DNA of 64,000 bases from Methanolobus sp. WCC4. Lineage in GTDB: Archaea; Halobacteriota; Methanosarcinia; Methanosarcinales; Methanosarcinaceae. The stretch's first letter is position 1. The number at the start of each line of letters is the position of its first letter. The position numbers were made by a program, and so were the translations under genes. Below the pieces are notes generated by a model, which saw only the letters and a list, made by a program, of their open reading frames with translations, was not told the DNA's origin and did not search any database. Positions 1-64,000 of this stretch are shown in pieces. The stretch covers positions 124,001-188,000 of the forward strand of contig NZ_CP150629.1 of NCBI RefSeq assembly GCF_038022665.1, read 5' to 3'.

Positions 1-1
1 A

Positions 2-217
2 AGGTCAGAGATAAGTGGTAGTATAGAGGTTGCAGGTGACCTGAAGATATTCGACTCCGTGAAGATAGAGGGCTCCGCCATTGCAGGAGAGGAGATGCTT
101 GTACGCCCTGACTGTGATATCGGTTTTGCAAAGGCCAGCAGAACAATGGAACTGGTCGGAAAGACCAGTATCAGGGAAATAGAATCAGGTACAAAGGTAA
201 TTGTGCGTTCGGAATGA
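2..217 (+). CDS. C-terminal end of an unidentified protein (partial)
   Basis: An open frame enters from the left edge and ends at TGA 215-217, giving the last 71 residues. It is not recognised. The residues alternate short hydrophobic and polar stretches with regular glycines (SGSIEVAGDL, VKIEGSAIAGEE), a pattern seen in beta-solenoid or bactofilin-like folds, but that is only a guess from spacing. Codon use resembles the neighbours. The gene is convergent with the ABC transporter operon on its right. Confidence 0.5.
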   Translation, partial: RSEISGSIEVAGDLKIFDSVKIEGSAIAGEEMLVRPDCDIGFAKASRTMELVGKTSIREIESGTKVIVRSE

Positions 218-260
218 ACGCATTTGTCCCATTCAACTGCTTTTAAAATCCCATTAAAGC

Positions 261-1019
261 TCACTTATTCTGTTCCATGGCAAGGGATCTAAGGATCCTG
301 TCACGGAGAGTGTTGGCTTCAAGACTTGTCCTCTCACGAGGTCTTGGCAGGTCCACATCGATAATCTCTTTTATCTTACCGGGACGTGCACTCATCATGA
401 CTATCCTGTCTGCAAGGAATACAGCCTCATCGACACTATGCGTCACGAAAAGAATGGTAATGTTGTTCTTTTCCCATATCTCAAGCAATTCCCGCTGAAG
501 GACATTACGTGTCTGCGCATCCAGTGCGCCAAAAGGTTCGTCCATGAGCAGAACTGAAGGTTCGTTTGCAAGGGCCCTTGCTATAGCCACCCTTTGCTTC
601 ATACCGCCGGATAGTTCATACGGGTAACTGTTCCTGAACTGCTGAAGACCTACCATCTCCAGATACTTTTCAGCATCATCGATCGCATCCTTCTTTTTAA
701 TTCCACTCATCCGGGGGCCGAATATGATGTTCTCCATCACGGTCTTCCAGGGGAAGAGAGAATATTCCTGGAACACCATACCCCTGTCAGGACCTGGAGC
801 ATCTATTTTCCTGCCATCCAGATATACCTCACCTTCATCAGGTTTATCCAGACCGGATATGATCCGTAGCAGGGTGGTCTTTCCACAGCCAGAGGGACCA
901 AGGAAACAAACGAATTCCCCGTCATCGACCTTCATACTCACATTATCCAGTGCAAGTGTGGAAGTGTCATGGTCCTTCGTGAACCTGCGAGTGATATTGC
1001 TTACTTTTACCTGACCCAT
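261..1019 (-). CDS. ABC transporter ATP-binding protein, nitrate/sulfonate/taurine type
   Basis: Cytoplasmic ATPase of an importer of the SsuB/TauB/NrtD family, 252 aa. Visible motifs: Walker A GPSGCGKTT (about 41-49), Q-loop Q84, signature LSGGMKQR (136-143), Walker B VLLMDE (156-161) and H-loop H194. The ATG at 1019 is preferred over an in-frame ATG at 1043 because it forms a TGATG overlap with the permease stop and has a GGGG-type ribosome site upstream. It is the last gene of a binding protein-permease-ATPase operon. The substrate cannot be read from the sequence. Sulfonate, taurine, nitrate and thiamine-precursor importers share this architecture. Confidence 0.93.
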   Translation of the reverse strand: MGQVKVSNITRRFTKDHDTSTLALDNVSMKVDDGEFVCFLGPSGCGKTTLLRIISGLDKPDEGEVYLDGRKIDAPGPDRGMVFQEYSLFPWKTVMENIIFGPRMSGIKKKDAIDDAEKYLEMVGLQQFRNSYPYELSGGMKQRVAIARALANEPSVLLMDEPFGALDAQTRNVLQRELLEIWEKNNITILFVTHSVDEAVFLADRIVMMSARPGKIKEIIDVDLPRPRERTSLEANTLRDRILRSLAMEQNK

Positions 1020-1846
1020 CAGATCACAACCCCTTTGCGCCATTTAAGGAGCTTACCATCGATATAATACCTCAGTGCCCTGTCAATGAAGAGTCCGAGG
1101 AAACCGAGTAGTAACATATACACCAGTACGAGGTCCATGTTGTGTAGATAGTAGTGATGCCATATCTTGTATCCAAGACCATTCCTGCTCACACCGAACA
1201 TCTCTGCAGCCACAAGGCACATCCACCCGACACCCATGGCTATCCTGATGCCTGCAGCTATCGAGGGAAGAGCATATGGAAGAGCTACATACCGAATAAG
1301 CTCACGGTCAGTATTACAACCAAGGACCTTCGCAGCTTCAACATAGACACGCGAAACGCTCTTGAAACCTGTGAAAGTGTTTATAATTATAGGGAAGACA
1401 GCACCGATAAATATCAGAAAACCTGCTGCCAGCGGGTTCAGGCCTATCCAGATGATAGCAAAAGGTATCCACGCAAGCGGTGGGATAGGACGTACTATCT
1501 CGATAAGCGGATCAACTATGCGGTCGATGGTCCTGAACCATCCCATTATCATTCCTACAGGAATACCCACTGCCAGAGCAGAGAGCATACCTATCCAGAA
1601 ATGCATGAGACTGTAGATAAGGTCCACCAACAAAACCGGTAGCTGATAATCAAGGTCCAGAAGGTCCAGTTTTGCATCTTTTGAGATAATATCCATGAAT
1701 GCAAAGGTGACATCCGTAAAACTCGGAAGGAAGAACTTGTTCTGTACTACATATACAGCAATGAGCTGCCAGAGAATTATCGCAGAACATATAGAGAGGA
1801 TCTCTACACTTTTACCACTGAGTTTCTGAAGATGTTTTTTTACCAT
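1019..1846 (-). CDS. ABC transporter permease, SsuC/TauC/NrtB type
   Basis: Integral membrane permease, 275 aa, with about six hydrophobic segments. The cytoplasmic EAA-like loop lies near residues 175-205 (EAAKVLGC followed by LPYALPSIAAGIRIAMG) and contacts the ATPase. The ATG at 1846 is chosen because GGAGG lies about 5 nt upstream. An in-frame ATG at 1861 lacks such a site. It overlaps the downstream ATPase by TGATG, so the two are probably translationally coupled. The binding-protein gene lies 90 bp upstream in the same direction. Confidence 0.92.
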   Translation of the reverse strand: MVKKHLQKLSGKSVEILSICSAIILWQLIAVYVVQNKFFLPSFTDVTFAFMDIISKDAKLDLLDLDYQLPVLLVDLIYSLMHFWIGMLSALAVGIPVGMIMGWFRTIDRIVDPLIEIVRPIPPLAWIPFAIIWIGLNPLAAGFLIFIGAVFPIIINTFTGFKSVSRVYVEAAKVLGCNTDRELIRYVALPYALPSIAAGIRIAMGVGWMCLVAAEMFGVSRNGLGYKIWHHYYLHNMDLVLVYMLLLGFLGLFIDRALRYYIDGKLLKWRKGVVI

Positions 1847-1920
1847 GGGTCCTCCGGTCATCGAAGATAAGAACTCCTGACAGACTATAGAAACAACTCT
1901 TATTATTTAAATTTAGTATC

Positions 1921-1946
1921 AAAAAAGAGAAGATGATCATTGATCA
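1921..1946 (-). terminator. Hairpin plus T-tract at the binding-protein stop
   Basis: On the minus strand TGATC/GATCA form a short 5-bp stem around loop AAT, overlapping the TGA stop (1939-1937), and run into CTTCTCTTTTTT. It probably reduces read-through from the binding-protein gene into the permease. The stem is weak. Confidence 0.45.
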
Positions 1947-2959
1947 AGAGCTTCATAGAAGCTCAGATCGAATATATCATCCTCTGTAAGTTCGCTCTCA
2001 ATGTATCCAAGTTCATACTGGACATGTGCATAATCCACTGTAGAGTTAACTATCAGGCTCGGATCTGCTATCCAGGAACCATCCCATTCTTCCAGTGACT
2101 GCTTTACAAGTTCTACATCCCAGTCCTGGTCATCAGCGAATATCTGTGCTGCTTCATCCAGATTCTCGGAATTGTATTCTGTTGCACGTACATGTGTCTC
2201 AACTATCTGCTGGACGATCTCAGGGTGTTCCCTTATGAGCTCACCGCTTACAGCAACGACACAGCATGCATGATCCTGAAGCATTGTACCAGAGGAGACA
2301 ACCGACCTTCCTGTACCTTCACTCTCGATCATTGCCGGTGCAGGATGCGGAAGGAATACTGCATCTACCTGACCTGCTGAGATAGATGTAATTGCATCTC
2401 CCGGGCCCATTCCAAGGATCTCGACATCCTCATCGGGATCGATATTGTTATCTTTCAGCCAGTCCCTGAGAAGTGTGTCCTGAATGGTACCTGGAGGGAA
2501 TGTTGCGATCTTGAGTCCTTTCAGGTCTTCAGGGCTTTCATAAGGGAGGTCCGTACGAACCACGATGTCTGAGCCCTGTATCTGTACAGCAGCTACGATC
2601 TTTGCATCAAGACCACTTGCAAGGGCAGCGATAACAGGTGCTGCACCGACATATGCAACATCTATATCTCCTGCGAGCATTGACTGCATCTCAGGTGCAC
2701 CAGTGGGGAACAGATTGTCATCGATGGACTCTATTCCATAAGGTGCAAGGTCCTCTTCCCACCATCCTTTCTCCTTTGCGGTTATGTATGCTATCTGATG
2801 GGTACTTGGCTGATAGCCAAACGTGAGTTCTGTAATGGCTGTTGCCTCTTCTTCATCATCTGCTGCCTTCTCAGTGCATCCGGAGATGAAAACTGCTGAG
2901 ATAATGGCAACTGCTAAAAATAAAGTGGAAATTAATTTCAGTGTCTGTTTATAGTTCAC
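1937..2959 (-). CDS. ABC transporter substrate-binding lipoprotein, SsuA/TauA/NrtA type
   Basis: Extracytoplasmic solute receptor, 340 aa. Residues 1-27 are a lipoprotein signal peptide ending in a lipobox (FISGC, C28). The mature part has the features of the NMT1/SsuA-like periplasmic fold: YQPSTHQIAYITAKEKGWW near the start, then GAPEMQSMLAGDIDVAYVGAAP and LKGLKIATFPPGT. The start is GTG 2959-2957. GAGGTGG lies about 5 nt upstream, and the overlapping ATG is out of frame and runs into a stop. It heads the importer operon and diverges from an HTH regulator. Ligand unknown. Confidence 0.92.
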   Translation of the reverse strand: MNYKQTLKLISTLFLAVAIISAVFISGCTEKAADDEEEATAITELTFGYQPSTHQIAYITAKEKGWWEEDLAPYGIESIDDNLFPTGAPEMQSMLAGDIDVAYVGAAPVIAALASGLDAKIVAAVQIQGSDIVVRTDLPYESPEDLKGLKIATFPPGTIQDTLLRDWLKDNNIDPDEDVEILGMGPGDAITSISAGQVDAVFLPHPAPAMIESEGTGRSVVSSGTMLQDHACCVVAVSGELIREHPEIVQQIVETHVRATEYNSENLDEAAQIFADDQDWDVELVKQSLEEWDGSWIADPSLIVNSTVDYAHVQYELGYIESELTEDDIFDLSFYEALDQ

Positions 2960-3107
2960 ATTACCACCTCTGTTAGTGTTAGATAAATAAAATGCACGGG
3001 CCTATATATTATATATATTTCCACATTTCGCAAGTATTATATCCTTAACGTGTAAATTAAACCGAGGAGTTTGCCTTAATAGGACACTAAAATACTGGTG
3101 TGTAGAG
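2960..3107. promoter_or_regulatory. Divergent promoter region, importer operon / HTH regulator
   Basis: This 148-bp gap holds a long run of TATA elements (about 3004-3020, TATATATTATATATAT) that can serve the minus-strand importer, plus a second A/T element (about 3032-3040) toward the plus-strand regulator. The divergent layout suggests that the regulator binds here. No clear operator palindrome was identified. Confidence 0.55.
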
Positions 3108-3629
3108 ATGAATACTGCTGATAAGATAATAGATGCTGTTTTTGAGTCTGACGAGGAATTCAGGAAGGTCCTTTCAGCCACCATTAAAGAAGAACTGAAT
3201 ATGAACATAGCTGAGTTCGCCGACCATGCAGATATTCCTGCAAGTACACTCTATAAGATCATGTCAGGTAAAAGGGAACCTAATGTAAAGACTCTCAGGC
3301 AGATAATCCGAACCGTGAAGAGACTTGAAGGTTCAGAGAAAGGAGAGTTCATAGCGGTTATTGCTGCACGACCCGTGCTTGATAGTATCAGCGAAACGAA
3401 AAGGAAGATAGGTGGAAATCTCTGCACGATCAGGGAATACTCTGCAACAACCATGGAAGATGCTATAATCGCTGCAGTGCGTGCAGAGAGAGATGGAGCC
3501 AGAGCACTGGTATGTGCACCTATAGTAAGTCCTACCATCGAGAAGATATTGAGGATACCTGTTGCAACCATAATGCCAAAGAACAGTCTTCTGGAAGCTA
3601 TCGAACTTGGAGTGAAGAAGATAAGCTGA
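3108..3629 (+). CDS. HTH transcriptional regulator with C-terminal sensing-like domain
   Basis: DNA-binding protein, 173 aa. Residues about 30-72 form a Cro/XRE-type helix-turn-helix (MNIAEFADHADIPASTLYKI followed by KREPNVKTL). Residues about 85-173 form an alpha/beta domain (IGGNLCTIREYSATTMEDAI, then RDGARALVCAPIVSP), reminiscent of PrpR-N-like or PK-like ligand domains. That resemblance is tentative. It is transcribed away from the ABC importer across a shared 148-bp promoter region, so local control of the importer is the simplest inference. The effector is unknown. Confidence 0.8.
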   Translation: MNTADKIIDAVFESDEEFRKVLSATIKEELNMNIAEFADHADIPASTLYKIMSGKREPNVKTLRQIIRTVKRLEGSEKGEFIAVIAARPVLDSISETKRKIGGNLCTIREYSATTMEDAIIAAVRAERDGARALVCAPIVSPTIEKILRIPVATIMPKNSLLEAIELGVKKIS

Positions 3630-3660
3630 TCCTAAATAGAGAATTAAAAAATAGAAAAGA

Positions 3661-3696
3661 GAGAAAAAGAGTTTATCGGAGGTTACCGATCAACTC
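3661..3696 (-). terminator. Terminator overlapping the S-layer gene stop codon
   Basis: On the minus strand an 11-bp stem (GAGTTGATCGG / CCGATAAACTC, one G-A mismatch) closes on loop TAACCT and is followed at once by TTTTTC. The TAA stop lies within the 3' arm. Confidence 0.75.
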
Positions 3697-6600
3697 TTTA
3701 AGTGCTGCTATCGCTTCAGCGGTCTTTGCCTGTGCGATCTCAACGGTCCAGCCACCTGCTGTGAACAGATAAGCTACTCCACCAACTGCTGCCAGTGAAA
3801 TTGCTCCAAGGACATACCAGATAGTACCGGATTTCTCGAATACCTCATAGGTGGTTGTAAGACCTCCAACCTTGACCTCATAGGTACCCATCTCTTCCTC
3901 TTCATGTTCGAATTCGAGAACTGTTGATTCACCCATGGCCAGGGTAATTTCCTGTGAGTCCACAACGACATCATCTATCTTAAGGTCAACATTATATGAA
4001 CCATCGGCAGTACCGGTGTTCTCAACCTCTACACTGATAGTGGCCGTCTGTCCCTGCTTGATCTCAAGAGGACTTATCTCAAGGTTGCTGAACTCGAAAT
4101 TGGCCGCAAGTTCCTGAACCTTGAAGTCAAGTTCAGCATCATTCTTACCGGACTTTGTGGCTATTATCTTGTGTGTTCCTGCCTCGGTAGCAGTGTAGGT
4201 GACTGTGCCTTCACTGTCCGTGGTTCCGATAGACTTTCCGTCGAAGGTCACTTCAGCACCTGAGACTGCATCCCCGCCGATGGACTGTATGACATAGATG
4301 GTCGTGGAAGTGCCTTCATAGACCTCATCAGGGGATACCTCAATGCTCATAGCACGGGTCTCGTCATCCGGATCGATAACTTCAAGGTCCTCTGAGCCGG
4401 TTCCATATCCGGTCTTCTCAGCAGTGATCTCGAACTCACCTGCCTCATCAGGAGTGTACTCAAGTATACCTTCATCGTCTGTCGTACCGATCGTTGTACC
4501 ATCTACCTTGACAGTGGCCTCACTTATGGATGCACCACGTGCAGTTACTTCGATTGTGACCTCATCATCTATTGAAACAGTGGAATCACTAAGATCGATA
4601 TCCAGTGTCTCTGATGTACCAACTACCTTCTCGACATATGGATAGTATCTTAGGGTATCAGAATCATCTGCGACCTTGATACCAATCTCACCCATCAGTG
4701 TGATATCCTTGTCACTGCTAAGGGAAATAGAATCCTCATTCTCCATTTCGATGTAATCGTCACCAAAACCTGTAATTTCCATTTCACCATAGGTGTCACC
4801 ACTTTCCAGAGATAGGTAATCTTCAGATATCTGGAAAATACCCTGAACAAAAACAGCATTTGATTCAGTACCTGCGAACACATCATTGAAGTGAACTATG
4901 ATAAGAGGTACATCATCAACATCTCCAAGGTCCACCTCATAGACATAGTCATCATCGGAGCTCAATATACCTGTGTCAACTTCATCTCCATCCTTGTACA
5001 ATTCAATAAGTACACGGTCACCATTAGTGTCAACCTCAATTATATCAAGAGTATATCCCTCTTCAAGTTCAAGTGAACGTCCCGAGTAAACTGAGAACTC
5101 ATCGTCATCATCCATGAGCACTTCAGACAACTGACCACTAGAAATGAGACTTACCTCATCAACACCATCAATATTTGTATCGTCAGAATAACCTGCGAAA
5201 TACTTCTGAGCCATGAATCCAATTACCTGGAAATTATCCCATTCTGAGTGCTCGAACTCGACAGATTCAGGAACACTCGTATATACAAGGCCTCCTTCCG
5301 CAATCTTTCTTCCAGAAATTGATGTCAGTTCAAGGGTCTCGGTCTGTATACCCTCATCGATATCGTAATAGAAACCTTCAAAGTTTAGCGGATTCCATGT
5401 GAACTCTCCGCTTCCTTCTACAACAGTTCCACGAAGTTCATATGTTCCCGGTTCGGACATATCCACATATGGTGCAAATCTGAGTGTACCACTATCATCA
5501 GCAACTATGAGATTGATGCTGCCCATGAGGTTTATTTCCTTTCCTTTTGAAAGTGAGACCGTATCCTCATTTTCCATTTCGATCAGGTCTTCACTGATAG
5601 ATGTTATCTCCATCTCACCATAGCTCTCACCGCGATCCAGTTCCAGGTAATCATCTGATATCTGGAAGATACCTTCTACGAAAACAGCATTGGTCTCTGT
5701 ACCACTGAAAACCTCATCAAAGTGAACAATGACCATAGCAACATCATCGGCATCACCAAGGTCATCCTCATAAACATAGTCATCACCACTGGAGACAACA
5801 GCGCTGTCAACATCATCGCCATCCTTTGTAAGGGTCACATATACGCTGTTACCATTCACGTCAACCTCAACGATGTTGAGTGAGTAACCTTCCTCGAGTT
5901 CAAGTGATGCACCAGCATAAACAGAGTCCTTGTCATCATCATCGATAAGAATCTTAGACAACTGACCAGCAGACATCATGCTTACCTCTTCAACACCGTC
6001 AATCGAGGTGTTGTCAGTATATCCTGCGAAGTACTTCTCGGCCATGAAACCAATCACCTGATATGATCCCCAATCACTGTGATCGAAATCTGTTTCAACA
6101 GGTCTTGTCTCATAGACAATATCACCTTCTCCAAGTGAACGATCAATATCTGAGATTGTCATTGATTCTGAACTTAGGCCAGACTCTAAGTCATAGAAGA
6201 AACCAGAGAAACTTTGTGCGTCCCATGTATAGGTTGTAGACTGACCGGCATCCTCATCCCATATCCTGTCGCCTGTGAGATAGGTTTGTGAATATGTGCT
6301 CGTTGTATTCGTAACATCTGCAGTGTTCACGTTGTCAGAAGTATCAACAGTATGTACATTGATTGTGTAACTAGTGCTTGAACTCAGATTAGTGGCAGTA
6401 TAGTATTCATCGGAAACATTAGCTACAAAAGTACCACCTAAATAAATCATACTATGATTGAAATCAGAATCTGATGGGTTGTCCCATGTCCACTTGATCC
6501 AGTCACTACCCTTCTCATCGACTTCCAGAGAAGTTACACTTCCTGGAGCAGTAGTATCGGGACCGCTTGGAGTGTCAGTTGTTGCAGAGTTGTTGGTCCA

Positions 6601-7461
6601 GTCACCGATATTACTTGAAGTATCAAAGCTTCTGATACCTATCTGATATGAGGTGCTTGAACTGAGACTTGTAGCGTTGTAAGAAGAGTCACCACTGGTA
6701 AGATTTGTCTGATAGACACCATCAAGATAGATCATGGTACCATCAAAGTCAGAATCTGAAGGGTTGGTCCAGCTCCACTCAATCCAGGTCTCACCTGTTG
6801 AGCTGCTCAAAGATGTTACAGCTCCGGGAGCAGTTGTGTCAGTAGATGATGTGGTTGATACAGAACTATTTGTCCAGTCACCAATATTGCTGGATGTATC
6901 AAATGTTCTGACACTTATTTCATAAGAAGTAGATTCACTAAGGGAAGTGGCATTGTAAGAAGCATCACCACTGGTAAGATTTGTCTGATAGACACCATCA
7001 AGATAGATCATAGTACCATCAAAATCAGAATCTCCGGGGTTGGTCCAGCTCCACTCGATCCATGTTGCGCCAGCAGAACCAGTAAGTGATGTTACAGGGC
7101 CCGGAGCAGTTACATCAACTGAAGATGTTGTTGATGCTGTATCGTTTGCCCAGGAAGCAGGGTCGCTTTCTCCTGTGAAATTGGTGGTGATAGTGCTTAT
7201 CTGGTAAGAGGTCGATTCTGTGAGACTTGTAGCATTATAGAAAGTAGTTGTATTTGATAAAGTAGCCACCTGACTGCCATCTATGTAAACAAGGATCTCA
7301 TTGAAGTCTGCATCTCCAGGATTGGTCCATTCCCAATAGATCCAGCTGGTACCGGTCGAAGTTTCACCAATACCAGTCACAGGACCTGGTAATCCTAATG
7401 CCAACCCTGTGAACATAATTAGCATTGATCCAAATAAAAGTAATTTGAACTTGTTTCGCAT
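3673..7461 (-). CDS. Giant S-layer / fibronectin-type cell-surface protein
   Basis: Secreted, membrane-anchored surface protein, 1262 aa. Signal peptide 1-23. Residues about 24-395 hold four fibronectin-III-like repeats (WIEWSWTNP, MIYLDGVYQTNL, TSYEISVRTFD), rich in N-x-S/T sequons. About 405-668 and 683-947 are two copies of the Methanosarcina S-layer duplication domain (PF07752 type: FSGFFYD, VIGFMAEKYFAGY, LELEEGYSLNIVEVD). Two Ig-like/carboxypeptidase-regulatory-like repeats follow (about 950-1115), then a CARDB-like domain (about 1120-1205), a transmembrane helix (about 1210-1233) and a short basic-ended tail. Canonical S-layer proteins of the order carry the two S-layer domains. The added adhesive repeats suggest a specialised envelope or adhesion role. 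It stands alone with its own promoter and terminator. Confidence 0.9.
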   Translation of the reverse strand: MRNKFKLLLFGSMLIMFTGLALGLPGPVTGIGETSTGTSWIYWEWTNPGDADFNEILVYIDGSQVATLSNTTTFYNATSLTESTSYQISTITTNFTGESDPASWANDTASTTSSVDVTAPGPVTSLTGSAGATWIEWSWTNPGDSDFDGTMIYLDGVYQTNLTSGDASYNATSLSESTSYEISVRTFDTSSNIGDWTNSSVSTTSSTDTTAPGAVTSLSSSTGETWIEWSWTNPSDSDFDGTMIYLDGVYQTNLTSGDSSYNATSLSSSTSYQIGIRSFDTSSNIGDWTNNSATTDTPSGPDTTAPGSVTSLEVDEKGSDWIKWTWDNPSDSDFNHSMIYLGGTFVANVSDEYYTATNLSSSTSYTINVHTVDTSDNVNTADVTNTTSTYSQTYLTGDRIWDEDAGQSTTYTWDAQSFSGFFYDLESGLSSESMTISDIDRSLGEGDIVYETRPVETDFDHSDWGSYQVIGFMAEKYFAGYTDNTSIDGVEEVSMMSAGQLSKILIDDDDKDSVYAGASLELEEGYSLNIVEVDVNGNSVYVTLTKDGDDVDSAVVSSGDDYVYEDDLGDADDVAMVIVHFDEVFSGTETNAVFVEGIFQISDDYLELDRGESYGEMEITSISEDLIEMENEDTVSLSKGKEINLMGSINLIVADDSGTLRFAPYVDMSEPGTYELRGTVVEGSGEFTWNPLNFEGFYYDIDEGIQTETLELTSISGRKIAEGGLVYTSVPESVEFEHSEWDNFQVIGFMAQKYFAGYSDDTNIDGVDEVSLISSGQLSEVLMDDDDEFSVYSGRSLELEEGYTLDIIEVDTNGDRVLIELYKDGDEVDTGILSSDDDYVYEVDLGDVDDVPLIIVHFNDVFAGTESNAVFVQGIFQISEDYLSLESGDTYGEMEITGFGDDYIEMENEDSISLSSDKDITLMGEIGIKVADDSDTLRYYPYVEKVVGTSETLDIDLSDSTVSIDDEVTIEVTARGASISEATVKVDGTTIGTTDDEGILEYTPDEAGEFEITAEKTGYGTGSEDLEVIDPDDETRAMSIEVSPDEVYEGTSTTIYVIQSIGGDAVSGAEVTFDGKSIGTTDSEGTVTYTATEAGTHKIIATKSGKNDAELDFKVQELAANFEFSNLEISPLEIKQGQTATISVEVENTGTADGSYNVDLKIDDVVVDSQEITLAMGESTVLEFEHEEEEMGTYEVKVGGLTTTYEVFEKSGTIWYVLGAISLAAVGGVAYLFTAGGWTVEIAQAKTAEAIAALKELIGNLR
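6679..7056. repeat. Intragenic near-identical 102-nt direct repeat
   Basis: Positions 6679-6780 and 6955-7056 align over 102 nt with about seven differences. They encode the same segments of fibronectin-like repeats 2 and 3 of the surface protein. Conservation at synonymous positions points to recent duplication or gene conversion. Confidence 0.8.
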
Positions 7462-7503
7462 TCTAAACCTTCCTTAATTAAATATCAATAATCAATATCG
7501 TAA

Positions 7504-7512
7504 ACTATATAG
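7504..7512 (-). promoter_or_regulatory. TATA box of the surface-protein gene
   Basis: On the minus strand CTATATAGT lies about 43-50 nt upstream of the ATG at 7461. The predicted leader is about 20 nt, and GGAAGGT lies about 6 nt before the start. Confidence 0.6.
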
Positions 7513-7518
7513 CCTAAC

Positions 7519-8511
7519 TTAATCCCCCAATTGTAGATAACCTTTTCGATTTATCGTCAGGTTTTGTCCACTACGACATTTAATGACTGTACCAAGTTCC
7601 CCTTCAACTACATCCCCTATAACATTTAAATAACATGCGCTTTGAGCAGCCTCCAGCATATCAGGAGCTACCGTGAATAGCAGCTCGAAATCCCCGCCTG
7701 TATAGAGTGCTAATTCTGTAAGAGTAGTCGCATCAGAGGTGATATATTCCGAGATCTCGGGCTGTATGGGCAGAGAAGCCTCATCTATCCTGAAACCAAC
7801 TCCATTGAGGTCTGCAAGATCATGCAGGGACATGGCAAGCCCGTCACTTGTATCCATCATGCATGTCACGGCACCTGAACGTGCAAGTTCCATCGCCTCG
7901 TTCACACGGGGGATAGGGGTCAACAGCTTATTCAGAAGACTTTCAGGAGCTTCAATATCATTCAGTATTGCATGAAGCGCTGCCCCGGCAGAACCTGCAA
8001 AACCGGTAACACATACTTTATCGCCAACATTTGCACCTTTACGGGTCAGAAGTTCCGATTTTTTGACCTTTCCAAGTGCTGTTCCAGTGATCGTTAGTTC
8101 ATCATGGGTATCTATATCCCCGCCTATGACCGATGTTCCGCAGAACTTTGCACAGTCATCCATACCTTTAGAGATCCCCTCCACAAAAGAGATATCTGTG
8201 TCCTTTGAGAAACCCATTGCAGAAAGAAAACCAACCGGGCGTGCACCCATTGATGCAACATCACTGAAATTCACCGCAGCCGACATCCAGCCGATCTGCC
8301 ACGGAGTCATCTGAAGAGGGAAATCCGTGGTCCTGTGCAGCATGTCCGTTGTTATGACCATATACTCTTCCTCGGAAATGTCAATAACCGCGCAATCATC
8401 ACTTCCTGAGCCTATATGAACATCGGGATCGCAACCACAATTGAGGATACCGGATAATCGCATTATAAGTGAACGCTCACCTATCTCAGATACAGGAGTA
8501 GAATCAGTCAT
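7519..8511 (-). CDS. thiL: Thiamine-monophosphate kinase
   Basis: ThiL phosphorylates thiamine monophosphate to thiamine diphosphate with ATP, the last step of cofactor synthesis. 330 aa, normal for the family. AIR-synthase-like fold with the expected signatures: SDDCAVIDI (about 38-46), ITTDMLHRTTDF (about 54-65), NFSDVASMGA, GGDIDTHDE, MDTSDGLAMSL and GGDFELLFTV. Thiamine diphosphate is needed by the ComDE sulfopyruvate decarboxylase encoded at 61-62 kb, and a YjbQ-type protein lies at 48.4 kb. Single gene on the minus strand between the surface protein and the DUF4349 lipoprotein. Confidence 0.95.
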   Translation of the reverse strand: MTDSTPVSEIGERSLIMRLSGILNCGCDPDVHIGSGSDDCAVIDISEEEYMVITTDMLHRTTDFPLQMTPWQIGWMSAAVNFSDVASMGARPVGFLSAMGFSKDTDISFVEGISKGMDDCAKFCGTSVIGGDIDTHDELTITGTALGKVKKSELLTRKGANVGDKVCVTGFAGSAGAALHAILNDIEAPESLLNKLLTPIPRVNEAMELARSGAVTCMMDTSDGLAMSLHDLADLNGVGFRIDEASLPIQPEISEYITSDATTLTELALYTGGDFELLFTVAPDMLEAAQSACYLNVIGDVVEGELGTVIKCRSGQNLTINRKGYLQLGD

Positions 8512-8589
8512 AGTTATCAGCTATTTTTGTGCTATATATAGTTACTCAGCAAGGGACCACATCACAGGATAAAGAAGAAGAGTTCAGGA

Positions 8590-8621
8590 GGAAGTTTGCT
8601 GACGAACCATCATCAGCAAAC
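8590..8621 (-). terminator. Hairpin terminator after the DUF4349 lipoprotein gene
   Basis: A perfect 9-bp inverted repeat (GTTTGCTGA / TCAGCAAAC, 10-nt loop) starts about 22 nt past the stop on the minus strand. A pyrimidine-rich but not pure T stretch follows (TTCCTCC, then TCTTCTTCTTTA). Confidence 0.55.
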
Positions 8622-8642
8622 AATCCAGGAACAAAGCTCAGC

Positions 8643-9512
8643 TCACCTGCGCATCCTTCGTCTCAGGATCACAAATGAGCCGCCAAGCACTGCAACAACG
8701 ATCACAAGCGGAAGGAGATAGCCCACAAGGATGATCAGTGCATTGACCATTGAGATGAAACCATTGACAGATTCAGATAATGCATCCCGGATACCCCATG
8801 AACGTGTGATAGGTCTTGGTTCTGTCACACGTATCGTAATGGTTGAGAACTCGATCCTATCATCAAGATAATTCAATCTTCCAGTAAGACTCTCTATCTC
8901 ACCGCGTACCCTTTCAAGTTCTTTCTCAACATTGAGGACCTCTTCGACCGTTCCGGTCATATTGAGGATCTCCTGAAGGCGTGCTTCCTGCCTTTCAAGA
9001 TTATCCAGACGTGCGCTGACATCTATGTATTCTTCTGTGACATCCTGGGCATTCACGCTCTTTGATGTCACTTCCCCAAGACCGGAAACATCATCCAGGA
9101 AAGTAGGATATTCCGATTCAGGAACCCTGACAGTTATGTAGCCCTCCTTGCCGGAACTGGAATCATAGTATGAATCATAGACATAGGAACTGGAAACATA
9201 ACCACCTGAAGCCACAGCCATCTTTGATATCTCATCGATACCTGCTGCAGCATCATCGACCTTTATCGTCATATCGATAGTCGTTATCGTCTTGCGTTCC
9301 ACGGAAGTGGTGGAAGCTCCACTGTAATCACCATCATAGGCTGCTTCTTCTGAAATTGCATTTATTGCGTAAGAATCACCACTATCTTCAATTACAACAT
9401 AATCTGCTGATTTCTGGGAATAGCTATCCTTATATACCCCGGCACATCCCGATACAAGAGTAGCCATAAGTAAAAGCATCACTACTATAATGCTACTGTA
9501 TTTTGTTTTCAT
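8643..9512 (-). CDS. DUF4349 membrane lipoprotein
   Basis: 289 aa. N-terminal lipoprotein signal ending in LVSGC (C23), a DUF4349-like extracellular domain (TITTIDMTIKVDDAAAGIDEIS through ITVRVPESEYPTFLDDV), a coiled-coil stretch (about 165-210: LDNLERQEARLQEIL, VEKELERVRGEIESL) and a C-terminal transmembrane helix (about 258-282) before RRRMRR. Related bacterial proteins are envelope proteins of unknown biochemical role. Single gene with its own hairpin terminator. Confidence 0.85.
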   Translation of the reverse strand: MKTKYSSIIVVMLLLMATLVSGCAGVYKDSYSQKSADYVVIEDSGDSYAINAISEEAAYDGDYSGASTTSVERKTITTIDMTIKVDDAAAGIDEISKMAVASGGYVSSSYVYDSYYDSSSGKEGYITVRVPESEYPTFLDDVSGLGEVTSKSVNAQDVTEEYIDVSARLDNLERQEARLQEILNMTGTVEEVLNVEKELERVRGEIESLTGRLNYLDDRIEFSTITIRVTEPRPITRSWGIRDALSESVNGFISMVNALIILVGYLLPLVIVVAVLGGSFVILRRRMRR

Positions 9513-9577
9513 TCGATCACACCATTTAATGTATAATCAAATGATCGACATCAAAGTATTAAAAAATTGTTTAAACT

Positions 9578-10366
9578 TCAAACTGATCCGAACTTAACTT
9601 TTTCGTTGCCTTTCTCTTTGCTCCTTACATATATGTTGTCAAGGAACTCATGGGCAACCTCTGCCAGTTCAAGAAGTTCATCCCTGCTCAATGGCTTTGT
9701 ATCCCTGAGAGACTCCATCATTGCATTCTCAGCAAATCCCTGCTGGAGCACATAGACCACATCCCGGCTCCCGGTAAGTTCATTGATGGAACTTGCAATT
9801 TCTGAAACATCATCAGAACTTCCCATGAAGTCCCGGATGACCGTGGTCCTCAGTTCGAGATCAACATCATTTTCCAGAACAAGACTGATGGATTCGGACA
9901 CCTTTGCAATTACAATTTCCGGCTTGATGTGGATATCAGAATACTCCTTACAACCAATGGCCTTTGAATACTTTTCCGAATCATCAAGCGGAGCTTTAAC
10001 GTCGATGAAGAATTTGTCCACAAGCCCTTCTTCCATCAGTTCGGCCATTACGTGAGGATAATAGCCGTTAGTATGGATACCGACCAGCAGGCCGATCTTC
10101 CTTGCAAACCGTGCAAGGTGCTTCACAGCATCCTTCTGCATCAGGGGTTCGCCACCTGAGAGGACCATACTGCTGACAAAGAGCCGGGACTTCTTCATCT
10201 CAGCTTCGAGCAATGAAATGTCAACCATGTTGCTTTCAAAGAGAAGCTCATAGTTCTGACAATAAGGACACCTGTAAGGACATCCACGTAAAAAGAAGAC
10301 AATTGACACTTTACCGTGCCAATCGACAGTTGATATGGGAACAGTGTTCCCATAGTTCACTTTCAT
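9578..10366 (-). CDS. nrdG: Anaerobic ribonucleotide reductase activating protein (radical SAM)
   Basis: Radical-SAM activase that installs the glycyl radical on NrdD. 262 aa. The SAM-cluster motif CxxxCxxC is at C29, C33 and C36 (RGCPYRCPYCQNY), followed by SGGEPLMQ (about 70-77). It lies 16 bp after nrdD in the same operon. The ATG at 10366 sits at the junction of a perfect 13-bp tandem repeat. A GTG two codons downstream is an alternative start. The protein is longer than E. coli NrdG and closer to the PflA-like form common in archaea. Confidence 0.92.
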   Translation of the reverse strand: MKVNYGNTVPISTVDWHGKVSIVFFLRGCPYRCPYCQNYELLFESNMVDISLLEAEMKKSRLFVSSMVLSGGEPLMQKDAVKHLARFARKIGLLVGIHTNGYYPHVMAELMEEGLVDKFFIDVKAPLDDSEKYSKAIGCKEYSDIHIKPEIVIAKVSESISLVLENDVDLELRTTVIRDFMGSSDDVSEIASSINELTGSRDVVYVLQQGFAENAMMESLRDTKPLSRDELLELAEVAHEFLDNIYVRSKEKGNEKVKFGSV

Positions 10367-10376
10367 AGTTCACTTT
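10351..10376. repeat. Perfect 13-bp tandem repeat at the nrdG start
   Basis: CATAGTTCACTTT occurs twice back to back (10351-10363, 10364-10376). The duplication creates the ATG used by nrdG. With one copy the in-frame start would be GTG. Confidence 0.9.
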
Positions 10377-10382
10377 GATCTT

Positions 10383-12791
10383 TCAGATCATGTCTGAGGA
10401 GCTGTAACGCATCCTGTCCTCAAGCTCCTGCCTCTTACCATTGTTCCAGCCGCCTACTGCCTGAACATATCCGGTTACTCTGGACATCTGCTCGACGTTC
10501 TCGGAACCACAGTTCTCGCATGAGCACTTAAGACCTGACATCATGTGGAAGTCATTGAGACACACTGTCATGTCCTTGGTGAAAGCAAAGTAACCGATCT
10601 GGGTGTTCTTTGCAATGTTCATTGCAAATTCCTTAAGGCCCTTTGCATCAGGAGCGCCTTCTCCCATCCATATGTGACAGATATTACCTCCGTCAACGAT
10701 CGGGAAGAACACATGCTCGATATTCATCCTGTCGACAAGTGAGATGTTAGCACCCGGTGGTACGTGAGTACCATTGGTGTAGTACACTGGCAGGTCTGTC
10801 GTCTTTCTGAGATTTGCAAGAGCAGCTTCCTTGTCACCCTGTACGACCTCAAGGACACAGTCCCTGTACTCATCGTGGAGCATATCGGATACTGAGAATC
10901 TCTGACCTGTGGTCTCTGCAGGAGTACGTGCAAGAGCGATCTCAAGACCGTGCTTCTGGCTGAGCTCGTGGGCGTACATCTCCATCTCGGTCATTACTCT
11001 GATGGCGAACTTGAATGCATCCTTTGACTCGTGTATCTGGGAACCGACATGATACTGGACCATCTCATTGATACCTATGACACCGATCGTGCAGACAAGT
11101 GCATCGATATCAACTGCAATGCAGCCCTTCTCACCTGTAACAGGGTCCTTTGGCCTCTGTGTTGCGAATGGCATCCTGTTGTTCTCGATGATATTGTCCA
11201 TCCAGCTGCGCTTTGTCTTAAAGAGGTCGATACACTGATCCATGAGGTGTTTGAGGTCGGCAAACAGAGCAGAATCATCCCCATTCGCTCTGTATGCCGC
11301 TCGTGGGCAGTTAAGAGAGACAACCTGCCAGGAACCCATTGAGAAATGTTTTCCATCCTTGAACATGAGCTTGTCGTCGAAACTGTCATCTGCATCAGCA
11401 TTTGCTGAGAACTGGTATGCACAGCACTGATAGCAGGATATACCCTCGCCTGCGCCTCTGTATTCAGGTAACTGATTATCGAAATATGGAGTGCCGAACT
11501 TTGCTGCAAGTTCGAATGTCATGTCATAGAGTTCTTCGTATGTTGGCAGATCAGGATGTGCCATGTTGTAGAACTCATCCTCTTCTATGAAGTCAGGTTC
11601 AATGGAGATCTCAGGCTTTGGGAAATTGAAAGGCTTACCCCAGTTGTCACCCTCGATCATAACATCCATGAGAGCCTTGAACGCAAGACGGACCTCACGT
11701 TCGAACTCACCATAGGTACGTTCATGTGTACCGTGAGTACCATCGTGGACACGTCCCTTATAAACAGCAGGCTTGTCCTTCCAGAGCTTTGGTACACCAG
11801 GGGAAAGCTGAACGGAGGAGAACACAACCTGTCCTCCACGAGCAACCATCATCTGGGTCATCTCGTACACGAACATCTGCATGAGCTGCTTTATATCACC
11901 GTAACTCTTGCCCTCGAAGTATGGAGCAAGGAATGTGAGGAAATTATAGAATCCCTGACCACCTGCAAAGTTCGTCTGGGCACTTCCCAGAGCCTTCACT
12001 GCGTGGAGGATAGCGACCTCTGCCTTCATTGCAGGACCGGCTACACTGGCCTTTGCACCTGATCCATCAGGCATGAGACCATAGTAGAAGAAATACCTGA
12101 GATCCCAGTCCTGGCAGAATGCACGGGTACCGAGGTACTCAAGGTCATGAATGTGAAGATCACCATTAAGGTGCATGTCAGCAAGCTTCGGAGGTAGCAG
12201 GAGCAGGTACTGTTCCTTTGAGATCTTATCTGCCTTCTTCTTATGTGATGTCTCTGCATTCTCCTGAAGGTTTGCATTGTCGTTAGCCTCAAAACCACTT
12301 CCGAGATCGATCTCACATGCATCGTATACAGGAGTACCTATCCTTGTGGATACATTCCTCCACTCGACATGGCCCCTCTGCAGGAGTTCCATGTTAACGA
12401 TCTCCCTGATAAGCGGACCTGAAAGGAACTTAAGATCAAGACTTCTGATACGTTTCTCGACGTCCCTGGCAATATCGAATGCCTCATCCTTCTCAATGCC
12501 TTGCTTGCCATGGAATCTCTCAGCAAGCTTGGTTTCTTTCATCAACTGGTCCACTATTACACTTCTGTCCCAATCGACCATATGCCCTGATGTGGTACGC
12601 ACCTTTGGCATTATGGATATGTCATGGCCATCGAGTGTCTTCTGTATAGCATGCTGTTTTGTGAGCGGTGTCATACTGATATCTGTCCTCTCGTCTTCCT
12701 CTGCGTGAACCTGAAGGTCAGTTCCCAACTCTGCCTTTTCAAGTTCTGTCTTGTCTTTGGTATTGGTTGCACATAATTCCATCATTCCCAC
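10383..12791 (-). CDS. nrdD: Anaerobic (class III) ribonucleoside-triphosphate reductase
   Basis: Makes deoxyribonucleotides for DNA synthesis without oxygen, using a glycyl radical. 802 aa. An N-terminal ATP-cone (about 58-155: MPKVRTTSGHMVDWDRSVIV, then EKRIRSLDLKFL) is the allosteric site. Catalytic barrel cysteines include GISCYQCCAY. The C-terminal metal-binding cysteine cluster (CLND, then CSCENC) precedes the glycyl-radical loop RVTGYVQ (G about 774). Operon order is glutaredoxin, nrdD, nrdG. The roughly 60 residues before the ATP-cone are charged and look disordered. An internal Met as the real start cannot be excluded. Confidence 0.96.
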   Translation of the reverse strand: MGMMELCATNTKDKTELEKAELGTDLQVHAEEDERTDISMTPLTKQHAIQKTLDGHDISIMPKVRTTSGHMVDWDRSVIVDQLMKETKLAERFHGKQGIEKDEAFDIARDVEKRIRSLDLKFLSGPLIREIVNMELLQRGHVEWRNVSTRIGTPVYDACEIDLGSGFEANDNANLQENAETSHKKKADKISKEQYLLLLPPKLADMHLNGDLHIHDLEYLGTRAFCQDWDLRYFFYYGLMPDGSGAKASVAGPAMKAEVAILHAVKALGSAQTNFAGGQGFYNFLTFLAPYFEGKSYGDIKQLMQMFVYEMTQMMVARGGQVVFSSVQLSPGVPKLWKDKPAVYKGRVHDGTHGTHERTYGEFEREVRLAFKALMDVMIEGDNWGKPFNFPKPEISIEPDFIEEDEFYNMAHPDLPTYEELYDMTFELAAKFGTPYFDNQLPEYRGAGEGISCYQCCAYQFSANADADDSFDDKLMFKDGKHFSMGSWQVVSLNCPRAAYRANGDDSALFADLKHLMDQCIDLFKTKRSWMDNIIENNRMPFATQRPKDPVTGEKGCIAVDIDALVCTIGVIGINEMVQYHVGSQIHESKDAFKFAIRVMTEMEMYAHELSQKHGLEIALARTPAETTGQRFSVSDMLHDEYRDCVLEVVQGDKEAALANLRKTTDLPVYYTNGTHVPPGANISLVDRMNIEHVFFPIVDGGNICHIWMGEGAPDAKGLKEFAMNIAKNTQIGYFAFTKDMTVCLNDFHMMSGLKCSCENCGSENVEQMSRVTGYVQAVGGWNNGKRQELEDRMRYSSSDMI

Positions 12792-12811
12792 CTCAAAATT
12801 CGATAGTATTA

Positions 12812-13063
12812 TTATAGTATGCTACTCAGTGCTTCCAGATTCACGTCAGGACCACTGAACAGTTCCTTATGAGTTAAAAACTCATCGCCGATCTGGAGTA
12901 CAGGGGCAGTCATGGTGAAAACACCATTGAATTTGAGTTCGGTCAAAGCTTCAGGAGTAGACATATCTGCAGTTTCAAAAGAAACTCCCTTTGAACCAAG
13001 TACCTTCTTGAGTTGCTCGCACTTCGGGCAAGTCTGTGTTGTATATATTACCACTTCAACCAT
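12812..13063 (-). CDS. Glutaredoxin-like redoxin (NrdH-type) of the class III RNR operon
   Basis: 83-aa thioredoxin-fold protein with active site TCPKCEQ (C12, C15) and a TAPVLQIGDEFL cis-proline segment. It is the first gene of the operon, 20 bp before nrdD. In Methanosarcina barkeri a glutaredoxin-like protein, reduced by a ferredoxin-dependent disulfide reductase, supplies electrons to the class III reductase. The same role is inferred here from position and motif. The CPKC motif differs from classical glutaredoxin CPYC. Confidence 0.9.
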   Translation of the reverse strand: MVEVVIYTTQTCPKCEQLKKVLGSKGVSFETADMSTPEALTELKFNGVFTMTAPVLQIGDEFLTHKELFSGPDVNLEALSSIL

Positions 13064-13714
13064 TCTCTCGCGTCCCTATATTCTATATATTAATTATTTT
13101 ATAGTAAGTGCCTTCCTAAGAGGAACAACAATGCCAAATTGAAAAACACATTCAATAGGCATTGTAGTGGTGATGACCTCTGTTTCCAGAAGGTAAATTA
13201 TACAAATGCCATATTGCTTAATAATGGTTTTTCAGACTTCATTTGAATATACATCAGACCATACGACATCAGTTCTATAACCAAATATGATAATATATTG
13301 TTATCAATTATGATATAATACATGATAGACTACATGGTGCTCAAAATCATACCCCAAGATCTACCCCGTCCAGAGACCCATCACCATACCATCGAACAGA
13401 AGTTTCTGCCAACCTGCCAGACAGTGTCGCAGGACATAAGTTGAGAAAATTGCGGCCCTATAGAAAAACTCTACCTTAGTATAGACCACAGATGCACGCA
13501 GATACACACAGATGCGAATAACCCTTATCTGCGTGACCAGCTGAACGAAAGTTCAGCAGGCATCCAACTCCGAAGGAGGTGGATGTATCTGTGTTTATCT
13601 GCAGGTATACTTGAAAACTCATTAACAATTAGAATCTCTACAGAGCCGAAATTGCCAAAATATCTATATCATTAACCACACTATACCAGATAACCCGACC
13701 AAGAGGTGTAAAAG
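13064..13714. other. 650-bp non-coding region between the RNR operon and radB
   Basis: No credible coding frame was found. The left end (13075-13105) is A/T rich with TATA-like runs that fit the RNR operon promoter on the minus strand. The middle (13140-13480) shows nothing recognisable. 13484-13602 is a structured inverted-repeat element. 13659-13669 (AATATCTATAT) is a TATA-like box toward radB, and GAGGTG (13703-13708) is its ribosome site. Confidence 0.6.
13484..13602. repeat. Inverted-repeat element with two internal hairpins (MITE-like)
   Basis: The outer arms GCAGATACACACAGAT (13498-13513) and ATCTGTGTTTATCTGC (13587-13602) pair with one mismatch. The left flank is built of repeated CACAGAT-like units. 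Inside are GCTGAAC-GAAA-GTTCAGC (13540-13557, perfect 7-bp stem, GAAA tetraloop) and CATCCAACTCC-GAA-GGAGGTGGATG (13561-13585, one mismatch). CACAGAT-type repeats are, from memory, common between genes in Methanosarcinales and other genomes. This copy looks like a small non-autonomous or RNA-forming element. Confidence 0.6.
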
Positions 13715-14383
13715 ATAACTGAACAACTAAGCTCCGGCTGCAAGCCCATTGATGACCTCCTTGGAGGAGGATTCGAAGCAGGAGTCGTCACCCAGATATT
13801 CGGAGAACCCGGGAGTGGTAAGACAAATCTGTCCCTTCAGCTTGCAGTGGAATGTGTCAAAAAAGGAAAGAAAGTGATCTATATTGACACGGAGGCCATT
13901 TCCCCTGCAAGATTCAAACAGATAGCAGGAGAGAATGCAAAGGAGATAGCACAGCACATAATTATCTTTGAGCCTCACAACTTCGAGGAGCAGTACGCTG
14001 CCGTGAAAGAGATAGAGAAACTCATCTCTGATAAGATAGGGTTGATAGTAGTTGATTCTGCAACAGCATTCTACCGGTTCGAGCTCGATCATGAAGAATC
14101 AAGTATGAGAACCAGAAGAGAACTCTCGAATCAGATAGGTTTCATACACGCCATCGCCCGCAAACACAGGATAGTGGCAGTAATAACCAACCAGATCTAC
14201 ACCGACATCGCAACAGGGAATGCAAGACCCATAGGTGGCAGCGGGATAGAGCACATATCCAAAACCATCATCCAGCTCGAAAAGACAGGTGATGGCAAAA
14301 GACGTGCAAAACTCTGGAAACACCGTTCACTTCCCGAAGGCGGGACATGCGAGTTCAGCATCACCAATGAAGGTGTCAGGTAA
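13715..14383 (+). CDS. radB: DNA repair and recombination protein RadB (AUA start)
   Basis: Archaeal RadA paralogue, a RecA-fold ATPase of homologous recombination. 222 aa when begun at ATA 13715. The N-terminus reads TEQLSSGCKPIDDLLGGG, as expected for RadB, then Walker A GEPGSGKTN (about 30-38) and Walker B-like LIVVDSATAFYR. No ATG, GTG or TTG lies in frame between the upstream TAA (13709) and GTG 13847, and starting at 13847 would delete Walker A. GAGGTG lies 6 nt before the ATA, and a TATA box at 13659-13669 fits a start just downstream. A sequencing error (ATG read as ATA) is the alternative. Confidence 0.85.
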   Translation: MTEQLSSGCKPIDDLLGGGFEAGVVTQIFGEPGSGKTNLSLQLAVECVKKGKKVIYIDTEAISPARFKQIAGENAKEIAQHIIIFEPHNFEEQYAAVKEIEKLISDKIGLIVVDSATAFYRFELDHEESSMRTRRELSNQIGFIHAIARKHRIVAVITNQIYTDIATGNARPIGGSGIEHISKTIIQLEKTGDGKRRAKLWKHRSLPEGGTCEFSITNEGVR

Positions 14384-14402
14384 CTAGATACCAGATACCT
14401 GA
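14376..14402 (+). other. Hairpin spanning the radB stop codon
   Basis: TCAGGTA (14376-14382) pairs perfectly with TACCTGA (14396-14402). The TAA stop overlaps the 5' arm. No T-tract follows on the plus strand, so terminator function is doubtful. Confidence 0.45.
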
Positions 14403-14410
14403 AATGAAAA

Positions 14411-14442
14411 GAAAAAAAGAGAGTATTTTCGGGCTCAGGCCC
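14411..14442 (-). terminator. Short hairpin and T-tract at the trmI stop
   Basis: On the minus strand GGGC-CTGA-GCCC places the TGA stop in the loop. TTTTTTT follows about 15 nt later. The stem is only 4 bp. Confidence 0.45.
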
Positions 14443-15190
14443 TTGCAATCGTGATAAAACCGGTATGACCTACTTTTGTTGTCGACGGGCGTGTACCCCT
14501 CGCAGAGAATGATATCTCACGTTCCGTGCATTCTATAGTCACCACATCATAGAAGCCCTCGGCCTCCATTGCATCACGTATCTCCTTTGTCTGCTCGAAG
14601 AAAGGAGAATATGTTGCAAGGAATCCTCCAGGATGCAGTACCTTCCTGACATTGGGGATAACATCCTTCGTGTTCTGAGTGTCAAGGGTGATCACATCGA
14701 ACTTCTCATCAGTGATATTGTTTATTTCCTCGACGATGTCACCACAGCGAAGTTCCACGTTGTCAAGACCGGCATTTTCCACATTCTTACGTGCGACCTT
14801 CACAAAGTCCTCTTTTACCTCATAGGTGACGACCCTCTTTGCAATGGAACCAAGATACATCGTCAGAATTCCCGAACCAGTACCTGCATCGAGGACAACA
14901 TCGTTCTTGCTGAGACCGGTGTAGGCGATTATCATGCCTATGTCCTTGGGCATCATGGGAGCGCCGGTCCTCTTCGCGTGCCTGAAGAAGTCAGGCATCT
15001 TGGGACGCTGTATAGTGAATTCCTGACCTTTATGAGCCACTACAGTATCACCGGGAACCTTATCAGCAAGGGTTGAGAGCTCAACTATACCAAAATCCGT
15101 GTGCAGTTGCTCATCGGATACTTTCACAATGAACTCCCTGACCTTACCCCTGTGGGAGGTCTTCAGCAAAACCAATTCACCAGTTATCAT
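14435..15190 (-). CDS. trmI: tRNA (adenine-N1)-methyltransferase TrmI
   Basis: SAM-dependent methylation of adenine 57/58 in the tRNA T-loop. 251 aa. An N-terminal beta domain (about 1-70: VLLKTSHRGKVREFIV) is followed by a class I Rossmann fold with motif I VLDAGTGSGILTMYLG (about 100-115) and GAPMMPKDIGMII just before it, both typical of TrmI. The ATG overlaps the upstream HD-protein stop as TAATG, so the two genes are co-transcribed and probably translationally coupled. Confidence 0.93.
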   Translation of the reverse strand: MITGELVLLKTSHRGKVREFIVKVSDEQLHTDFGIVELSTLADKVPGDTVVAHKGQEFTIQRPKMPDFFRHAKRTGAPMMPKDIGMIIAYTGLSKNDVVLDAGTGSGILTMYLGSIAKRVVTYEVKEDFVKVARKNVENAGLDNVELRCGDIVEEINNITDEKFDVITLDTQNTKDVIPNVRKVLHPGGFLATYSPFFEQTKEIRDAMEAEGFYDVVTIECTEREISFSARGTRPSTTKVGHTGFITIARA

Positions 15191-17040
15191 TATCTTACAC
15201 CTGTGGACCGTTTTTTAGAGACATACCTGCTGGACGGGATCGTCACGATGTCCCGTTTTATCGAGTGCTTTACCATTGTCAGATGAGACATCATCTCATC
15301 GAACTCGTGGCGATATGCTTCTGCAAGTGTCCCTGCATATTCAACCCCCTCCCATGTCAGCACATATTCATAACTCTGCCGGAACCTCCCGTCCTTCTCA
15401 TAGTAACGGAGATCCTCATCCACGATACCCATGGCAACTAGCACCTGGATGTCCTCAAAGACCTTTTCACAATACGGGAATCCATACCTTTCATGGAAGG
15501 AGTAATCAAAGAGGTTCTTCAGTTTCGGGAAGCTGCTGAGCTCCCGGATGGTACGGTAGAGCCATGTGATATGCCGAAGGCGAGGGATCGATATGGAACC
15601 TTCCTTTTTATTTTCATTAACGAAGATACAGTGGACCGCATAGAACAACAGGATTATTCCCTCTATTGGAAGATACTGGCCCTCACGCGTGAAGTTCAGG
15701 AGCCTGGGAGAAAGATCATCCACAATCCTGCGCAGTTCTGAGAGCACAGCGGCAGAATCATTGTCTGTGACAATATCAGGATGAGTGAAGGCTGTAAGGG
15801 ACAGTTGTCGGGAGATAGCACGGACAAGGCCGTTGGCAAGTGCGGATTCATCGTAGAAGAAACCATCCTCCTCATCCATTGCGATACGCATACTCTTCGG
15901 AACCCCTGAGGCAACGGTGAGGTCCACAAGCACATCACCCAGCTCTCCGGCAAGTCTGGACTCAAGTCTCCTGGTAGCAACACCATGACGTGCAATGGTG
16001 GAAAGTGCCATCCTTGTTGATGGCCTGAGTATCTTCTGGCTCAGCCTTGCAACAGGCACGTATAGACTGCCATCACGCAGGTCGTTCAGTAAAGCAAGTG
16101 ACTTTTCAGATGCATTGGACCTGATGAAATTCAGCAGGTCACTATCGTTGTATTCTGTAAAGAAACGAACTATCTCATCCTTTGCTGCATCTGACCCCGA
16201 ACTTTTCCCAAAGCGTTCCAGAGCATCCTCAAGTGCATAGAGCAGCATGACCCGGGCCGCCTGTGTCTTTGGATTATGGATTATGGCAGTATAGTGATGA
16301 GCACGGGATACCAGCAATGATTCAGCAGCCGTGAGAGCCATGTCATTCCCATAACCTGAGCCATCAAAGCTACCCAGTACAACGTTCCCGTCCTTGATAA
16401 TGAGACTTCCAATTATCTGGTCTACATCTATGAGCCCGAATGACACACCGGTGTGATAGGAATCCCTCAGAAGGAAGTCTATCCTGTCTGCATCAACATC
16501 ACCTGCAATGATATGAGCGAGATATGGTTTTGGTATCGACTGTGCATCTCCTGTGGCGATCTTCGATATCTCAGCAAAGAAGTCGAAGGGATCCGTACCG
16601 AACTCAGACTCCACATAACGTGCAATATAGTTATCCTGCGGAAGTATCCTTGAGATGATATCCTTCGAGAAAGCCTCGTGTTTGATGAACTTCTTGCCCT
16701 CGATGACAGGCTGCAACTGAGGATTGCGTTTGAGCACGTTCTCCACGGCATGGGAGAATGCAGAATGACCCACATCATGCAGGAGTCCTGCCAGCCTTAT
16801 CTTACGAATATCCTCAGCCTCAAGTGACAGGGACTGGCCAATCACCGATGCCATATGCATAGTGCCTATACTATGCTCGAAACGTGTGTGATTGGCGCCG
16901 GGATAGACATGGTCAACAAGTCCCAGTTGCTGGATGTTCCTGAGCCTCTGTACATGTTTTGTGTTAAGGATCATCTGCTCGAACTCGTCGAGTATGATGG
17001 TCTTGTGTACAGGGTCGTGGATTATCAGGGGTTTTTGCAT
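15190..17040 (-). CDS. HD-domain phosphohydrolase (SAMHD1/dNTPase-like)
   Basis: 616 aa. The metal-binding HD motif is complete: HTRFEHSIGTMHMA (about 51-64), LLHDVGHSAFSHAVE (about 88-102) and DVDADRIDFLLRDSYHTG (about 183-200). This arrangement is that of COG1078-type HD proteins related to dGTPases and SAMHD1. A nucleotide phosphohydrolase activity is likely but the substrate is not readable. The C-terminal half (about 330-616) is alpha-helical and unassigned. Operon with trmI (TAATG overlap). Confidence 0.88.
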   Translation of the reverse strand: MQKPLIIHDPVHKTIILDEFEQMILNTKHVQRLRNIQQLGLVDHVYPGANHTRFEHSIGTMHMASVIGQSLSLEAEDIRKIRLAGLLHDVGHSAFSHAVENVLKRNPQLQPVIEGKKFIKHEAFSKDIISRILPQDNYIARYVESEFGTDPFDFFAEISKIATGDAQSIPKPYLAHIIAGDVDADRIDFLLRDSYHTGVSFGLIDVDQIIGSLIIKDGNVVLGSFDGSGYGNDMALTAAESLLVSRAHHYTAIIHNPKTQAARVMLLYALEDALERFGKSSGSDAAKDEIVRFFTEYNDSDLLNFIRSNASEKSLALLNDLRDGSLYVPVARLSQKILRPSTRMALSTIARHGVATRRLESRLAGELGDVLVDLTVASGVPKSMRIAMDEEDGFFYDESALANGLVRAISRQLSLTAFTHPDIVTDNDSAAVLSELRRIVDDLSPRLLNFTREGQYLPIEGIILLFYAVHCIFVNENKKEGSISIPRLRHITWLYRTIRELSSFPKLKNLFDYSFHERYGFPYCEKVFEDIQVLVAMGIVDEDLRYYEKDGRFRQSYEYVLTWEGVEYAGTLAEAYRHEFDEMMSHLTMVKHSIKRDIVTIPSSRYVSKKRSTGVR

Positions 17041-17517
17041 TGGCTGATATTATGAGGAGGGAGTATATAAATGGAGAGTAAATATAATTAGCCAAGAGTT
17101 AGGCTTTGTAGAATTTCTCATTTGAATTGCTCATGCAGAAAAAGAGTTGAAGACAACAGCTTATTTTATTCATCTTTTCGAATCGTGCCGGCTTCGCCGG
17201 GACCCTCCGGGATGGTTTAAGTTGTTCATGACTTCCGATTAACCTAACTTATTGTGTTGTGGACCCCTGTATTTTATGGCTCTACAAATAATCAGTGACA
17301 AACAAAGAACAATGCAACCAACCGCCGCAGGCGGCACGTTCCTTTGCTACCATCCTGAAGATTATTAAAATAATATAGTTATTGAAATTGCTGATTTCAA
17401 AGTTGCAATTAGCAGGATTTCTACAAATCCAAGATTTAATTGAAAACTAAATAGACAAAATTTATATGATACATTTCAAAAACTTGAATATCTATACTAT
17501 AACAAAGAACTGATCAA
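17041..17517. other. 477-bp AT-rich intergenic region with GC-rich hairpins
   Basis: No coding frame supported. Two short GC-rich hairpins stand out from the A/T background: CCGGC-TTC-GCCGG (17188-17200), followed by CCC-TCC-GGG, and CCGCC-GCA-GGCGG (17322-17334). The last 100 bp are strongly A/T rich (TATA-like AATTTATATGATAC near 17459-17472) and probably form the promoter of the downstream HEPN gene. The abrupt composition changes suggest insertion of foreign DNA. Confidence 0.55.
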
Positions 17518-18321
17518 ATGGTACAAATTCCAACCTTTCCAGATAGTCACCTAGAATCAATGGCAAAATCACTTGGTGAATGTGGTAGTAGAAGTGACAT
17601 TACCCGAATTCTAAATGAATTAAACATTAAAGATGATTCACAAGAAAGTACTAAATGGAGACGACTTTACTGGGTTTTTACAGACTTGCAGAAACAGCAT
17701 AATTGTGCAAATCATATTTTTGGATTCATCCAATCATTGATGAATCCTATCAGATTTGTTGGTCGCAAGGAAGAATTTGAAGAAAATAGAGAGAAACTCA
17801 ATAGTATACTAATTTTTTCAGGCTTTGAGTATGGAGAAGATGGAAATTTCAGAAAATGTAAAAATGCACGCACATTAACTGAAGCTGAAAAAAGACTGAA
17901 AACAATTCAAAGCAAATTTGAAGGAAGAAAAATACATCCCGAAGTTGTAAAATATTGTAGGACAGAGTTATTACAAGACAATTACTTCCATGCTGTTTTT
18001 GAAGCAACTAAAGGATTAGCTCAAAGAATTCGGGACATGTCAGGAATAGAATTAGATGGCGCAGCCCTTATTGACAAAGTGTTTACCATTGAAAGGCCAA
18101 TATTAGCAATTAATTCATTGAGAACAGAAACGGAAAAATCTGAACACAAGGGTTTTGCTCTGCTCTTAAAAGGTTGTTTTGGTGCTATCAGAAACCCATT
18201 AGCCCATGAACCAAAGATTCTTTGGGAAGGAGAAGACGATGCAGCAGATTATCTTTCATTAATTTCACTTTTACATAGAAAGTTAGACAACTGCGTCCCG
18301 ACCAATTTACATAAAAATTGA
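17518..18321 (+). CDS. TIGR02391-family (Ymh/HEPN-like) protein, probable accessory gene
   Basis: 267 aa. The C-terminal half (about 140-260) matches the TIGR02391 pattern: FEATKGLAQRIRDMSG, then GFALLLKGCFGAIRNPLAHE. RNPLAH (about R225-H230) is an R-x4-H motif as in HEPN ribonucleases of toxin and anti-phage systems. The N-terminal half (about 1-130) is helical and unassigned. The gene is clearly more A/T rich, with more A/T-ending codons than its neighbours, and lies beside hairpin-rich non-coding DNA. Horizontal acquisition is likely. No antitoxin or restriction partner is adjacent. An RNase role is inference. Confidence 0.8.
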   Translation: MVQIPTFPDSHLESMAKSLGECGSRSDITRILNELNIKDDSQESTKWRRLYWVFTDLQKQHNCANHIFGFIQSLMNPIRFVGRKEEFEENREKLNSILIFSGFEYGEDGNFRKCKNARTLTEAEKRLKTIQSKFEGRKIHPEVVKYCRTELLQDNYFHAVFEATKGLAQRIRDMSGIELDGAALIDKVFTIERPILAINSLRTETEKSEHKGFALLLKGCFGAIRNPLAHEPKILWEGEDDAADYLSLISLLHRKLDNCVPTNLHKN

Positions 18322-18390
18322 GACAAAAACGCTTAAAAAACCAACCTTTACATTTTTATCCCGGTTCATACATTTAGAGAGTCAGATAGC

Positions 18391-19410
18391 ATGAGAACCA
18401 TAGACTGGAATGACGACTCAAATTCAATTGTAATGATAGACCAGACCCTCCTGCCAATGGAGTACAAGGTCATTGAATGCAAAACGCTTGCCTCCCTCTG
18501 TGAGGCTATCAAGTCCCTGCGTGTGAGGGGAGCTCCTGCCCTTGGTGCAGCCGGTGCCTATGGTGTCGCACTTGCCGCAACCCTCAGCAGTGCAAAGGAC
18601 ATGGAAGGGCTCATCAGGGACCTTGAAGTGGCTGCAAAGACCATCAAGGCAACACGTCCTACGGCGGTCAATCTTGCATGGGGAGTCGACAGGACCATTG
18701 GTGCAATCTCAGATGCATATGACCTTGCCGGCATCAAGGATGTAGTACTCAGTGAGGCAAAGAACATCGCTGATGAGGATGTGGAGACTAACAAGAAGCT
18801 CGGAAAGTACGGAGCAAAACTGCTTGAGGATGGCGACACCGTAATGACACACTGCAATGCCGGAAAGATGGCATGCGTGGACTGGGGAACCGCACTCGGA
18901 GTGATCCGTTCCGCCGTGGAGGCAGGAAAGGACATCAAGGTAATCTCCTGTGAGACAAGACCGCTTAACCAGGGTGGCAGGATAACAACATGGGAACTCA
19001 TGCAGGACAACATCGATGTAACACTTATCTCCGACTCCATGTCAGGACATGTTATGAGCAAGGGTATGGTGGACAAGGTCATCGTAGGTGCTGACAGGAT
19101 AACAGGAGATGCGGTCTTCAACAAGATAGGCACATACACACACTCAGTACTTGCAAGGGAACATGAGATCCCGTTCTTTGTTGCAGCACCGATCTCAACC
19201 TTTGACCCGAACAACTGGGAGGATACCGTCACGATCGAGCAGAGAGATGCGGATGAACTGAGATTCTTCAGGGATGTACAGATAGCACCTGCAGATGTGA
19301 AGGTCTATAACCCTGCATTCGATGCCACCCCAATGGAGAATGTGACCGCTGTAATCACAGAGAAGGGAGTGTTCTATCCACCGTTCCTGCTGGATGAGCT
19401 ACTTGCATGA
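18391..19410 (+). CDS. mtnA: S-methyl-5-thioribose-1-phosphate isomerase (eIF2B-alpha-like)
   Basis: 339 aa. Converts methylthioribose-1-phosphate (or a related 5-deoxyribose-1-phosphate) to the ribulose form in salvage of methylthioadenosine/5'-deoxyadenosine. Family motifs are present: SLRVRGAPALGAAGAYG (about 43-59), THCNAGKMACVDWGTALG (about 151-168, catalytic Cys in HCNAG), SCETRPLNQGGRITTWEL and the Asp of VGADRITGD (about 233-241). It could be mistaken for initiation factor 2B subunits, but the RGAPA and CNAG motifs favour the isomerase. Single gene. Confidence 0.92.
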   Translation: MRTIDWNDDSNSIVMIDQTLLPMEYKVIECKTLASLCEAIKSLRVRGAPALGAAGAYGVALAATLSSAKDMEGLIRDLEVAAKTIKATRPTAVNLAWGVDRTIGAISDAYDLAGIKDVVLSEAKNIADEDVETNKKLGKYGAKLLEDGDTVMTHCNAGKMACVDWGTALGVIRSAVEAGKDIKVISCETRPLNQGGRITTWELMQDNIDVTLISDSMSGHVMSKGMVDKVIVGADRITGDAVFNKIGTYTHSVLAREHEIPFFVAAPISTFDPNNWEDTVTIEQRDADELRFFRDVQIAPADVKVYNPAFDATPMENVTAVITEKGVFYPPFLLDELLA

Positions 19411-19505
19411 AGGCACATCCTTTTAAATAATGAAGGACATGGAAGGGAACAGATAGATTAATCATAACCACCTATAATTGATCAACAATTAAATACGGAG
19501 ATACA

Positions 19506-19685
19506 ATGGCTAAGAAACAATCCAGTGGCGGCGGCTTGATGTCATCTGCCGGCCTTATGCGCTATTATGATGCAGATAAAAGAGCAATACACGTAGACCC
19601 TAAGACCGTAATGGCCGTCGGTGTCGTTATAGGGCTCGTAATTCTCATACTTGATGCAAACTTCGGAATGTGGCCTGTAGTATAA
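19506..19685 (+). CDS. secG: Preprotein translocase subunit SecG (Sec61-beta)
   Basis: 59-aa protein of the archaeal SecYEG channel. Polar Gly/Ser-rich N-terminus ([18 protein letters not shown]), the conserved stretch [18 protein letters not shown], then a single transmembrane helix (about 36-52). This is the classic Sec61-beta pattern. It stands alone between mtnA and srp19. The encoded stop lies in a small hairpin followed by a T-tract. Confidence 0.95.
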
Positions 19686-19716
19686 ACTACTGTCACATTA
19701 CATCATTCTTTTTTTA
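19677..19716 (+). terminator. Weak hairpin over the secG stop and downstream T-tract
   Basis: GTAGT-ATAA-ACTAC (19677-19690) puts the TAA stop in the loop. TTCTTTTTTT follows about 16 nt later. Confidence 0.45.
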
Positions 19717-19756
19717 CGATATTTTTAGGATCAGATTATATTTAAGAGATGGAATC

Positions 19757-19802
19757 AAAAAAGAATAGTGTGAACTATCAGGAACGCATTTCCTTGATAG
19801 TT
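19757..19802 (-). terminator. Strong terminator overlapping the srp19 stop
   Basis: On the minus strand AACTATCAAGGAA pairs with TTCCTGATAGTT (12 bp, one bulged A) around a short loop. The TGA stop lies in the 3' arm, and TTCTTTTTT follows about 10 nt later. Confidence 0.75.
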
Positions 19803-20089
19803 GCGCAGATCCTTCTGCAATGATGGGTCTTTGGTGCACTATTATCAATAAGCACTCTGCCTTTGTCCTCCCACCAGCTACGAGGATATGCCTTGTCCGC
19901 TTCTACCTCAGGATTCAGCCCAAGCTTTTGTGCTGCCATATTGATCTCTTTGATAGTCGGGGACTCCACAGAGGTCCTTCTGGAAACGATACGACCATGT
20001 TTTCTGGATTTGGTCTTATCGATATATGCAGGCCAGATGACCAGTTTACCCCTGTCTTTCATCATCATGGGTCTATCAATAGACCTCAT
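19778..20089 (-). CDS. srp19: Signal recognition particle 19 kDa protein
   Basis: Binds SRP RNA and primes it for SRP54. 103 aa as given. The conserved SRP19 core is visible: GKLVIWPAYIDKTKSRKHGR, then IKEINMAAQKLGLNPEVE and KAYPRSWWEDKGRVLID. The last Met of the Met-Met-Met cluster at 20062 (giving 94 aa, MKDRGKLV) may be the true start, because homologues usually begin near that point. Neither start has a well-placed ribosome site. Single gene on the minus strand with a strong terminator. Confidence 0.92.
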   Translation of the reverse strand: MRSIDRPMMMKDRGKLVIWPAYIDKTKSRKHGRIVSRRTSVESPTIKEINMAAQKLGLNPEVEADKAYPRSWWEDKGRVLIDNSAPKTHHCRRICATIKEMRS

Positions 20090-20215
20090 TTAATTTAAAT
20101 TTGCCCTGAGACTAAGAGAAAAATATTGGTAATACCCAAATGACACACTGCTTTTTTATCCATCTGACAATTTGGGCCAGGAATGAGTATCACACGCAGG
20201 AACATAGATAGTTCG

Positions 20216-21007
20216 TCAGATCATTCGAATTAATTCGGCCTGCCCGATAGGTGGAATGCTTCTGGCCAATGCAGGACCAAAGAAAACCCTGACGTTCATC
20301 CCTTCTTTTAAGTTCTTTGCGTCAAAAAGACCTCCGTTAGGGTCAACTATTACAGTTTCCTCAGATATCACGAATTTAATTCCTTTTGTATAACCTAAGT
20401 TACTTATTTCCTCACTTTCAAGCAGGATGATCGGATATGAATCTCCATCTTCGAGAGAAGATATGGTCCCATTAACAATGTTAAGGGATTCAGAGCTTTC
20501 ATTGTTGTCTGTGGACCCCTCTGCTTTAGCAAATAACATCCTGCCATCATTATCCCCTATACCAAGGACAAGCTGTTCATCATCCATTGTAACAGTAGTC
20601 ACACTGCTTAACAGAGAAAGATATTGAACATCCAGTGATTCAGAACCACAGTATGCAAGTGTCATTGGTCCCGGCAATAATGCAAGATCACTACCTTCCA
20701 GTGTGTAGCTTCCACTTCCAACGTTGCAGTCTGCTTTGATCGAATATGTTCCATCTGCTTCGAAGACAAGTGTGTAGTTCTCCTGATCAGGAACTACGGA
20801 TTGGCTGGCAGGTTCGGTTTCGATAAGTCCAGACCATTGCCATTCAACATCAGTGATATCGCTTATGGAAATATTCTCAATTTCCATTTCTTCGTTTCCC
20901 ATATCTTCCTTATCATCAACAGTTTCAGTACAGCCTGATACTAAAAGAGTGACTGTGATAAAAGTGAATATGATAAGTAAAGCCAGTATTTTCCTTATAG
21001 TTTGCAT
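20216..21007 (-). CDS. META-domain lipoprotein
   Basis: 263 aa. Lipoprotein signal peptide with lipobox LVSGC (C26), then an acidic linker. A META/HslJ-like domain (about 50-165) carries DVEWQWSGLIE, VFEADGTYSIKADCNVGSGSY and MTLAYCGSESLDVQYLSLL. A C-terminal beta-rich segment (about 175-263) reads KGIKFVISEETVIVDPNGGLF and could be an OB-like domain. Anchored outside the cell. No biochemical role is known. Not obviously co-transcribed with its neighbours. Confidence 0.85.
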   Translation of the reverse strand: MQTIRKILALLIIFTFITVTLLVSGCTETVDDKEDMGNEEMEIENISISDITDVEWQWSGLIETEPASQSVVPDQENYTLVFEADGTYSIKADCNVGSGSYTLEGSDLALLPGPMTLAYCGSESLDVQYLSLLSSVTTVTMDDEQLVLGIGDNDGRMLFAKAEGSTDNNESSESLNIVNGTISSLEDGDSYPIILLESEEISNLGYTKGIKFVISEETVIVDPNGGLFDAKNLKEGMNVRVFFGPALARSIPPIGQAELIRMI

Positions 21008-21120
21008 CGGTTATTACTCCTTGAACTCACTAGAGCATGCTACTATTTAGGCACTTTCTAAACTTCAAGCCAATTTGAAGTCTTCGTGTATCATTTAAAA
21101 CCGCATCATTGGAAGGTTTT

Positions 21121-21154
21121 TGAAAAAATGAAAGACTCACATTAAGAGTCTTTC
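21121..21154 (-). terminator. Terminator overlapping the hcp stop codon
   Basis: A perfect 9-bp stem GAAAGACTC / GAGTCTTTC with loop TTAATGT on the minus strand is followed by ATTTTTTC. The TGA stop straddles the loop and the 3' arm. Confidence 0.8.
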
Positions 21155-22759
21155 CATATCTTCCTCGACAGTGGTGTTCGGTGTGATATTGAACTTCTCC
21201 ACCAATACCTTGAGGACATTCGGCGAGACAAAGGCCGGTAGCTTTGGACCAAGTGTAATATTCTGTATCTCAAGCCTCAGCAGGGTAAGTAACACAAGGA
21301 CTGCCTTCTGTTCATACCATGCGATATTGTACGAAATAGGTGCCTCATTAACATCTGTAAATCCAAGTCTTGACATAAGTCCCTGTGCAATAACGACAAG
21401 AGAGAATGAATCATTACACTGCCCTGCATCAAGCACCCTCGGGATCCCGTCAATATCTCCAAGGCCGAGTTTATTGTAACGATATTTTGCACATCCGGCA
21501 GTAAGGATCACAGTATCTTTGGGCAATGCCTCTGCAAAATCCGTGTAGTACTGCCTGTCCTTCTGGCGTCCGTCACAGCCTGCCATGACAATGAACTTCT
21601 TTATCTTCCCGGTCTTTACAGCATCGACTATCTTGTCTGCATTTGATAACACAGAGTTGTAAGCAAAACCACCCATGATGCTACCTTCTTCCAGTTGTAC
21701 AGGAGGCGCACAGCTCTTTGCCTGTTCGATGAGAGCGGAGAAGTCCTTCTGTCCATCCTCAGCTACAATATGTGTGGCACCATCATAACCTACAGAACCA
21801 GTAGTGTATAACCTGTTAATGTAGCTCTGCCTTGGAGGAACTATACAATTGCTTGTCAGTAATATTGGTCCGTTGAAACTCTCGAATTCCTGCTTCTGAT
21901 GCCACCATGAACCGCCATAGTTACCTACCAGGTGTTCATATTTCTTAAATTCAGGATATGAGTTTGCAGGCAGCATCTCACCATGTGTGTAGACATCCAC
22001 ACCGGTCCCTTCGGCCTGGTCCAGTAGTTGTTTCAGGTCCTTCAGGTCATGACCGCTTACGAGAATTCCAGGATTTCCCCTTGTTCCGATATTGACCCGT
22101 GTGGGTTCAGGATTCCCGAATGCAGCGGTGTTCACCCTATCAAGGTCCGCCATTACATCAAAACCCTTTTCCCCGCACTTCAGGACCAATGAGATTAGAT
22201 CCTTATCTGTCAGGCTGTCATCTGTGGTTGCTATCAGTCCTTCTTCTACAAATGAATTGACCTTCTTATTGGAATTTCCAAGCATCATAGCATGATGTCC
22301 ATATGCTGCAATTCCTTTGATACCAAAGATCAACAGTTCTCTCAGTGACCGGATATCTTCATCCTCTGTTGCAAGTATACCTGTATCCCTGCCCCTGAGG
22401 TTTTCTGGACTCACAGTTGCTATCTCTGGCAGGTCACTCTCGTCAAGTGCATTGTTATCCAGAAGTTTCTGTCGGATCTCATTCTGAAGTTCGAATGCCC
22501 TGTCAATGCGGTCCTGAATTCCGCTCGCTCTGAAATCGGTATTTGTGATGGTTGAGAACAGTGCATCAAGCATGAAGTCATCCGTGCTATTCTCAGAAAT
22601 GTTTGCCTTTCTTGCTTTCTGGTTGTAGAAGGCAATGCTCTTAAGCACATAGATAAGATCATCCTGAAGGTCTGCAACCTCACCTTTCTTACCACACATG
22701 CCATTCTTTGTGCAGCCTTCCCCGTTCATTGTTTCTTCACACTGGTAGCAGAACATCTT
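21137..22759 (-). CDS. hcp: Hydroxylamine reductase / hybrid-cluster protein
   Basis: 540 aa from ATG 22759. Hybrid-cluster protein that reduces NO or hydroxylamine, a nitrosative-stress enzyme. The N-terminal Fe-S ligands are in [16 protein letters not shown] and MCGKKGE. Hybrid-cluster ligands are seen in [52 protein letters not shown] and [10 protein letters not shown]. The start at 22759 is chosen because GGGTGA lies 5 nt upstream and the CYQC motif then begins at residue 3. Longer in-frame starts run into the divergent promoter. Single gene with a strong terminator. Confidence 0.93.
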
Positions 22760-22864
22760 GTCACCCATATTCAGGTATGATGTGCAGGTATATCTAGTTA
22801 CTTTGTCCGGGAGCAAACGGAAGAATGGATAAAATATAAGTACACTGGATACCGCCTTGTACCC
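22760..22864. promoter_or_regulatory. Divergent promoter region hcp / CxxC protein
   Basis: A 105-bp gap separates two divergent starts. TATA-like elements are ATAAAATATAAG (22829-22840) toward the plus strand and, on the minus strand, ACTAGATATACC near 22790-22801. No operator was recognised. Confidence 0.4.
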
Positions 22865-23140
22865 ATGATAGACGTACCACGAGAAATAAAGGTCGAGTCT
22901 GAAGTAAAGGATTTCATACTCAAAGCAAAAAAGGACTTCCGCCTTTGCACCACCTGCGGAGGACCCGCAATACTGCCAGTAGATATGAGCGTGCCAAAGG
23001 ATTCCGACATAAAAGTGAGGATAGGGGATAATACATTACACGTGTCAAAGGTCCAGGCGAGATATATCAGGCAGGTAGATATGAGAATGCTTCTCGGATA
23101 TCTGAACTACTGCCAGAGGAACGGTATTGAAGAATACTGA
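22865..23140 (+). CDS. Conserved small protein with CxxC motif, unknown function
   Basis: 91 aa, not recognised. It has one CTTCGGP motif (C38, C41) that could bind metal or act in redox chemistry, and a basic C-terminal helix region ([20 protein letters not shown]). No signal peptide or membrane segment. It starts 105 bp from hcp on the opposite strand, which hints at shared control but does not prove it. Codon use is like the neighbours. Confidence 0.7.
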
Positions 23141-23176
23141 TATCGTATCCTTTTTCCCGTCCGGTTGAGCAGCTGA

Positions 23177-23653
23177 TCACTGATACTCTTCATCCAGTGA
23201 TTCATTTATATTCCTGAGCACTTCGGCAACGAGCATCTGGACCTCTGTTGCATGCTCTTCAGGGATCTCACTTCCTTCCGTATCCATGAGCTTTTTGATA
23301 TCGATGACCATCTTGTGGATCATGGATATCATCTCTTCCTGAGTTATAAGACCCGCATAGTAGGCATAAAAGAAAGTGGTGCCACTGCGCTGGACCTTCT
23401 TCTTGAAGGATGCCCTTGCATTTGAGACCTCCTGTCTTGAATACTTCTCATCCATGAACGGAACGAGTTCCGGAAGGTTCTCACCTATCCATGTCATCTC
23501 GGAGTGGTCGGACAGGTTCTTGAAGTCAGCACACATCCGTGAAACCACCCATTCCCTGGCTGTAAGATGCGTGGTCTCCTTCAAAAAACGAGTTACATCG
23601 GAGTAACTCTTATTGTCCATTTTCTTGAATTTCTGATACTTGTTCATCGCCAT
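23177..23653 (-). CDS. Archaeal conserved protein, DUF5806-like
   Basis: 158 aa, helical and soluble. The stretches KYQKFKKMDNKSYSDVTRFL, THLTAREWVVSRMCADF, TWIGENLPELVPFM and FKKKVQRSGTTFFYAYYAGL resemble the archaeal DUF5806 family known from haloarchaea and methanogens, by memory and not by search. Function unknown. The start is either of two Met codons (23653 or 23647). It is convergent with the CxxC gene on its left. Confidence 0.75.
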   Translation of the reverse strand: MAMNKYQKFKKMDNKSYSDVTRFLKETTHLTAREWVVSRMCADFKNLSDHSEMTWIGENLPELVPFMDEKYSRQEVSNARASFKKKVQRSGTTFFYAYYAGLITQEEMISMIHKMVIDIKKLMDTEGSEIPEEHATEVQMLVAEVLRNINESLDEEYQ

Positions 23654-23813
23654 TCACCCATTGTCAGACTGACACATAGATAGTATTGCAACCAATGTAT
23701 TACATAGTTGTCCTTCAAAATATATAATTATAACCAAACAGAACAAAAATAAAAAATATTGAATGTATATAAAAATATAGATCAAATTGGGAGAAAAACT
23801 ATCGTTCAGTGCA

Positions 23814-24626
23814 TCAACAGGTTCCAAGTGCCTTTTTCATTATCTCTTTTCCTGAACGCACATCCCCAATGGAGAATACTTCCATGTTGAAGATGCCTTT
23901 GTAACCCTTCAGCTCATTAAGCACGGTATAATCAACCTTTCCTGCACCCGGTGCGAGATGTTCATCCCCGTCATACTCATTCGTCCAGACACCACCATTG
24001 TCATGTACATGCACGTGAACAACATGGGGTGCAAGCGTCTTTGCGAACTCACGGAGCTTCGTGCTGTCACCGCCACATGTAAGGTTCGCGTGACCTATGT
24101 CGAATGTAGCACCCAGATTGTCTGAATTCACCTCTTCAACCGCCCTTATAAGTTCATTGACCTCGCAGCACATGTTACCTGTTGAAGTTCCTTCCTTGTT
24201 CTCAAGTCCCAGCATCACACCACTGTCCTCTGCATCTGCAGCAAGGACCTTAAGATTAGAGACCATCCTGTCAAAACATGCTTCGTGATTCTCATCGAAC
24301 CTTCCGGGATGCAGGACTATAGCATTCGAACCAAGCTCAGACGCCAGTTCTATGGATTCGCGGATAAGACGGAACTCCCTTTCACCCATGCTGGCAGTAT
24401 CCACTACCACATCCTTCGGATAGGTGGGAACATCTGCAAAATAAGGAGCATGAAGTGAAGTGTTAAGGTCGAATGTCGAAAGCTCATCAAGTATAGCAGC
24501 CAGGATATCCTTCTGGAGGACCGAATCCCTGTAAACCCCGAGTTTTGGCATGTAAAGTTCAACAGAGTCCAGTTCAGAGGCTATCTCGGACAGACTTCCT
24601 GCAAAGGATGAAGCACCTAATATCAT
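23814..24626 (-). CDS. Xylose-isomerase-like TIM-barrel protein
   Basis: 270 aa from ATG 24626 (MILGASSFAG). AP endonuclease 2/sugar-phosphate isomerase-epimerase fold. Typical strands and metal ligands are visible: SVELYMP, TSLHAPYFADVPT, NAIVLHPGRFDENH, LGLENKEG (Glu), TFDIGHANLTCG (Asp/His), VVHVHVHDNGG and a terminal NMEVFS (Glu). Substrate unknown. A longer in-frame start at 24695 would add 23 atypical residues running toward the divergent promoter, so it is not used. Confidence 0.85.
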   Translation of the reverse strand: MILGASSFAGSLSEIASELDSVELYMPKLGVYRDSVLQKDILAAILDELSTFDLNTSLHAPYFADVPTYPKDVVVDTASMGEREFRLIRESIELASELGSNAIVLHPGRFDENHEACFDRMVSNLKVLAADAEDSGVMLGLENKEGTSTGNMCCEVNELIRAVEEVNSDNLGATFDIGHANLTCGGDSTKLREFAKTLAPHVVHVHVHDNGGVWTNEYDGDEHLAPGAGKVDYTVLNELKGYKGIFNMEVFSIGDVRSGKEIMKKALGTC

Positions 24627-24730
24627 ACTTAGATGGAAATGATAGTAATAGATAAGATCTTTGCTTTTTTGTTTTCTGGTAATTCCAATAACCAAAATAC
24701 TTATCTAAATTAAAGAGCACCAGCAAAGCG

Positions 24731-25762
24731 ATGAAACTTTATGCTCCCCACGTGGGACACCTTGAGGGACTGGAGGAGCTGCTTACCGGTTCCAGCGATA
24801 TCTACGGCATCTACATGGCTGGTACACCGGACTATGTAGGCACCGGAAGGACGAATCTCAGTGCGCCCGGACTTGAGGAGATAGCCGAGCAGACCGAATA
24901 CGCACATGAGAAAGGCGTGAAGATGGAAGTCGTCCTGAACAGTTCATGCATGGGTGGACAGCATCTCACAGCGGAAGGGTACAACAGGATCAACTGGTAT
25001 TTCAATCAGCTAAATAACATAGGAATAGATTCCATAACAGTTGCAGAGCCTTATTTTGTAGAGATGCTGGCAAAGGACTTCGACATGGAGGTCGTTGTTT
25101 CCGTTCTTTCCTTCGTGGATTCCCCACAGAAGGCCGAGTTCTATGAAGCACTCGGTGCAGATACTATAGTAATAGATCCCGTGATCAACCGTGACTTCGA
25201 TAAACTTGAAGCCATAAGGGATTCAGTATCAACCGACCTGAAACTGCTTGTGAATGAAGGATGTCTCTATCAGTGCCCCTTAAGGTATGCACACTTCAAT
25301 TTCTTCTCCCACTCAAATGGCCCGGGACCAAAACTCAACGTGTTGGATGACTACTACTATTATAAGTGTCTCTCACTGAGGATAAAGGATCCACAGCAAC
25401 TCATCAAATCCCCATGGATAAGGCCGGAAGACCTTAAGGAATACAGGCACATCACCGATATCTTCAAGATAGGAGGAAGAACGCACTTCCCTAACTGGAT
25501 ACTAAACAATGTGCAGGCATATGCCAATGAGTCATACGATGGTAACCTTATGGACCTTCTTGACTGTCCCCGTGACATAAGGGACCTGTTCTATATACCT
25601 AACAAGGAACTAGATGGCGCCCTTTCACAGTGGAAGCAATGTAGCAAGACATGCAACAGATGCGGATACTGCAAGAGGCTTGCAGAGAAGATAATAAATG
25701 TCTACACGACAGAAGATGGCGAAAATGTGCTCAAGCCCCTTAAGATAGAAGGAGGACAATAA
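24731..25762 (+). CDS. Peptidase U32 family protein
   Basis: 343 aa. U32-type TIM barrel with conserved cysteines: VNEGCLYQCPLRYAHFNFFSH (about 175-195) and the C-terminal cluster CSKTCNRCGYCKRLAEKI (about 301-318). Well-studied U32 proteins (UbiU/V, RlhA, TrhP) bind Fe-S clusters and act in hydroxylation reactions, so the peptidase name may mislead. A Cys-cluster role is likely here too. Its TAATG overlap with the next gene shows tight coupling to a small Cys-rich partner. Confidence 0.88.
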   Translation: MKLYAPHVGHLEGLEELLTGSSDIYGIYMAGTPDYVGTGRTNLSAPGLEEIAEQTEYAHEKGVKMEVVLNSSCMGGQHLTAEGYNRINWYFNQLNNIGIDSITVAEPYFVEMLAKDFDMEVVVSVLSFVDSPQKAEFYEALGADTIVIDPVINRDFDKLEAIRDSVSTDLKLLVNEGCLYQCPLRYAHFNFFSHSNGPGPKLNVLDDYYYYKCLSLRIKDPQQLIKSPWIRPEDLKEYRHITDIFKIGGRTHFPNWILNNVQAYANESYDGNLMDLLDCPRDIRDLFYIPNKELDGALSQWKQCSKTCNRCGYCKRLAEKIINVYTTEDGENVLKPLKIEGGQ

Positions 25763-26148
25763 TGACGATAACAGAAACATTAGCAAAGAACCGCGGTGAC
25801 CTTGAGAACAAACTAAGGAACCTGCTCGCAAAACCGGTCTTCCTCATCGAGCTTGATGCTTTTGCACTTCCATGCGGATGTAATGGAGTTACCATAAACA
25901 CCAGAGGGGTACAGTATGATGATATCGAGATATTCGAGGAACATGTCACCAAACATCTGAAAGAGACATCTGAGAACCTTGAAGTAGAACCATCATTCCT
26001 CTTTGCAAGGCTTGTGCCAGGCACGGCAGAAGTGGCTTCCCTGAACAGCAGATCACTTTGTAACAGATGTTATATGGATTTTGCCAGAGGTAGCGGCAAG
26101 CAGCCAAGGCCGGACATATATATACTTAACTTTGAACGCAGAGAATAG
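25762..26148 (+). CDS. Small cysteine-containing partner of the U32 protein, unknown function
   Basis: 128 aa, not recognised. Contains ALPCGCNGVTINTRGVQY (about 35-52) and SLCNRCYMDFARG (about 98-110), four to five cysteines that could form a metal or Fe-S site. No signal peptide or membrane segment. ATG 25762 shares its A with the TAA of the U32 gene, so the two products are probably made together and may form a complex. The TAG stop sits in the loop of the terminator hairpin. Confidence 0.75.
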   Translation: MTITETLAKNRGDLENKLRNLLAKPVFLIELDAFALPCGCNGVTINTRGVQYDDIEIFEEHVTKHLKETSENLEVEPSFLFARLVPGTAEVASLNSRSLCNRCYMDFARGSGKQPRPDIYILNFERRE

Positions 26149-26172
26149 ACCTCTGTATCTTCAATATTTTTT
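26139..26172 (+). terminator. Hairpin over the stop of the U32 operon plus T-tract
   Basis: CAGAG / CTCTG (5 bp) enclose AATAGAC, which contains the TAG stop. ATTTTTT follows about 11 nt later (26166-26172). Confidence 0.55.
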
Positions 26173-26402
26173 GAAATATATATTTTTAACGTTTATCGCT
26201 TCCGATATTTTTCCTACTGCATGGGTTAAAAAACAACCCTTTTGACAGGATTCATTCGAAAGCTTTAAGAAGTATTTAATATAATCCAAACCACCTTACG
26301 TTAGTTTACGCCATAGCAATTATGACAGAATATTCAAAAGATAATCTGTTGTGATCTTGGCATATCTACACTAATTTATAATACAAAAAGGAGGAAATCT
26401 GA
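26160..26402 (+). promoter_or_regulatory. mtr operon promoter and leader region
   Basis: Three TATA-like elements are present: AATATATATTTTT (about 26173-26186), ATTTAATATAAT (about 26274-26285) and TTTATAATAC (about 26374-26383). A small hairpin GGGTT/AACCC lies at 26224-26240. AAAGGAGG (26387-26394) is the mtrE ribosome site, 8 nt before ATG. If the first box is used the leader is about 200 nt. Which box is used cannot be decided here. Confidence 0.55.
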
Positions 26403-27317
26403 ATGGAACCGCTCACAGGTATGGGCGTACTCGCACTTATGGGAGCAGCCGCAACTATTGCAGGCGCCTCTGAAGACCTTGAATCAGATGTTGGGTCACA
26501 GAGTAACCCGAACTCTCAGGTGCAGTTAGCGCCCCAGATGATGTATCCACACAGGATACACAGTAAAGCTGTTTCTGGTGAACCACCTTCAAACGCACTC
26601 ATGTGTGCTATTGGTGGAACTACCGCATCCGTACTGATCAGCACTGGTGCATCCGCTGTCCTTGCACTTGCTATTGGAGCAATTATTGCAGCAGCGATAC
26701 ACGGCACTTATTCAATTACTGCATATATGGGCAGATCAGCAAGTCAGAAACGTTTCAAACAACCAGTTTATCTTGATGTAATTAGAAGTCACACACCCGT
26801 TATTGTAGGATATTCATTTATCACAACATTCTGTATCCTTGTGGTAGCATATCTTATGGTAACCGTACTGGCACATCCTTTCCCACTGCCACTTCTGGCA
26901 TTCATATGGGGAATCACTGTCGGTGCTATCGGTTCTTCAACCGGTGACGTACACTACGGTGCAGAAAGACAATTCCAGAACGTCGAATATGGATCAGGCC
27001 TCAATGCTGCAAACTCCGGTAACATCGTGAGAAAAGCAGAGTCCGGTCTTAGAAATGGTATCGACAATTCCTGGTTCTGCGCAAAATTCGGTGGACCTGT
27101 AACAGGTCTCGCTTTTGGAATGACCGTTTTCCTTAGTGGCTGGATCACAACAGTGTTCGACGCTACAAAAGGAGATGCGATCGGCTGGGTTTCAGTCCTC
27201 GCAGGTGTAATTATTGTACTTATTCTTATACTGTGGAACAGGAACATGGAAGTCGCTGCCCGTAATGCATTTGGACCATACAAGGAAGATGAGGCAGAAG
27301 CAGAGGTGGCTGCATGA
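26403..27317 (+). CDS. mtrE: Tetrahydromethanopterin S-methyltransferase subunit E
   Basis: 304 aa. One of the three large membrane subunits of the Na+-translocating Mtr complex, which moves the methyl group from methyl-H4(S)PT to coenzyme M. At least six hydrophobic helices (for example [10 protein letters not shown] after the first helix, [30 protein letters not shown]). A long hydrophilic loop (about 170-225) includes [20 protein letters not shown], characteristic of MtrE. First gene of the operon. It overlaps mtrD by ATGA. Confidence 0.97.
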
Positions 27318-28033
27318 TAGACATAGCAGGAATATTGATGGAGAATATACTCTACGTGGTCCTTATCACATTAGGTGGAGTACTTATCTCATGGAGTGTC
27401 CACTTCGTACCAGTAGGTGGTGCTCCGGCAGCTATGGCACAGGCAACAGGTATCGGAACAGGTACCGTCCAGCTTGCAGCTGGTGCAGGTCTTACAGGAC
27501 TTGTAACTGCAGGTGCCATGATGCAGATCACAAACAATGCAGGACTTATTCTTGCATCCGGTGCAGCCGGTGCAATGATAATGATGGCTGTTACAATGAT
27601 CGTAGGAACATGGGTATATGTATATGGTGTCGGATGTCCTCCAGCATCAGCAAAGGTAAAGTACGACCCAATTACAAAGGACAGACAGGACCTCTACGTC
27701 TCACAGGGTACTGAGGGACACGGACTTCCAACAGTGTCATATGTAAGTGGTGTTATCGGTGGTGCACTTGGTGGTATCGGCGGTTCACTTATATACTACT
27801 CACTCATGAGCATCGAGAATGGACTCGCTCTTCCGGACCTTGTAGGTATGGCCAGTGTTTTCGCAGTAGGTATCTTCTTCGTGAACGCGGTAATCCCATC
27901 ATACAACATAGGAGGAACCATCGAAGGTTTCCACGACCCTAAGTTCAAGAGGTTCCCAAAGGCAGTTCTCGCATCCTTTGTAGCAACATTCTTCTGCGCA
28001 TTACTTGGCGTATTAGCAATAGGAGGTCTGTAA
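27314..28033 (+). CDS. mtrD: Tetrahydromethanopterin S-methyltransferase subunit D
   Basis: 239 aa, membrane subunit of Mtr with about six helices. [20 protein letters not shown] (about 21-40) and [18 protein letters not shown] (about 134-151) are typical. It starts within the mtrE stop (ATGA) and ends directly before the mtrC ATG. Together with MtrC and MtrE it forms the sodium-conducting module. Confidence 0.97.
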
Positions 28034-28843
28034 ATGTCAGCAGGCGGAAGTGGAGCAGCCGCAGAGGCAATTCCACAGAATAAGATTATAGCTTTTGGTG
28101 TTGCAGGCGGCCTTATCGGAATATACGCAGCATATTTCCTTGTGGACATAGTAGGATCATACATGTCCTTCATCGGTGCACTTGGTGCAATATGCGGTAT
28201 GGTATGGGGCGCAGCATCAGTTAGAAGAGTAGCAAGTTACGGCCTTGGTACCGGTGTACCTTCAATTGGTATGCTTGCACTCGGTATGGGTGTACTTGCA
28301 GCAACATTCGGCCTTGCAGTCGGAGGCGTTGCCGGACCTGTAATTGCACTCATTGCAGCAGCGATCATCGGACTTATGGTCGGTGTACTCGCAAACAAGG
28401 TCCTTAAGATGGGAATCCCTATCATGGAGATATCAATGACAGAGATCGCAACAGCAGGAACAATTACAATTATCGGTCTTGCTATTGCAATGACAGGAAC
28501 ATTCGACTTCCCGGTCATACTCAGTCAGGTTATCAGCACCGGATACATCGCAGTGATATTCATTGCAGGTGGTCTTGCGATCCTTCACCCATTCAACGCA
28601 TGTCTTGGTCCAGATGAGACACAGGACAGGACACTCATATGTGGTCTTGAGAAAGGTGCTATCGCAATGATCGTAGCAGGAATAGTTGCAAGTATCAACG
28701 AAGGTGCATCAGGTGCACTCACCATCCTCATAGGACTTGCGATCTGGTACGTAGCATTCGCCGGATACTATGACCGTGTAAAGAGAGATGCATACATAGT
28801 TGTCGGAACAGGACTACTGCCATCCAAGGAGGAATTGGAATGA
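28034..28843 (+). CDS. mtrC: Tetrahydromethanopterin S-methyltransferase subunit C
   Basis: 269 aa, membrane subunit of Mtr with seven to eight helices rich in Gly and Ala. The conserved segment [24 protein letters not shown] lies at about 185-208. It begins immediately after the mtrD TAA and overlaps mtrB by 4 nt (ATGA), so subunit synthesis is tightly coupled. Confidence 0.97.
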
Positions 28844-29154
28844 GCATGGTACATGTAGCCCCTGAGGCAAACCTTGTACTGGACCCACTCACCTCACTTC
28901 TCGCAGCAGAAAGAGAGGACATAATCCAGTATTCAATGGACCCTATAATGGAACAGCTCGACGAACTCGACAAAATAGCCGATGACCTCGTAAACTCCCT
29001 GGCACCAAGCCAACCACTCCTCAACACATTCGAGGGACGTGAGCACACATCATACAGTGCAGGTTTCTTTGGTAACACATTCTACGGAGTAATAGTAGGT
29101 CTTGGCGTTGCAGGACTTATGCTCCTGGTCATGGGCGCATTAGGAGTGATGTGA
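28840..29154 (+). CDS. mtrB: Tetrahydromethanopterin S-methyltransferase subunit B
   Basis: 104 aa. Single C-terminal transmembrane helix (about 82-102: [20 protein letters not shown]) after a soluble acidic N-terminus ([27 protein letters not shown]). A small anchor subunit of the Mtr stalk. ATGA overlap with mtrC and one base before mtrA. Confidence 0.96.
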
Positions 29155-29155
29155 A

Positions 29156-29884
29156 ATGGCAGATAAAAGAGAAACAGCCCCAGGATGGCCGATCCTCAAA
29201 GGTGAATACGATGTTGGAGATGTCAACAACTGTGTTGCAGTCGTAACATGTGGTTCACACCTTGATGCAGGCCCACAACTGGCTGCAGGAGCATGTCTGA
29301 CAGGTCCATGTAAGACAGAGAACCTTGGTCTTGAGAAAGTAGTTGCTCACATAATATCAAACCCTAACATCAGATTCCTTCTTGTAACAGGTTCTGAAGT
29401 AAAGGGTCACATTACCGGTGAAGCGATCCTCAAGATCCACGAGAATGGTGTCAAGGACAACAGGATCGTCGGTGCAACAGGTGCTATCCCTTACGTAGAG
29501 AACCTTTCAGAAGAAGCGATCGCAAGATTCCAGGAACAGGTCGAATGTATCGATCTTATCGGTACCGAGGACATGGGTGCCATTACCGGAAAGATCAAGG
29601 AACTTGCAGGAAAGGACCCCGGAGCTTTCGACGCAGACGCAATGGTACTTGAGGTCGGAGAAGGAGGCGAAGGCGATGGTGAGGAAGCCGGCGGACTCAA
29701 GCCAATGGCAGCTGAACTTGCAACCGTAAGAAGCAGGATACTGGCTATCAATAAGGAAATGATGGCTATCGGTAACCTTAACAAGTTCCACTCCGGTGTA
29801 CACGCAGGTAAGGTCGAAGGTATAATGATTGGTCTTGCAATAACACTGTCACTACTTGGAATGCTACTGTTCGGAGGTCAGTAA
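29156..29884 (+). CDS. mtrA: Tetrahydromethanopterin S-methyltransferase subunit A (corrinoid)
   Basis: 242 aa. Carries the 5-hydroxybenzimidazolylcobamide that is methylated and demethylated. The corrinoid domain (about 1-170) includes [20 protein letters not shown] and [12 protein letters not shown], whose His (about H86) is the expected lower cobalt ligand. A flexible acidic Gly/Glu linker (about 165-180) precedes a C-terminal membrane anchor (about 220-240: [20 protein letters not shown]). Fifth gene of the operon. Confidence 0.97.
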
Positions 29885-29885
29885 T

Positions 29886-30113
29886 ATGGCAGAAGAAGAA
29901 TATGGAAAAGGCGTACCAATGGTTATAACCCCACAGATGGGACCCATTGAAGCTGTAGTTGAGGACATCCGTTACAGGGCCCAGCTCATTGCAAGGAACC
30001 AGAAACTTGACTCCGGTGTATCTGCAACAGGCATATCCGGATTCATTGCAGGACTTGTATTTGCAATTGTAATGGTAGTGATCATCCCTATGTTCGTCTG
30101 GAAGGTGATGTAA
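29886..30113 (+). CDS. mtrF: Tetrahydromethanopterin S-methyltransferase subunit F
   Basis: 75 aa from ATG 29886, two bases after the mtrA stop. GGAGG lies about 10 nt upstream, inside the end of mtrA. N-terminal soluble part ([21 protein letters not shown]) and one C-terminal transmembrane helix (about 53-73). In several methanogens the N-terminal part is homologous to the MtrA anchor region. An upstream in-frame codon would add ten atypical residues and is rejected. Confidence 0.95.
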
Positions 30114-30114
30114 A

Positions 30115-30348
30115 ATGACCGACAGAAGCGACAGGGTACCAAGTGTGGTCACAGACCCGGAAGACTTTAACGCAGTACTTGAGAAGCTCAACAAGATAGA
30201 TGAGAAGGTCGAGTTCGTTAACAGTGAAATTGCACAGCGCATTGGTAAGAAAGTTGGAAGAGACATAGGAATACTTTACGGAGCTGTTGCCGGAATAATC
30301 ATATTCCTGCTTTATGTACTGTTCCTTGCACCTATGCTCGGTATTTAA
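30115..30348 (+). CDS. mtrG: Tetrahydromethanopterin S-methyltransferase subunit G
   Basis: 77 aa. A soluble helical N-terminus with a coiled-coil-like stretch (DFNAVLEKLNKIDEKVEFVN) is followed by IAQRIGKKVGRDIGILYG and one transmembrane helix (about 53-75). A stalk subunit of Mtr. Its ATG begins one base after the mtrF TAA. Confidence 0.96.
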   Translation: MTDRSDRVPSVVTDPEDFNAVLEKLNKIDEKVEFVNSEIAQRIGKKVGRDIGILYGAVAGIIIFLLYVLFLAPMLGI

Positions 30349-30365
30349 ACAAAGAGGTTATTCAT

Positions 30366-31322
30366 ATGTTCAAATTTGACAAGAAACAAGAGGTATATGA
30401 TGTCGGCGGCGTCAAGTTCGGTGGCCAGCCAGGACAGTACCCTACAGTGCTTATAGGAACAATGTTCTATAACAGGCACAAGATCGTGACTGATGAAGAC
30501 AAGGGTGTCTTCGATGTAGAAGCTGCAAACAAGTTATGGCAGGCAATGGTTGACATGGGCGAAGTTACAGGTAACCCAATCGTTAACCAGATCGTCGGAG
30601 AGACACCTGAAGCGATCAAGAAGTACATCGACTGGTTCGTTGAGATAGATGACAAGACACCATTCCTTATCGACTCATCCGCTGGTGACGTTCGTGCAGC
30701 AGCAGCAGAGTATGTTACAGAGATCGGTGTAGCTGACAGGGCTATCTACAACTCCATCAACGCCAGTGTCCACGCTGACGAGATCGAAGCGATCAGGGAA
30801 AGCGACATCAATGCATCAATTGTGCTTGCATTCAACGCAACAGACCCAAGCGTAAAGGGTAAACTCGACATCCTTGAATCCGGTGGTACCGGACAGGAGA
30901 AGGGTATGCTCGAGATCGCAAAGGAATGTGGAATCACAAAGCCACTTATCGATGTAGCAGCAACCCCACTGGGCGCAGGTTCCGGTGCATCCATGAGAGC
31001 AGTAATTGCTATTAAGGGACACCTCGGACTTCCTGTTGGTGGTGGATACCACAACATGGCATCCGCATGGGACTGGATGAAGGCATACAAAAAGCAGTTC
31101 GAGACAAAGGAACAGAAGCAGGCAATCTACATGCCAGCTGATATCGGAACAAACCTTGTTCCACAGATCCTCGGATCCAACTTCCAGCTTTTCGGTCCTA
31201 TCGAGAACACTGACAAGGTATTCCCTGCAACAGCAATGGTAGACATTATGCTTGCAGAGACCGCAAAGGAACTCGGCCTTGAGATCATGGACGAGAACCA
31301 CCCAATCAACAAGCTGGTATAA
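30366..31322 (+). CDS. mtrH: Tetrahydromethanopterin S-methyltransferase subunit H
   Basis: 318 aa cytoplasmic TIM-barrel methyltransferase that moves the methyl group from methyl-tetrahydrosarcinapterin to the MtrA cobalamin. Conserved stretches are FGGQPGQYPTVLIGTMFYNRH (about 18-38), PFLIDSSAGDVRAAAAEYV and GAGSGASMRAVIAIKGHLGL. Last gene of the operon. Separated from mtrG by 17 bp that include AAAGAGG. The operon order E-D-C-B-A-F-G-H is the canonical one. Confidence 0.97.
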   Translation: MFKFDKKQEVYDVGGVKFGGQPGQYPTVLIGTMFYNRHKIVTDEDKGVFDVEAANKLWQAMVDMGEVTGNPIVNQIVGETPEAIKKYIDWFVEIDDKTPFLIDSSAGDVRAAAAEYVTEIGVADRAIYNSINASVHADEIEAIRESDINASIVLAFNATDPSVKGKLDILESGGTGQEKGMLEIAKECGITKPLIDVAATPLGAGSGASMRAVIAIKGHLGLPVGGGYHNMASAWDWMKAYKKQFETKEQKQAIYMPADIGTNLVPQILGSNFQLFGPIENTDKVFPATAMVDIMLAETAKELGLEIMDENHPINKLV

Positions 31323-31346
31323 ACCAGCTTTCTTTTTTTCTTTTTA
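31311..31346 (+). terminator. mtr operon terminator overlapping the mtrH stop
   Basis: A perfect 8-bp stem AAGCTGGT / ACCAGCTT with loop ATAA, where the loop contains part of the TAA stop. It runs into TCTTTTTTTCTTTTT. Confidence 0.85.
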
Positions 31347-31556
31347 CTAAAAATTACAAAAATAGAAAGAACCGCAGGTTTGAAAGTCCCACACCCCAGC
31401 CCGCCATAACTGTACATAATGTGTAGTTATGTATAATAAGAATACGTATTGATAATATATAGGGTTTACTCAATACTGCGCACATACAACAATACTATTT
31501 CTAAAGACCAGGTCAATGCAGCAAAATAATTAAAGAAACAGATACTATCAGCTAGC

Positions 31557-32123
31557 ATGACCGAGGTAATGCTGATATGGGACACTCCCCTGTTGTTCGA
31601 GAAACTCTTCAAGGAACATGATATCAAATGCCAGAGAATAGTCTCCGGTTCCATAGGCACTCCTTTTATCTCACCCTGCAAATGTGTGGTTATCCCAACC
31701 GGTTTTGCAAATAGTGAATATACCAGCATTCTCCCCGGTATCGAGAGGAATGCTAAAAACTTCGAGAAATTTGTACGTTCAGGTGGTAACCTAATAGTCT
31801 TCGGGCCAATGGTCCCGGAATATAATTACGAATGGCTCCCCATGGAACTAGAATATAAGCAGGAACAGCAGGTAACCACGATCTGCACGACACAGGACCA
31901 TGAAGCACAGTGTCTTGTGGAAGATGTATGTTCTGAAGTAGAATTTGACGGATATTTCTCAAAAACAGACGGAGAAGTTGTCTTCAGGAGTGAAGAAGGT
32001 AATCCCCTCATGGTGGTAAAAGAACTGGGCGAAGGGAAGATAATAGCCACAACGATCCATGAGTTCCCGTCAGGAAGGTTCCTGAAATGGATCAATGATA
32101 CTGCAAAAAAAAGTAAGATATAA
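31557..32123 (+). CDS. Glutamine-amidotransferase-like fold protein, unknown function
   Basis: 188 aa. The pattern MLIWDTPLLFEKLF, CVVIPTGFANSEY, NFEKFVRSGGNLIVFGP and LGEGKIIATTIHEFPSGRFL resembles class I GATase/ThuA-like domains, but a catalytic Cys-His-Glu triad is not evident, so it is probably non-catalytic or binds ligand. No signal peptide. It follows the mtr terminator by about 210 bp with its own A/T-rich upstream region and is convergent with the purM operon. Function not assigned. Confidence 0.65.
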   Translation: MTEVMLIWDTPLLFEKLFKEHDIKCQRIVSGSIGTPFISPCKCVVIPTGFANSEYTSILPGIERNAKNFEKFVRSGGNLIVFGPMVPEYNYEWLPMELEYKQEQQVTTICTTQDHEAQCLVEDVCSEVEFDGYFSKTDGEVVFRSEEGNPLMVVKELGEGKIIATTIHEFPSGRFLKWINDTAKKSKI

Positions 32124-32142
32124 TTACTGAGCAGTTGAACAA

Positions 32143-32421
32143 TTAATTATTGAAGTCCTTCCGGAGCTGCTCTGCAATATCTGCAGCATCAGGAAGCCTG
32201 AGCACAAAAAGACCAAAGCAGGGTTTGATGTACTGGAAGAATACCACATCTCCTTTTACACCCACTGGAACATCATCGCCCATCAGGGCCACACCACGTA
32301 ACCTGTAACCACCAGGAACATGATACATCTCATCGGACCTTTCCCTGATCATTTCCTCACACTGAGCGGGAGTCCCACCCTTTAAGAGGATCTCAAAGGG
32401 AAGGTCATTGATACAAGCCAT
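32143..32421 (-). CDS. Small conserved protein downstream of purM, unknown function
   Basis: 92 aa, soluble, not recognised. It contains HVPGGYRLRGVALMGDDVPVG and VFFQYIKPCFGLFVLRLP. It follows purM by 17 bp in the same direction, so it is co-transcribed with lysC-purM. It has two isolated cysteines (C3, C20) and C68, with no clear motif. A regulatory or small-enzyme role cannot be distinguished. Confidence 0.65.
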   Translation of the reverse strand: MACINDLPFEILLKGGTPAQCEEMIRERSDEMYHVPGGYRLRGVALMGDDVPVGVKGDVVFFQYIKPCFGLFVLRLPDAADIAEQLRKDFNN

Positions 32422-32438
32422 GATAATACCCTGATAAA

Positions 32439-33443
32439 TTATTCCACGATCACAAGGTCTTTGACCTTTATTCCTTTTTCCACGATGCGACCAACTATCT
32501 TGCCACCGGTCATACTGGCGGCCTTTTCAGCCTGGTCCTCTGGAAGGATGATGACAAATCCCATTCCCATGTTGAATGTCCTGAACATCTCAAGGTCATC
32601 CACATTACCCTCTTCCTGAAGGAATCTGAAAATAGCATTCGGCTCTATCGGGTCATAGAAGTCGAAACCAAGTGATGTAACCCTCTTCAGTTTAAGGAGA
32701 CCACTGCCTGTTATATGTGCAAGTCCATGGACATCACATTCCTTGATCACATCAAGGACCTCCATGTAGATCCTTGTAGGGATGAGAAGCTCATCGCCAA
32801 TTGTGGTTGATGTGTCGTAAGGGAACTCATCATGATATGAGTATGAAGACTGCTCCACTATATTCCTTACAAGGGTGTATCCGTTACTGTGAACACCAGC
32901 AGCCGGAATACCAACAATGGCATCCCCGAGCTGTACATCCTCACCTGTGATTATGTTCTCTTTTTTGACCATACCAAGACAGGTGCCTGCAAGGTCGAAG
33001 CCCTTTATTATATCAGGAAGCGTTGCTGTCTCTCCACCGACTATGGTCATGCGTGAGATCTCAGCACCTTTCCTCAGACCCTCGCCTATCTGTGATGCGA
33101 ATTCCTCATCGTGCTTCTCAAGGGCAAGATAGTCCACGAATGATATTGGTTCAGCACCGATAGCAAGCAGGTCATTGACATTCATTGCTATACAGTCTAT
33201 ACCCATTGTGTTCCAGCGTTTCATCTCGTTGGCTATCAGAACCTTGGAACCCACACCATCCGTTGCAAGAGCAAGGGCATATTCTCCGAAATCGATCAGC
33301 CCTGCATAGTGACCGATGCCCGTCAACGGGGCACCAAGTCCCTCACGTTTGTAGTCCATACTCTTTGTGAGAGCCTTTATGGTCTCTTCTTCCTTCTCGA
33401 TGTCAACACCGGATTCTGCATACGTAAGGTGTTTGTCTTTCAT
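32439..33443 (-). CDS. purM: Phosphoribosylformylglycinamidine cyclo-ligase (AIR synthetase)
   Basis: Fifth step of purine synthesis, making 5-aminoimidazole ribotide from FGAM with ATP. 334 aa from ATG 33443. Motifs: LTYAESGVDIEKEEE, GVGSKVLIANEM (about 63-74), GIDCIAMNVNDLLAIGAEP, IVGGETATLPD (about 136-146) and GVHSNGYTLVR. The ATG at 33443 has AGGGAT about 6 nt upstream and gives the normal N-terminus. It lies 13 bp after lysC in one operon. Confidence 0.96.
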   Translation of the reverse strand: MKDKHLTYAESGVDIEKEEETIKALTKSMDYKREGLGAPLTGIGHYAGLIDFGEYALALATDGVGSKVLIANEMKRWNTMGIDCIAMNVNDLLAIGAEPISFVDYLALEKHDEEFASQIGEGLRKGAEISRMTIVGGETATLPDIIKGFDLAGTCLGMVKKENIITGEDVQLGDAIVGIPAAGVHSNGYTLVRNIVEQSSYSYHDEFPYDTSTTIGDELLIPTRIYMEVLDVIKECDVHGLAHITGSGLLKLKRVTSLGFDFYDPIEPNAIFRFLQEEGNVDDLEMFRTFNMGMGFVIILPEDQAEKAASMTGGKIVGRIVEKGIKVKDLVIVE

Positions 33444-33456
33444 TGGGATCCCTGCA

Positions 33457-34851
33457 TTATTTATCAAGTTCAAATTCGCTGTGTAAGGTCTTAACTGCAT
33501 CGAGTGCTTCCTCTGAACTTACGACAAAGGAAATATTATGTTGTGATGAACCCTGGCTGATCATGATGATATTGGTACCGGACTTTCCAAGGGAATTGAA
33601 TACCTTTCCTGCAACTCCCGGGATACCATCCATGCCTGCACCGACAACAGCTACCACACATACATCGCGGTCATAGGCGATATCACCAACAACATTGGTT
33701 GTGAACTCCGACCTAACCGCTGCCACTGCTGCCTCCAGATGGTCCTCATTGACCACAAGGGACATGTTTGCCTCGGATGAACCCTGACTGATCATGATGA
33801 TATTGACACCTGCATTGGCAAGTGCGGAAAATACCCTTGCTGCCGTGCCGATGGTACCCACCATTCCAGCTCCACTTATATTGATCAGTGCAACCTTGTT
33901 GATGAGCGTGACCGCTTTGACAACATCCTCTGTACGCTGCTGCTCCGCAACTATAAGAGTACCCTGGAATTCAGGTTCAAAGGTGTTCTTCACACGAACA
34001 GGGATCTTATGTTTGATCGCAGGTTCGATGGTCCTTGGGTGAAGCACCTTGGCTCCGAAATAGGAAAGCTCCATTGCCTCTATGTATGATATCTGTGGAA
34101 TAGGTCTTGACTCAGGTACGATCTTAGGATCGGTGGTCATGATACCGTGAACCTCTTTCCAGAGCCAGATCTCATCAGCATCGATCGATGCTCCGATTAT
34201 TGCTGCTGAGAAATCGGAACCTCCACGTCCAAGAGTAGTGATGATGGATTGCCTGTTCTGGGCAATGAAACCAGTTACCACAGGTATACTATCCCTGATA
34301 AGTGGAGAGAGCCTTTCTTTTACCTGGGTATAGGTGTCTTCCAGAACCCTTGCATCACCATAGTTTGAATTGGTCAGGATACCTGCCTCTCCTCCTGTAA
34401 ATGCCTGAGAGGGAGTGCCAAGTGAGCGAATAGAACCACTTACTATAGGCGCAGCAAGGCGCTCACCATATGAAGATATGTAATCAATGGAACGGTTCGT
34501 CAGTTCACCGAGGTAACAGATACCTATGAGGGCCTTTTCCAGTTCATCTACCCTGCTGTCTATTGCTTCCACACATTCTGACCTTATTGCCTCATCATCG
34601 ATAGCAACATTGATCGCATCATAGTGTTTTTTCGTAAGGTCGGCAATGAATTCCTTGACCTGTGTCACTTTGCCGTTCCGGGATACGTCTTTTGCAGTTC
34701 CCAGCAGGCCATCTGTAACACCACCTAGTGCAGATGTCACTGCTACAAGTTCATTCCCATTCATGTGATACTGCCTTACAAGCTCTGCCACATGACGGAT
34801 CTTTTCGCCGTTTTCCACGGAAGTCCCGCCGAACTTCATTACGATTCTCAT
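33457..34851 (-). CDS. lysC: Aspartate kinase
   Basis: Phosphorylates aspartate, the entry to lysine, threonine and methionine synthesis and also to the aspartate semialdehyde used for homocysteine in methanogens. 464 aa. N-terminal kinase motif VMKFGGTSVENGEKI (about 4-18), then FTGGEAGILTNSNYGDARV and TTLGRGGSDFSAAIIG. Two ACT domains at the C-terminus (about 310-385 and 390-460: LINKVALINISGAGMVGTIG, then VCVVAVVGAGMDGIPGVAGK) imply feedback control by an amino acid. First gene of the lysC-purM-small protein operon. Confidence 0.95.
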   Translation of the reverse strand: MRIVMKFGGTSVENGEKIRHVAELVRQYHMNGNELVAVTSALGGVTDGLLGTAKDVSRNGKVTQVKEFIADLTKKHYDAINVAIDDEAIRSECVEAIDSRVDELEKALIGICYLGELTNRSIDYISSYGERLAAPIVSGSIRSLGTPSQAFTGGEAGILTNSNYGDARVLEDTYTQVKERLSPLIRDSIPVVTGFIAQNRQSIITTLGRGGSDFSAAIIGASIDADEIWLWKEVHGIMTTDPKIVPESRPIPQISYIEAMELSYFGAKVLHPRTIEPAIKHKIPVRVKNTFEPEFQGTLIVAEQQRTEDVVKAVTLINKVALINISGAGMVGTIGTAARVFSALANAGVNIIMISQGSSEANMSLVVNEDHLEAAVAAVRSEFTTNVVGDIAYDRDVCVVAVVGAGMDGIPGVAGKVFNSLGKSGTNIIMISQGSSQHNISFVVSSEEALDAVKTLHSEFELDK

Positions 34852-34922
34852 GATACAACCACGTTTAGTTTGTCAGCTAATTTCGTCTATAAACAGTGCA
34901 GACCAATATAAAGATTATGTGC

Positions 34923-34968
34923 AGAAAAAACTCTGAAGTTCAGACAGATAAGACATTATCTGAACTTC
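34923..34968 (-). terminator. Terminator overlapping the stop of the S-layer-related gene
   Basis: A perfect 10-bp stem GAAGTTCAGA / TCTGAACTTC on the minus strand with a 14-nt loop that begins with the TAA stop. It is followed by AGAGTTTTTTC. Confidence 0.8.
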
Positions 34969-36197
34969 CTGAAGAACATGAAGAATACAACGAACACACC
35001 CGCAGTGATAATGAAAGAGATGACATTTGAAATACCTGAACCCGAAGGCAACGATGGCAGGGACAGACTGGAAGAAACATTGTCTGATGCATTGTCATCC
35101 TTACCCAGGCCTTCCACGGCCGAGCTCGCAAATCCTGAGATGGATTCCGTTATATTGTCCTTTATGTCAACGGATACCGAGAACTCCTCTGAATGAGAGG
35201 TGATACCACCGTCATCATCCACCATGATCAAAGTCGCTTTATGTACACCGGCGCTCAGTTCATCGGTGACCGCCTTGTAGGCTCCCGCACTGACATCGTT
35301 CCTCGAATCGATCATGTCATCATCAATAAGGATGCGAACCTCTGAAAAAGCATCATCCACATAATATGTGATAATAGCGATCCTGCCGGCCTTCAGTCCA
35401 CCGTCCACAGGTGAATCAACATCGATATCCACCTCATCGGGAACATCATCATCAGAACTAACATCATCCTGATCGGATATTGAGACCTGTTTCAATGACA
35501 CATGTTTCAGGAAAACCGTAGTAACATCATCGGATTCAATGAAAGCATCCACATTGGCAAGGAAGACAACATCCGGCTGTTCATCGGAGTAAACAGTATA
35601 ATAGAAGTAATCACCTTCTTCCACATCATCCTGCTTCAGCAATTCCCCGTCAAGTCTGAGTTCCAGAGAGATCTCACTGTCATCAACATCCATGATCCCC
35701 AGAGTATAAAGCTCTGCGAGCTCAAGTTCAGAATCATCGTCAAAATAATAGTTATTGTCCAGTATCAGATAGTCATCAACATCTTCCAGAGGATCAAGAT
35801 ACTGTTCTATGTAGACGGTTGAGCGATAGACATCACCATATTCCTTCACAGATCCTTTGGCAGTGATCCTCAAAATGAGATATTCCACTTCATCGGTTTC
35901 ATCGTCCTCCTCCTCTGTCACAGAACGGATATGTTCCAGGGGCTCAGCCTCTTTTGCAAAGGAATCTTCAAGGTCAAGCTCATCACCGTCAAGATAGAGT
36001 TCTATCATAACAGCACCACTTTTGGTGTTCATATCAACAACCTTGAAGGAATATCCCTGCTCAAGGATGACCTCATCACCCACAGCAACCGCAGGTTCCG
36101 AATAGTGCATCATTGCCTCTGTCCTCACACCTGCAACAGGAGAGATACACAGAACAAGCAGACAAATACAGACGATTACAAAATGTATATATTTCAT
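34956..36197 (-). CDS. Secreted, membrane-anchored protein with S-layer-like repeats
   Basis: 413 aa from ATG 36197 (GAGG about 6 nt upstream). Signal peptide 1-24 (VIVCICLLVLCISPVAG). Residues about 44-120 and 150-240 resemble the beta-subdomain of the Methanosarcina S-layer domain: ILEQGYSFKVVDMNTKSGAV and IELYLDGDELD parallel LELEEGYTLDIIEVDTNGDR and IELYKDGDEVD in the giant surface protein at 3.7-7.5 kb. The segment 255-360 (VDSPVDGGLKAGRIAIITYYV) is Ig-like. A Ser/Asp-rich linker precedes a C-terminal transmembrane helix (about 388-408) with FFRKFR. Very acidic. Probably an envelope accessory protein. Confidence 0.82.
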   Translation of the reverse strand: MKYIHFVIVCICLLVLCISPVAGVRTEAMMHYSEPAVAVGDEVILEQGYSFKVVDMNTKSGAVMIELYLDGDELDLEDSFAKEAEPLEHIRSVTEEEDDETDEVEYLILRITAKGSVKEYGDVYRSTVYIEQYLDPLEDVDDYLILDNNYYFDDDSELELAELYTLGIMDVDDSEISLELRLDGELLKQDDVEEGDYFYYTVYSDEQPDVVFLANVDAFIESDDVTTVFLKHVSLKQVSISDQDDVSSDDDVPDEVDIDVDSPVDGGLKAGRIAIITYYVDDAFSEVRILIDDDMIDSRNDVSAGAYKAVTDELSAGVHKATLIMVDDDGGITSHSEEFSVSVDIKDNITESISGFASSAVEGLGKDDNASDNVSSSLSLPSLPSGSGISNVISFIITAGVFVVFFMFFRKFR

Positions 36198-36319
36198 CGA
36201 AACCTCACACATCATAGGACCGGTTAAAAATGACAGAATGTTATGCTACTTCAGGCATCATACTGTCTTATGGGTTTAAATTGATTTCTTTCTATTAATA
36301 TAAATAATCAGGTGACAAT

Positions 36320-37525
36320 ATGAAGTATGTGGTACTTATCGGAGATGGAATGGCAGATGAGCCTCTTGAGGAAATAGGAGGCATGACAGTTCTCCAGAAA
36401 GCCAACACCAGCAACATGGATTACATTGCATCCCACGGAAGGGCAGGACTTGGACAGACGGTCCCTGAAGGCTTGGCTCCGGGAAGCGATGTGGCCAACA
36501 TGTCCATTGTGGGTTATGACCCGAAGAAGTACTACTCAGGAAGAGCACCCCTTGAAGCTGCAAGCATGGGTGTAGAACTTGAAAAGGATGACGTTGCATT
36601 CCGATGCAACCTGATAACCATCAAAGACGATCTCATAACCGATTACAGTTCCGGCCATATAACCAATGAGGAAGCAGAGGAGATCATAAAGACCATAGAT
36701 GCGAAACTTGGCGATGAGAGGTTCAGTTTCTACCCCGGGATCAGTTACAGACACCTTCTGGTAGCAAAGAACAAACTTGGAGCAAACACAGAATGTGTCC
36801 CGCCACATGATGTGATCGATGAGAACAGGTATGACCATATGCCAAAAGGAGAGGACAGTGAAGCCATCTCAGAACTCATCGAAAGGTCCATGGAGATCCT
36901 TGCTGACCATCCTGTGAACAACAGGAGAATAGATGAAGGAAAGAACCCCGGTAATTCCATCTGGCTCTGGGGACAGGGATTTGCACCTGCGTTCACACCA
37001 TTTGAGGAACTCTACGGACTCCGTGGGGCCATCATATCAGCAGTGGACCTTGTGAAGGGAATAGGCCTCTATGCAGGACTGGATGTCATTGAGGTTCCGG
37101 GAGCTACAGGCTATCTCGATACCAACTACCTCGGAAAGGCGGAATATGCCATAGACGCACTCAAGGACCATGACTTCGTTTTCGTTCACGTGGAAGCACC
37201 TGACGAGGCAGGACACATGGGCGACATGGAAGCAAAGATCCAGGCCATCGAGGATTTCGATGAGAAGGTCGTAGGTACTGTCCTTAAGGCAGCCAGAGAG
37301 ATGGACGAGGATGTCACCATCATGGTGCTCCCCGATCACCCGACACCTATAGCCTTGAGAACACACACATCCGTGCCCATACCTGTTGCCATATACTGCA
37401 CTTCTGAAGAGAATGTTGACAATGCAGATGCCTTTGATGAAGAGTCTGTGAAGAAGGGATCCCTTGGAACTGTCTACGCAGCAGACCTTGTCAGAATGAT
37501 GATCGATCGAACATGGACCAAATAG
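36320..37525 (+). CDS. apgM: 2,3-bisphosphoglycerate-independent phosphoglycerate mutase
   Basis: Interconverts 3- and 2-phosphoglycerate in glycolysis and gluconeogenesis. 401 aa, archaeal ApgM length. Alkaline-phosphatase superfamily metal motifs: [11 protein letters not shown] (about 4-14), [20 protein letters not shown] with the phospho-acceptor Ser, [13 protein letters not shown] (about 289-301) and [16 protein letters not shown] (about 334-349). Single gene with a TATA-rich upstream region and a strong terminator. Confidence 0.96.
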
Positions 37526-37544
37526 GTCCATTGATACCTTTTTT
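37513..37544 (+). terminator. Terminator overlapping the apgM stop
   Basis: A perfect 7-bp stem ATGGACC / GGTCCAT with loop AAATA. The TAG stop spans the loop and the 3' arm. TACCTTTTTT follows. Confidence 0.8.
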
Positions 37545-37657
37545 CCAGGTGTTGTCCGGACTCACCATATATAAATAGAACAACGTAGATAATAGAATTT
37601 AGTGGGACTATTCGGAATAACGGATGGTTCCAACTATATATTAACGGAGTGAGGTAA

Positions 37658-38119
37658 ATGAAATTTGGATTAACACCGTGGAGACCATCAACAGCCTCAA
37701 GATGGGAACCCTTTGATGAAATGAGGCGCATGCAGGAACGTCTTTACAACATGTTCGGTGAAGAGAGTGCACCAACCGAACTAATGAACATGGATACACT
37801 TTCTCCCCTTGTGGACATCGAGGAGAAGGATGATGAGATCATTGTCACCACCGATCTGCCGGGAGTCAGTAAGGATGATGTCAATATAGACATAAAGAAC
37901 AACAGGGTATGGATCAATGCCAACACGCATAAGGAATTAAAAGAGGAAAAGGAAGGATACCTCATGCGTGAGCGTACCTACAACAGATTTGCACGTGCAT
38001 TCAACCTGCCATCAGCAGTAAATGAGGAACAGGCAAGTGCCAAACTGGAAGATGGTGTGCTGACCATAAAGATCCCAAAAGCAGAGATCGAAGAAAAGCA
38101 CAGGATAATGATCGAGTAG
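37658..38119 (+). CDS. Hsp20/alpha-crystallin small heat-shock protein
   Basis: ATP-independent chaperone, 153 aa. Alpha-crystallin domain about 48-140 (LSPLVDIEEKDDEIIVTTDL, then ERTYNRFARAFNLPSAVNEE, then LEDGVLTIKIPKAE) with the C-terminal I-x-I-like TIKIPK. The N-terminal arm (FGLTPWRPSTASRWEPFDEM) is typical. The leader (37526-37657) is A/T rich, with ATATATAAATAG (37566-37577) as a TATA candidate. Single gene. Confidence 0.95.
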   Translation: MKFGLTPWRPSTASRWEPFDEMRRMQERLYNMFGEESAPTELMNMDTLSPLVDIEEKDDEIIVTTDLPGVSKDDVNIDIKNNRVWINANTHKELKEEKEGYLMRERTYNRFARAFNLPSAVNEEQASAKLEDGVLTIKIPKAEIEEKHRIMIE

Positions 38120-38133
38120 ATCTGTTTCAGATC

Positions 38134-38167
38134 AACGTCCTTAAATGGACGTTACAACCTTTTTTAT
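38134..38167 (+). terminator. hsp20 terminator
   Basis: AACGTCC-TTAAAT-GGACGTT, a perfect 7-bp stem starting 15 nt after the stop, is followed by CCTTTTTTATT. A second small hairpin GATCTG-TTT-CAGATC (38119-38133) directly precedes it and begins at the last base of the TAG stop. Confidence 0.8.
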
Positions 38168-38560
38168 TACCCGTCATTTAGTATTTGCGGCATCAGTTAG
38201 AGATATCATCATCCTTTGCTCAGTCGGGGTAACTGTCATCATCGCCGCAGGAAATACTAGGTAAATATAGTATATTATTCTTCTTAATGCCAGCAGGATA
38301 TAGAGATCCAAAAGCTCTAACATTGTTACCATGGTAAAAAGAAAAACAGGAGGGGAGACAAAATATATGGTGATACTTCAATGTTCTTACCGGATGGTTG
38401 GTTGCTTAAAGAACAAAGTGCCAAAATTCAGGGTATGCCTCCGTCAACCCGCTCCCATATATAATATAAGGTTACACCATACTTAAAAATACGCGATCAT
38501 AGTTCAGTAAGATCGATACTTAAATAAGGTACTACAAAATAAAGCCCTGGAGAATCCTGA
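38168..38560. other. Intergenic region between hsp20 and cofE
   Basis: About 390 bp without a supported gene. A 51-codon open frame starting near 38331 lacks a family resemblance and is not called. CATATATAATATAAG (about 38455-38469) is a TATA-like element about 100 nt before cofE, and a second A/T element lies near 38519-38526 (CTTAAATA). Nothing else was recognised. Confidence 0.5.
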
Positions 38561-39319
38561 TTGAAAATGCATGCATTCACCATTGAGAACATCCCCCTGG
38601 TAAAAGAAGGGGATGATATCGCATCGATTATCTGCGAAAGAACGGACATAGAGGACAATGATATCATAGTCATAGCCTCCACCATAGTTTCAAAAGCAGA
38701 GGGCAGGATGTTCAGGCTGGAGGACATAATTGCAGGCGAGAATGCCGAAAGGATCGCTGCAAAACTCGGACTTGACCCTAGATTTGTACAGGCAGTCCTT
38801 AACCGCAGCCATGAAGTACTTGTTGAGTTCCCGATCCTCCTTGTTGAAACGGATAACGGACACGTGTGTATCAAAGCAGGAATAGATGATTCCAATGTTG
38901 ACAACGGATATCTGATAGACCTGCCAACAGACCCTGACAGGAGTGCAAGGAAGATAGGCGAAAGCATCGAAGAACGCACCGGAAAAAATATCAGTGTGAT
39001 CGTCACCGACACCAACGGCAGGGCATTCAAGATCGGGCAGACAGGAATTGCTGTTGGGGTGTATCAGATACATCCCATAAAGAACTGGAAGGGACAGAAG
39101 GACCTTTTCGGCAACACACTTGAGATCACAGAGGAAGCCATAGCCGATGAGATGGCAGGTGCTGCGAATCTCCTGATGGGAGAAGGTGATGGCGGATATC
39201 CGGTAGTTATCCTCAGGGGACTGGAATTCAGGTCAGAGGACGGTTCGATCAAAGAGATGTACCGCAGTGAGCGGGAAGATATAATTAAAAAAGGACTTCG
39301 CTGTCTAAGCAAAGTCTGA
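38561..39319 (+). CDS. cofE: Coenzyme F420-0:L-glutamate ligase
   Basis: GTP-dependent addition of glutamates to F420-0, giving the hydride carrier F420 of methanogenesis. 252 aa, normal CofE length. Motifs: ENIPLVKEGDDIASII (about 7-22), DNDIIVIASTIVSKAEGR (about 30-47) and VIVTDTNGRAFKIGQTGIAVG (about 146-166), with the conserved Asp/Thr metal site. Start TTG 38561 with GGAG about 8 nt upstream. ATG 38567 is the alternative. It converges on the deaminase gene, and the 3' ends overlap by 15 bp. Confidence 0.94.
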   Translation: MKMHAFTIENIPLVKEGDDIASIICERTDIEDNDIIVIASTIVSKAEGRMFRLEDIIAGENAERIAAKLGLDPRFVQAVLNRSHEVLVEFPILLVETDNGHVCIKAGIDDSNVDNGYLIDLPTDPDRSARKIGESIEERTGKNISVIVTDTNGRAFKIGQTGIAVGVYQIHPIKNWKGQKDLFGNTLEITEEAIADEMAGAANLLMGEGDGGYPVVILRGLEFRSEDGSIKEMYRSEREDIIKKGLRCLSKV

Positions 39320-39766
39320 TACGGGGATGTTGACAACCTCGACACCTGAATCCGAGAAGAAATCAAGTGCATCGGTGTCCGGGTAAGGCTGGATATAAAC
39401 AACCCTTTTGATATTTGAATTGATTATCATCTTGGCACACAGGATGCAGGGCTGATGAGTGCAGTAGAGTGTTGCACCATCGGTGCTCACGCCATGAAGG
39501 GCAGCCTGGATGATAGCATTCTGCTCTGCATGGACAGCACGGCATTTCTCGTGACGTGTACCTGAAGCAATGTTGTTCTGCTGTCTGATACAACCTATAT
39601 CGAGACAATGCTCCATATGCCTCGGTGCACCGTTATAACCGGTGGAAAGTATACGTTTGTCCCTGGCGATCACGGCGCCGACCCTGTTCCTGAGACACGT
39701 TGAACGCTTGGCCACGACCGTAGCGATCTCAAGCAAATACTCATCTATACTTGGCCTGTCAGTCAT
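39305..39766 (-). CDS. dCMP deaminase family protein
   Basis: Zinc-dependent deaminase that probably converts dCMP to dUMP for thymidylate synthesis. 153 aa. Zinc motifs HAEQNAI (about 79-85) and HQPCILCAKM (about 104-113). N-terminal RSTCLRNRVGAVIARDKRIL and the extra cysteines in CLDIGCIRQQ (a third-site feature of dCMP deaminases) favour dCMP over cytidine. Single gene on the minus strand, overlapping the end of cofE. Confidence 0.92.
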   Translation of the reverse strand: MTDRPSIDEYLLEIATVVAKRSTCLRNRVGAVIARDKRILSTGYNGAPRHMEHCLDIGCIRQQNNIASGTRHEKCRAVHAEQNAIIQAALHGVSTDGATLYCTHQPCILCAKMIINSNIKRVVYIQPYPDTDALDFFSDSGVEVVNIPVSDFA

Positions 39767-39877
39767 TGCATAAGAGAGGCAGCAAGTGGTATATATAAGT
39801 TGTAGTGTAAGAGAGTATTCATCAATTCAATAATTTATAGCAGGAATTGAGAAGCTATTATTCTGGAGCATAGAAGC

Positions 39878-40780
39878 ATGGAAGTCGGTTTGACTGAACG
39901 TTTAGATTCTTTTGTCAGAAAACATAACGATCGTCAGCTTGCAGCAATCCCGCTTGCAGTATTTGTAGTATCCATATTGATACTCGCATTTGTATTTGCA
40001 AGTAGTGGAGCACCTGTAAAGCTTGGAATGGAGTTCAAGGGCGGAACAATGGTCTCCGTGGCAACTGAAGAAAGTGTGCCATCCATTGAACAGAAGTATG
40101 CAGATTACCCGATAACTGACGTCAGACAGGCCGGAGCACGAGTGATCATCCAATTCGGACCAATGAGCAATGAACTGCAGCAGGAACTGGTAAGTGATGT
40201 CATAGACTCCTACGAGAGTGTGGAGATCAACCAGATAGGACCTGTATACGGAGAGAGCCTTCAGAAACAGGCTGTCAAAGCAGTGATCATCTCATTCATC
40301 GGAATGGCCATCGTGGTCTTTTTGATATTCAGGACAGCCGTCCCATCACTTGCAGTAGTACTATCAGCATTATCCGATATCGCAATAGCAGCCGCTTTCA
40401 TGAACATCGTCGGTATCGAACTGTCCCTTGGAACTGTTGCAGCACTTCTGATGCTCATCGGTTATTCGGTTGACAGCGATATATTGCTCACAACACGGGT
40501 ACTCAAGAGGCGCGGGACCCCGCAGGAGAATATCACCAATGCGATGCACACAGGAATTACAATGACCACAACAACCCTTGCAGCACTTGTGGTGATGTAC
40601 CTGGTGTCAACATATGCATACCTGCTTAGCTCATCCCTGTCCCAGATCACCCTTCTGTCGAACATATCCATAGTACTGATCTTCGGACTGGTAGCGGACA
40701 TGATGAATACCTGGATGCTTAACACCTCAATACTCAGATGGCATGTTTCAAGCGTTGGTACAAGGAGGCGTAAAGCATGA
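39878..40780 (+). CDS. secF: Protein-export membrane protein SecF
   Basis: 300 aa, six transmembrane helices: an N-terminal helix (about 24-42), a periplasmic loop (about 45-130, including GMEFKGGTMVSVATEE) and five helices from about 135 onward. Contains the SecF signature IGYSVDSDILLTTRVLKRRG (about 193-212). With SecD it forms the RND-family complex that assists protein release after translocation. It overlaps secD by ATGA. Confidence 0.96.
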   Translation: MEVGLTERLDSFVRKHNDRQLAAIPLAVFVVSILILAFVFASSGAPVKLGMEFKGGTMVSVATEESVPSIEQKYADYPITDVRQAGARVIIQFGPMSNELQQELVSDVIDSYESVEINQIGPVYGESLQKQAVKAVIISFIGMAIVVFLIFRTAVPSLAVVLSALSDIAIAAAFMNIVGIELSLGTVAALLMLIGYSVDSDILLTTRVLKRRGTPQENITNAMHTGITMTTTTLAALVVMYLVSTYAYLLSSSLSQITLLSNISIVLIFGLVADMMNTWMLNTSILRWHVSSVGTRRRKA

Positions 40781-42471
40781 AGGACGATGAACAGCAGAGC
40801 CTTTTCAAGGATGCCAGAGTGATCATCTTCATACTAGCGATCCTCGGGTCCATAATATTCATACACCCCGGTTATTCCTCAGAAGAAGGATTTACCACCA
40901 ATCTCAACTACGGGCTTGACCTTGAAGGCGGTTCATGGCTCCAGTTAAAACTGCAGGGTGCCGTTGCCCAGCTCGAAGGTGACAGCGGACTTCTGGTAAA
41001 GGAGATAGTCAACATCAACCTTGCAGAGGATGTTGAGATAATATCCGTTGATGAGAGTACTGATGATATTTCAGTGACATTCACATCGGATTCAGTACTT
41101 ACAAACAATCAGATGGACCAGGTAGGTGTAGGCCAGACTACCATCTCACGAAGCAATAATGTTACAACGGTTATAGTCCACTCATCCAGGGAGACGCTCA
41201 TAAGCACGTATCTCGCAGACTCACTCAAAGCAGAGGTCCTCCCAACACTCGTATCGGACGGTGTTGAGTATGAGATAAGGACAGCCATCACACAGGAAGA
41301 ACTTGAAGAGCTCATGGCAAAGGTCGGCGGATCAATTACCACTGATATCAATGGAGATGCGATCTACAAGGAAGGCGTCACTACCGAGACAAGGGATATG
41401 ACAAAGGAGATACTCAGCGACAAGCTCAATTCCCTTGGTCTTAAGGACATACCTGTAAAAACGGTCGGTGACGATTACATACTCATTGACTTCGCAGGAA
41501 TAGACCTTGCGACAGCCAAGAACATAGCCGAGAAGCCAGGAAAGTTCGAGATCAGAATAATTACACAGGGTAATGAGTCAGAACACGTCCTCTACGGTGA
41601 TGAGATCGAATCCGTCAGCATTGTAGGATACCAGGAAGACAGCGGACAATGGTACGTACCTTTCACACTTACGGATGCTGGTGCCCTTTCACTTCAGAAG
41701 GTTGCGATCGAGACCGGTGCTACACAGGACCCGATGTCACACAACCTTGTGATGTACCTTGACGATAACGAGGTATACAGTGCACCTCTTAGTTATTCTG
41801 CAGCTCAAAGACTTGAGACCACACCGATATACTCATGGCAGGCGTCTACTGGCCCAGAGGATGAAAGCAGGACCCAGGCTGAAGAACTGCAGATCCACCT
41901 GCGTGCAGGTGCATTGCCGGTGAACGTTGAACTTATGGGTTCAGGACATGTGGATGCCACACTTGGACAGCAGTTCAAGACCCAGGCAGTAATTGCAGGC
42001 CTTCTTGCACTACTTGCTGTTGCTTTTGTTGTCTTCACCAAATACCACAAGCCGGCTATCCTTATACCAATGGTGAGCACCTCAATAAGTGAGGTCATAA
42101 TGATACTCGGTTTTGCATCAGCCATCGGATGGCAGCTCGACCTTGCAAGTATCGCAGGTATAATCGCCGCCATAGGAACAGGTATCGATCACCTTGTGAT
42201 AATCACAGATGAGGTGCTGTACGAAGGCAAACTGCCGCCAAGGAAAGTCTACCTTTCAAGGATAACGAAGGCATTCGCAATAATATTTGCAGCATCTGCA
42301 ACAACCATCATCGCAATGTCACCACTGGTTGTCATGGGATTCGGTGCCCTTAAGGGATTCGCGATAACAACCATCGTAGGTGTCCTTATAGGAATACTGA
42401 TCGCAAGACCAGTATACGGCAAAGTGATACATGAAGTACTTGCAGCAGAGAACACAGCAGATGCGGAATAA
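40777..42471 (+). CDS. secD: Protein-export membrane protein SecD
   Basis: 564 aa. N-terminal helix (about 14-29), GLDLEGGSWLQLKLQG (about 45-60, the D1 signature), a large extracytoplasmic domain, then five helices (about 400-550) with AIGTGIDHLVIITDEVLYEG matching the RND motif. Partner of SecF. ATGA overlap shows coupled translation. It is 18 bp upstream of the RFC gene, so the three may share a transcript. Confidence 0.96.
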   Translation: MKDDEQQSLFKDARVIIFILAILGSIIFIHPGYSSEEGFTTNLNYGLDLEGGSWLQLKLQGAVAQLEGDSGLLVKEIVNINLAEDVEIISVDESTDDISVTFTSDSVLTNNQMDQVGVGQTTISRSNNVTTVIVHSSRETLISTYLADSLKAEVLPTLVSDGVEYEIRTAITQEELEELMAKVGGSITTDINGDAIYKEGVTTETRDMTKEILSDKLNSLGLKDIPVKTVGDDYILIDFAGIDLATAKNIAEKPGKFEIRIITQGNESEHVLYGDEIESVSIVGYQEDSGQWYVPFTLTDAGALSLQKVAIETGATQDPMSHNLVMYLDDNEVYSAPLSYSAAQRLETTPIYSWQASTGPEDESRTQAEELQIHLRAGALPVNVELMGSGHVDATLGQQFKTQAVIAGLLALLAVAFVVFTKYHKPAILIPMVSTSISEVIMILGFASAIGWQLDLASIAGIIAAIGTGIDHLVIITDEVLYEGKLPPRKVYLSRITKAFAIIFAASATTIIAMSPLVVMGFGALKGFAITTIVGVLIGILIARPVYGKVIHEVLAAENTADAE

Positions 42472-42489
42472 GGAAAAGGAGAGGATAGA

Positions 42490-43518
42490 TTGAAGGACCT
42501 GTGGACTGTAAAATACCGGCCAAAGACATTTGATGAGATCATCGGTAATGAACAATCCGTGGACATGATCATCAAGCTGGCAAGGTCCAACAACCTTCCA
42601 CACCTTGTCTTCCACGGACCGGAGAATTCGGGCAAGTCAAGTACGGCCTTTGCACTTGCCTTTGACATCTACGGTGAAGGATACGAGCGTAATCTGGCAT
42701 ATTTCAATGCATCGGATTTCTTTGAACAGGGTAAAAGCTACCTTGTACGGGATAAGAGATTCCTGCGTATACTCGGAACCGATGACCCGAAGAAGATATC
42801 CAGCAGTGTGATCAACATCTTCAAGGAAGTTATCAACGAGTATGCAAGTATGGCACCCATGGATGCGGACTACAAGATCATATTCATAGACAATGCCGAA
42901 TCGCTAAACTCGGATTCACAACATGCCCTGAGGAGGATAATGGAGAAATATACGACAACATGCCGTTTCATACTCTCCACCACCCAGCCTTCAAAGCTGA
43001 TAACTCCCCTTAGGTCAAGAGGCCTGCAACTTTTCTTCACCCATGTATCCGATGATAAGCTCATAACGTTCATTTCAAAGGTAGCTGAGAATGAAGGACT
43101 GAATGTCACCGCAGACGGCATGGCTGCACTGGCCTACCACGCAAGAGGTAACATTGCAAGGGCACTCAATACACTTCAGATAGCATCCATACAGCCCGGA
43201 AATGAGAACATCGGTCCGCAGCAGATATACGATGCTACATTAGGTGAGAGTTCAGAGAACGTGACAAAGCTCTTTGAGTCCATCACTTCGAAGAACGTAC
43301 TCGAAGCCAGAAAATACATCGATGCACTCATCCTTGAAGAAGGACTTTCAGGACAGGAGATACTTCTGCAGTTACACAAGGTTGTGATCGGTTCCAACGA
43401 ACCTGATGATATCGTAGCCCGATGGGTCACGAAGATAGCTGACACCGACCTCTACCTTACCGAAAGTGCGAACGACAGGATACAGCTTGAAGCCCTGGTC
43501 GCAGGATTCTGCCAGTAA
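42490..43518 (+). CDS. Replication factor C small subunit, divergent (second) paralogue
   Basis: Clamp-loader AAA+ ATPase subunit, 342 aa. Begins WTVKYRPKTFDEIIGNEQSV as RFC does. Walker A FHGPENSGKSST (about 40-51) is intact. Walker B is FIDNAESL (about 136-143) instead of the usual DEAD/DEAE, and the arginine-finger region reads RSRGLQ instead of the usual SRC motif. Methanosarcina acetivorans has two RFC small subunits plus a large one, and this looks like the second, possibly with weak ATP hydrolysis. Start TTG 42490 with a GGAGAGG site upstream. Downstream of secFD. Confidence 0.9.
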   Translation: MKDLWTVKYRPKTFDEIIGNEQSVDMIIKLARSNNLPHLVFHGPENSGKSSTAFALAFDIYGEGYERNLAYFNASDFFEQGKSYLVRDKRFLRILGTDDPKKISSSVINIFKEVINEYASMAPMDADYKIIFIDNAESLNSDSQHALRRIMEKYTTTCRFILSTTQPSKLITPLRSRGLQLFFTHVSDDKLITFISKVAENEGLNVTADGMAALAYHARGNIARALNTLQIASIQPGNENIGPQQIYDATLGESSENVTKLFESITSKNVLEARKYIDALILEEGLSGQEILLQLHKVVIGSNEPDDIVARWVTKIADTDLYLTESANDRIQLEALVAGFCQ

Positions 43519-43539
43519 AGGGATTCCCTTTTATTTTTT
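43516..43539 (+). terminator. Terminator overlapping the RFC gene stop
   Basis: AAAGGG-ATT-CCCTTT (6-bp stem) starts inside the TAA stop and runs into TTATTTTTT. Confidence 0.7.
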
Positions 43540-43592
43540 GCAACAATTTTTTGTAACATATTTTATACCTACATCACATATACTGATGGTTT

Positions 43593-45248
43593 ATGACGAA
43601 TAACGATACAACAGACTTTGAAACCGCATGTCGCAGAATAATGGACATGGTACTTGAAGGCAGGATAACTGATGAAAAACAGCTCAATGAAGCAAAGAAG
43701 AAGGTTGCAAAGAGCTTCCGACTTTCGACCCTTCCGAAGAATGCTGACATCATAATATCAGGCAATGATGAGGAGCAGGAAAAGGTCAGGGCCATACTCC
43801 AGCGAAAACCCGTGAGAACCATATCAGGGGTTGCGGTCATAGCTGCGATGACATCACCTGCACCATGTCCCCACGGCATATGTGTTCCTTGCCCGGGAGG
43901 ACCGGATTCAGAGTTCCACTCACCCCAGAGCTACATGGGAAGAGAGCCCTCAACCATGCGGGCCATGCAGTTCGAATATGACCCATACAGAATAGTTACG
44001 AACCGCCTGACCCAGTTGAAGCAGATCGGACATGAGGTAAAGAAGGCTGAGCTTATAATCATGGGAGGCACCTTCTCTGCAAGGTCCATAGACTATCAGG
44101 AATGGTACACGAAACGCTGCATTGAGGCCATGAACGACTTCTACGGGGATTCATGGAGAGAGCAGGCCAGCCCCATAGGAAAGACCATTCCCTATTATAC
44201 CATCGAGGATGTACAGAAAGCGAACGAGACATCTGTGGTCAGGAACACCGGTATCACCTTCGAGACACGTCCTGACTGGACAAAGAAGGCACACATCGAC
44301 AAGATGCTGGAACTTGGAGCTACCAAGGTTGAGATAGGTGTTCAGAGCACCTATGATTTCATTCTTGAGAGAATGAGACGCGGACACAGCGTTGCAGACA
44401 GTATCGAAGCTAACCGTATTCTCAGGGATAGTGCCCTTAAGGTGGGATTCCATATGATGCCGGGACTTCCGGGGACTGATGTTGAGATGGACATCAGGAA
44501 TTTCAGGAGACTTTTCGATAATCCCGGTTTCAGGCCGGACTACCTTAAGATATATCCGACCCTTGTGACAGAAGGTACCCAGCTCCATGAGATGTGGAAA
44601 GAGGGAAGATACGAAGCTATGACAGATGAGGAAGCCACATTGCTCCTTTCAGAGATCAAGTCATTCATCCCGAAATGGGTCAGGCTACAGCGCATACAGA
44701 GGGACATACCATCACCACAGATACTTGCAGGAGTTCGCAAGAGCAATATACGGCAGCTTGCAAGTGAACATCTGGAACAACATGGTGGCAGGTGTCGCTG
44801 CATAAGATGTCGTGAGGTCGGACATAACATATTAAAAGGAAAAGAACCAGACGTTAATAATATAGAACTGACAGTCGAGTCCTATGAGTGTTGTGGGGGA
44901 GAGGAGCATTTCATTGCCTTTGAAGATGTTAAGAACGATATACTCATAGGGTTCCTGAGACTGAGGTTCCCGAACAGCCCGCATAGAAAGGAGCTGCAAA
45001 GAGCTGCACTTGTAAGAGAGTTACATGTGTTCGGTTCTACCGTGGCTGTGGGAAAGGATGCCGGAAAGGACGACTGGCAGCACAGAGGTTATGGAAAGGA
45101 ACTTATAGCCCATGCAGAAGAACTGGCATTTGATTCAGGATACAGGAAACTTGCAATAATCAGCGGCATAGGTGTTCGCGAATACTATCGGAAATCAGGA
45201 TATGAACTGGAAAGAGCATATATGACAAAGGAATTGAATTCACACTGA
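43593..45248 (+). CDS. elp3: Elp3: tRNA uridine-34 carboxymethyl-forming radical SAM/acetyltransferase
   Basis: 551 aa. Radical-SAM domain with CPHGICVPC (C92, C97, C100) and QSYMGREPSTMRAMQFEYDP, then GMGG-like and METRP-type elements (TGITFETRPDW). Zinc-like motif GGRCRCIRCREVGH (about 395-408). A C-terminal GNAT acetyltransferase domain (about 430-545) has QHRGYGKELIAHAEELAF. Archaeal Elp3 modifies wobble uridines without other Elongator subunits. Single gene. ATATTTTATACC upstream (43557-43568) is a TATA candidate. Confidence 0.96.
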   Translation: MTNNDTTDFETACRRIMDMVLEGRITDEKQLNEAKKKVAKSFRLSTLPKNADIIISGNDEEQEKVRAILQRKPVRTISGVAVIAAMTSPAPCPHGICVPCPGGPDSEFHSPQSYMGREPSTMRAMQFEYDPYRIVTNRLTQLKQIGHEVKKAELIIMGGTFSARSIDYQEWYTKRCIEAMNDFYGDSWREQASPIGKTIPYYTIEDVQKANETSVVRNTGITFETRPDWTKKAHIDKMLELGATKVEIGVQSTYDFILERMRRGHSVADSIEANRILRDSALKVGFHMMPGLPGTDVEMDIRNFRRLFDNPGFRPDYLKIYPTLVTEGTQLHEMWKEGRYEAMTDEEATLLLSEIKSFIPKWVRLQRIQRDIPSPQILAGVRKSNIRQLASEHLEQHGGRCRCIRCREVGHNILKGKEPDVNNIELTVESYECCGGEEHFIAFEDVKNDILIGFLRLRFPNSPHRKELQRAALVRELHVFGSTVAVGKDAGKDDWQHRGYGKELIAHAEELAFDSGYRKLAIISGIGVREYYRKSGYELERAYMTKELNSH

Positions 45249-45351
45249 ATCAGAAAGTTATATAAGTGAAGATGACTGACGGTAAAGAAAGTATAACCAT
45301 AATATTTATTAGTTAAAGATCATCCCCATTATCAACTAAGGAGATGCAAAA

Positions 45352-45711
45352 TTGGAATCGGAGCTATTAGAGCAGATCGTTACTAATCTGAAAGAGATAA
45401 ATTCCAAGCTTGACAGGCTCATCGTACAGGTCGAGAAAAAGGAAGAACAGGGCAGTGAGAAGGACAGGAAGCTTGCAGAATCACTTGATGTGATCACATT
45501 ATTATCACTTCCTGACCACTTAAGGACGACAGCAACTACATTGTTCGAGATCGGCCCTGCAACAGCAGATGAGATCGCAAATGAGACGAACAAGGAAAGG
45601 GCAGTTGAGAGCAACTACCTCAACCAGCTTGTCAGAATGGACCATGTCAATAAGTACAGAGAAGGCAGGAAAGTATATTTCCGTATCAATGACAGCCTGA
45701 AGAAAAAATAA
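45352..45711 (+). CDS. Coiled-coil winged-helix DNA-binding protein
   Basis: 119 aa from TTG 45352 with AAGGAGATG upstream. Residues 1-40 are a coiled coil (LEQIVTNLKEINSKLDRLIV, then QVEKKEEQG). Residues about 50-115 are a winged helix of the MarR/ArsR class (LPDHLRTTATTLFEIGPATA, then SNYLNQLVRMDHVNKYREGR, then KVYFRINDSL). It resembles small archaeal transcription regulators. About 70 bp upstream of the ParA-like ATPase in the same direction. Targets unknown. Confidence 0.8.
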   Translation: MESELLEQIVTNLKEINSKLDRLIVQVEKKEEQGSEKDRKLAESLDVITLLSLPDHLRTTATTLFEIGPATADEIANETNKERAVESNYLNQLVRMDHVNKYREGRKVYFRINDSLKKK

Positions 45712-45783
45712 TATAGTATGGCATAAGTCCTTGTATTACAGGTCTTCAAAAATCAATAACAGAGAAACAATAACGATGATAGC

Positions 45784-46533
45784 ATGACCCTCACACTAGC
45801 AATACACTCTTCTAAAGGCGGAACTGGAAAGACCAGCATTGCAACGAACCTTGCAGTTGCCTTTGCAATCGAAGGAAAGAACACATGCCTTATCGACCTC
45901 GACCTCAGGGGTCCTTCACTCTGCTCCATGTTCGAACCGCAAAGTCGTTTCTGGATCAATGATTTCCTTTCAGGGAAATGCAGTCTGAAAGATACACTTA
46001 CAGATATGGGAGAGGAAATGAACACAGAAGGTGATCTGTATATGAGCTTCTCGAACCCGGATATTGGAGAGATAAGGGAGCTTGTAGGCAAGGACAGGAA
46101 CTGGCAGGCAAGTGCACTCAAAGCACTGATGAACGGAAAAAAAGAGCTTGCTGAGGAGGAACTCGATGTGGTCATCTTCGACACAAGTCCGGGAGTGGAA
46201 TACGAATCAATAAATGCCGTTGCCGCATCGGATATGGTGATAATAATACACAACGATACATATGCGTGCACAAGCTGCACGGAACAGTTGATAAAAGGTG
46301 TTTACAGTCTCCTCGACAAGAAATGTGCGATTATAGACAATATGCACCATGGCAGCAATTGTCTTGATGTGATCGAGAAGAGCAGATATGGCGCACCAGT
46401 CCTTGCAACAATACCATGTATGTGTGAGATCGCAACCAGAGGGAACGAAGAGATACTCGTCCATACGGACCCGGACCATCTGTTCTCTAAAAGTATAATA
46501 GCTGTAAGAGATAAAATAAAAGCTATGCAATGA
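45784..46533 (+). CDS. ParA/MinD-type P-loop ATPase
   Basis: 249 aa. Deviant Walker A HSSKGGTGKTSIATN (about 8-22) with the signature Lys at 11. Switch I LIDLDLRGPSLCSMF (about 38-52) and Walker B VVIFDTSPGVEYES (about 129-142). A TYACTSCTEQ motif (about 157-166) and CMCE (about 210-213) are unusual cysteines for MinD and could bind metal or an Fe-S cluster. A positioning or partitioning role is possible, but no ParB partner is adjacent. No membrane-targeting helix is obvious. Confidence 0.85.
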   Translation: MTLTLAIHSSKGGTGKTSIATNLAVAFAIEGKNTCLIDLDLRGPSLCSMFEPQSRFWINDFLSGKCSLKDTLTDMGEEMNTEGDLYMSFSNPDIGEIRELVGKDRNWQASALKALMNGKKELAEEELDVVIFDTSPGVEYESINAVAASDMVIIIHNDTYACTSCTEQLIKGVYSLLDKKCAIIDNMHHGSNCLDVIEKSRYGAPVLATIPCMCEIATRGNEEILVHTDPDHLFSKSIIAVRDKIKAMQ

Positions 46534-46534
46534 G

Positions 46535-46556
46535 TGACTGTTCCTCAGTCATTTTT
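46535..46556 (+). terminator. Convergent terminator between the ATPase and membrane-protein genes
   Basis: TGACTG-TTCCT-CAGTCA, a perfect 6-bp stem 2 nt after the ATPase stop, then TTTTTA. The stop of the opposing gene (46545-46547) is inside the same hairpin. Confidence 0.65.
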
Positions 46557-47417
46557 ATCTTCATTGATTATCTTCATCACATCGTTATGAAGATATTCAT
46601 CCAGATCCCTGGACTTCTTTTCCTCGATATCCTGTTCTATATCCTCAGATGATATCAATATATCCTTGAAAACGACAACAAGTACGTAAACCAGGAATGC
46701 AGGGAAGAACGCGAGAATGGTCCGTTCCACCGGATATAAACCCATCACGGACGCATAGGTACTTGCAGGGAGGTCATATACAATATGATATGCCATGCTG
46801 CCTGCCAGATGATCGGACAGGACTCCCATTAATGCGGCCATGAACAATGAAAAGAAGACATATACCTTAGATGTGACCGAGCGCTCGAGTATAGACCTGT
46901 CGAAGTATATGAAAACACCCAGTACAAGCAGATGGTACCATGGGTAAAGATACGCATCCCGGCCTATATCAAACAGATACCATAGAACTATAAGTGCTGC
47001 GAATATGCCTTTTGCTGCCTTATGTTCCCTGTTCACCACAAGACCCGAAACTATTGAGCTCAGGGCAATGAAAGCGATCGAACCAACTGCAAAAGTGCTC
47101 ATTGAAAAAAAAGTACCGCTGGTTATCTTATACAGCAGAAAACCGATTGCCGATACAAGTGAACCCCAGAAAGGACCGAAAAGCATTCCATTCAGTGCAC
47201 CAAAGGAAACAATTGAACTTATCCTTATGTCATCCAGACCGGCAACGCCCATGAAATCCGGCATATATATCGAAAAATAGGTCAAAACTATACCAAAGGT
47301 TATGTAAACTACCTTTACATCGTTCTTAACCCTTAATTTCGGCAATAGTTTCGGAAGCACGCTTCCTAGATTGGAGAGGTCTTTATATAGAGGTTTACAT
47401 TCGTGTAAAGTTCGCAT
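46545..47417 (-). CDS. Multi-pass membrane protein, ECF S-component-like
   Basis: 290 aa from ATG 47417 (MRTLHECKPL). About seven hydrophobic segments. SFGALNGMLFGPFWGSLVSA followed by IGFLLYKITSG is typical of substrate-specific S-components of energy-coupling-factor transporters, and the second half has five further helices. The acidic C-terminal tail (about 260-290: DIEQDIEEKKSRDLDEYL) is unusual. No EcfA/EcfT genes are adjacent. An in-frame start at 47510 would add 31 residues without a credible site. Substrate unknown. Confidence 0.7.
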   Translation of the reverse strand: MRTLHECKPLYKDLSNLGSVLPKLLPKLRVKNDVKVVYITFGIVLTYFSIYMPDFMGVAGLDDIRISSIVSFGALNGMLFGPFWGSLVSAIGFLLYKITSGTFFSMSTFAVGSIAFIALSSIVSGLVVNREHKAAKGIFAALIVLWYLFDIGRDAYLYPWYHLLVLGVFIYFDRSILERSVTSKVYVFFSLFMAALMGVLSDHLAGSMAYHIVYDLPASTYASVMGLYPVERTILAFFPAFLVYVLVVVFKDILISSEDIEQDIEEKKSRDLDEYLHNDVMKIINEDKND

Positions 47418-47949
47418 TGTGAAACTAATAGGTAGATAGTTGCTCTTTTTTGAAAAGGCGGGAGCTGATCTGCTGACACAACAGTATATACACGTAATAG
47501 GTATGTGCATTAAGTGCCTATTATCTGAATGAATTACGTATGTAATGCTTATAAATAATACACGAGCATGATTTTGTCTTTGTGAAACAAAACTATTTTA
47601 GCGGGCAACACAAAATAAGTCCTTTTCAGAAAAGAAAATGTTATTAATATTTTCAGGCTAAAACTAAATAAATAAAAGTTCATAATTAATTATCATATAC
47701 CATATCAACATAATTAAATTAATAAGTGGCCGATGCATCGTGGTTTAGTTTGCACACTTACATACAATATAAATTTTGAAATTATACGATTGAACTAATA
47801 TATACCAGTAATATAATCTTATACTGGCAACGTTTAAATAAAAGTTTGTATATACACTAAATTATACAGATGTTTATAGTATCGATCAAAAAGATCATAT
47901 TACAACTACAGAAGTTAGATAAAAACGAACAAAATAAGGAAGGTAAAAC
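47418..47949. other. 530-bp A/T-rich intergenic region with a palindrome
   Basis: No gene is supported. An imperfect palindrome AATAGGTA (47496-47503) / TGCCTATT (47515-47522) lies close to the membrane-protein gene, and AATAGGTA recurs at about 47427-47434. These might be operator half-sites. TTTGTATATACAC (about 47844-47856) is a TATA candidate for the DUF1699 gene, and AAGGAAGGT precedes its ATG. Confidence 0.5.
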
Positions 47950-48348
47950 ATGAAAATAAGAGTTGTAAGTTCAAAAGAAGAGATCAATACCCTTGGCCCG
48001 AATGAAGAGATCATCCACCTCGCATTCAGACCATCCAACACAGATATCTTTTCACTCATTATGAAATGCCCTAATGTAAAAGCACTCCACATACCAAGCT
48101 CTTACAAGAGAACCATCTCAAACTCTGCAAAGATGTACCTTGAAATGCAGGGAATCGATCTTCTTGAAGGAGACGTATGGGGTCACAGGAAGGACATCAA
48201 CGAGTACTCCGAGGTTTCACAGAGCGTCTACGACCGTATCGCACAGTACAAGAGCGAAGGCATGACCGAAGAGGAAGTAGAGGACAAGATGATCAGAGAG
48301 ACAAGGCTTAGCCCTGACTTTGTCAAGTTCCTCGTAAAACAGTCATAA
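47950..48348 (+). CDS. DUF1699 family protein (methanogen-specific)
   Basis: 132 aa, soluble. MKIRVVSSKEEINTLGPNEE, HLAFRPSNTDIFSLIMKCPN and VKALHIPSSYKRTISNSAKM followed by YLEMQGIDLLEGDVWGHRKD match the DUF1699 pattern known from Methanosarcinales. The C-terminal part (about 98-132: EGMTEEEVEDKMIRETRLSP) is helical and could bind nucleic acid. Function not established. It has an A/T-rich promoter of its own and a good terminator. Codon use is that of a well-expressed gene. Confidence 0.88.
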   Translation: MKIRVVSSKEEINTLGPNEEIIHLAFRPSNTDIFSLIMKCPNVKALHIPSSYKRTISNSAKMYLEMQGIDLLEGDVWGHRKDINEYSEVSQSVYDRIAQYKSEGMTEEEVEDKMIRETRLSPDFVKFLVKQS

Positions 48349-48360
48349 ATAAGGTGGTCT

Positions 48361-48391
48361 CCGGCTGAAAGCCGGGGTCTCTTCTACTTTT
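48361..48391 (+). terminator. DUF1699 gene terminator
   Basis: CCGGCT-GAA-AGCCGG, a 6-bp GC stem 13 nt after the stop, is followed by TCTCTTCTACTTTT. Confidence 0.7.
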
Positions 48392-48436
48392 CCGGTATTT
48401 TCCTTTGACCCATGTCCATCAAGACATAGGTGTTTA

Positions 48437-48856
48437 TCATTCCCCACATACCTGCACAAGTACTTTTCTTGAACGTGGACGATTATCAAGATCAATGAGG
48501 ATTACCTGTTGCCATGTGCCAAGCAGGATAGTTCCATCCACAAGAGGGAAGGATTCACCCTGCCCCAGAAATGATGCCCTGATATGCGAATGACCATTAC
48601 CGTCATGCCATCTTTCGTTATGATGATAAGTGATTCCCTGCGGAGCAAGCCTTTCAAGTGCCGCTTTCATATCACGGATAAGACCCGGTTCGAACTCTAT
48701 CGTGGTTATGGCTGCAGTTGAACCCGGCACATATACAAGTACAATGCCATTACACATTCCGGAAAGTGCGACAAGCTCCGTGACCTGAGGAGTTATGTCA
48801 ATTATATCCGAATTCCCGGAAGTCTCAACCTTGAATCCTTCGCTGAAGACAGCCAT
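48437..48856 (-). CDS. yjbQ: YjbQ/UPF0047 family protein
   Basis: 139 aa, normal for the family. Motifs: GMCNGIVLVYVPGSTAAITT (about 37-56), NERWHDGNGHSHIRASFLGQ (about 80-99) and LGTWQQVILIDLDNRPRSRK (about 112-131), with the conserved His residues of the trimeric active site. Some bacterial members have thiamine-phosphate synthase activity. A link with thiL at 7.5 kb is possible but not demonstrated. Downstream of a small membrane protein in the same direction (14 bp gap). Confidence 0.92.
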   Translation of the reverse strand: MAVFSEGFKVETSGNSDIIDITPQVTELVALSGMCNGIVLVYVPGSTAAITTIEFEPGLIRDMKAALERLAPQGITYHHNERWHDGNGHSHIRASFLGQGESFPLVDGTILLGTWQQVILIDLDNRPRSRKVLVQVCGE

Positions 48857-48870
48857 TGATCGAACTTACC

Positions 48871-49083
48871 TCACTGCATTTCGTTCAACTTCAGACCCAC
48901 TGCAGACATCACCAGAATGAATATCGTAAGTGCGCCTATGAATCCCAATTCCTGAGAGAAGGAATCCCTTAACTGGTGTGCAACAGCGAAAAGTATGATC
49001 AGCAATACTACAGAACCTACTGAAGATATGATCTCTAAGTTTTTCTTGTTCATCATTGCTAATTGAGCTAACATGTACATCAA
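48871..49083 (-). CDS. Small two-helix membrane protein, unknown function
   Basis: 70 aa as given, or 60 aa if the Met at 49053 (MNKKNLE) is the start, which looks more natural. Two hydrophobic segments (about 20-35 and 46-62) separated by HQLRDSFSQELG. Not recognised. Probably co-transcribed with yjbQ. Neither start has a clear ribosome site. Confidence 0.6.
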   Translation of the reverse strand: MMYMLAQLAMMNKKNLEIISSVGSVVLLIILFAVAHQLRDSFSQELGFIGALTIFILVMSAVGLKLNEMQ

Positions 49084-49166
49084 TCTATCGAATTACAGGA
49101 AATAACGTACAAAAGCAATACTTAATATAACCTCAAAATAATATAATTCTGAAAACGTGATCAAGC

Positions 49167-49664
49167 ATGACAGAATTTGAAAGAGTACTCGTTCAGTCGT
49201 TCAATACATTCTTTGAGGAAAATAATTTCAAAGGGATCTCATATCGCCTGAAACAGCACAGGTTCACACCGCAGTTCCTGGATGTTCTTGTGGATTCACT
49301 GGACCCGGATTATTACATGGGGATCGAATGTAAGAGCATTTCAGTGGACAAAGGTGCAAAAGCACTGTATTTCACACAGCATTTCACAACAGATAAGAAC
49401 GGGTTACACCAGATAGAAAGAATATCGGATTTCCTTTTAAGGTCCGGCAGGACAGGATTCCTTGCAGTGGAATTAAGACTGGGGGTTGGAAGAGCAAGGG
49501 AAGCCTACATGATACCCTGGACAGAACTGTACAGGAAATACAATGAAGAGGGTACCCCGAAGATCACCGTGGATGAGATCAGGGAATATCCACAGATAGA
49601 AAGAGAGAAGAACAAATACCTGATCGATCCGAAAGGATGGAAGAAACTCAGAGTGATAGAATAA
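49167..49664 (+). CDS. PD-(D/E)XK nuclease-like protein (Hjc-type fold)
   Basis: 165 aa. The segment FLDVLVDSLD, then YYMGIECKSIS places D39, E54 and K56 as a D-x(n)-E-x-K metal site of PD-(D/E)XK nucleases, as in Holliday-junction resolvases and restriction enzymes. A later QIERISDFLLRSGRTGFLAV resembles the C-terminal helix-strand of that fold. The N-terminal Glu (about E7) may be a further ligand. It lies 22 bp before the DHH nuclease gene with AAGGAAGAG between them, so the two are probably co-expressed. Exact substrate unknown. Confidence 0.75.
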   Translation: MTEFERVLVQSFNTFFEENNFKGISYRLKQHRFTPQFLDVLVDSLDPDYYMGIECKSISVDKGAKALYFTQHFTTDKNGLHQIERISDFLLRSGRTGFLAVELRLGVGRAREAYMIPWTELYRKYNEEGTPKITVDEIREYPQIEREKNKYLIDPKGWKKLRVIE

Positions 49665-49686
49665 AAGGAAGAGAAGAGGATGAGAA

Positions 49687-51069
49687 ATGTCTGAAATCAT
49701 GGCCATGATGGCTGAACGTGCAGCAAAGTGCGCTGAAGAGATCAGGAAATACGATGAGATACAGCTGGTATCCCATATCGATGCTGACGGGATCACATCC
49801 GGTGCAATCATTGCAAAGGCACTGGAACGAGCAGGTATCGGCTATGAGATGATGTTCGTAAAACAACTTGATGAGGTGATCGTGGAGCAACTTGCAGACA
49901 CAAATCCGGAACTTACCATCTTCACCGATCTTGGAAGCGGACAACTGGAACACATCAACAACTATGGATTACATTCCATCGTTTCGGACCACCATCGCCC
50001 TCAGGGAGAGACCGAGTTCCACCTGAACCCTCATCTTTTCGGTGCCAACGGCTCCTACGAGATAAGCGGATCAGGAACAACGTTCATACTTGCAACAAAA
50101 CTTGGAGACAACCGGGATCTTGCAGACCTTGCTATCACTGGCTGTGTAGGAGATATGCAGTATCGTAAATATGGGCACCTTGTAAGCCTCAACAGGATGA
50201 TACTTGAAGCAAATCCCGAATACATCGTTGCAAAAAAGGATATCGCACTTTTCGGAAAACAGACAAGACCCGTATACAAGATGTTACAGTTCTCATCCGA
50301 CCCGTTCATCCCGGGACTCACAGGTAGTGAAGATTCATGTATCGACTTCCTTGCAAAGATAGGTCTGCAGTTCGCAAATGATGAGAAATGGAGAAGATGG
50401 ATCGACCTTTCTGAGGAAGAGAGGATGAAGGTCACCTCATCCCTGTTGCAGCATGCCATGCAAAGCGGAATGTCATCCTACAATATCGGAAGACTGGTTG
50501 CAGAGGGATATATACTCCTTTCCGAGAAGGAAGGGACCGAGATGAGGGATGCAACGGAATACTCTACACTCCTCAACGCCACCGGCAGATACATGCAAGC
50601 TGAGGTAGGCATGCAGGTGTGCATGGGTGACCGTGACGAAGCATACAGGGAAGCTCAGGACCTTTTAGGCAACCACCGCAAGAACCTTGTCGACGGACTG
50701 AACTTCGTAAAAGATAACGGTATCACAGAACTCTCACATCTCCAGTACTTCGATGCAGGAAGCGTTATCCCTGAGACCATAGTAGGTATCGTTGCAGGAA
50801 TGAGCCACTCTTCTGCAGGGAACCGAAAACTGCCGATCATAGCATTTGCCGACAAGGAGGACGGCCATAAGGTCTCAGCAAGGGGAACCCAGGAACTTGT
50901 GAACAGAGGACTGAACCTTGCAGAAGCACTTAGCATCGTCTGTCAGGAACTTGGCGGAGCAGGTGGCGGTCATGATATAGCGGCTGGAGCTACAGTACCT
51001 TTTGGTAAAAAAGAAGAGTTCATACAGAAACTCAATTCGACCATCGAAAAGCAGTTAATGAAAAAATGA
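49687..51069 (+). CDS. DHH-family phosphoesterase, archaeal RecJ-like exonuclease
   Basis: 460 aa. Motifs: SHIDADGITSGAIIAKAL (about 28-45), FTDLGSG (about 79-85) and VSDHHRPQG (about 100-108) for the DHH domain, and GGAGGGHDIAAGATVP (about 425-440) for DHHA1. This is the architecture of archaeal RecJ/GAN proteins that associate with GINS and act on single-stranded DNA or RNA 5' ends. Preceded by a PD-(D/E)XK nuclease in the same operon, which supports a DNA-repair role. Confidence 0.92.
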   Translation: MSEIMAMMAERAAKCAEEIRKYDEIQLVSHIDADGITSGAIIAKALERAGIGYEMMFVKQLDEVIVEQLADTNPELTIFTDLGSGQLEHINNYGLHSIVSDHHRPQGETEFHLNPHLFGANGSYEISGSGTTFILATKLGDNRDLADLAITGCVGDMQYRKYGHLVSLNRMILEANPEYIVAKKDIALFGKQTRPVYKMLQFSSDPFIPGLTGSEDSCIDFLAKIGLQFANDEKWRRWIDLSEEERMKVTSSLLQHAMQSGMSSYNIGRLVAEGYILLSEKEGTEMRDATEYSTLLNATGRYMQAEVGMQVCMGDRDEAYREAQDLLGNHRKNLVDGLNFVKDNGITELSHLQYFDAGSVIPETIVGIVAGMSHSSAGNRKLPIIAFADKEDGHKVSARGTQELVNRGLNLAEALSIVCQELGGAGGGHDIAAGATVPFGKKEEFIQKLNSTIEKQLMKK

Positions 51070-51096
51070 ACCACATCACACGATATCGTTGATGTG
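51061..51096 (-). terminator. Terminator overlapping the nrpRII stop
   Basis: On the minus strand CACATCA-ACGAT / ATCGT-G-TGATGTG form a 12-bp stem with one bulge. The TGA stop lies in the 3' arm and GTTCATTTTTTC follows. The plus strand of the same element follows the RecJ-like gene. Confidence 0.7.
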
Positions 51097-51885
51097 ATAG
51101 AGCTTATTGATATCCATTAGTGTTGACATTGCATTGGTGCGTATTGGAATCCCGTGTTCCTGAACGATAGCCATGGGGTTCGTACCACCAATGACAACAA
51201 TGCCAAGGTGATCGCGTTCCACAGGTACATCCAGTATCCTGGTATTGGGATCACCAACCTCCAGTATCCCATTTATTCCGGCATCGACCATATCTGAAAG
51301 AGTGCTGTCTATAACGTCCCTTGCAACCATGGGAGCCTCACGCAGGTTCGCAAGGATCTTACCGGAACCTGTCTTCAGCATATTCATCACGGAAGTTATT
51401 TCCTGTGACATCAATACTTCAAGTGGGTCAATGGTAGTACTCTGGTATGTAAGGACATTTGTAAAACGTATAGGTTCACCATCACGTATCTCAACAAGTC
51501 CTCCAAATCTTGGTTTTACCATCACACCTGCTTTCAGGAGAAGACCATCTATCGTGATACTGCATACAGTTGCAAAGCCAACCTCGCCTTCGCCGATCTT
51601 CCTGTCACCAATGGAATCACCTTCATGAAGGATCTTAAGCAGAGGACTGACCGCAAGTCCACTATTGATAGCCATGCTGAATATCTTGAGAACATCATCA
51701 TAATCCTGCTTATCAATGAGGGACAGGTTTACGATGACATCGCCTTCCATCGTCTTTGGATCGAAGGTCGTCCTGAACATCAGGTCCTCTATTTTCGATG
51801 ATGTGAACTGGATACGTTGATTCCTTTGCAAAGATATACCTCTGAACCGTTTTGTAACTGCTAGGAAGTAGTAACTGCCAGACAT
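51076..51885 (-). CDS. NrpRII-like nitrogen regulator (DUF128 domain without HTH)
   Basis: 269 aa. One NrpR regulatory domain (DUF128): [20 protein letters not shown], then [56 protein letters not shown] and [20 protein letters not shown]. NrpR represses nitrogen genes and senses 2-oxoglutarate. In Methanosarcina, NrpRI carries the HTH and NrpRII only the effector domain, binding NrpRI. No HTH is seen here, so NrpRII is the fit. ATG 51777 has a good GAGG site and is an alternative start, but residues before it look homologous, so the longer form is kept. Confidence 0.85.
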
Positions 51886-51913
51886 TTATAGTTTCGCATA
51901 AATGACCAGAATC

Positions 51914-52645
51914 TTATGGAGAGACGATCTTTGCGAATATCTCCAGATGATCCTGTGGATTGATAAGCATATCAAGCTTTCCAAGATCATCCACCAGATC
52001 GTACATGTCCTTCCCGCAGAAAAGACCTGCCTCAGGATGGTCCATTGGACCCACATACCTTATCTCAGGAACTTCACTGTAATTAGCGTTCTTTACAAAG
52101 CCGTCCTCCAGAAGATAATATGCAGCACCTTCGTGTTTCCGGACAGGTTCATATTCCGAAGAGAAATTACTACAGACCCAGTTTGCCATTTTGAGGACGG
52201 AGTCTGAAGCGTTGATGGTGACGTGACCATAATCCGGAGGAATAAGTGCAATGTCACCTGCCTTTGCCTTACACACTATCACATCGGATAGATTTCCATA
52301 TTCACCATTCTGCAAAAGGTACGTGGCTTCACCTTCAAGTACCTGATACACCTCGGGGTATGACATGTCACCCCCCGGAACATTCGGATGGTAATGACCT
52401 GCCGTCTTGATATATTCATCACCGATCATTGCAGGGGGGATGATGGTGATATCATACCTCAACCCCTTTTCAACCATCTTCTTATGGTCTGCCCCGTTCT
52501 TGAAGAGATCACGATACATGTAATAGAGCTCAATATTCCCCTGTGAGCGCAGCCATTCCTGATCATGCAACACCTCATCCATGTCATGAAGCATCCTGAT
52601 GTCAGGAGTGCGGATATCCCCATAAAAATCCAGTTCATTACCCAT
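51914..52645 (-). CDS. pgiA: Cupin-type glucose-6-phosphate isomerase
   Basis: Archaeal cPGI, interconverting glucose-6- and fructose-6-phosphate. 243 aa from ATG 52645 (GTGAT upstream); ATG 52663 is possible. Metal ligands in the cupin: HYHPNVPGG (two His), YPEVYQVLEG (Glu) and PPDYGHVTIN (His), about residues 80-150. Related to euryarchaeal cPGI. Single gene on the minus strand. Confidence 0.94.
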   Translation of the reverse strand: MGNELDFYGDIRTPDIRMLHDMDEVLHDQEWLRSQGNIELYYMYRDLFKNGADHKKMVEKGLRYDITIIPPAMIGDEYIKTAGHYHPNVPGGDMSYPEVYQVLEGEATYLLQNGEYGNLSDVIVCKAKAGDIALIPPDYGHVTINASDSVLKMANWVCSNFSSEYEPVRKHEGAAYYLLEDGFVKNANYSEVPEIRYVGPMDHPEAGLFCGKDMYDLVDDLGKLDMLINPQDHLEIFAKIVSP

Positions 52646-52748
52646 TTGATCACACATTACCATTTCAAAACATCTAGAATAAAAAGTAATATGAGCAGCA
52701 CAGTATTTATTTTTGCCGCAAATGATTTAAGAAGATCACCATAAGTCC

Positions 52749-54551
52749 TCATCCCTGTTCTTTCAGATGTTCGAGCACTTTCTGTGCAAGATCCGTGCTT
52801 ATACCATCAAGACCGGATATGTCCTCTACAGATGCCAGCCTTAACTTTTCCACCGACCCGAATCTTTCAAGGAGAAGACGTTTTCTTGCAGGACCGATAC
52901 CGGGTATCTGGTCAAGTTCTGAATGAGTAAGACTTGCAGACCTCCTGCGCCTGTGAGAACTCACCGCGAACCTGTGAGCTTCATCACGTATATGCATAAG
53001 GAGTTTCAATGCAGGCGAGGAATGAGGAAGGATCACCACCTCATCTGGACCCTTTTTAGTGGTGATGATATGCTCGAACCTCTTGGCAAGACCGATCATC
53101 GGTATTTCAAGACCCAGTGCATCAAGTGAGGACTTCGCAGCACCCACCTGCCCCGGACCACCATCTATGAGAATAAGGTCAGGCATCGGCTCATTGTTAT
53201 TAAGCAAACCTGAATAACGACGATGAACAACCTCCGCCATCATGGCAAAATCATCGATACCTTTAACAGTTTTGATGTTATGCTGGCGATATTTACTATT
53301 TGCAGGTCTGCCGTTCTCAAAATACACCATAGAACCCACTGCATTGGTACCTGATATGTTGGATATATCGAATCCTTCTATATGCAGGGGAGGAGCATCC
53401 AGGGACAGTACCTTTTGAAGGTCCTCGAGTGCTTCCATTGCAGACTCTGAGCTTGAAGGTTTCAGTTTCGCCATCCTTGCGGACATCTCTGCGTTCCTTG
53501 CAGCCATCCCTATGAGTTTTTTCTTCTCACCCCTTAGTGGAACGTGCACCTTCACATCCCGCCCCGAACGACTGGAAAGCCAACTCATGATCAGGTCCTT
53601 TTCAGGCAGCTCATACTGGACAAGTATCTCAGGAGGGATGGGAGAATCCTGATAATATTGTTTCACGAACTGAGCAAGGGATTCCCCGATACTTTCCGAA
53701 TCACCGGTCCCTACAAGTGTAAAATCGGCCTTTCCCACCATACTACCATGACGAACATAGAATATCCCTATATAGACCGCTTTCTCATCGGCAACCGCTG
53801 CAATGATATCACGGTCATCCGTTCCCGAGCTTGCTATCTGTTCCTCTGAGAGGTATTTCACAGACTCGATCTGGTCCCTCACCTCGGCAGCAGCCTCATA
53901 TTCCTGCTCCTCTGCAAGGGCATGCATCTTCTTTTCCAGTTCCTTCAGGATACCGGAAGTATCCCCTTTGAGGAAACGGACAGCTTCCATGACCCTTCTG
54001 CGATATTCATCCCTGTCAAGTCCTTCCCTGCAGGGAGCCATGCAGCGTTTGATATGATAATTAAGACATGGTCTCGTCTTTCCGGGTTCTATCTTTTTCC
54101 TGCATCTTCGAAGCATATAGACCCTTGAAAGAAGATCAAGTGTCGTGCGGATGGCCTTTGCATTAGTATAAGGACCGAAATACAGGGCGCCGTCCATAAG
54201 CCTTCTGCGGGTAAGAAAAATGCGTGGAAATGCAGAATTGACTGTGACCTTGACGTAAGGATACCTCTTGTCGTCCTTCAGGCGTACATTATAACGAGGA
54301 CGATACTTCTTGATCAGGTTTGCCTCGAGCACAAGTGCATCTATCTCGGAATCCGTGACGATGTACTCTATATCATCAATATGTCCCACAAGGGTGACCG
54401 TCTTGGGGGAGAGGTTCTTCTTTGACTGAAAATACTGGCGCACCCTCTTATCAAGGGACTTTGCCTTGCCTACGTATATCACATCACCAGAGCTATCTTT
54501 CATGAGATAGACCCCGGGAAGTGCAGGGAGTGTTTTCAGGTCGAACTTCAT
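52749..54551 (-). CDS. uvrC: Excinuclease ABC subunit C
   Basis: Dual-incision nuclease of nucleotide excision repair, 600 aa, family length. GIY-YIG domain (about 10-90: LPGVYLMKDSSGDVIYVGKA), a cysteine cluster LRRCRKKIEPGKTRPC and IKRCMAPC (about 148-175) that may bind an Fe-S cluster, a UVR motif (about 202-237: LKELEKKMHALAEEQEYEAA), the RNase H-like endonuclease domain (LILIDGGPGQVGAAKSSLDA) and a C-terminal helix-hairpin-helix (LDQIPGIGPARKRLL). One base after the RNase H-like gene in the same direction. Confidence 0.96.
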   Translation of the reverse strand: MKFDLKTLPALPGVYLMKDSSGDVIYVGKAKSLDKRVRQYFQSKKNLSPKTVTLVGHIDDIEYIVTDSEIDALVLEANLIKKYRPRYNVRLKDDKRYPYVKVTVNSAFPRIFLTRRRLMDGALYFGPYTNAKAIRTTLDLLSRVYMLRRCRKKIEPGKTRPCLNYHIKRCMAPCREGLDRDEYRRRVMEAVRFLKGDTSGILKELEKKMHALAEEQEYEAAAEVRDQIESVKYLSEEQIASSGTDDRDIIAAVADEKAVYIGIFYVRHGSMVGKADFTLVGTGDSESIGESLAQFVKQYYQDSPIPPEILVQYELPEKDLIMSWLSSRSGRDVKVHVPLRGEKKKLIGMAARNAEMSARMAKLKPSSSESAMEALEDLQKVLSLDAPPLHIEGFDISNISGTNAVGSMVYFENGRPANSKYRQHNIKTVKGIDDFAMMAEVVHRRYSGLLNNNEPMPDLILIDGGPGQVGAAKSSLDALGLEIPMIGLAKRFEHIITTKKGPDEVVILPHSSPALKLLMHIRDEAHRFAVSSHRRRRSASLTHSELDQIPGIGPARKRLLLERFGSVEKLRLASVEDISGLDGISTDLAQKVLEHLKEQG

Positions 54552-54552
54552 A

Positions 54553-55308
54553 TCAGATACATTCAGAGAACTTGTTATCTATGAAACGGGAAAGTGTCAG
54601 ATCGATTATGGTCTTGAGGTTAACTATATCCTCACGATTATACTTCAGGAGCAGGTCAAGCGCATCCTCGTCCCCGCGCTCATACTGACGCCATAGACGG
54701 ACGGCATCGAAACCACTTATACCAACGGTTTCCTCAGCTCGTGAGATGCCAAGTTCGCATTCGATATTCTTGAGCCCGCCTGTGAGGGATATGCGACGAA
54801 GAGGATACATCAGGTCCGCATGGAGCTGGTTGAACTCTATCTCCGGGAATTCCCTTTTGATGAAAGGAAGGTCGAACCTTGCACCGTTGAAGGTCACCAG
54901 GAACTTATATTTCGGAAAGATATCGACTATATCATCCAGATCGATACCTTTCACATAGGTCTTTGCCTCCTTGCCGTCATAGATACCCACAACGGTGATG
55001 GAGGAGCTTCCCGGAGAGAGACCCGTGGTCTCTATATCCACATAGGCGACCTTATCTGAGAACTCCCTGAAGGCACGCCAGTGTTCTGCTTTTGGAAGGG
55101 ATCTGGCAAAGAATCCGTAATCACGGTTGTCCAGCCTTTCAACTGATTCCCTGATGCCTGACATTATCATATCCTTCTTTGATGGCGGTATCAGAAGCTC
55201 ATCCTTTTTGGCCATGAACTCATCCCATGTCCTGATCCCATTGGACCATATCCTTTTTTCCACGGCGGCACCTATCCGTGGCATATGAATGTATGTACTA
55301 GTAAGCAT
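54553..55308 (-). CDS. Ribonuclease H-like 3'-5' exonuclease domain protein (YprB-type)
   Basis: 251 aa. DEDD-type fold: AYVDIETTGLSPG (about 87-99, D90/E92), VTFNGARFDLPFIKREFP (about 138-155, Asp) and LKYNREDIVNLKTII (about 223-237, terminal Asp), as in YprB-like RNase H/exonuclease proteins. The N-terminal 80 residues (RIGAAVEKRIWSNGIRTWDE) are typical of the family. The gene is 1 bp upstream of uvrC, so a repair link is likely. Substrate unproven. Confidence 0.88.
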   Translation of the reverse strand: MLTSTYIHMPRIGAAVEKRIWSNGIRTWDEFMAKKDELLIPPSKKDMIMSGIRESVERLDNRDYGFFARSLPKAEHWRAFREFSDKVAYVDIETTGLSPGSSSITVVGIYDGKEAKTYVKGIDLDDIVDIFPKYKFLVTFNGARFDLPFIKREFPEIEFNQLHADLMYPLRRISLTGGLKNIECELGISRAEETVGISGFDAVRLWRQYERGDEDALDLLLKYNREDIVNLKTIIDLTLSRFIDNKFSECI

Positions 55309-55511
55309 GATATTCCCTTTTTGACCTAATTATGGTCGAGGATATTGATAACTATATTTCCTACCTGCAAGTGCTAAATAAAATAAAGTCAATTTATATA
55401 TATGTTGGATCTGCTATCAGAGCCATCGACAATCTAGTGACGAATCTAAACTACGAATTCAAGTTACAAATTGCATTTTACTTCTCACATTGATGAAACA
55501 GAGTGATCGGG

Positions 55512-56435
55512 ATGAACAAAGTTGCAGTGATAGGATCAGGAAATGTAGGCGCGACCACTGTCCAGAGACTGGCTGAGCTGAATATTGCAGATATCGTGAT
55601 GGTGGATATCGTTGAAGGTCTGCCACAGGGAAAAGCACTGGACATTCTCCAGGCTGCTCCGCTAATGGGATATGATGTTGATGTTACAGGGACGAATGAC
55701 TATGCAGATATCGCCGGCTCGGATGTTGTCGTTATCACCGCAGGTATCGCACGCAAACCGGGCATGAGCAGGGATGACCTCCTTGCAACGAACATCAAGA
55801 TCACACAGCAGGTATGTGCCAGTATAGAGCAATATGCACCAGATGCGATCATCATGACCGTGACGAACCCGCTTGACATCATCACCTATGCAGCCCTCAG
55901 GTGCACCCAGTTCGACAGGAACAAGGTGTTCGGCATGAGCGGACTGCTTGACTCCAGCCGCTTCGCATCATTCATTGCAAAAGAGATGAGCTGTTCCGTA
56001 AAGGACGTTGATGCAATGGTGCTTGGAGGACACGGGGATTCAATGGTCCCGCTACCTGAGTACTCCACTGTATCAGGAATACCATTGAGCAAGCTAATGG
56101 ACCAGGCAAGGATCGACAGAATAGTCGACAGGACCATCAACGCAGGTGCCGAGATCGTAGCACACATGAAGAACGGCAGTGCCTTCTACGCACCTTCTGC
56201 CGCCATAGCCGCCATGGTAGAGGCAATACTCAAGGACACAAAGAGGATAGTTCCCGCATCTGCATTCCTTAACGGTGAATACGGACAGCATGACATCTGT
56301 CTTGGCGTACCTGTGAAACTGGGAAAGAACGGTGTTGAAGAGATCATAGAGCTTGAACTGACCGACCAGGAAATGGAAGCTCTGCGAAGATCAGCTGATG
56401 CAGTGAAAGAAGGGATCTCAAAGATACGTTCCTGA
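55512..56435 (+). CDS. mdh: Malate dehydrogenase (LDH-like)
   Basis: 307 aa from ATG 55512 with GTGATCGG just upstream (an in-frame GTG at 55503 is less likely). NAD(P)-linked malate-oxaloacetate interconversion. Rossmann motif VIGSGNVGATTV (about 5-16), MVDIVEGLPQGKALDI, and VVITAGIARKPGMSRDDLL (about 74-92) with the arginine at the specificity loop that favours malate over lactate. Catalytic His in LGGHGDSMVPLPE. Single gene. Confidence 0.95.
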   Translation: MNKVAVIGSGNVGATTVQRLAELNIADIVMVDIVEGLPQGKALDILQAAPLMGYDVDVTGTNDYADIAGSDVVVITAGIARKPGMSRDDLLATNIKITQQVCASIEQYAPDAIIMTVTNPLDIITYAALRCTQFDRNKVFGMSGLLDSSRFASFIAKEMSCSVKDVDAMVLGGHGDSMVPLPEYSTVSGIPLSKLMDQARIDRIVDRTINAGAEIVAHMKNGSAFYAPSAAIAAMVEAILKDTKRIVPASAFLNGEYGQHDICLGVPVKLGKNGVEEIIELELTDQEMEALRRSADAVKEGISKIRS

Positions 56436-56522
56436 GGGAATGAAAAGAGCATTTACTTCTGAAAGAGCAGACTTACATACAAATATTCATATATAAGTAA
56501 AATAAAAGGAGGAAGGGATATC

Positions 56523-56792
56523 ATGCGTGCAGACATAACTTCACTTTTCGGACTGAACATTTATACTGAGACTGGTACATACGTAGGGAAGGTTGCCGAT
56601 CTTGTACTGGATGTGGATGAGAGGATCGTCAGAGGATTAGCCGTTTCTGACATTAACAGGGACATCTTTGATGTTACATCAAAAGGGATCATCATCCCAT
56701 ACAGATGGGTCATCACTTCCGGAGATATCGTTCTCATAAGGAACGTAGTGAACAAGTTCAAAAAGGCAAATACGGTCGTAGCAGAAGAATAA
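56523..56792 (+). CDS. PRC-barrel domain protein
   Basis: 89 aa, a single PRC-barrel: ITSLFGLNIYTETGTYVGKV, DLVLDVDERIVRGLAVSDIN and GIIIPYRWVITSGDIVLIRN. Archaeal members are small RNA- or protein-associated proteins of uncertain role. GGAGGAAGGG precedes ATG 56523. It is 3 bp upstream of thg1, suggesting co-transcription and a possible RNA-related role. Confidence 0.92.
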   Translation: MRADITSLFGLNIYTETGTYVGKVADLVLDVDERIVRGLAVSDINRDIFDVTSKGIIIPYRWVITSGDIVLIRNVVNKFKKANTVVAEE

Positions 56793-56795
56793 GCC

Positions 56796-57524
56796 ATGAA
56801 AAGGCGAGAGATCTATTCAGATCTGCGTTGCATACCGCCTGTGATCGTGCGCATTGATGGCAGGAACTTCAGGAATGCACTGTCACGCATGGGTTTTGAG
56901 AAACCTTATGACAAAAGGTTCACATCCGCTATTGTCGATTCTATTGAACTTTTCTTCAGAAAAAGCGGATTGAGCCCTGTTCTTGCTTACACTTTCTCGG
57001 ATGAGATCAGTTTCCTGTTCAGGGATGATGCCTTCGATGGAAGGATAGAGAAAATCGATTCCATAGTCCCTTCATACATCAGCAGTGCCTTTACGGCAGC
57101 CCTTGCCCCTGAGGAACCTGTGTCCTTTGATTCAAGGGTGATACCGATGCATGATGAGGATGTCCGTGAATATCTTATATGGAGACAGGACGAGGCATGG
57201 AGGAATTGTATCAACTCCTACGCTTATTACACCCTCCTGTCCGAAGGCATGGATGAGAAAGAGGCTGCCAGGTATCTTAAGAATAAGAAAGCCTCTGACA
57301 TGCATGAGCTGCTTTTTGAGAGAGGCATAAATATCGCGAAAGTGCCTGCATGGCAAAGACGCGGAATAATGGTCCACAGGAAGGAGACCGAGATAGAGGG
57401 CTTCGACCCGCACCTCAATGTAAGGACCACGAGCACAAGGACAAAGGTCTTTGTGGACCGCGATATTCCCCTGTTCAGTTCAGAAGAGGGAGAGACATTC
57501 CTTCATGACCTGCTTGCCCTGTGA
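56796..57524 (+). CDS. thg1: tRNA(His) guanylyltransferase Thg1
   Basis: 242 aa. Adds G-1 to tRNA-His in the reverse (3'-5') direction. Metal-binding motifs VIVRIDGRNFRNALSRMGFE (about 18-37) and YTFSDEISFLF (about 66-76). The C-terminal half (KETEIEGFDPHLNVRTTSTR) is typical of archaeal Thg1. Methanosarcina acetivorans Thg1 contains an in-frame amber codon read as pyrrolysine. The frame here has no internal TAG. Next to a PRC-barrel gene and upstream of tyrS. Confidence 0.92.
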   Translation: MKRREIYSDLRCIPPVIVRIDGRNFRNALSRMGFEKPYDKRFTSAIVDSIELFFRKSGLSPVLAYTFSDEISFLFRDDAFDGRIEKIDSIVPSYISSAFTAALAPEEPVSFDSRVIPMHDEDVREYLIWRQDEAWRNCINSYAYYTLLSEGMDEKEAARYLKNKKASDMHELLFERGINIAKVPAWQRRGIMVHRKETEIEGFDPHLNVRTTSTRTKVFVDRDIPLFSSEEGETFLHDLLAL

Positions 57525-57595
57525 ACGAGAGAACACAAGAAAAAGCATTTAAAGAGGGATGTGTTTATACAATCCACGATCTACAAGGTGAAGCT

Positions 57596-58546
57596 ATGGA
57601 TAAACTTGAGCTTATAAAAAGAAATGTACAGGAAATAGTGACTGAGGACGAACTTAAACAGCTTCTGGAAACAAAGGAACATCCTACAGCCTACACAGGT
57701 TATGAGCCAAGCGGTAAGATCCATATGGGACACGTCCTTACGGTCAACAAGCTCCTTGACCTCCAGAAGGCAGGTTTCAAGATCATTGTGCTTCTTGCAG
57801 ACGTACACGCATACCTCAACAAGAAAGGAACACTTGAAGAGGTGCGCGAGGTTGCGGATTACAATAAGAGATGTTTCATCGCCCTGGGACTTGATGAAGA
57901 GAACACGAAGTTCGTTTACGGTTCCGACTACCAATTAGGACAGGAGTACATCCTCAACGTGCTCAAACTCACACGTAGCACGACCCTGAACAGGGCTACA
58001 AGGAGTATGGACGAGGTTGGAAGGAAGATGGAGGACCCATCGGTATCCCAGATGGTCTATCCTATCATGCAGGCAGTGGATATCGCAATGCTTGATGTTG
58101 ATGTTGCGGTCGGTGGTATCGACCAGAGGAAGATCCACATGCTCGGCAGGGAAGGTCTTCCAGGACTCGGCTTCAAGGCACCGCTCTGCATTCACACACC
58201 GATACTCCTTGGACTTGATGGTGAGAAGATGTCATCATCCAACAACAATTTCATTTCAGTTGATGACACCGAGGCAGATCTCAAGAAGAAAATGAAGAAG
58301 GCATTCTGTCCTGCAGGAGAGATAAATGACAACCCTGTGATGGAGCTTTTCAAGTACCACATCTGTCCGAGATACGAAGAGATAGTCTTCGAGAGACCTG
58401 ATAAGTTCGGAGGGAACCTTATATGCAAGAGCTATGAGGAGCTTGAAGAAGTGTTCGGATCAGGGGAACTTCATCCAATGGACCTGAAGAATGGTGCTAC
58501 AAAATACATGAATATGATACTTGACGTTGTAAGAAGTGTCATATAA
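57596..58546 (+). CDS. tyrS: Tyrosyl-tRNA synthetase
   Basis: Class I synthetase, archaeal/eukaryal type, 316 aa from ATG 57596 (AAGGTGA just upstream). A frame open from 57521 would add 25 residues overlapping thg1 without a ribosome site. HIGH motif GYEPSGKIHMGHVLTVNKL, tyrosine-site YGSDYQLGQEYI, QAVDIAMLDVDVAVGGIDQR and KMSSS as GEKMSSSNNNFISVDD. No C-terminal extra domain, as usual for archaea. Confidence 0.96.
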   Translation: MDKLELIKRNVQEIVTEDELKQLLETKEHPTAYTGYEPSGKIHMGHVLTVNKLLDLQKAGFKIIVLLADVHAYLNKKGTLEEVREVADYNKRCFIALGLDEENTKFVYGSDYQLGQEYILNVLKLTRSTTLNRATRSMDEVGRKMEDPSVSQMVYPIMQAVDIAMLDVDVAVGGIDQRKIHMLGREGLPGLGFKAPLCIHTPILLGLDGEKMSSSNNNFISVDDTEADLKKKMKKAFCPAGEINDNPVMELFKYHICPRYEEIVFERPDKFGGNLICKSYEELEEVFGSGELHPMDLKNGATKYMNMILDVVRSVI

Positions 58547-58649
58547 GTGCAATATGCGTCTGATCAGATTCATCTGAACCCCATACCGCAGGAATTTATA
58601 TATTAGGTCCGAAAGAATATACAATTAAAAGTTACAATCAAAAGTAGCG

Positions 58650-59792
58650 ATGGGGACCAGGATGAAATATACATTTCAGGATTCAACAGAATTACCTTTA
58701 CAGAGAGACTTTATTCAGGACCTGAGTAATTTTATAGAAATGACAAAGAAGGTCCTTCCTCTGGAAAATTCCGCTATAGAGCTTAGCGAGGAAGAAACAG
58801 AGGAAATATCTTCCCTTGAGACTCGACTGAGGGAGATCGAAGCTTTCAGTAAGGATATACAGCAATATGTCGATGAGCGTTCAAAAGGAGCAGAGGACAA
58901 GGAGATACTGGAATGTCGCAATGCGGTCATAGATGCCTGCAATGAGACCGCGACCCGTGGTATCAAGGACCTGAATCTGAAGCTCGAGCAGATCAAACGC
59001 CAGTCAGAAAGCGGTATCTACAAAATAGAGATGGACCTGCTGAACAATCTTAATCCTCTTTTCGAATCAGGAATATATGGTGCCAACAAGGCATATTCCG
59101 TCAACATGAAGGATATGTCATTGAAAGGAGAACTCAAAGCAAAATTCTCCGGCATGGAATACACATCTGAACTCACATATGCGCACGATGTCCTCACCGT
59201 CAAAGAGGTTTATGGAGAACTGTCACTCCCAACATGGACAAAGAGCCTCTTCTCCAAGGAGAACAAGCTCAAGATGATATATGTATCTGAATATACCATC
59301 ACCTCAATGAACTTCGATGGTGACAGGCATATCGATGTCAGCTTCGAGAACAAGAAAGGTGAGCAGAAATTCAAGATAGTTTCCGATAATGATACATACC
59401 AGATATATCACGGGGACTTCGACATTACTTCTGATGAGACTTTGCTCAAGTCACTGGATGTTGATAAGATAGCAGCCCTTGTTGAAGATGTCAGGAAGTA
59501 CATGGAGATGTTCATCAAGTCACAGACACTGACACATATACTGCTTGACGGGAAGGATGCAGTACGTAACAATGAGGTGTTCGACTGCCTGAAGCTCATC
59601 GCCGAGCAATATGGGGACATCGTAAGGGAATCCCTCGACAAGGGATATGTCAAGAACGAGATCACCATCAAGATCGAAGCATCCGACGGAACCCGTACTG
59701 AGAAATACATAACCAAGGAGGAGGCCTTTGACCAGCTTGCAGAACTTGGAAGCGAAGGACTGGAACTGGCAAGCATACTTGGTGTTGACTGA
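58650..59792 (+). CDS. Uncharacterised coiled-coil protein of methanogens
   Basis: 380 aa, soluble, not recognised. Coiled-coil segments at about 45-75 (SEEETEEISSLETRLREIEA) and 100-130 (ATRGIKDLNLKLEQIKRQSE) are followed by a beta-rich middle (about 150-265: LKGELKAKFSGMEYTSELTY, then DGDRHIDVSFENKKGEQKFK) and a helical C-terminus. ATG 58662 is an alternative start. It sits between tyrS and the COG1900-ferredoxin gene with its own upstream A/T-rich region. Codon use resembles core genes, so a native gene. Confidence 0.7.
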   Translation: MGTRMKYTFQDSTELPLQRDFIQDLSNFIEMTKKVLPLENSAIELSEEETEEISSLETRLREIEAFSKDIQQYVDERSKGAEDKEILECRNAVIDACNETATRGIKDLNLKLEQIKRQSESGIYKIEMDLLNNLNPLFESGIYGANKAYSVNMKDMSLKGELKAKFSGMEYTSELTYAHDVLTVKEVYGELSLPTWTKSLFSKENKLKMIYVSEYTITSMNFDGDRHIDVSFENKKGEQKFKIVSDNDTYQIYHGDFDITSDETLLKSLDVDKIAALVEDVRKYMEMFIKSQTLTHILLDGKDAVRNNEVFDCLKLIAEQYGDIVRESLDKGYVKNEITIKIEASDGTRTEKYITKEEAFDQLAELGSEGLELASILGVD

Positions 59793-59895
59793 GAGCAGGA
59801 ACATTAGAACCTGTTCTATTCTTACTTTTTTTCTTTTATTATCACGCACCTGTTTGCGTTCATCTATTAATGAAAATCTTAAACGAGGGATATAA

Positions 59896-61179
59896 GTGGA
59901 AAGTTCTGTTAGCAAGATAAGGGAAAAACTGGATAGAAAGGAAGCTGTGGTCATGACAGCACAGGAAGTGTCCGAGCTTGTTGCAAAGGGAGAGGATGTA
60001 AGTGCAATGGACGTCGATGTTGTCACAACCGCAACAAGAGCCATTATGAGTGGGACCTATGCCATTCTTTCTTTCCCTGTGAACTCGCCTGCTCATTTCA
60101 AACGGGCTTCAAAGGTGCTTCTCAACGGCATCCCTGCACATGTGGGACCATGCCCTAACGAGAGACTGGGAATCCTTGACCTGATCGTTTTCGGAACAGC
60201 GCATTCTACATACGAACATAACTACGGAGCAGGACACCTTTTCAGGGAACTGGTAGAAGGAAAGAACATTGAGGTCTCTGTGGAAACAGACGAGAATGTA
60301 TCCTTCAAATGTGATGTCAGGCTTGAAGATATGCCCTATGCGAAACTCTATGCTACCCGCCACACGTTCAAGAACTATGCAGCTTTTGTCAATTGTTCCG
60401 CAGAACCGGTGGACACCATATTCCATGCGGTCAGCTTCGATCCCGATATGGAAGAGGCAACACTTTCCGGCTCAGGAGAGATCAACCCCATCCAGAACGA
60501 CCCGAACATGGAGACAATAGGTATAGGCACACGTATGCTCATGAATGGCGCAGAAGGTTTTGTCATCGGTGACGGAACACGCAGCAGTCCCGGAAAACCG
60601 AATCTTGCAGGATTTGCTGATATGCATGATATGGACCCTGCACTGATGGGAGGGTTCAAGACATCTGCAGGTCCGGAATGCATAGCATCCTGGGCAATTG
60701 CGATACCTGTCACCAGCCAGTCGATACTCGACGCGGTCCTGAAGACCGACGGCGATATCCCAATGGTGGTCAATGACATTGATAAAAGAACCATGATAAG
60801 CAGCAGCACCTACGCAGATGCATGGAAGGATACGGACCTTGTAGTGGGTTTCAACCCGGATTCATGTATCAATTGTGATACCTGTGAACCTGTCAGGGAT
60901 TGCCCCATGAATGCAATATATTACAAGAATGACAGAATGGTGCTTGACAGGTACCTGTGCTTCAATTGCGGCCTTTGTTCCACGATCTGTCCGGGCAATG
61001 TGTTCACTGCAGAGCTTGGCAAGCTCCATTTCGAGATGGATGAGAAGAAATATGACATCCCTATCGTCCTGAGACAGACAGACCGCAAGAGATCTGAAGA
61101 ACTCGCCGGGAAACTGAAAAAGAAGATAGAGGACGGAGAGTTCAAGCTCAACGAGATGGTTGAGAGGATCTATCCATAA
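59896..61179 (+). CDS. COG1900 (DUF39) sulfur-assimilation protein fused to 2[4Fe-4S] ferredoxin
   Basis: 427 aa from GTG 59896. The COG1900/DUF39 domain (about 1-310: VVTTATRAIMSGTYAILSFP, GTRMLMNGAEGFVIGDGTRS) is followed by a ferredoxin-like domain with CINCDTCEPVRDCPMNA (about 320-336) and CFNCGLCSTICPGNV (about 355-369). COG1900 proteins such as MA1821/MJ0100 convert aspartate semialdehyde and sulfide to homocysteine. A subfamily fused to ferredoxin (MA1715 type) is implicated in sulfide assimilation. This gene is convergent with the coenzyme M genes. Its exact product is inference. Confidence 0.9.
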   Translation: MESSVSKIREKLDRKEAVVMTAQEVSELVAKGEDVSAMDVDVVTTATRAIMSGTYAILSFPVNSPAHFKRASKVLLNGIPAHVGPCPNERLGILDLIVFGTAHSTYEHNYGAGHLFRELVEGKNIEVSVETDENVSFKCDVRLEDMPYAKLYATRHTFKNYAAFVNCSAEPVDTIFHAVSFDPDMEEATLSGSGEINPIQNDPNMETIGIGTRMLMNGAEGFVIGDGTRSSPGKPNLAGFADMHDMDPALMGGFKTSAGPECIASWAIAIPVTSQSILDAVLKTDGDIPMVVNDIDKRTMISSSTYADAWKDTDLVVGFNPDSCINCDTCEPVRDCPMNAIYYKNDRMVLDRYLCFNCGLCSTICPGNVFTAELGKLHFEMDEKKYDIPIVLRQTDRKRSEELAGKLKKKIEDGEFKLNEMVERIYP

Positions 61180-61714
61180 ACCTCTTAATGATCACTTCAG
61201 GGGACATCGTTATTACCGGAGCATCGGTGTTCCCCGGCTCTGCTTTTACTACGATGATACCGTTGACCACTGAGCTCAGGGAATCCCTGAGAGCCTCAGG
61301 ATTATCAACCTCATAGACATTTTTATTCCCTGCACCTCTTGCAACTGCAGCAAGATCAGTGTACTCGGAGGTTAATGTGGGCTGGTTGCCTGTTGAGCCA
61401 TATGCGCGATTATCAATGATCACCAGCAGGTAGTTCTCAGGCTGTCTTGAAGCTATGGTTGCAAGGGTTCCCATATTCATGAGAACGGAACCATCACCAT
61501 CTATTGCAATGACCTTCTTGTCAGGTCTTGAAAGTGCAAGACCAAGGCCGATAGAGGAGGCAAGGCCCATGGAACCAAGCATGTAGAAGTTGTTCGGCAT
61601 ATCGCACACATGGTGCATTTCCTTGCATGGAATGCCGATGTTGACCACGAGCAGTGAATCCGTTCCCTTTGAATGAGAAGCTATCTCATCGATGGCATCA
61701 ATACGTTTCATCAC
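61148..61714 (-). CDS. comE: Sulfopyruvate decarboxylase, beta subunit (TPP-binding)
   Basis: 188 aa. Decarboxylates sulfopyruvate to sulfoacetaldehyde in coenzyme M synthesis, with ComD. TPP/Mg motif IDGDGSVLMNMGTLATIAS (about 73-91) with the following Asn, then VIDNRAYGSTGNQPTLTSEY (about 103-122). It overlaps comD by 4 nt. Its 3' end overlaps the COG1900 gene by about 32 bp on the other strand. Confidence 0.94.
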   Translation of the reverse strand: MMKRIDAIDEIASHSKGTDSLLVVNIGIPCKEMHHVCDMPNNFYMLGSMGLASSIGLGLALSRPDKKVIAIDGDGSVLMNMGTLATIASRQPENYLLVIIDNRAYGSTGNQPTLTSEYTDLAAVARGAGNKNVYEVDNPEALRDSLSSVVNGIIVVKAEPGNTDAPVITMSPEVIIKRFMDRSSQPSR

Positions 61715-62241
61715 TGCTTCCTCCAGAATGGTATCGGCAACAGTACAGCAACCGGTCTTTTCTTTGCAGATGCCTCAGACCATGCCTTTCCGATAAGTTC
61801 TGCCGGGTCGATATCCTTTTCCGGTATGAAATATGGAATATCCATGGTGTCAAGCAGCTTTGTCGTAAGCTCTCCCATTGGGACCTGGGCTACAATTGGT
61901 TCACCTTCCACGCCCCTGTGACTCATTATCATAAGAAGAGGGATGTCATAGAGCATATTGAGCGATGCAAGGGCATTAATTGAATTCCCAAGACCGGAGT
62001 TCTGCATGAGCATGGCAGGTCTTTTGCCACCCATGTAGGCACCAGCACATATTCCCACACCTTCTTCCTCGCGGGTCACTGGCAGGTGAATTATATCAGG
62101 AGCTTCATCCACCATCGGGATGAGTTCCTTTAGATTTGCACAGGGTACACTGACAACAAAGTCGATCCCGGCATCATTCATGCCTTTGAATATGGATTCC
62201 GATGGTGTCGGGTCACCTGATAGTGAAGGACACATGTTCAC
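61711..62241 (-). CDS. comD: Sulfopyruvate decarboxylase, alpha subunit
   Basis: 176 aa from GTG 62241 (ATG 62235 is possible). It carries the PYR-type half of the TPP enzyme: FKGMNDAGIDFVVSVPCANL, then THLPVTREEEGVGICAGAYM-type activator Glu (LPVTREEEGVGICAGAYMGG) and LMQNSGLGNSINALASLNML. The start overlaps the cysteate synthase stop (GTGA), so the three genes are tightly coupled. Confidence 0.94.
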   Translation of the reverse strand: MNMCPSLSGDPTPSESIFKGMNDAGIDFVVSVPCANLKELIPMVDEAPDIIHLPVTREEEGVGICAGAYMGGKRPAMLMQNSGLGNSINALASLNMLYDIPLLMIMSHRGVEGEPIVAQVPMGELTTKLLDTMDIPYFIPEKDIDPAELIGKAWSEASAKKRPVAVLLPIPFWRKQ

Positions 62242-63488
62242 GCACTTATCTTTTCCATTATCGCTGCTATTACCTTATCCTCTGCATCCTCGTCATCTGC
62301 AGATACTGAGAGGAATACCGGCAATTGTCTCAACTCATAATCCTCAGCCAGTCGTTTTTGACCACCGCCTGTTATGTTCAGGACTATCCTTTCGTCAGGC
62401 TTCACATTACCGGCCTTCACAGCCTGTATAAGACCTGCAACAGCTACTGCTGCCGCAGGAATAAGGTCTATGCCTTCTGAATCTTCAAAGAGTTGCTGTG
62501 CATCGGCTGCTTCCTGTCTGCTTACAGCATAGACATCCCCGCCTGTTGCCTCAAGGGCATCCTTCACACCACCTTTCACTGCAAATGGAGGTTTCCTGTT
62601 AAAGAGAACATTATCATAGATGCCTTCAGGACATGCAGCATCAACCTCATCTGTACCTTTCCAGAGGGAATATAACGGAGCACACGGGAGACTTTGCCCG
62701 AGATGGAGTTTTGGCAGATGTTCTCCGAAACGCCCATCATCTGCAAGTCTCATGGATGCTTCCCATGCTGCGATACCGCCAGTACCACTTCCAACGGCCT
62801 GGAAGTAGTGATCAGGCAGTCCTCCTGCAGTCAAGACCGCATCGAGCATAACAGTACCCATGCCATCGCGCCGGGCCACATTCTTTGCACCGCCTTCGTT
62901 AACAAATCCATCCCTTGCTGCAACTTTGCCTGCAAGGGAGATGGCATCGAAATAGTCGCCTTTTACCGTTACAAGGAATACTGAGCGATCATCTTCATGG
63001 ATCGACCATATCTTGTGGGCACTTCCCTCGGGTACTACAAGAAGAAGAGGCTGTCCTGTTATGCTGCATGCATGGGTGAATGCCCTGGCAGTGTTTCCTG
63101 CGGATGCGACAACCATAATTCGTTTCTCATCCTGTTCCATGAGCCTCTGCATGGTGGGAAAAGACTCGAGGTCCTTGAAGGTGCATGTCATAAGATATGC
63201 ATCCTTTTCAGGCCAGTAACCGTTAAAAGCGATCCACAGGTCATCAAGACCAAGGGCTGAAGCAAGTTTCTCACTTTTGTAAGTAATGGTCCTCCCGGAA
63301 CCTTCCTCGATGATACCTTCAACAGGAAGCCAGTTATAGTATCTCCATATACCCGGCATATCGGTAGGTTCCAGTTGTTCTGCTGAATAATAAGTACGAA
63401 GCAGGGAATCGTCACCCTGACTACAAGCTAATGAATAAGGTTCCTGTACTTCGCCACACAGCAGGCATTTCACATTGTACTTGTTCAT
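62238..63488 (-). CDS. Cysteate synthase (threonine-synthase paralogue, PLP)
   Basis: 416 aa from ATG 63488. Makes cysteate from O-phosphoserine and sulfite, the Methanosarcinales entry to coenzyme M. N-terminal Cys motif VKCLLCGEVQEPYSLAC, PLP-Lys region YLMTCTFKDLES (about 116-127) and phosphate loop AVGSGTGGIAAWE. Convergent evolution from threonine synthase is established for the family. First gene of cysteate synthase-comD-comE. Longer in-frame starts add 51 residues that would extend past a TATA box and are rejected. Confidence 0.93.
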   Translation of the reverse strand: MNKYNVKCLLCGEVQEPYSLACSQGDDSLLRTYYSAEQLEPTDMPGIWRYYNWLPVEGIIEEGSGRTITYKSEKLASALGLDDLWIAFNGYWPEKDAYLMTCTFKDLESFPTMQRLMEQDEKRIMVVASAGNTARAFTHACSITGQPLLLVVPEGSAHKIWSIHEDDRSVFLVTVKGDYFDAISLAGKVAARDGFVNEGGAKNVARRDGMGTVMLDAVLTAGGLPDHYFQAVGSGTGGIAAWEASMRLADDGRFGEHLPKLHLGQSLPCAPLYSLWKGTDEVDAACPEGIYDNVLFNRKPPFAVKGGVKDALEATGGDVYAVSRQEAADAQQLFEDSEGIDLIPAAAVAVAGLIQAVKAGNVKPDERIVLNITGGGQKRLAEDYELRQLPVFLSVSADDEDAEDKVIAAIMEKISA

Positions 63489-63508
63489 GGTGCAACTGTT
63501 GGAAAGAG

Positions 63509-63520
63509 CAATTATAAAAG
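63509..63520 (-). promoter_or_regulatory. TATA box of the cysteate synthase-comDE operon
   Basis: TTTATAAT (minus strand, 63518-63511) lies about 27 nt before the ATG at 63488, and no Shine-Dalgarno site is visible. Together these predict a leaderless or nearly leaderless transcript. Confidence 0.65.
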
Positions 63521-63633
63521 TTACCCTTTTAAATCCCCGGTTTTCCGCATAGGGATAAATGAAATTAAAATGTGGCACAAAACGACATATGCCTTGATGA
63601 TAAAATATGAGAGAACGGGTGTGAGGATGTCCC

Positions 63634-64000
63634 TCATTCACTTTTTTCTATAATCTCATGATATATTTCCTTTCCCGCGAAATTGCCCATCATGTAAAAA
63701 TTGCGAACCTCGGGTCCGAGCCCATCTATTATGTGCTCGATGGAATCGAAGCTCTTTGACAGCTTATCAACCTGTCCTTCCGTGACTGAAGCACCTTTCT
63801 CATTCTCGAAATAGTCCTTGAGGATCCCGTCGATAACACCCTTGAAATGCCAGTCCTGAACCGAGGAGGGTGTGATCGCAATGGAGGTCTTGTACAGCTT
63901 CAGGATATCCCCATGTCTTCCCAGTCCTGTCAAAGCTATCAGTTTTCCGGAAAGTGATTCGAGGGACTCGGGAGTACTTTCAAGCAGACCATCATAGATA
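63634..64000 (-). CDS. Helical repeat (TPR-like) protein, N-terminus outside the window
   Basis: The frame is open to the right edge, leaving about 121 C-terminal residues. The helical pattern (LSGKLIALTGLGRHGDILKL, then SSVQDWHFKGVIDGILKDYF) resembles tetratricopeptide repeats, judged from residue spacing only. It ends HEIIEKSE. Start and total length are unknown because the 5' part lies outside. Confidence 0.55.
   Translation of the reverse strand, partial: IYDGLLESTPESLESLSGKLIALTGLGRHGDILKLYKTSIAITPSSVQDWHFKGVIDGILKDYFENEKGASVTEGQVDKLSKSFDSIEHIIDGLGPEVRNFYMMGNFAGKEIYHEIIEKSE

Follow-up and report, generated by a model that had tools for sequence, protein, structure and literature searches.

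The window, a stretch of 64,000 nucleotides from Methanolobus sp. WCC4, belongs to a genome assembled as a single contig (2.85 Mb, 99.99% complete) with the named relatives M. profundi, M. bombayensis, M. vulcani and M. psychrotolerans. Its DNA-repair gene radB is solitary, flanked by a glutaredoxin-like gene (12812-13063, minus strand) and a tRNA-methyltransferase-like gene (14435-15190, minus strand). As read from the sequence, the radB frame is open on the plus strand from 13712 to 14383, where its stop codon ends. Upstream it is shut by an in-frame TAA (13709-13711), followed by AAG (13712-13714) and ATA (13715-13717). The first-pass annotation had placed the start of radB at this ATA, and direct reading bears out its premises: no ATG, GTG or TTG occurs in the frame between the preceding stop and GTG 13847, and GAGGTG lies 6 nt upstream of the ATA. 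Where it had claimed a TATA box, an AT-rich, TATA-like stretch is present (Table 1). Methanolobus relatives possess a comparable AT-rich stretch about 50 nt upstream. The 5' end of the transcript probably lies near 13690, which would give a leader of about 25 nt.

A dispersed intergenic repeat (13447-13653) ends just before the TATA-like stretch. The genome contains about 20 other copies of it, complete or partial, with 68-95% identity.

Table 1. Features of the radB locus (window positions) and of three other genes with Ile-codon starts (genome positions, and locus positions where given)
Feature	Position	Strand	Basis or remark
TATA-box-like AT-rich stretch, probable radB promoter	about 13658..13669	+	sequence
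Shine-Dalgarno (SD) motif GAGGTG	13703..13708	+	sequence; conserved in family
GTG-TAA, in-frame GTG inside SD followed at once by stop	13706..13711	+	unusable as start
ATA, inferred radB start codon	13715..13717	+	6 nt behind GAGGTG; family conservation
radB coding sequence from AUA, 222 aa and stop	13715..14383	+	TIGR02237, PF08423, PDB 2cvf
Walker A GEPGSGKTN	13802..13828	+	translation
GTG, first in-frame canonical start, rejected	13847..13849	+	past Walker A
hps-type gene	ORF at genome 895784; SD and Ile-codon start L244:7829 (genome 895829)	+	NF005442
PhoU/AbrB-like gene	genome 656848; SD and Ile-codon start L232:8857 (genome 656857)	+	PF01895 and PF04014
cbiG-like gene	genome 263617; SD and Ile-codon start L212:16162 (genome 264162)	-	PF11760

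Judged by its sequence, the protein started at AUA is RadB. It scores 253.2 bits with the RadB model TIGR02237 (cut-off 172.4) and is also matched by PF08423. Against a solved RadB structure (PDB 2cvf) residues 5-221 align to 2-216, so that residue 5 corresponds to residue 2 of 2cvf and the N-terminus of the latter lies within three residues of the AUA; the N-terminus thus fits RadB, as had been proposed, in the same protein family and with a matching N-terminal limit. Walker A starts at codon 30 counted from AUA, within the distance of about 30 residues from the N-terminus expected of RadB. The RadA-type N-terminal domain is absent, RadA and RAD51 models matching only from their position 76-81 on. 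GTG 13847 is rejected as a start because it lies downstream of Walker A; the resulting 178-aa ORF would be devoid of this motif. The GTG inside the SD motif cannot be the radB start in this genome because TAA follows directly. The window genome combines a conserved N-terminus with the lack of an available canonical start, a combination also characteristic of infC-like cases.

The radB start codon in Methanosarcinaceae and related families

Each species of Methanosarcinaceae was represented by one genome, 112 in all from 14 genera; a protein search recovered radB in 109 of them, of which 108 were readable through the start. The start places were located from tblastn frames, and genus names other than those of named loci are presumptive. 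The start column reads ATA in 102 of the 108 genomes and ATC in the remaining six, which are the six genomes of genus g6. ATG, GTG, TTG and ATT are found at this column in none of the 108. Comparison with close relatives, which the first-pass annotation had suggested as a check of the codon, therefore yields an Ile codon throughout. In 100 genomes the ATA stands exactly at the column; two Methanohalophilus-like genomes (L115, L116) are slipped by one codon, with an ATA ATA pair just before it. All 108 genomes carry an SD motif upstream of the Ile codon (GAGGTG in 96, GGGGTG in nine, variants in three), at a distance of 5, 6 or 7 nt, counted as 9 nt for the two slipped genomes. As in infC, one codon class is kept together with an SD motif over many species. 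On the aligned sequences, this recurrence is far beyond chance, because both the Ile codon and the SD motif are present in 108 of 108 family genomes.

We consider a sequencing error, a recent mutation or a decaying gene scarcely conceivable here: the column holds ATA or ATC throughout the family, the frame is intact and conserved, and nothing in support of an error was found in the one-contig, 99.99% complete genome. The proposed AUA start therefore stands, and its portrayal as a rare oddity of one gene does not, as the feature is family-wide and extends to other genes.

Unlike radB of Methanosarcinaceae, the sampled outgroup radB genes mostly start at ATG. In family f6, probably Methanotrichaceae-like, ATG occurs at -2, -1 or 0 of the start column in all 19 sampled genomes. 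A nearby ATG is present in two of four genomes of f2 and in five of seven of f4; the comparison covers the outgroup families apart from f3 and the single f7 member. In f5, which is probably Methanoperedenaceae-like, the aligned place reads ATA, ATT, ATC or, in L141, ATG; four genomes (L134, L136, L138, L139) lack a canonical start nearby, and others possess a GTG three codons upstream. In the RadB tree Methanosarcinaceae (f1) and f5 each form one clade, and the Ile-codon start may have arisen once or several times in these two families, the tree being compatible with either. In two f2 genomes (L154, L155) the stretch ahead of the radB core offers only a GTG inside AGGTGAT and, after it, ATT codons; this may be a further Ile-codon start.

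Conservation of the start column and of its surroundings

On the radB tree the start column shows a single change among Ile codons, compared with 11-27 changes at the 12 other columns with an Ile share of 85% or more. Over all codons it shows three changes, the joint lowest of 222 columns (median 25). The three bases of the start codon carry 2.00, 2.00 and 1.69 bits of information, compared with 0.09 and 0.03 bits at the third positions of the preceding and the following codon, respectively. Bases aligned with the SD motif reach 2 bits, and those between motif and codon are variable.

Were translation to enter from a canonical start further upstream, on a longer transcript, by frameshifting or by way of a leader peptide, the AUA would be an internal Ile codon. 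In Methanosarcina-like genomes the frame does extend some distance upstream without a stop, in some of them with an in-frame ATG or TTG 13-21 codons upstream, and other starts may be used in single species. An in-frame upstream start, which the first-pass annotation had named as grounds for refutation, fails as a general explanation: 57 of 108 genomes have no in-frame ATG, GTG or TTG upstream, and 44 of 108 have none from the preceding stop to the Walker A region. The frame is shut just upstream in many genomes, with an in-frame stop within three codons in 26 of 108; in L113 TAA is the codon immediately before ATA. The single-base differences in SD spacing (5, 6 or 7 nt) likewise speak against a shared upstream reading frame, and the codon is kept as ATA and not as a mixture of Ile codons. 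We therefore regard an upstream start as highly improbable.

The GTG within the SD motif could itself be the start, with readthrough of the TAA, or GTG-TAA could act as a start-stop that hands ribosomes to the AUA by reinitiation. In the window genome the GTG and the TAA share the frame of the ATA; in the family, the GTG lies in frame three codons upstream in 26 genomes, and in 28 a sense codon comes after the in-frame GTG. However, in 52 of 105 genomes it does not share the radB frame, in 34 a stop follows it directly, it belongs to an SD motif that is conserved as GAGGTG, and ATA is kept whether the GTG is in frame or not. Initiation at the GTG is accordingly very unlikely, and the radB start site lies very probably at the AUA, as far as the compared genomes can tell.

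Ile codons at the start of other genes

A dicodon-score screen of 864 kb of the window genome, in which coding signal reaching upstream of the first ATG, GTG or TTG was sought, picked radB and several other genes, three of which were followed in up to 30 genomes (Table 1). In about 27 of 30 genomes, orthologues of the hps-type gene display GGTGAT-N3 followed by ATA, ATC or ATT; about three have ATG. The PhoU/AbrB-like gene has ATA in 21 and ATC in two of 27 orthologues; the same column holds ATG in two genomes of g6 and in one of f6. An in-frame ATG two codons upstream is present in two of the genomes with ATA (L290, L292). The cbiG-like gene carries GGAGGTC-N6-ATACGGAGT at its start; the codon is ATA in each of the 26 family genomes that lie outside g6, and g6 has an ATG nearby.

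The stretch GGAGGTC-N6-ATACGGAGT of the cbiG-like gene (L212:16150-16180, minus strand; orthologues L309-L334) is conserved at base level beyond the needs of the protein, and it may be an RNA element.

Conservation of a start alone leaves its cause unsaid, and ATA could be kept for a reason other than initiation: as part of an RNA or DNA signal, as the conserved bases around the cbiG-like ATA would allow, or as a target of A-to-I editing by which AUA is read as AUG. In radB, however, only SD motif and codon are conserved while the bases between them vary, and no stable RNA fold is present at the start (z = 0.84). Editing would mend neither the ATC of radB in g6 nor the mixture of ATA, ATC and ATT in the hps-type gene. 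We give such explanations very little credence compared with initiation at the Ile codon.

Across 286 ortholog pairs shared by the window genome and a second Methanolobus species, of which 400 kb were compared, two clear cases of Ile-codon starts were detected, radB and the cbiG-like gene, together with a possible one, an ABC ATPase, and a false one, an acetyltransferase. The ABC ATPase candidate g191 (genome 366592, ATA) has an in-frame ATG 11 codons upstream, and the screen candidate g704 (genome 499292) was discarded on account of its own upstream ATG in the window genome. As a rough figure, Ile-codon starts would concern about 1% of genes, or some tens genome-wide. Further candidates with ATT, ATC or ATA behind an SD motif are located in the window genome at 844860 (plus strand), 666792 (minus), 393964 (minus), 550392 (plus, cysK-like) and 709929 (plus).

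Screen matches near genome positions 590431, 604957 and 611668 do not look like start oddities; by eye they resemble genes with an in-frame TAG, probably methylamine methyltransferases, in which such a codon is expected for pyrrolysine. In a leuA/aksA-like gene near 489881 (plus strand) the ATG start and the rest of the gene lie in different frames that meet at a T run, which looks like a frameshift, either real or an assembly error.

Proposed initiation at AUA and comparison with known systems

In the mechanism we propose, the 30S subunit would be placed by pairing with the GAGGTG motif, and Met-tRNAi, presumably the tRNA used, would be accepted at AUA (AUC in g6) in the P site despite a mismatch at the third position. 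The resulting RadB would have 222 aa and carry Met at its N-terminus. As aIF1 counteracts non-canonical starts in archaea (PMC6237735), initiation of this kind is expected to be weak and to respond to the stringency of initiation. A duplication of aIF1 as the cause was not seen, the gene being single-copy in 27 of 27 genomes examined, which gave no sign of special machinery. An AUG might either overproduce RadB or release its synthesis from start-codon stringency control by aIF1; the likeliest reason for its avoidance may be that RadB is kept scarce or is coupled to the translation state. AUG is a single transition away from AUA; its absence in 108 species, to which it has never returned, together with the change to AUC in g6, suggests selection against AUG at radB, a harm that we infer from this absence.

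Translation of Methanosarcinaceae radB from a non-AUG start by SD-anchored Met-tRNAi, kept by selection, is on the whole likely. Taken separately, selection as the reason for which AUA is conserved has about even chances. Only tentatively do we extend this to a defined set of genes (radB, the hps-type, PhoU-like and cbiG-like genes, and perhaps some tens of others) held on Ile-codon starts by selection, with start-codon stringency as a regulatory input. If true, this would be an archaeal counterpart of the AUU control of infC, acting on several genes at once. RadB would offer a clean test case for weak starts in archaea, genetics being possible in the family (Methanosarcina).

AUA, AUC and AUU starts are usually regarded as curiosities. 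The bacterial and archaeal code table permits ATA as a start, and common gene finding takes only ATG, GTG and TTG. The N-termini of some conserved genes of the family are thus likely mis-called; radB of the window would lose Walker A.

RadB of Haloferax is described as a recombination mediator (PMC5480776). Belinky et al. 2017 report prokaryotic switches between AUG and other starts, including rare ones to AUU and CUG, with one AUG-to-AUU switch among 61,358 AUG starts; AUA is absent from their main text, which, unlike radB here, describes no long-retained Ile-codon start (PMC5622118). Ribo-seq of Methanosarcina mazei, of the same family, revealed N-termini that had been misannotated as well as small ORFs with starts other than ATG; its unannotated small ORFs start at ATG, TTG, GTG or CTG, and the main text mentions neither ATA starts nor RadB (PMC11456600). 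A literature search among openly licensed papers yielded none that deals with archaeal AUA starts.

The classic conserved AUU start is that of bacterial infC, which encodes IF3 and for which autoregulation by IF3 has been shown; to our knowledge, Archaea lack IF3. Like infC, radB possesses an Ile-codon start with an SD motif that has long been retained in place of AUG. Unlike infC, it encodes a recombination protein, its codon is AUA, it belongs to the Archaea, and its regulation through the start codon is a proposal drawn from the conservation described here.
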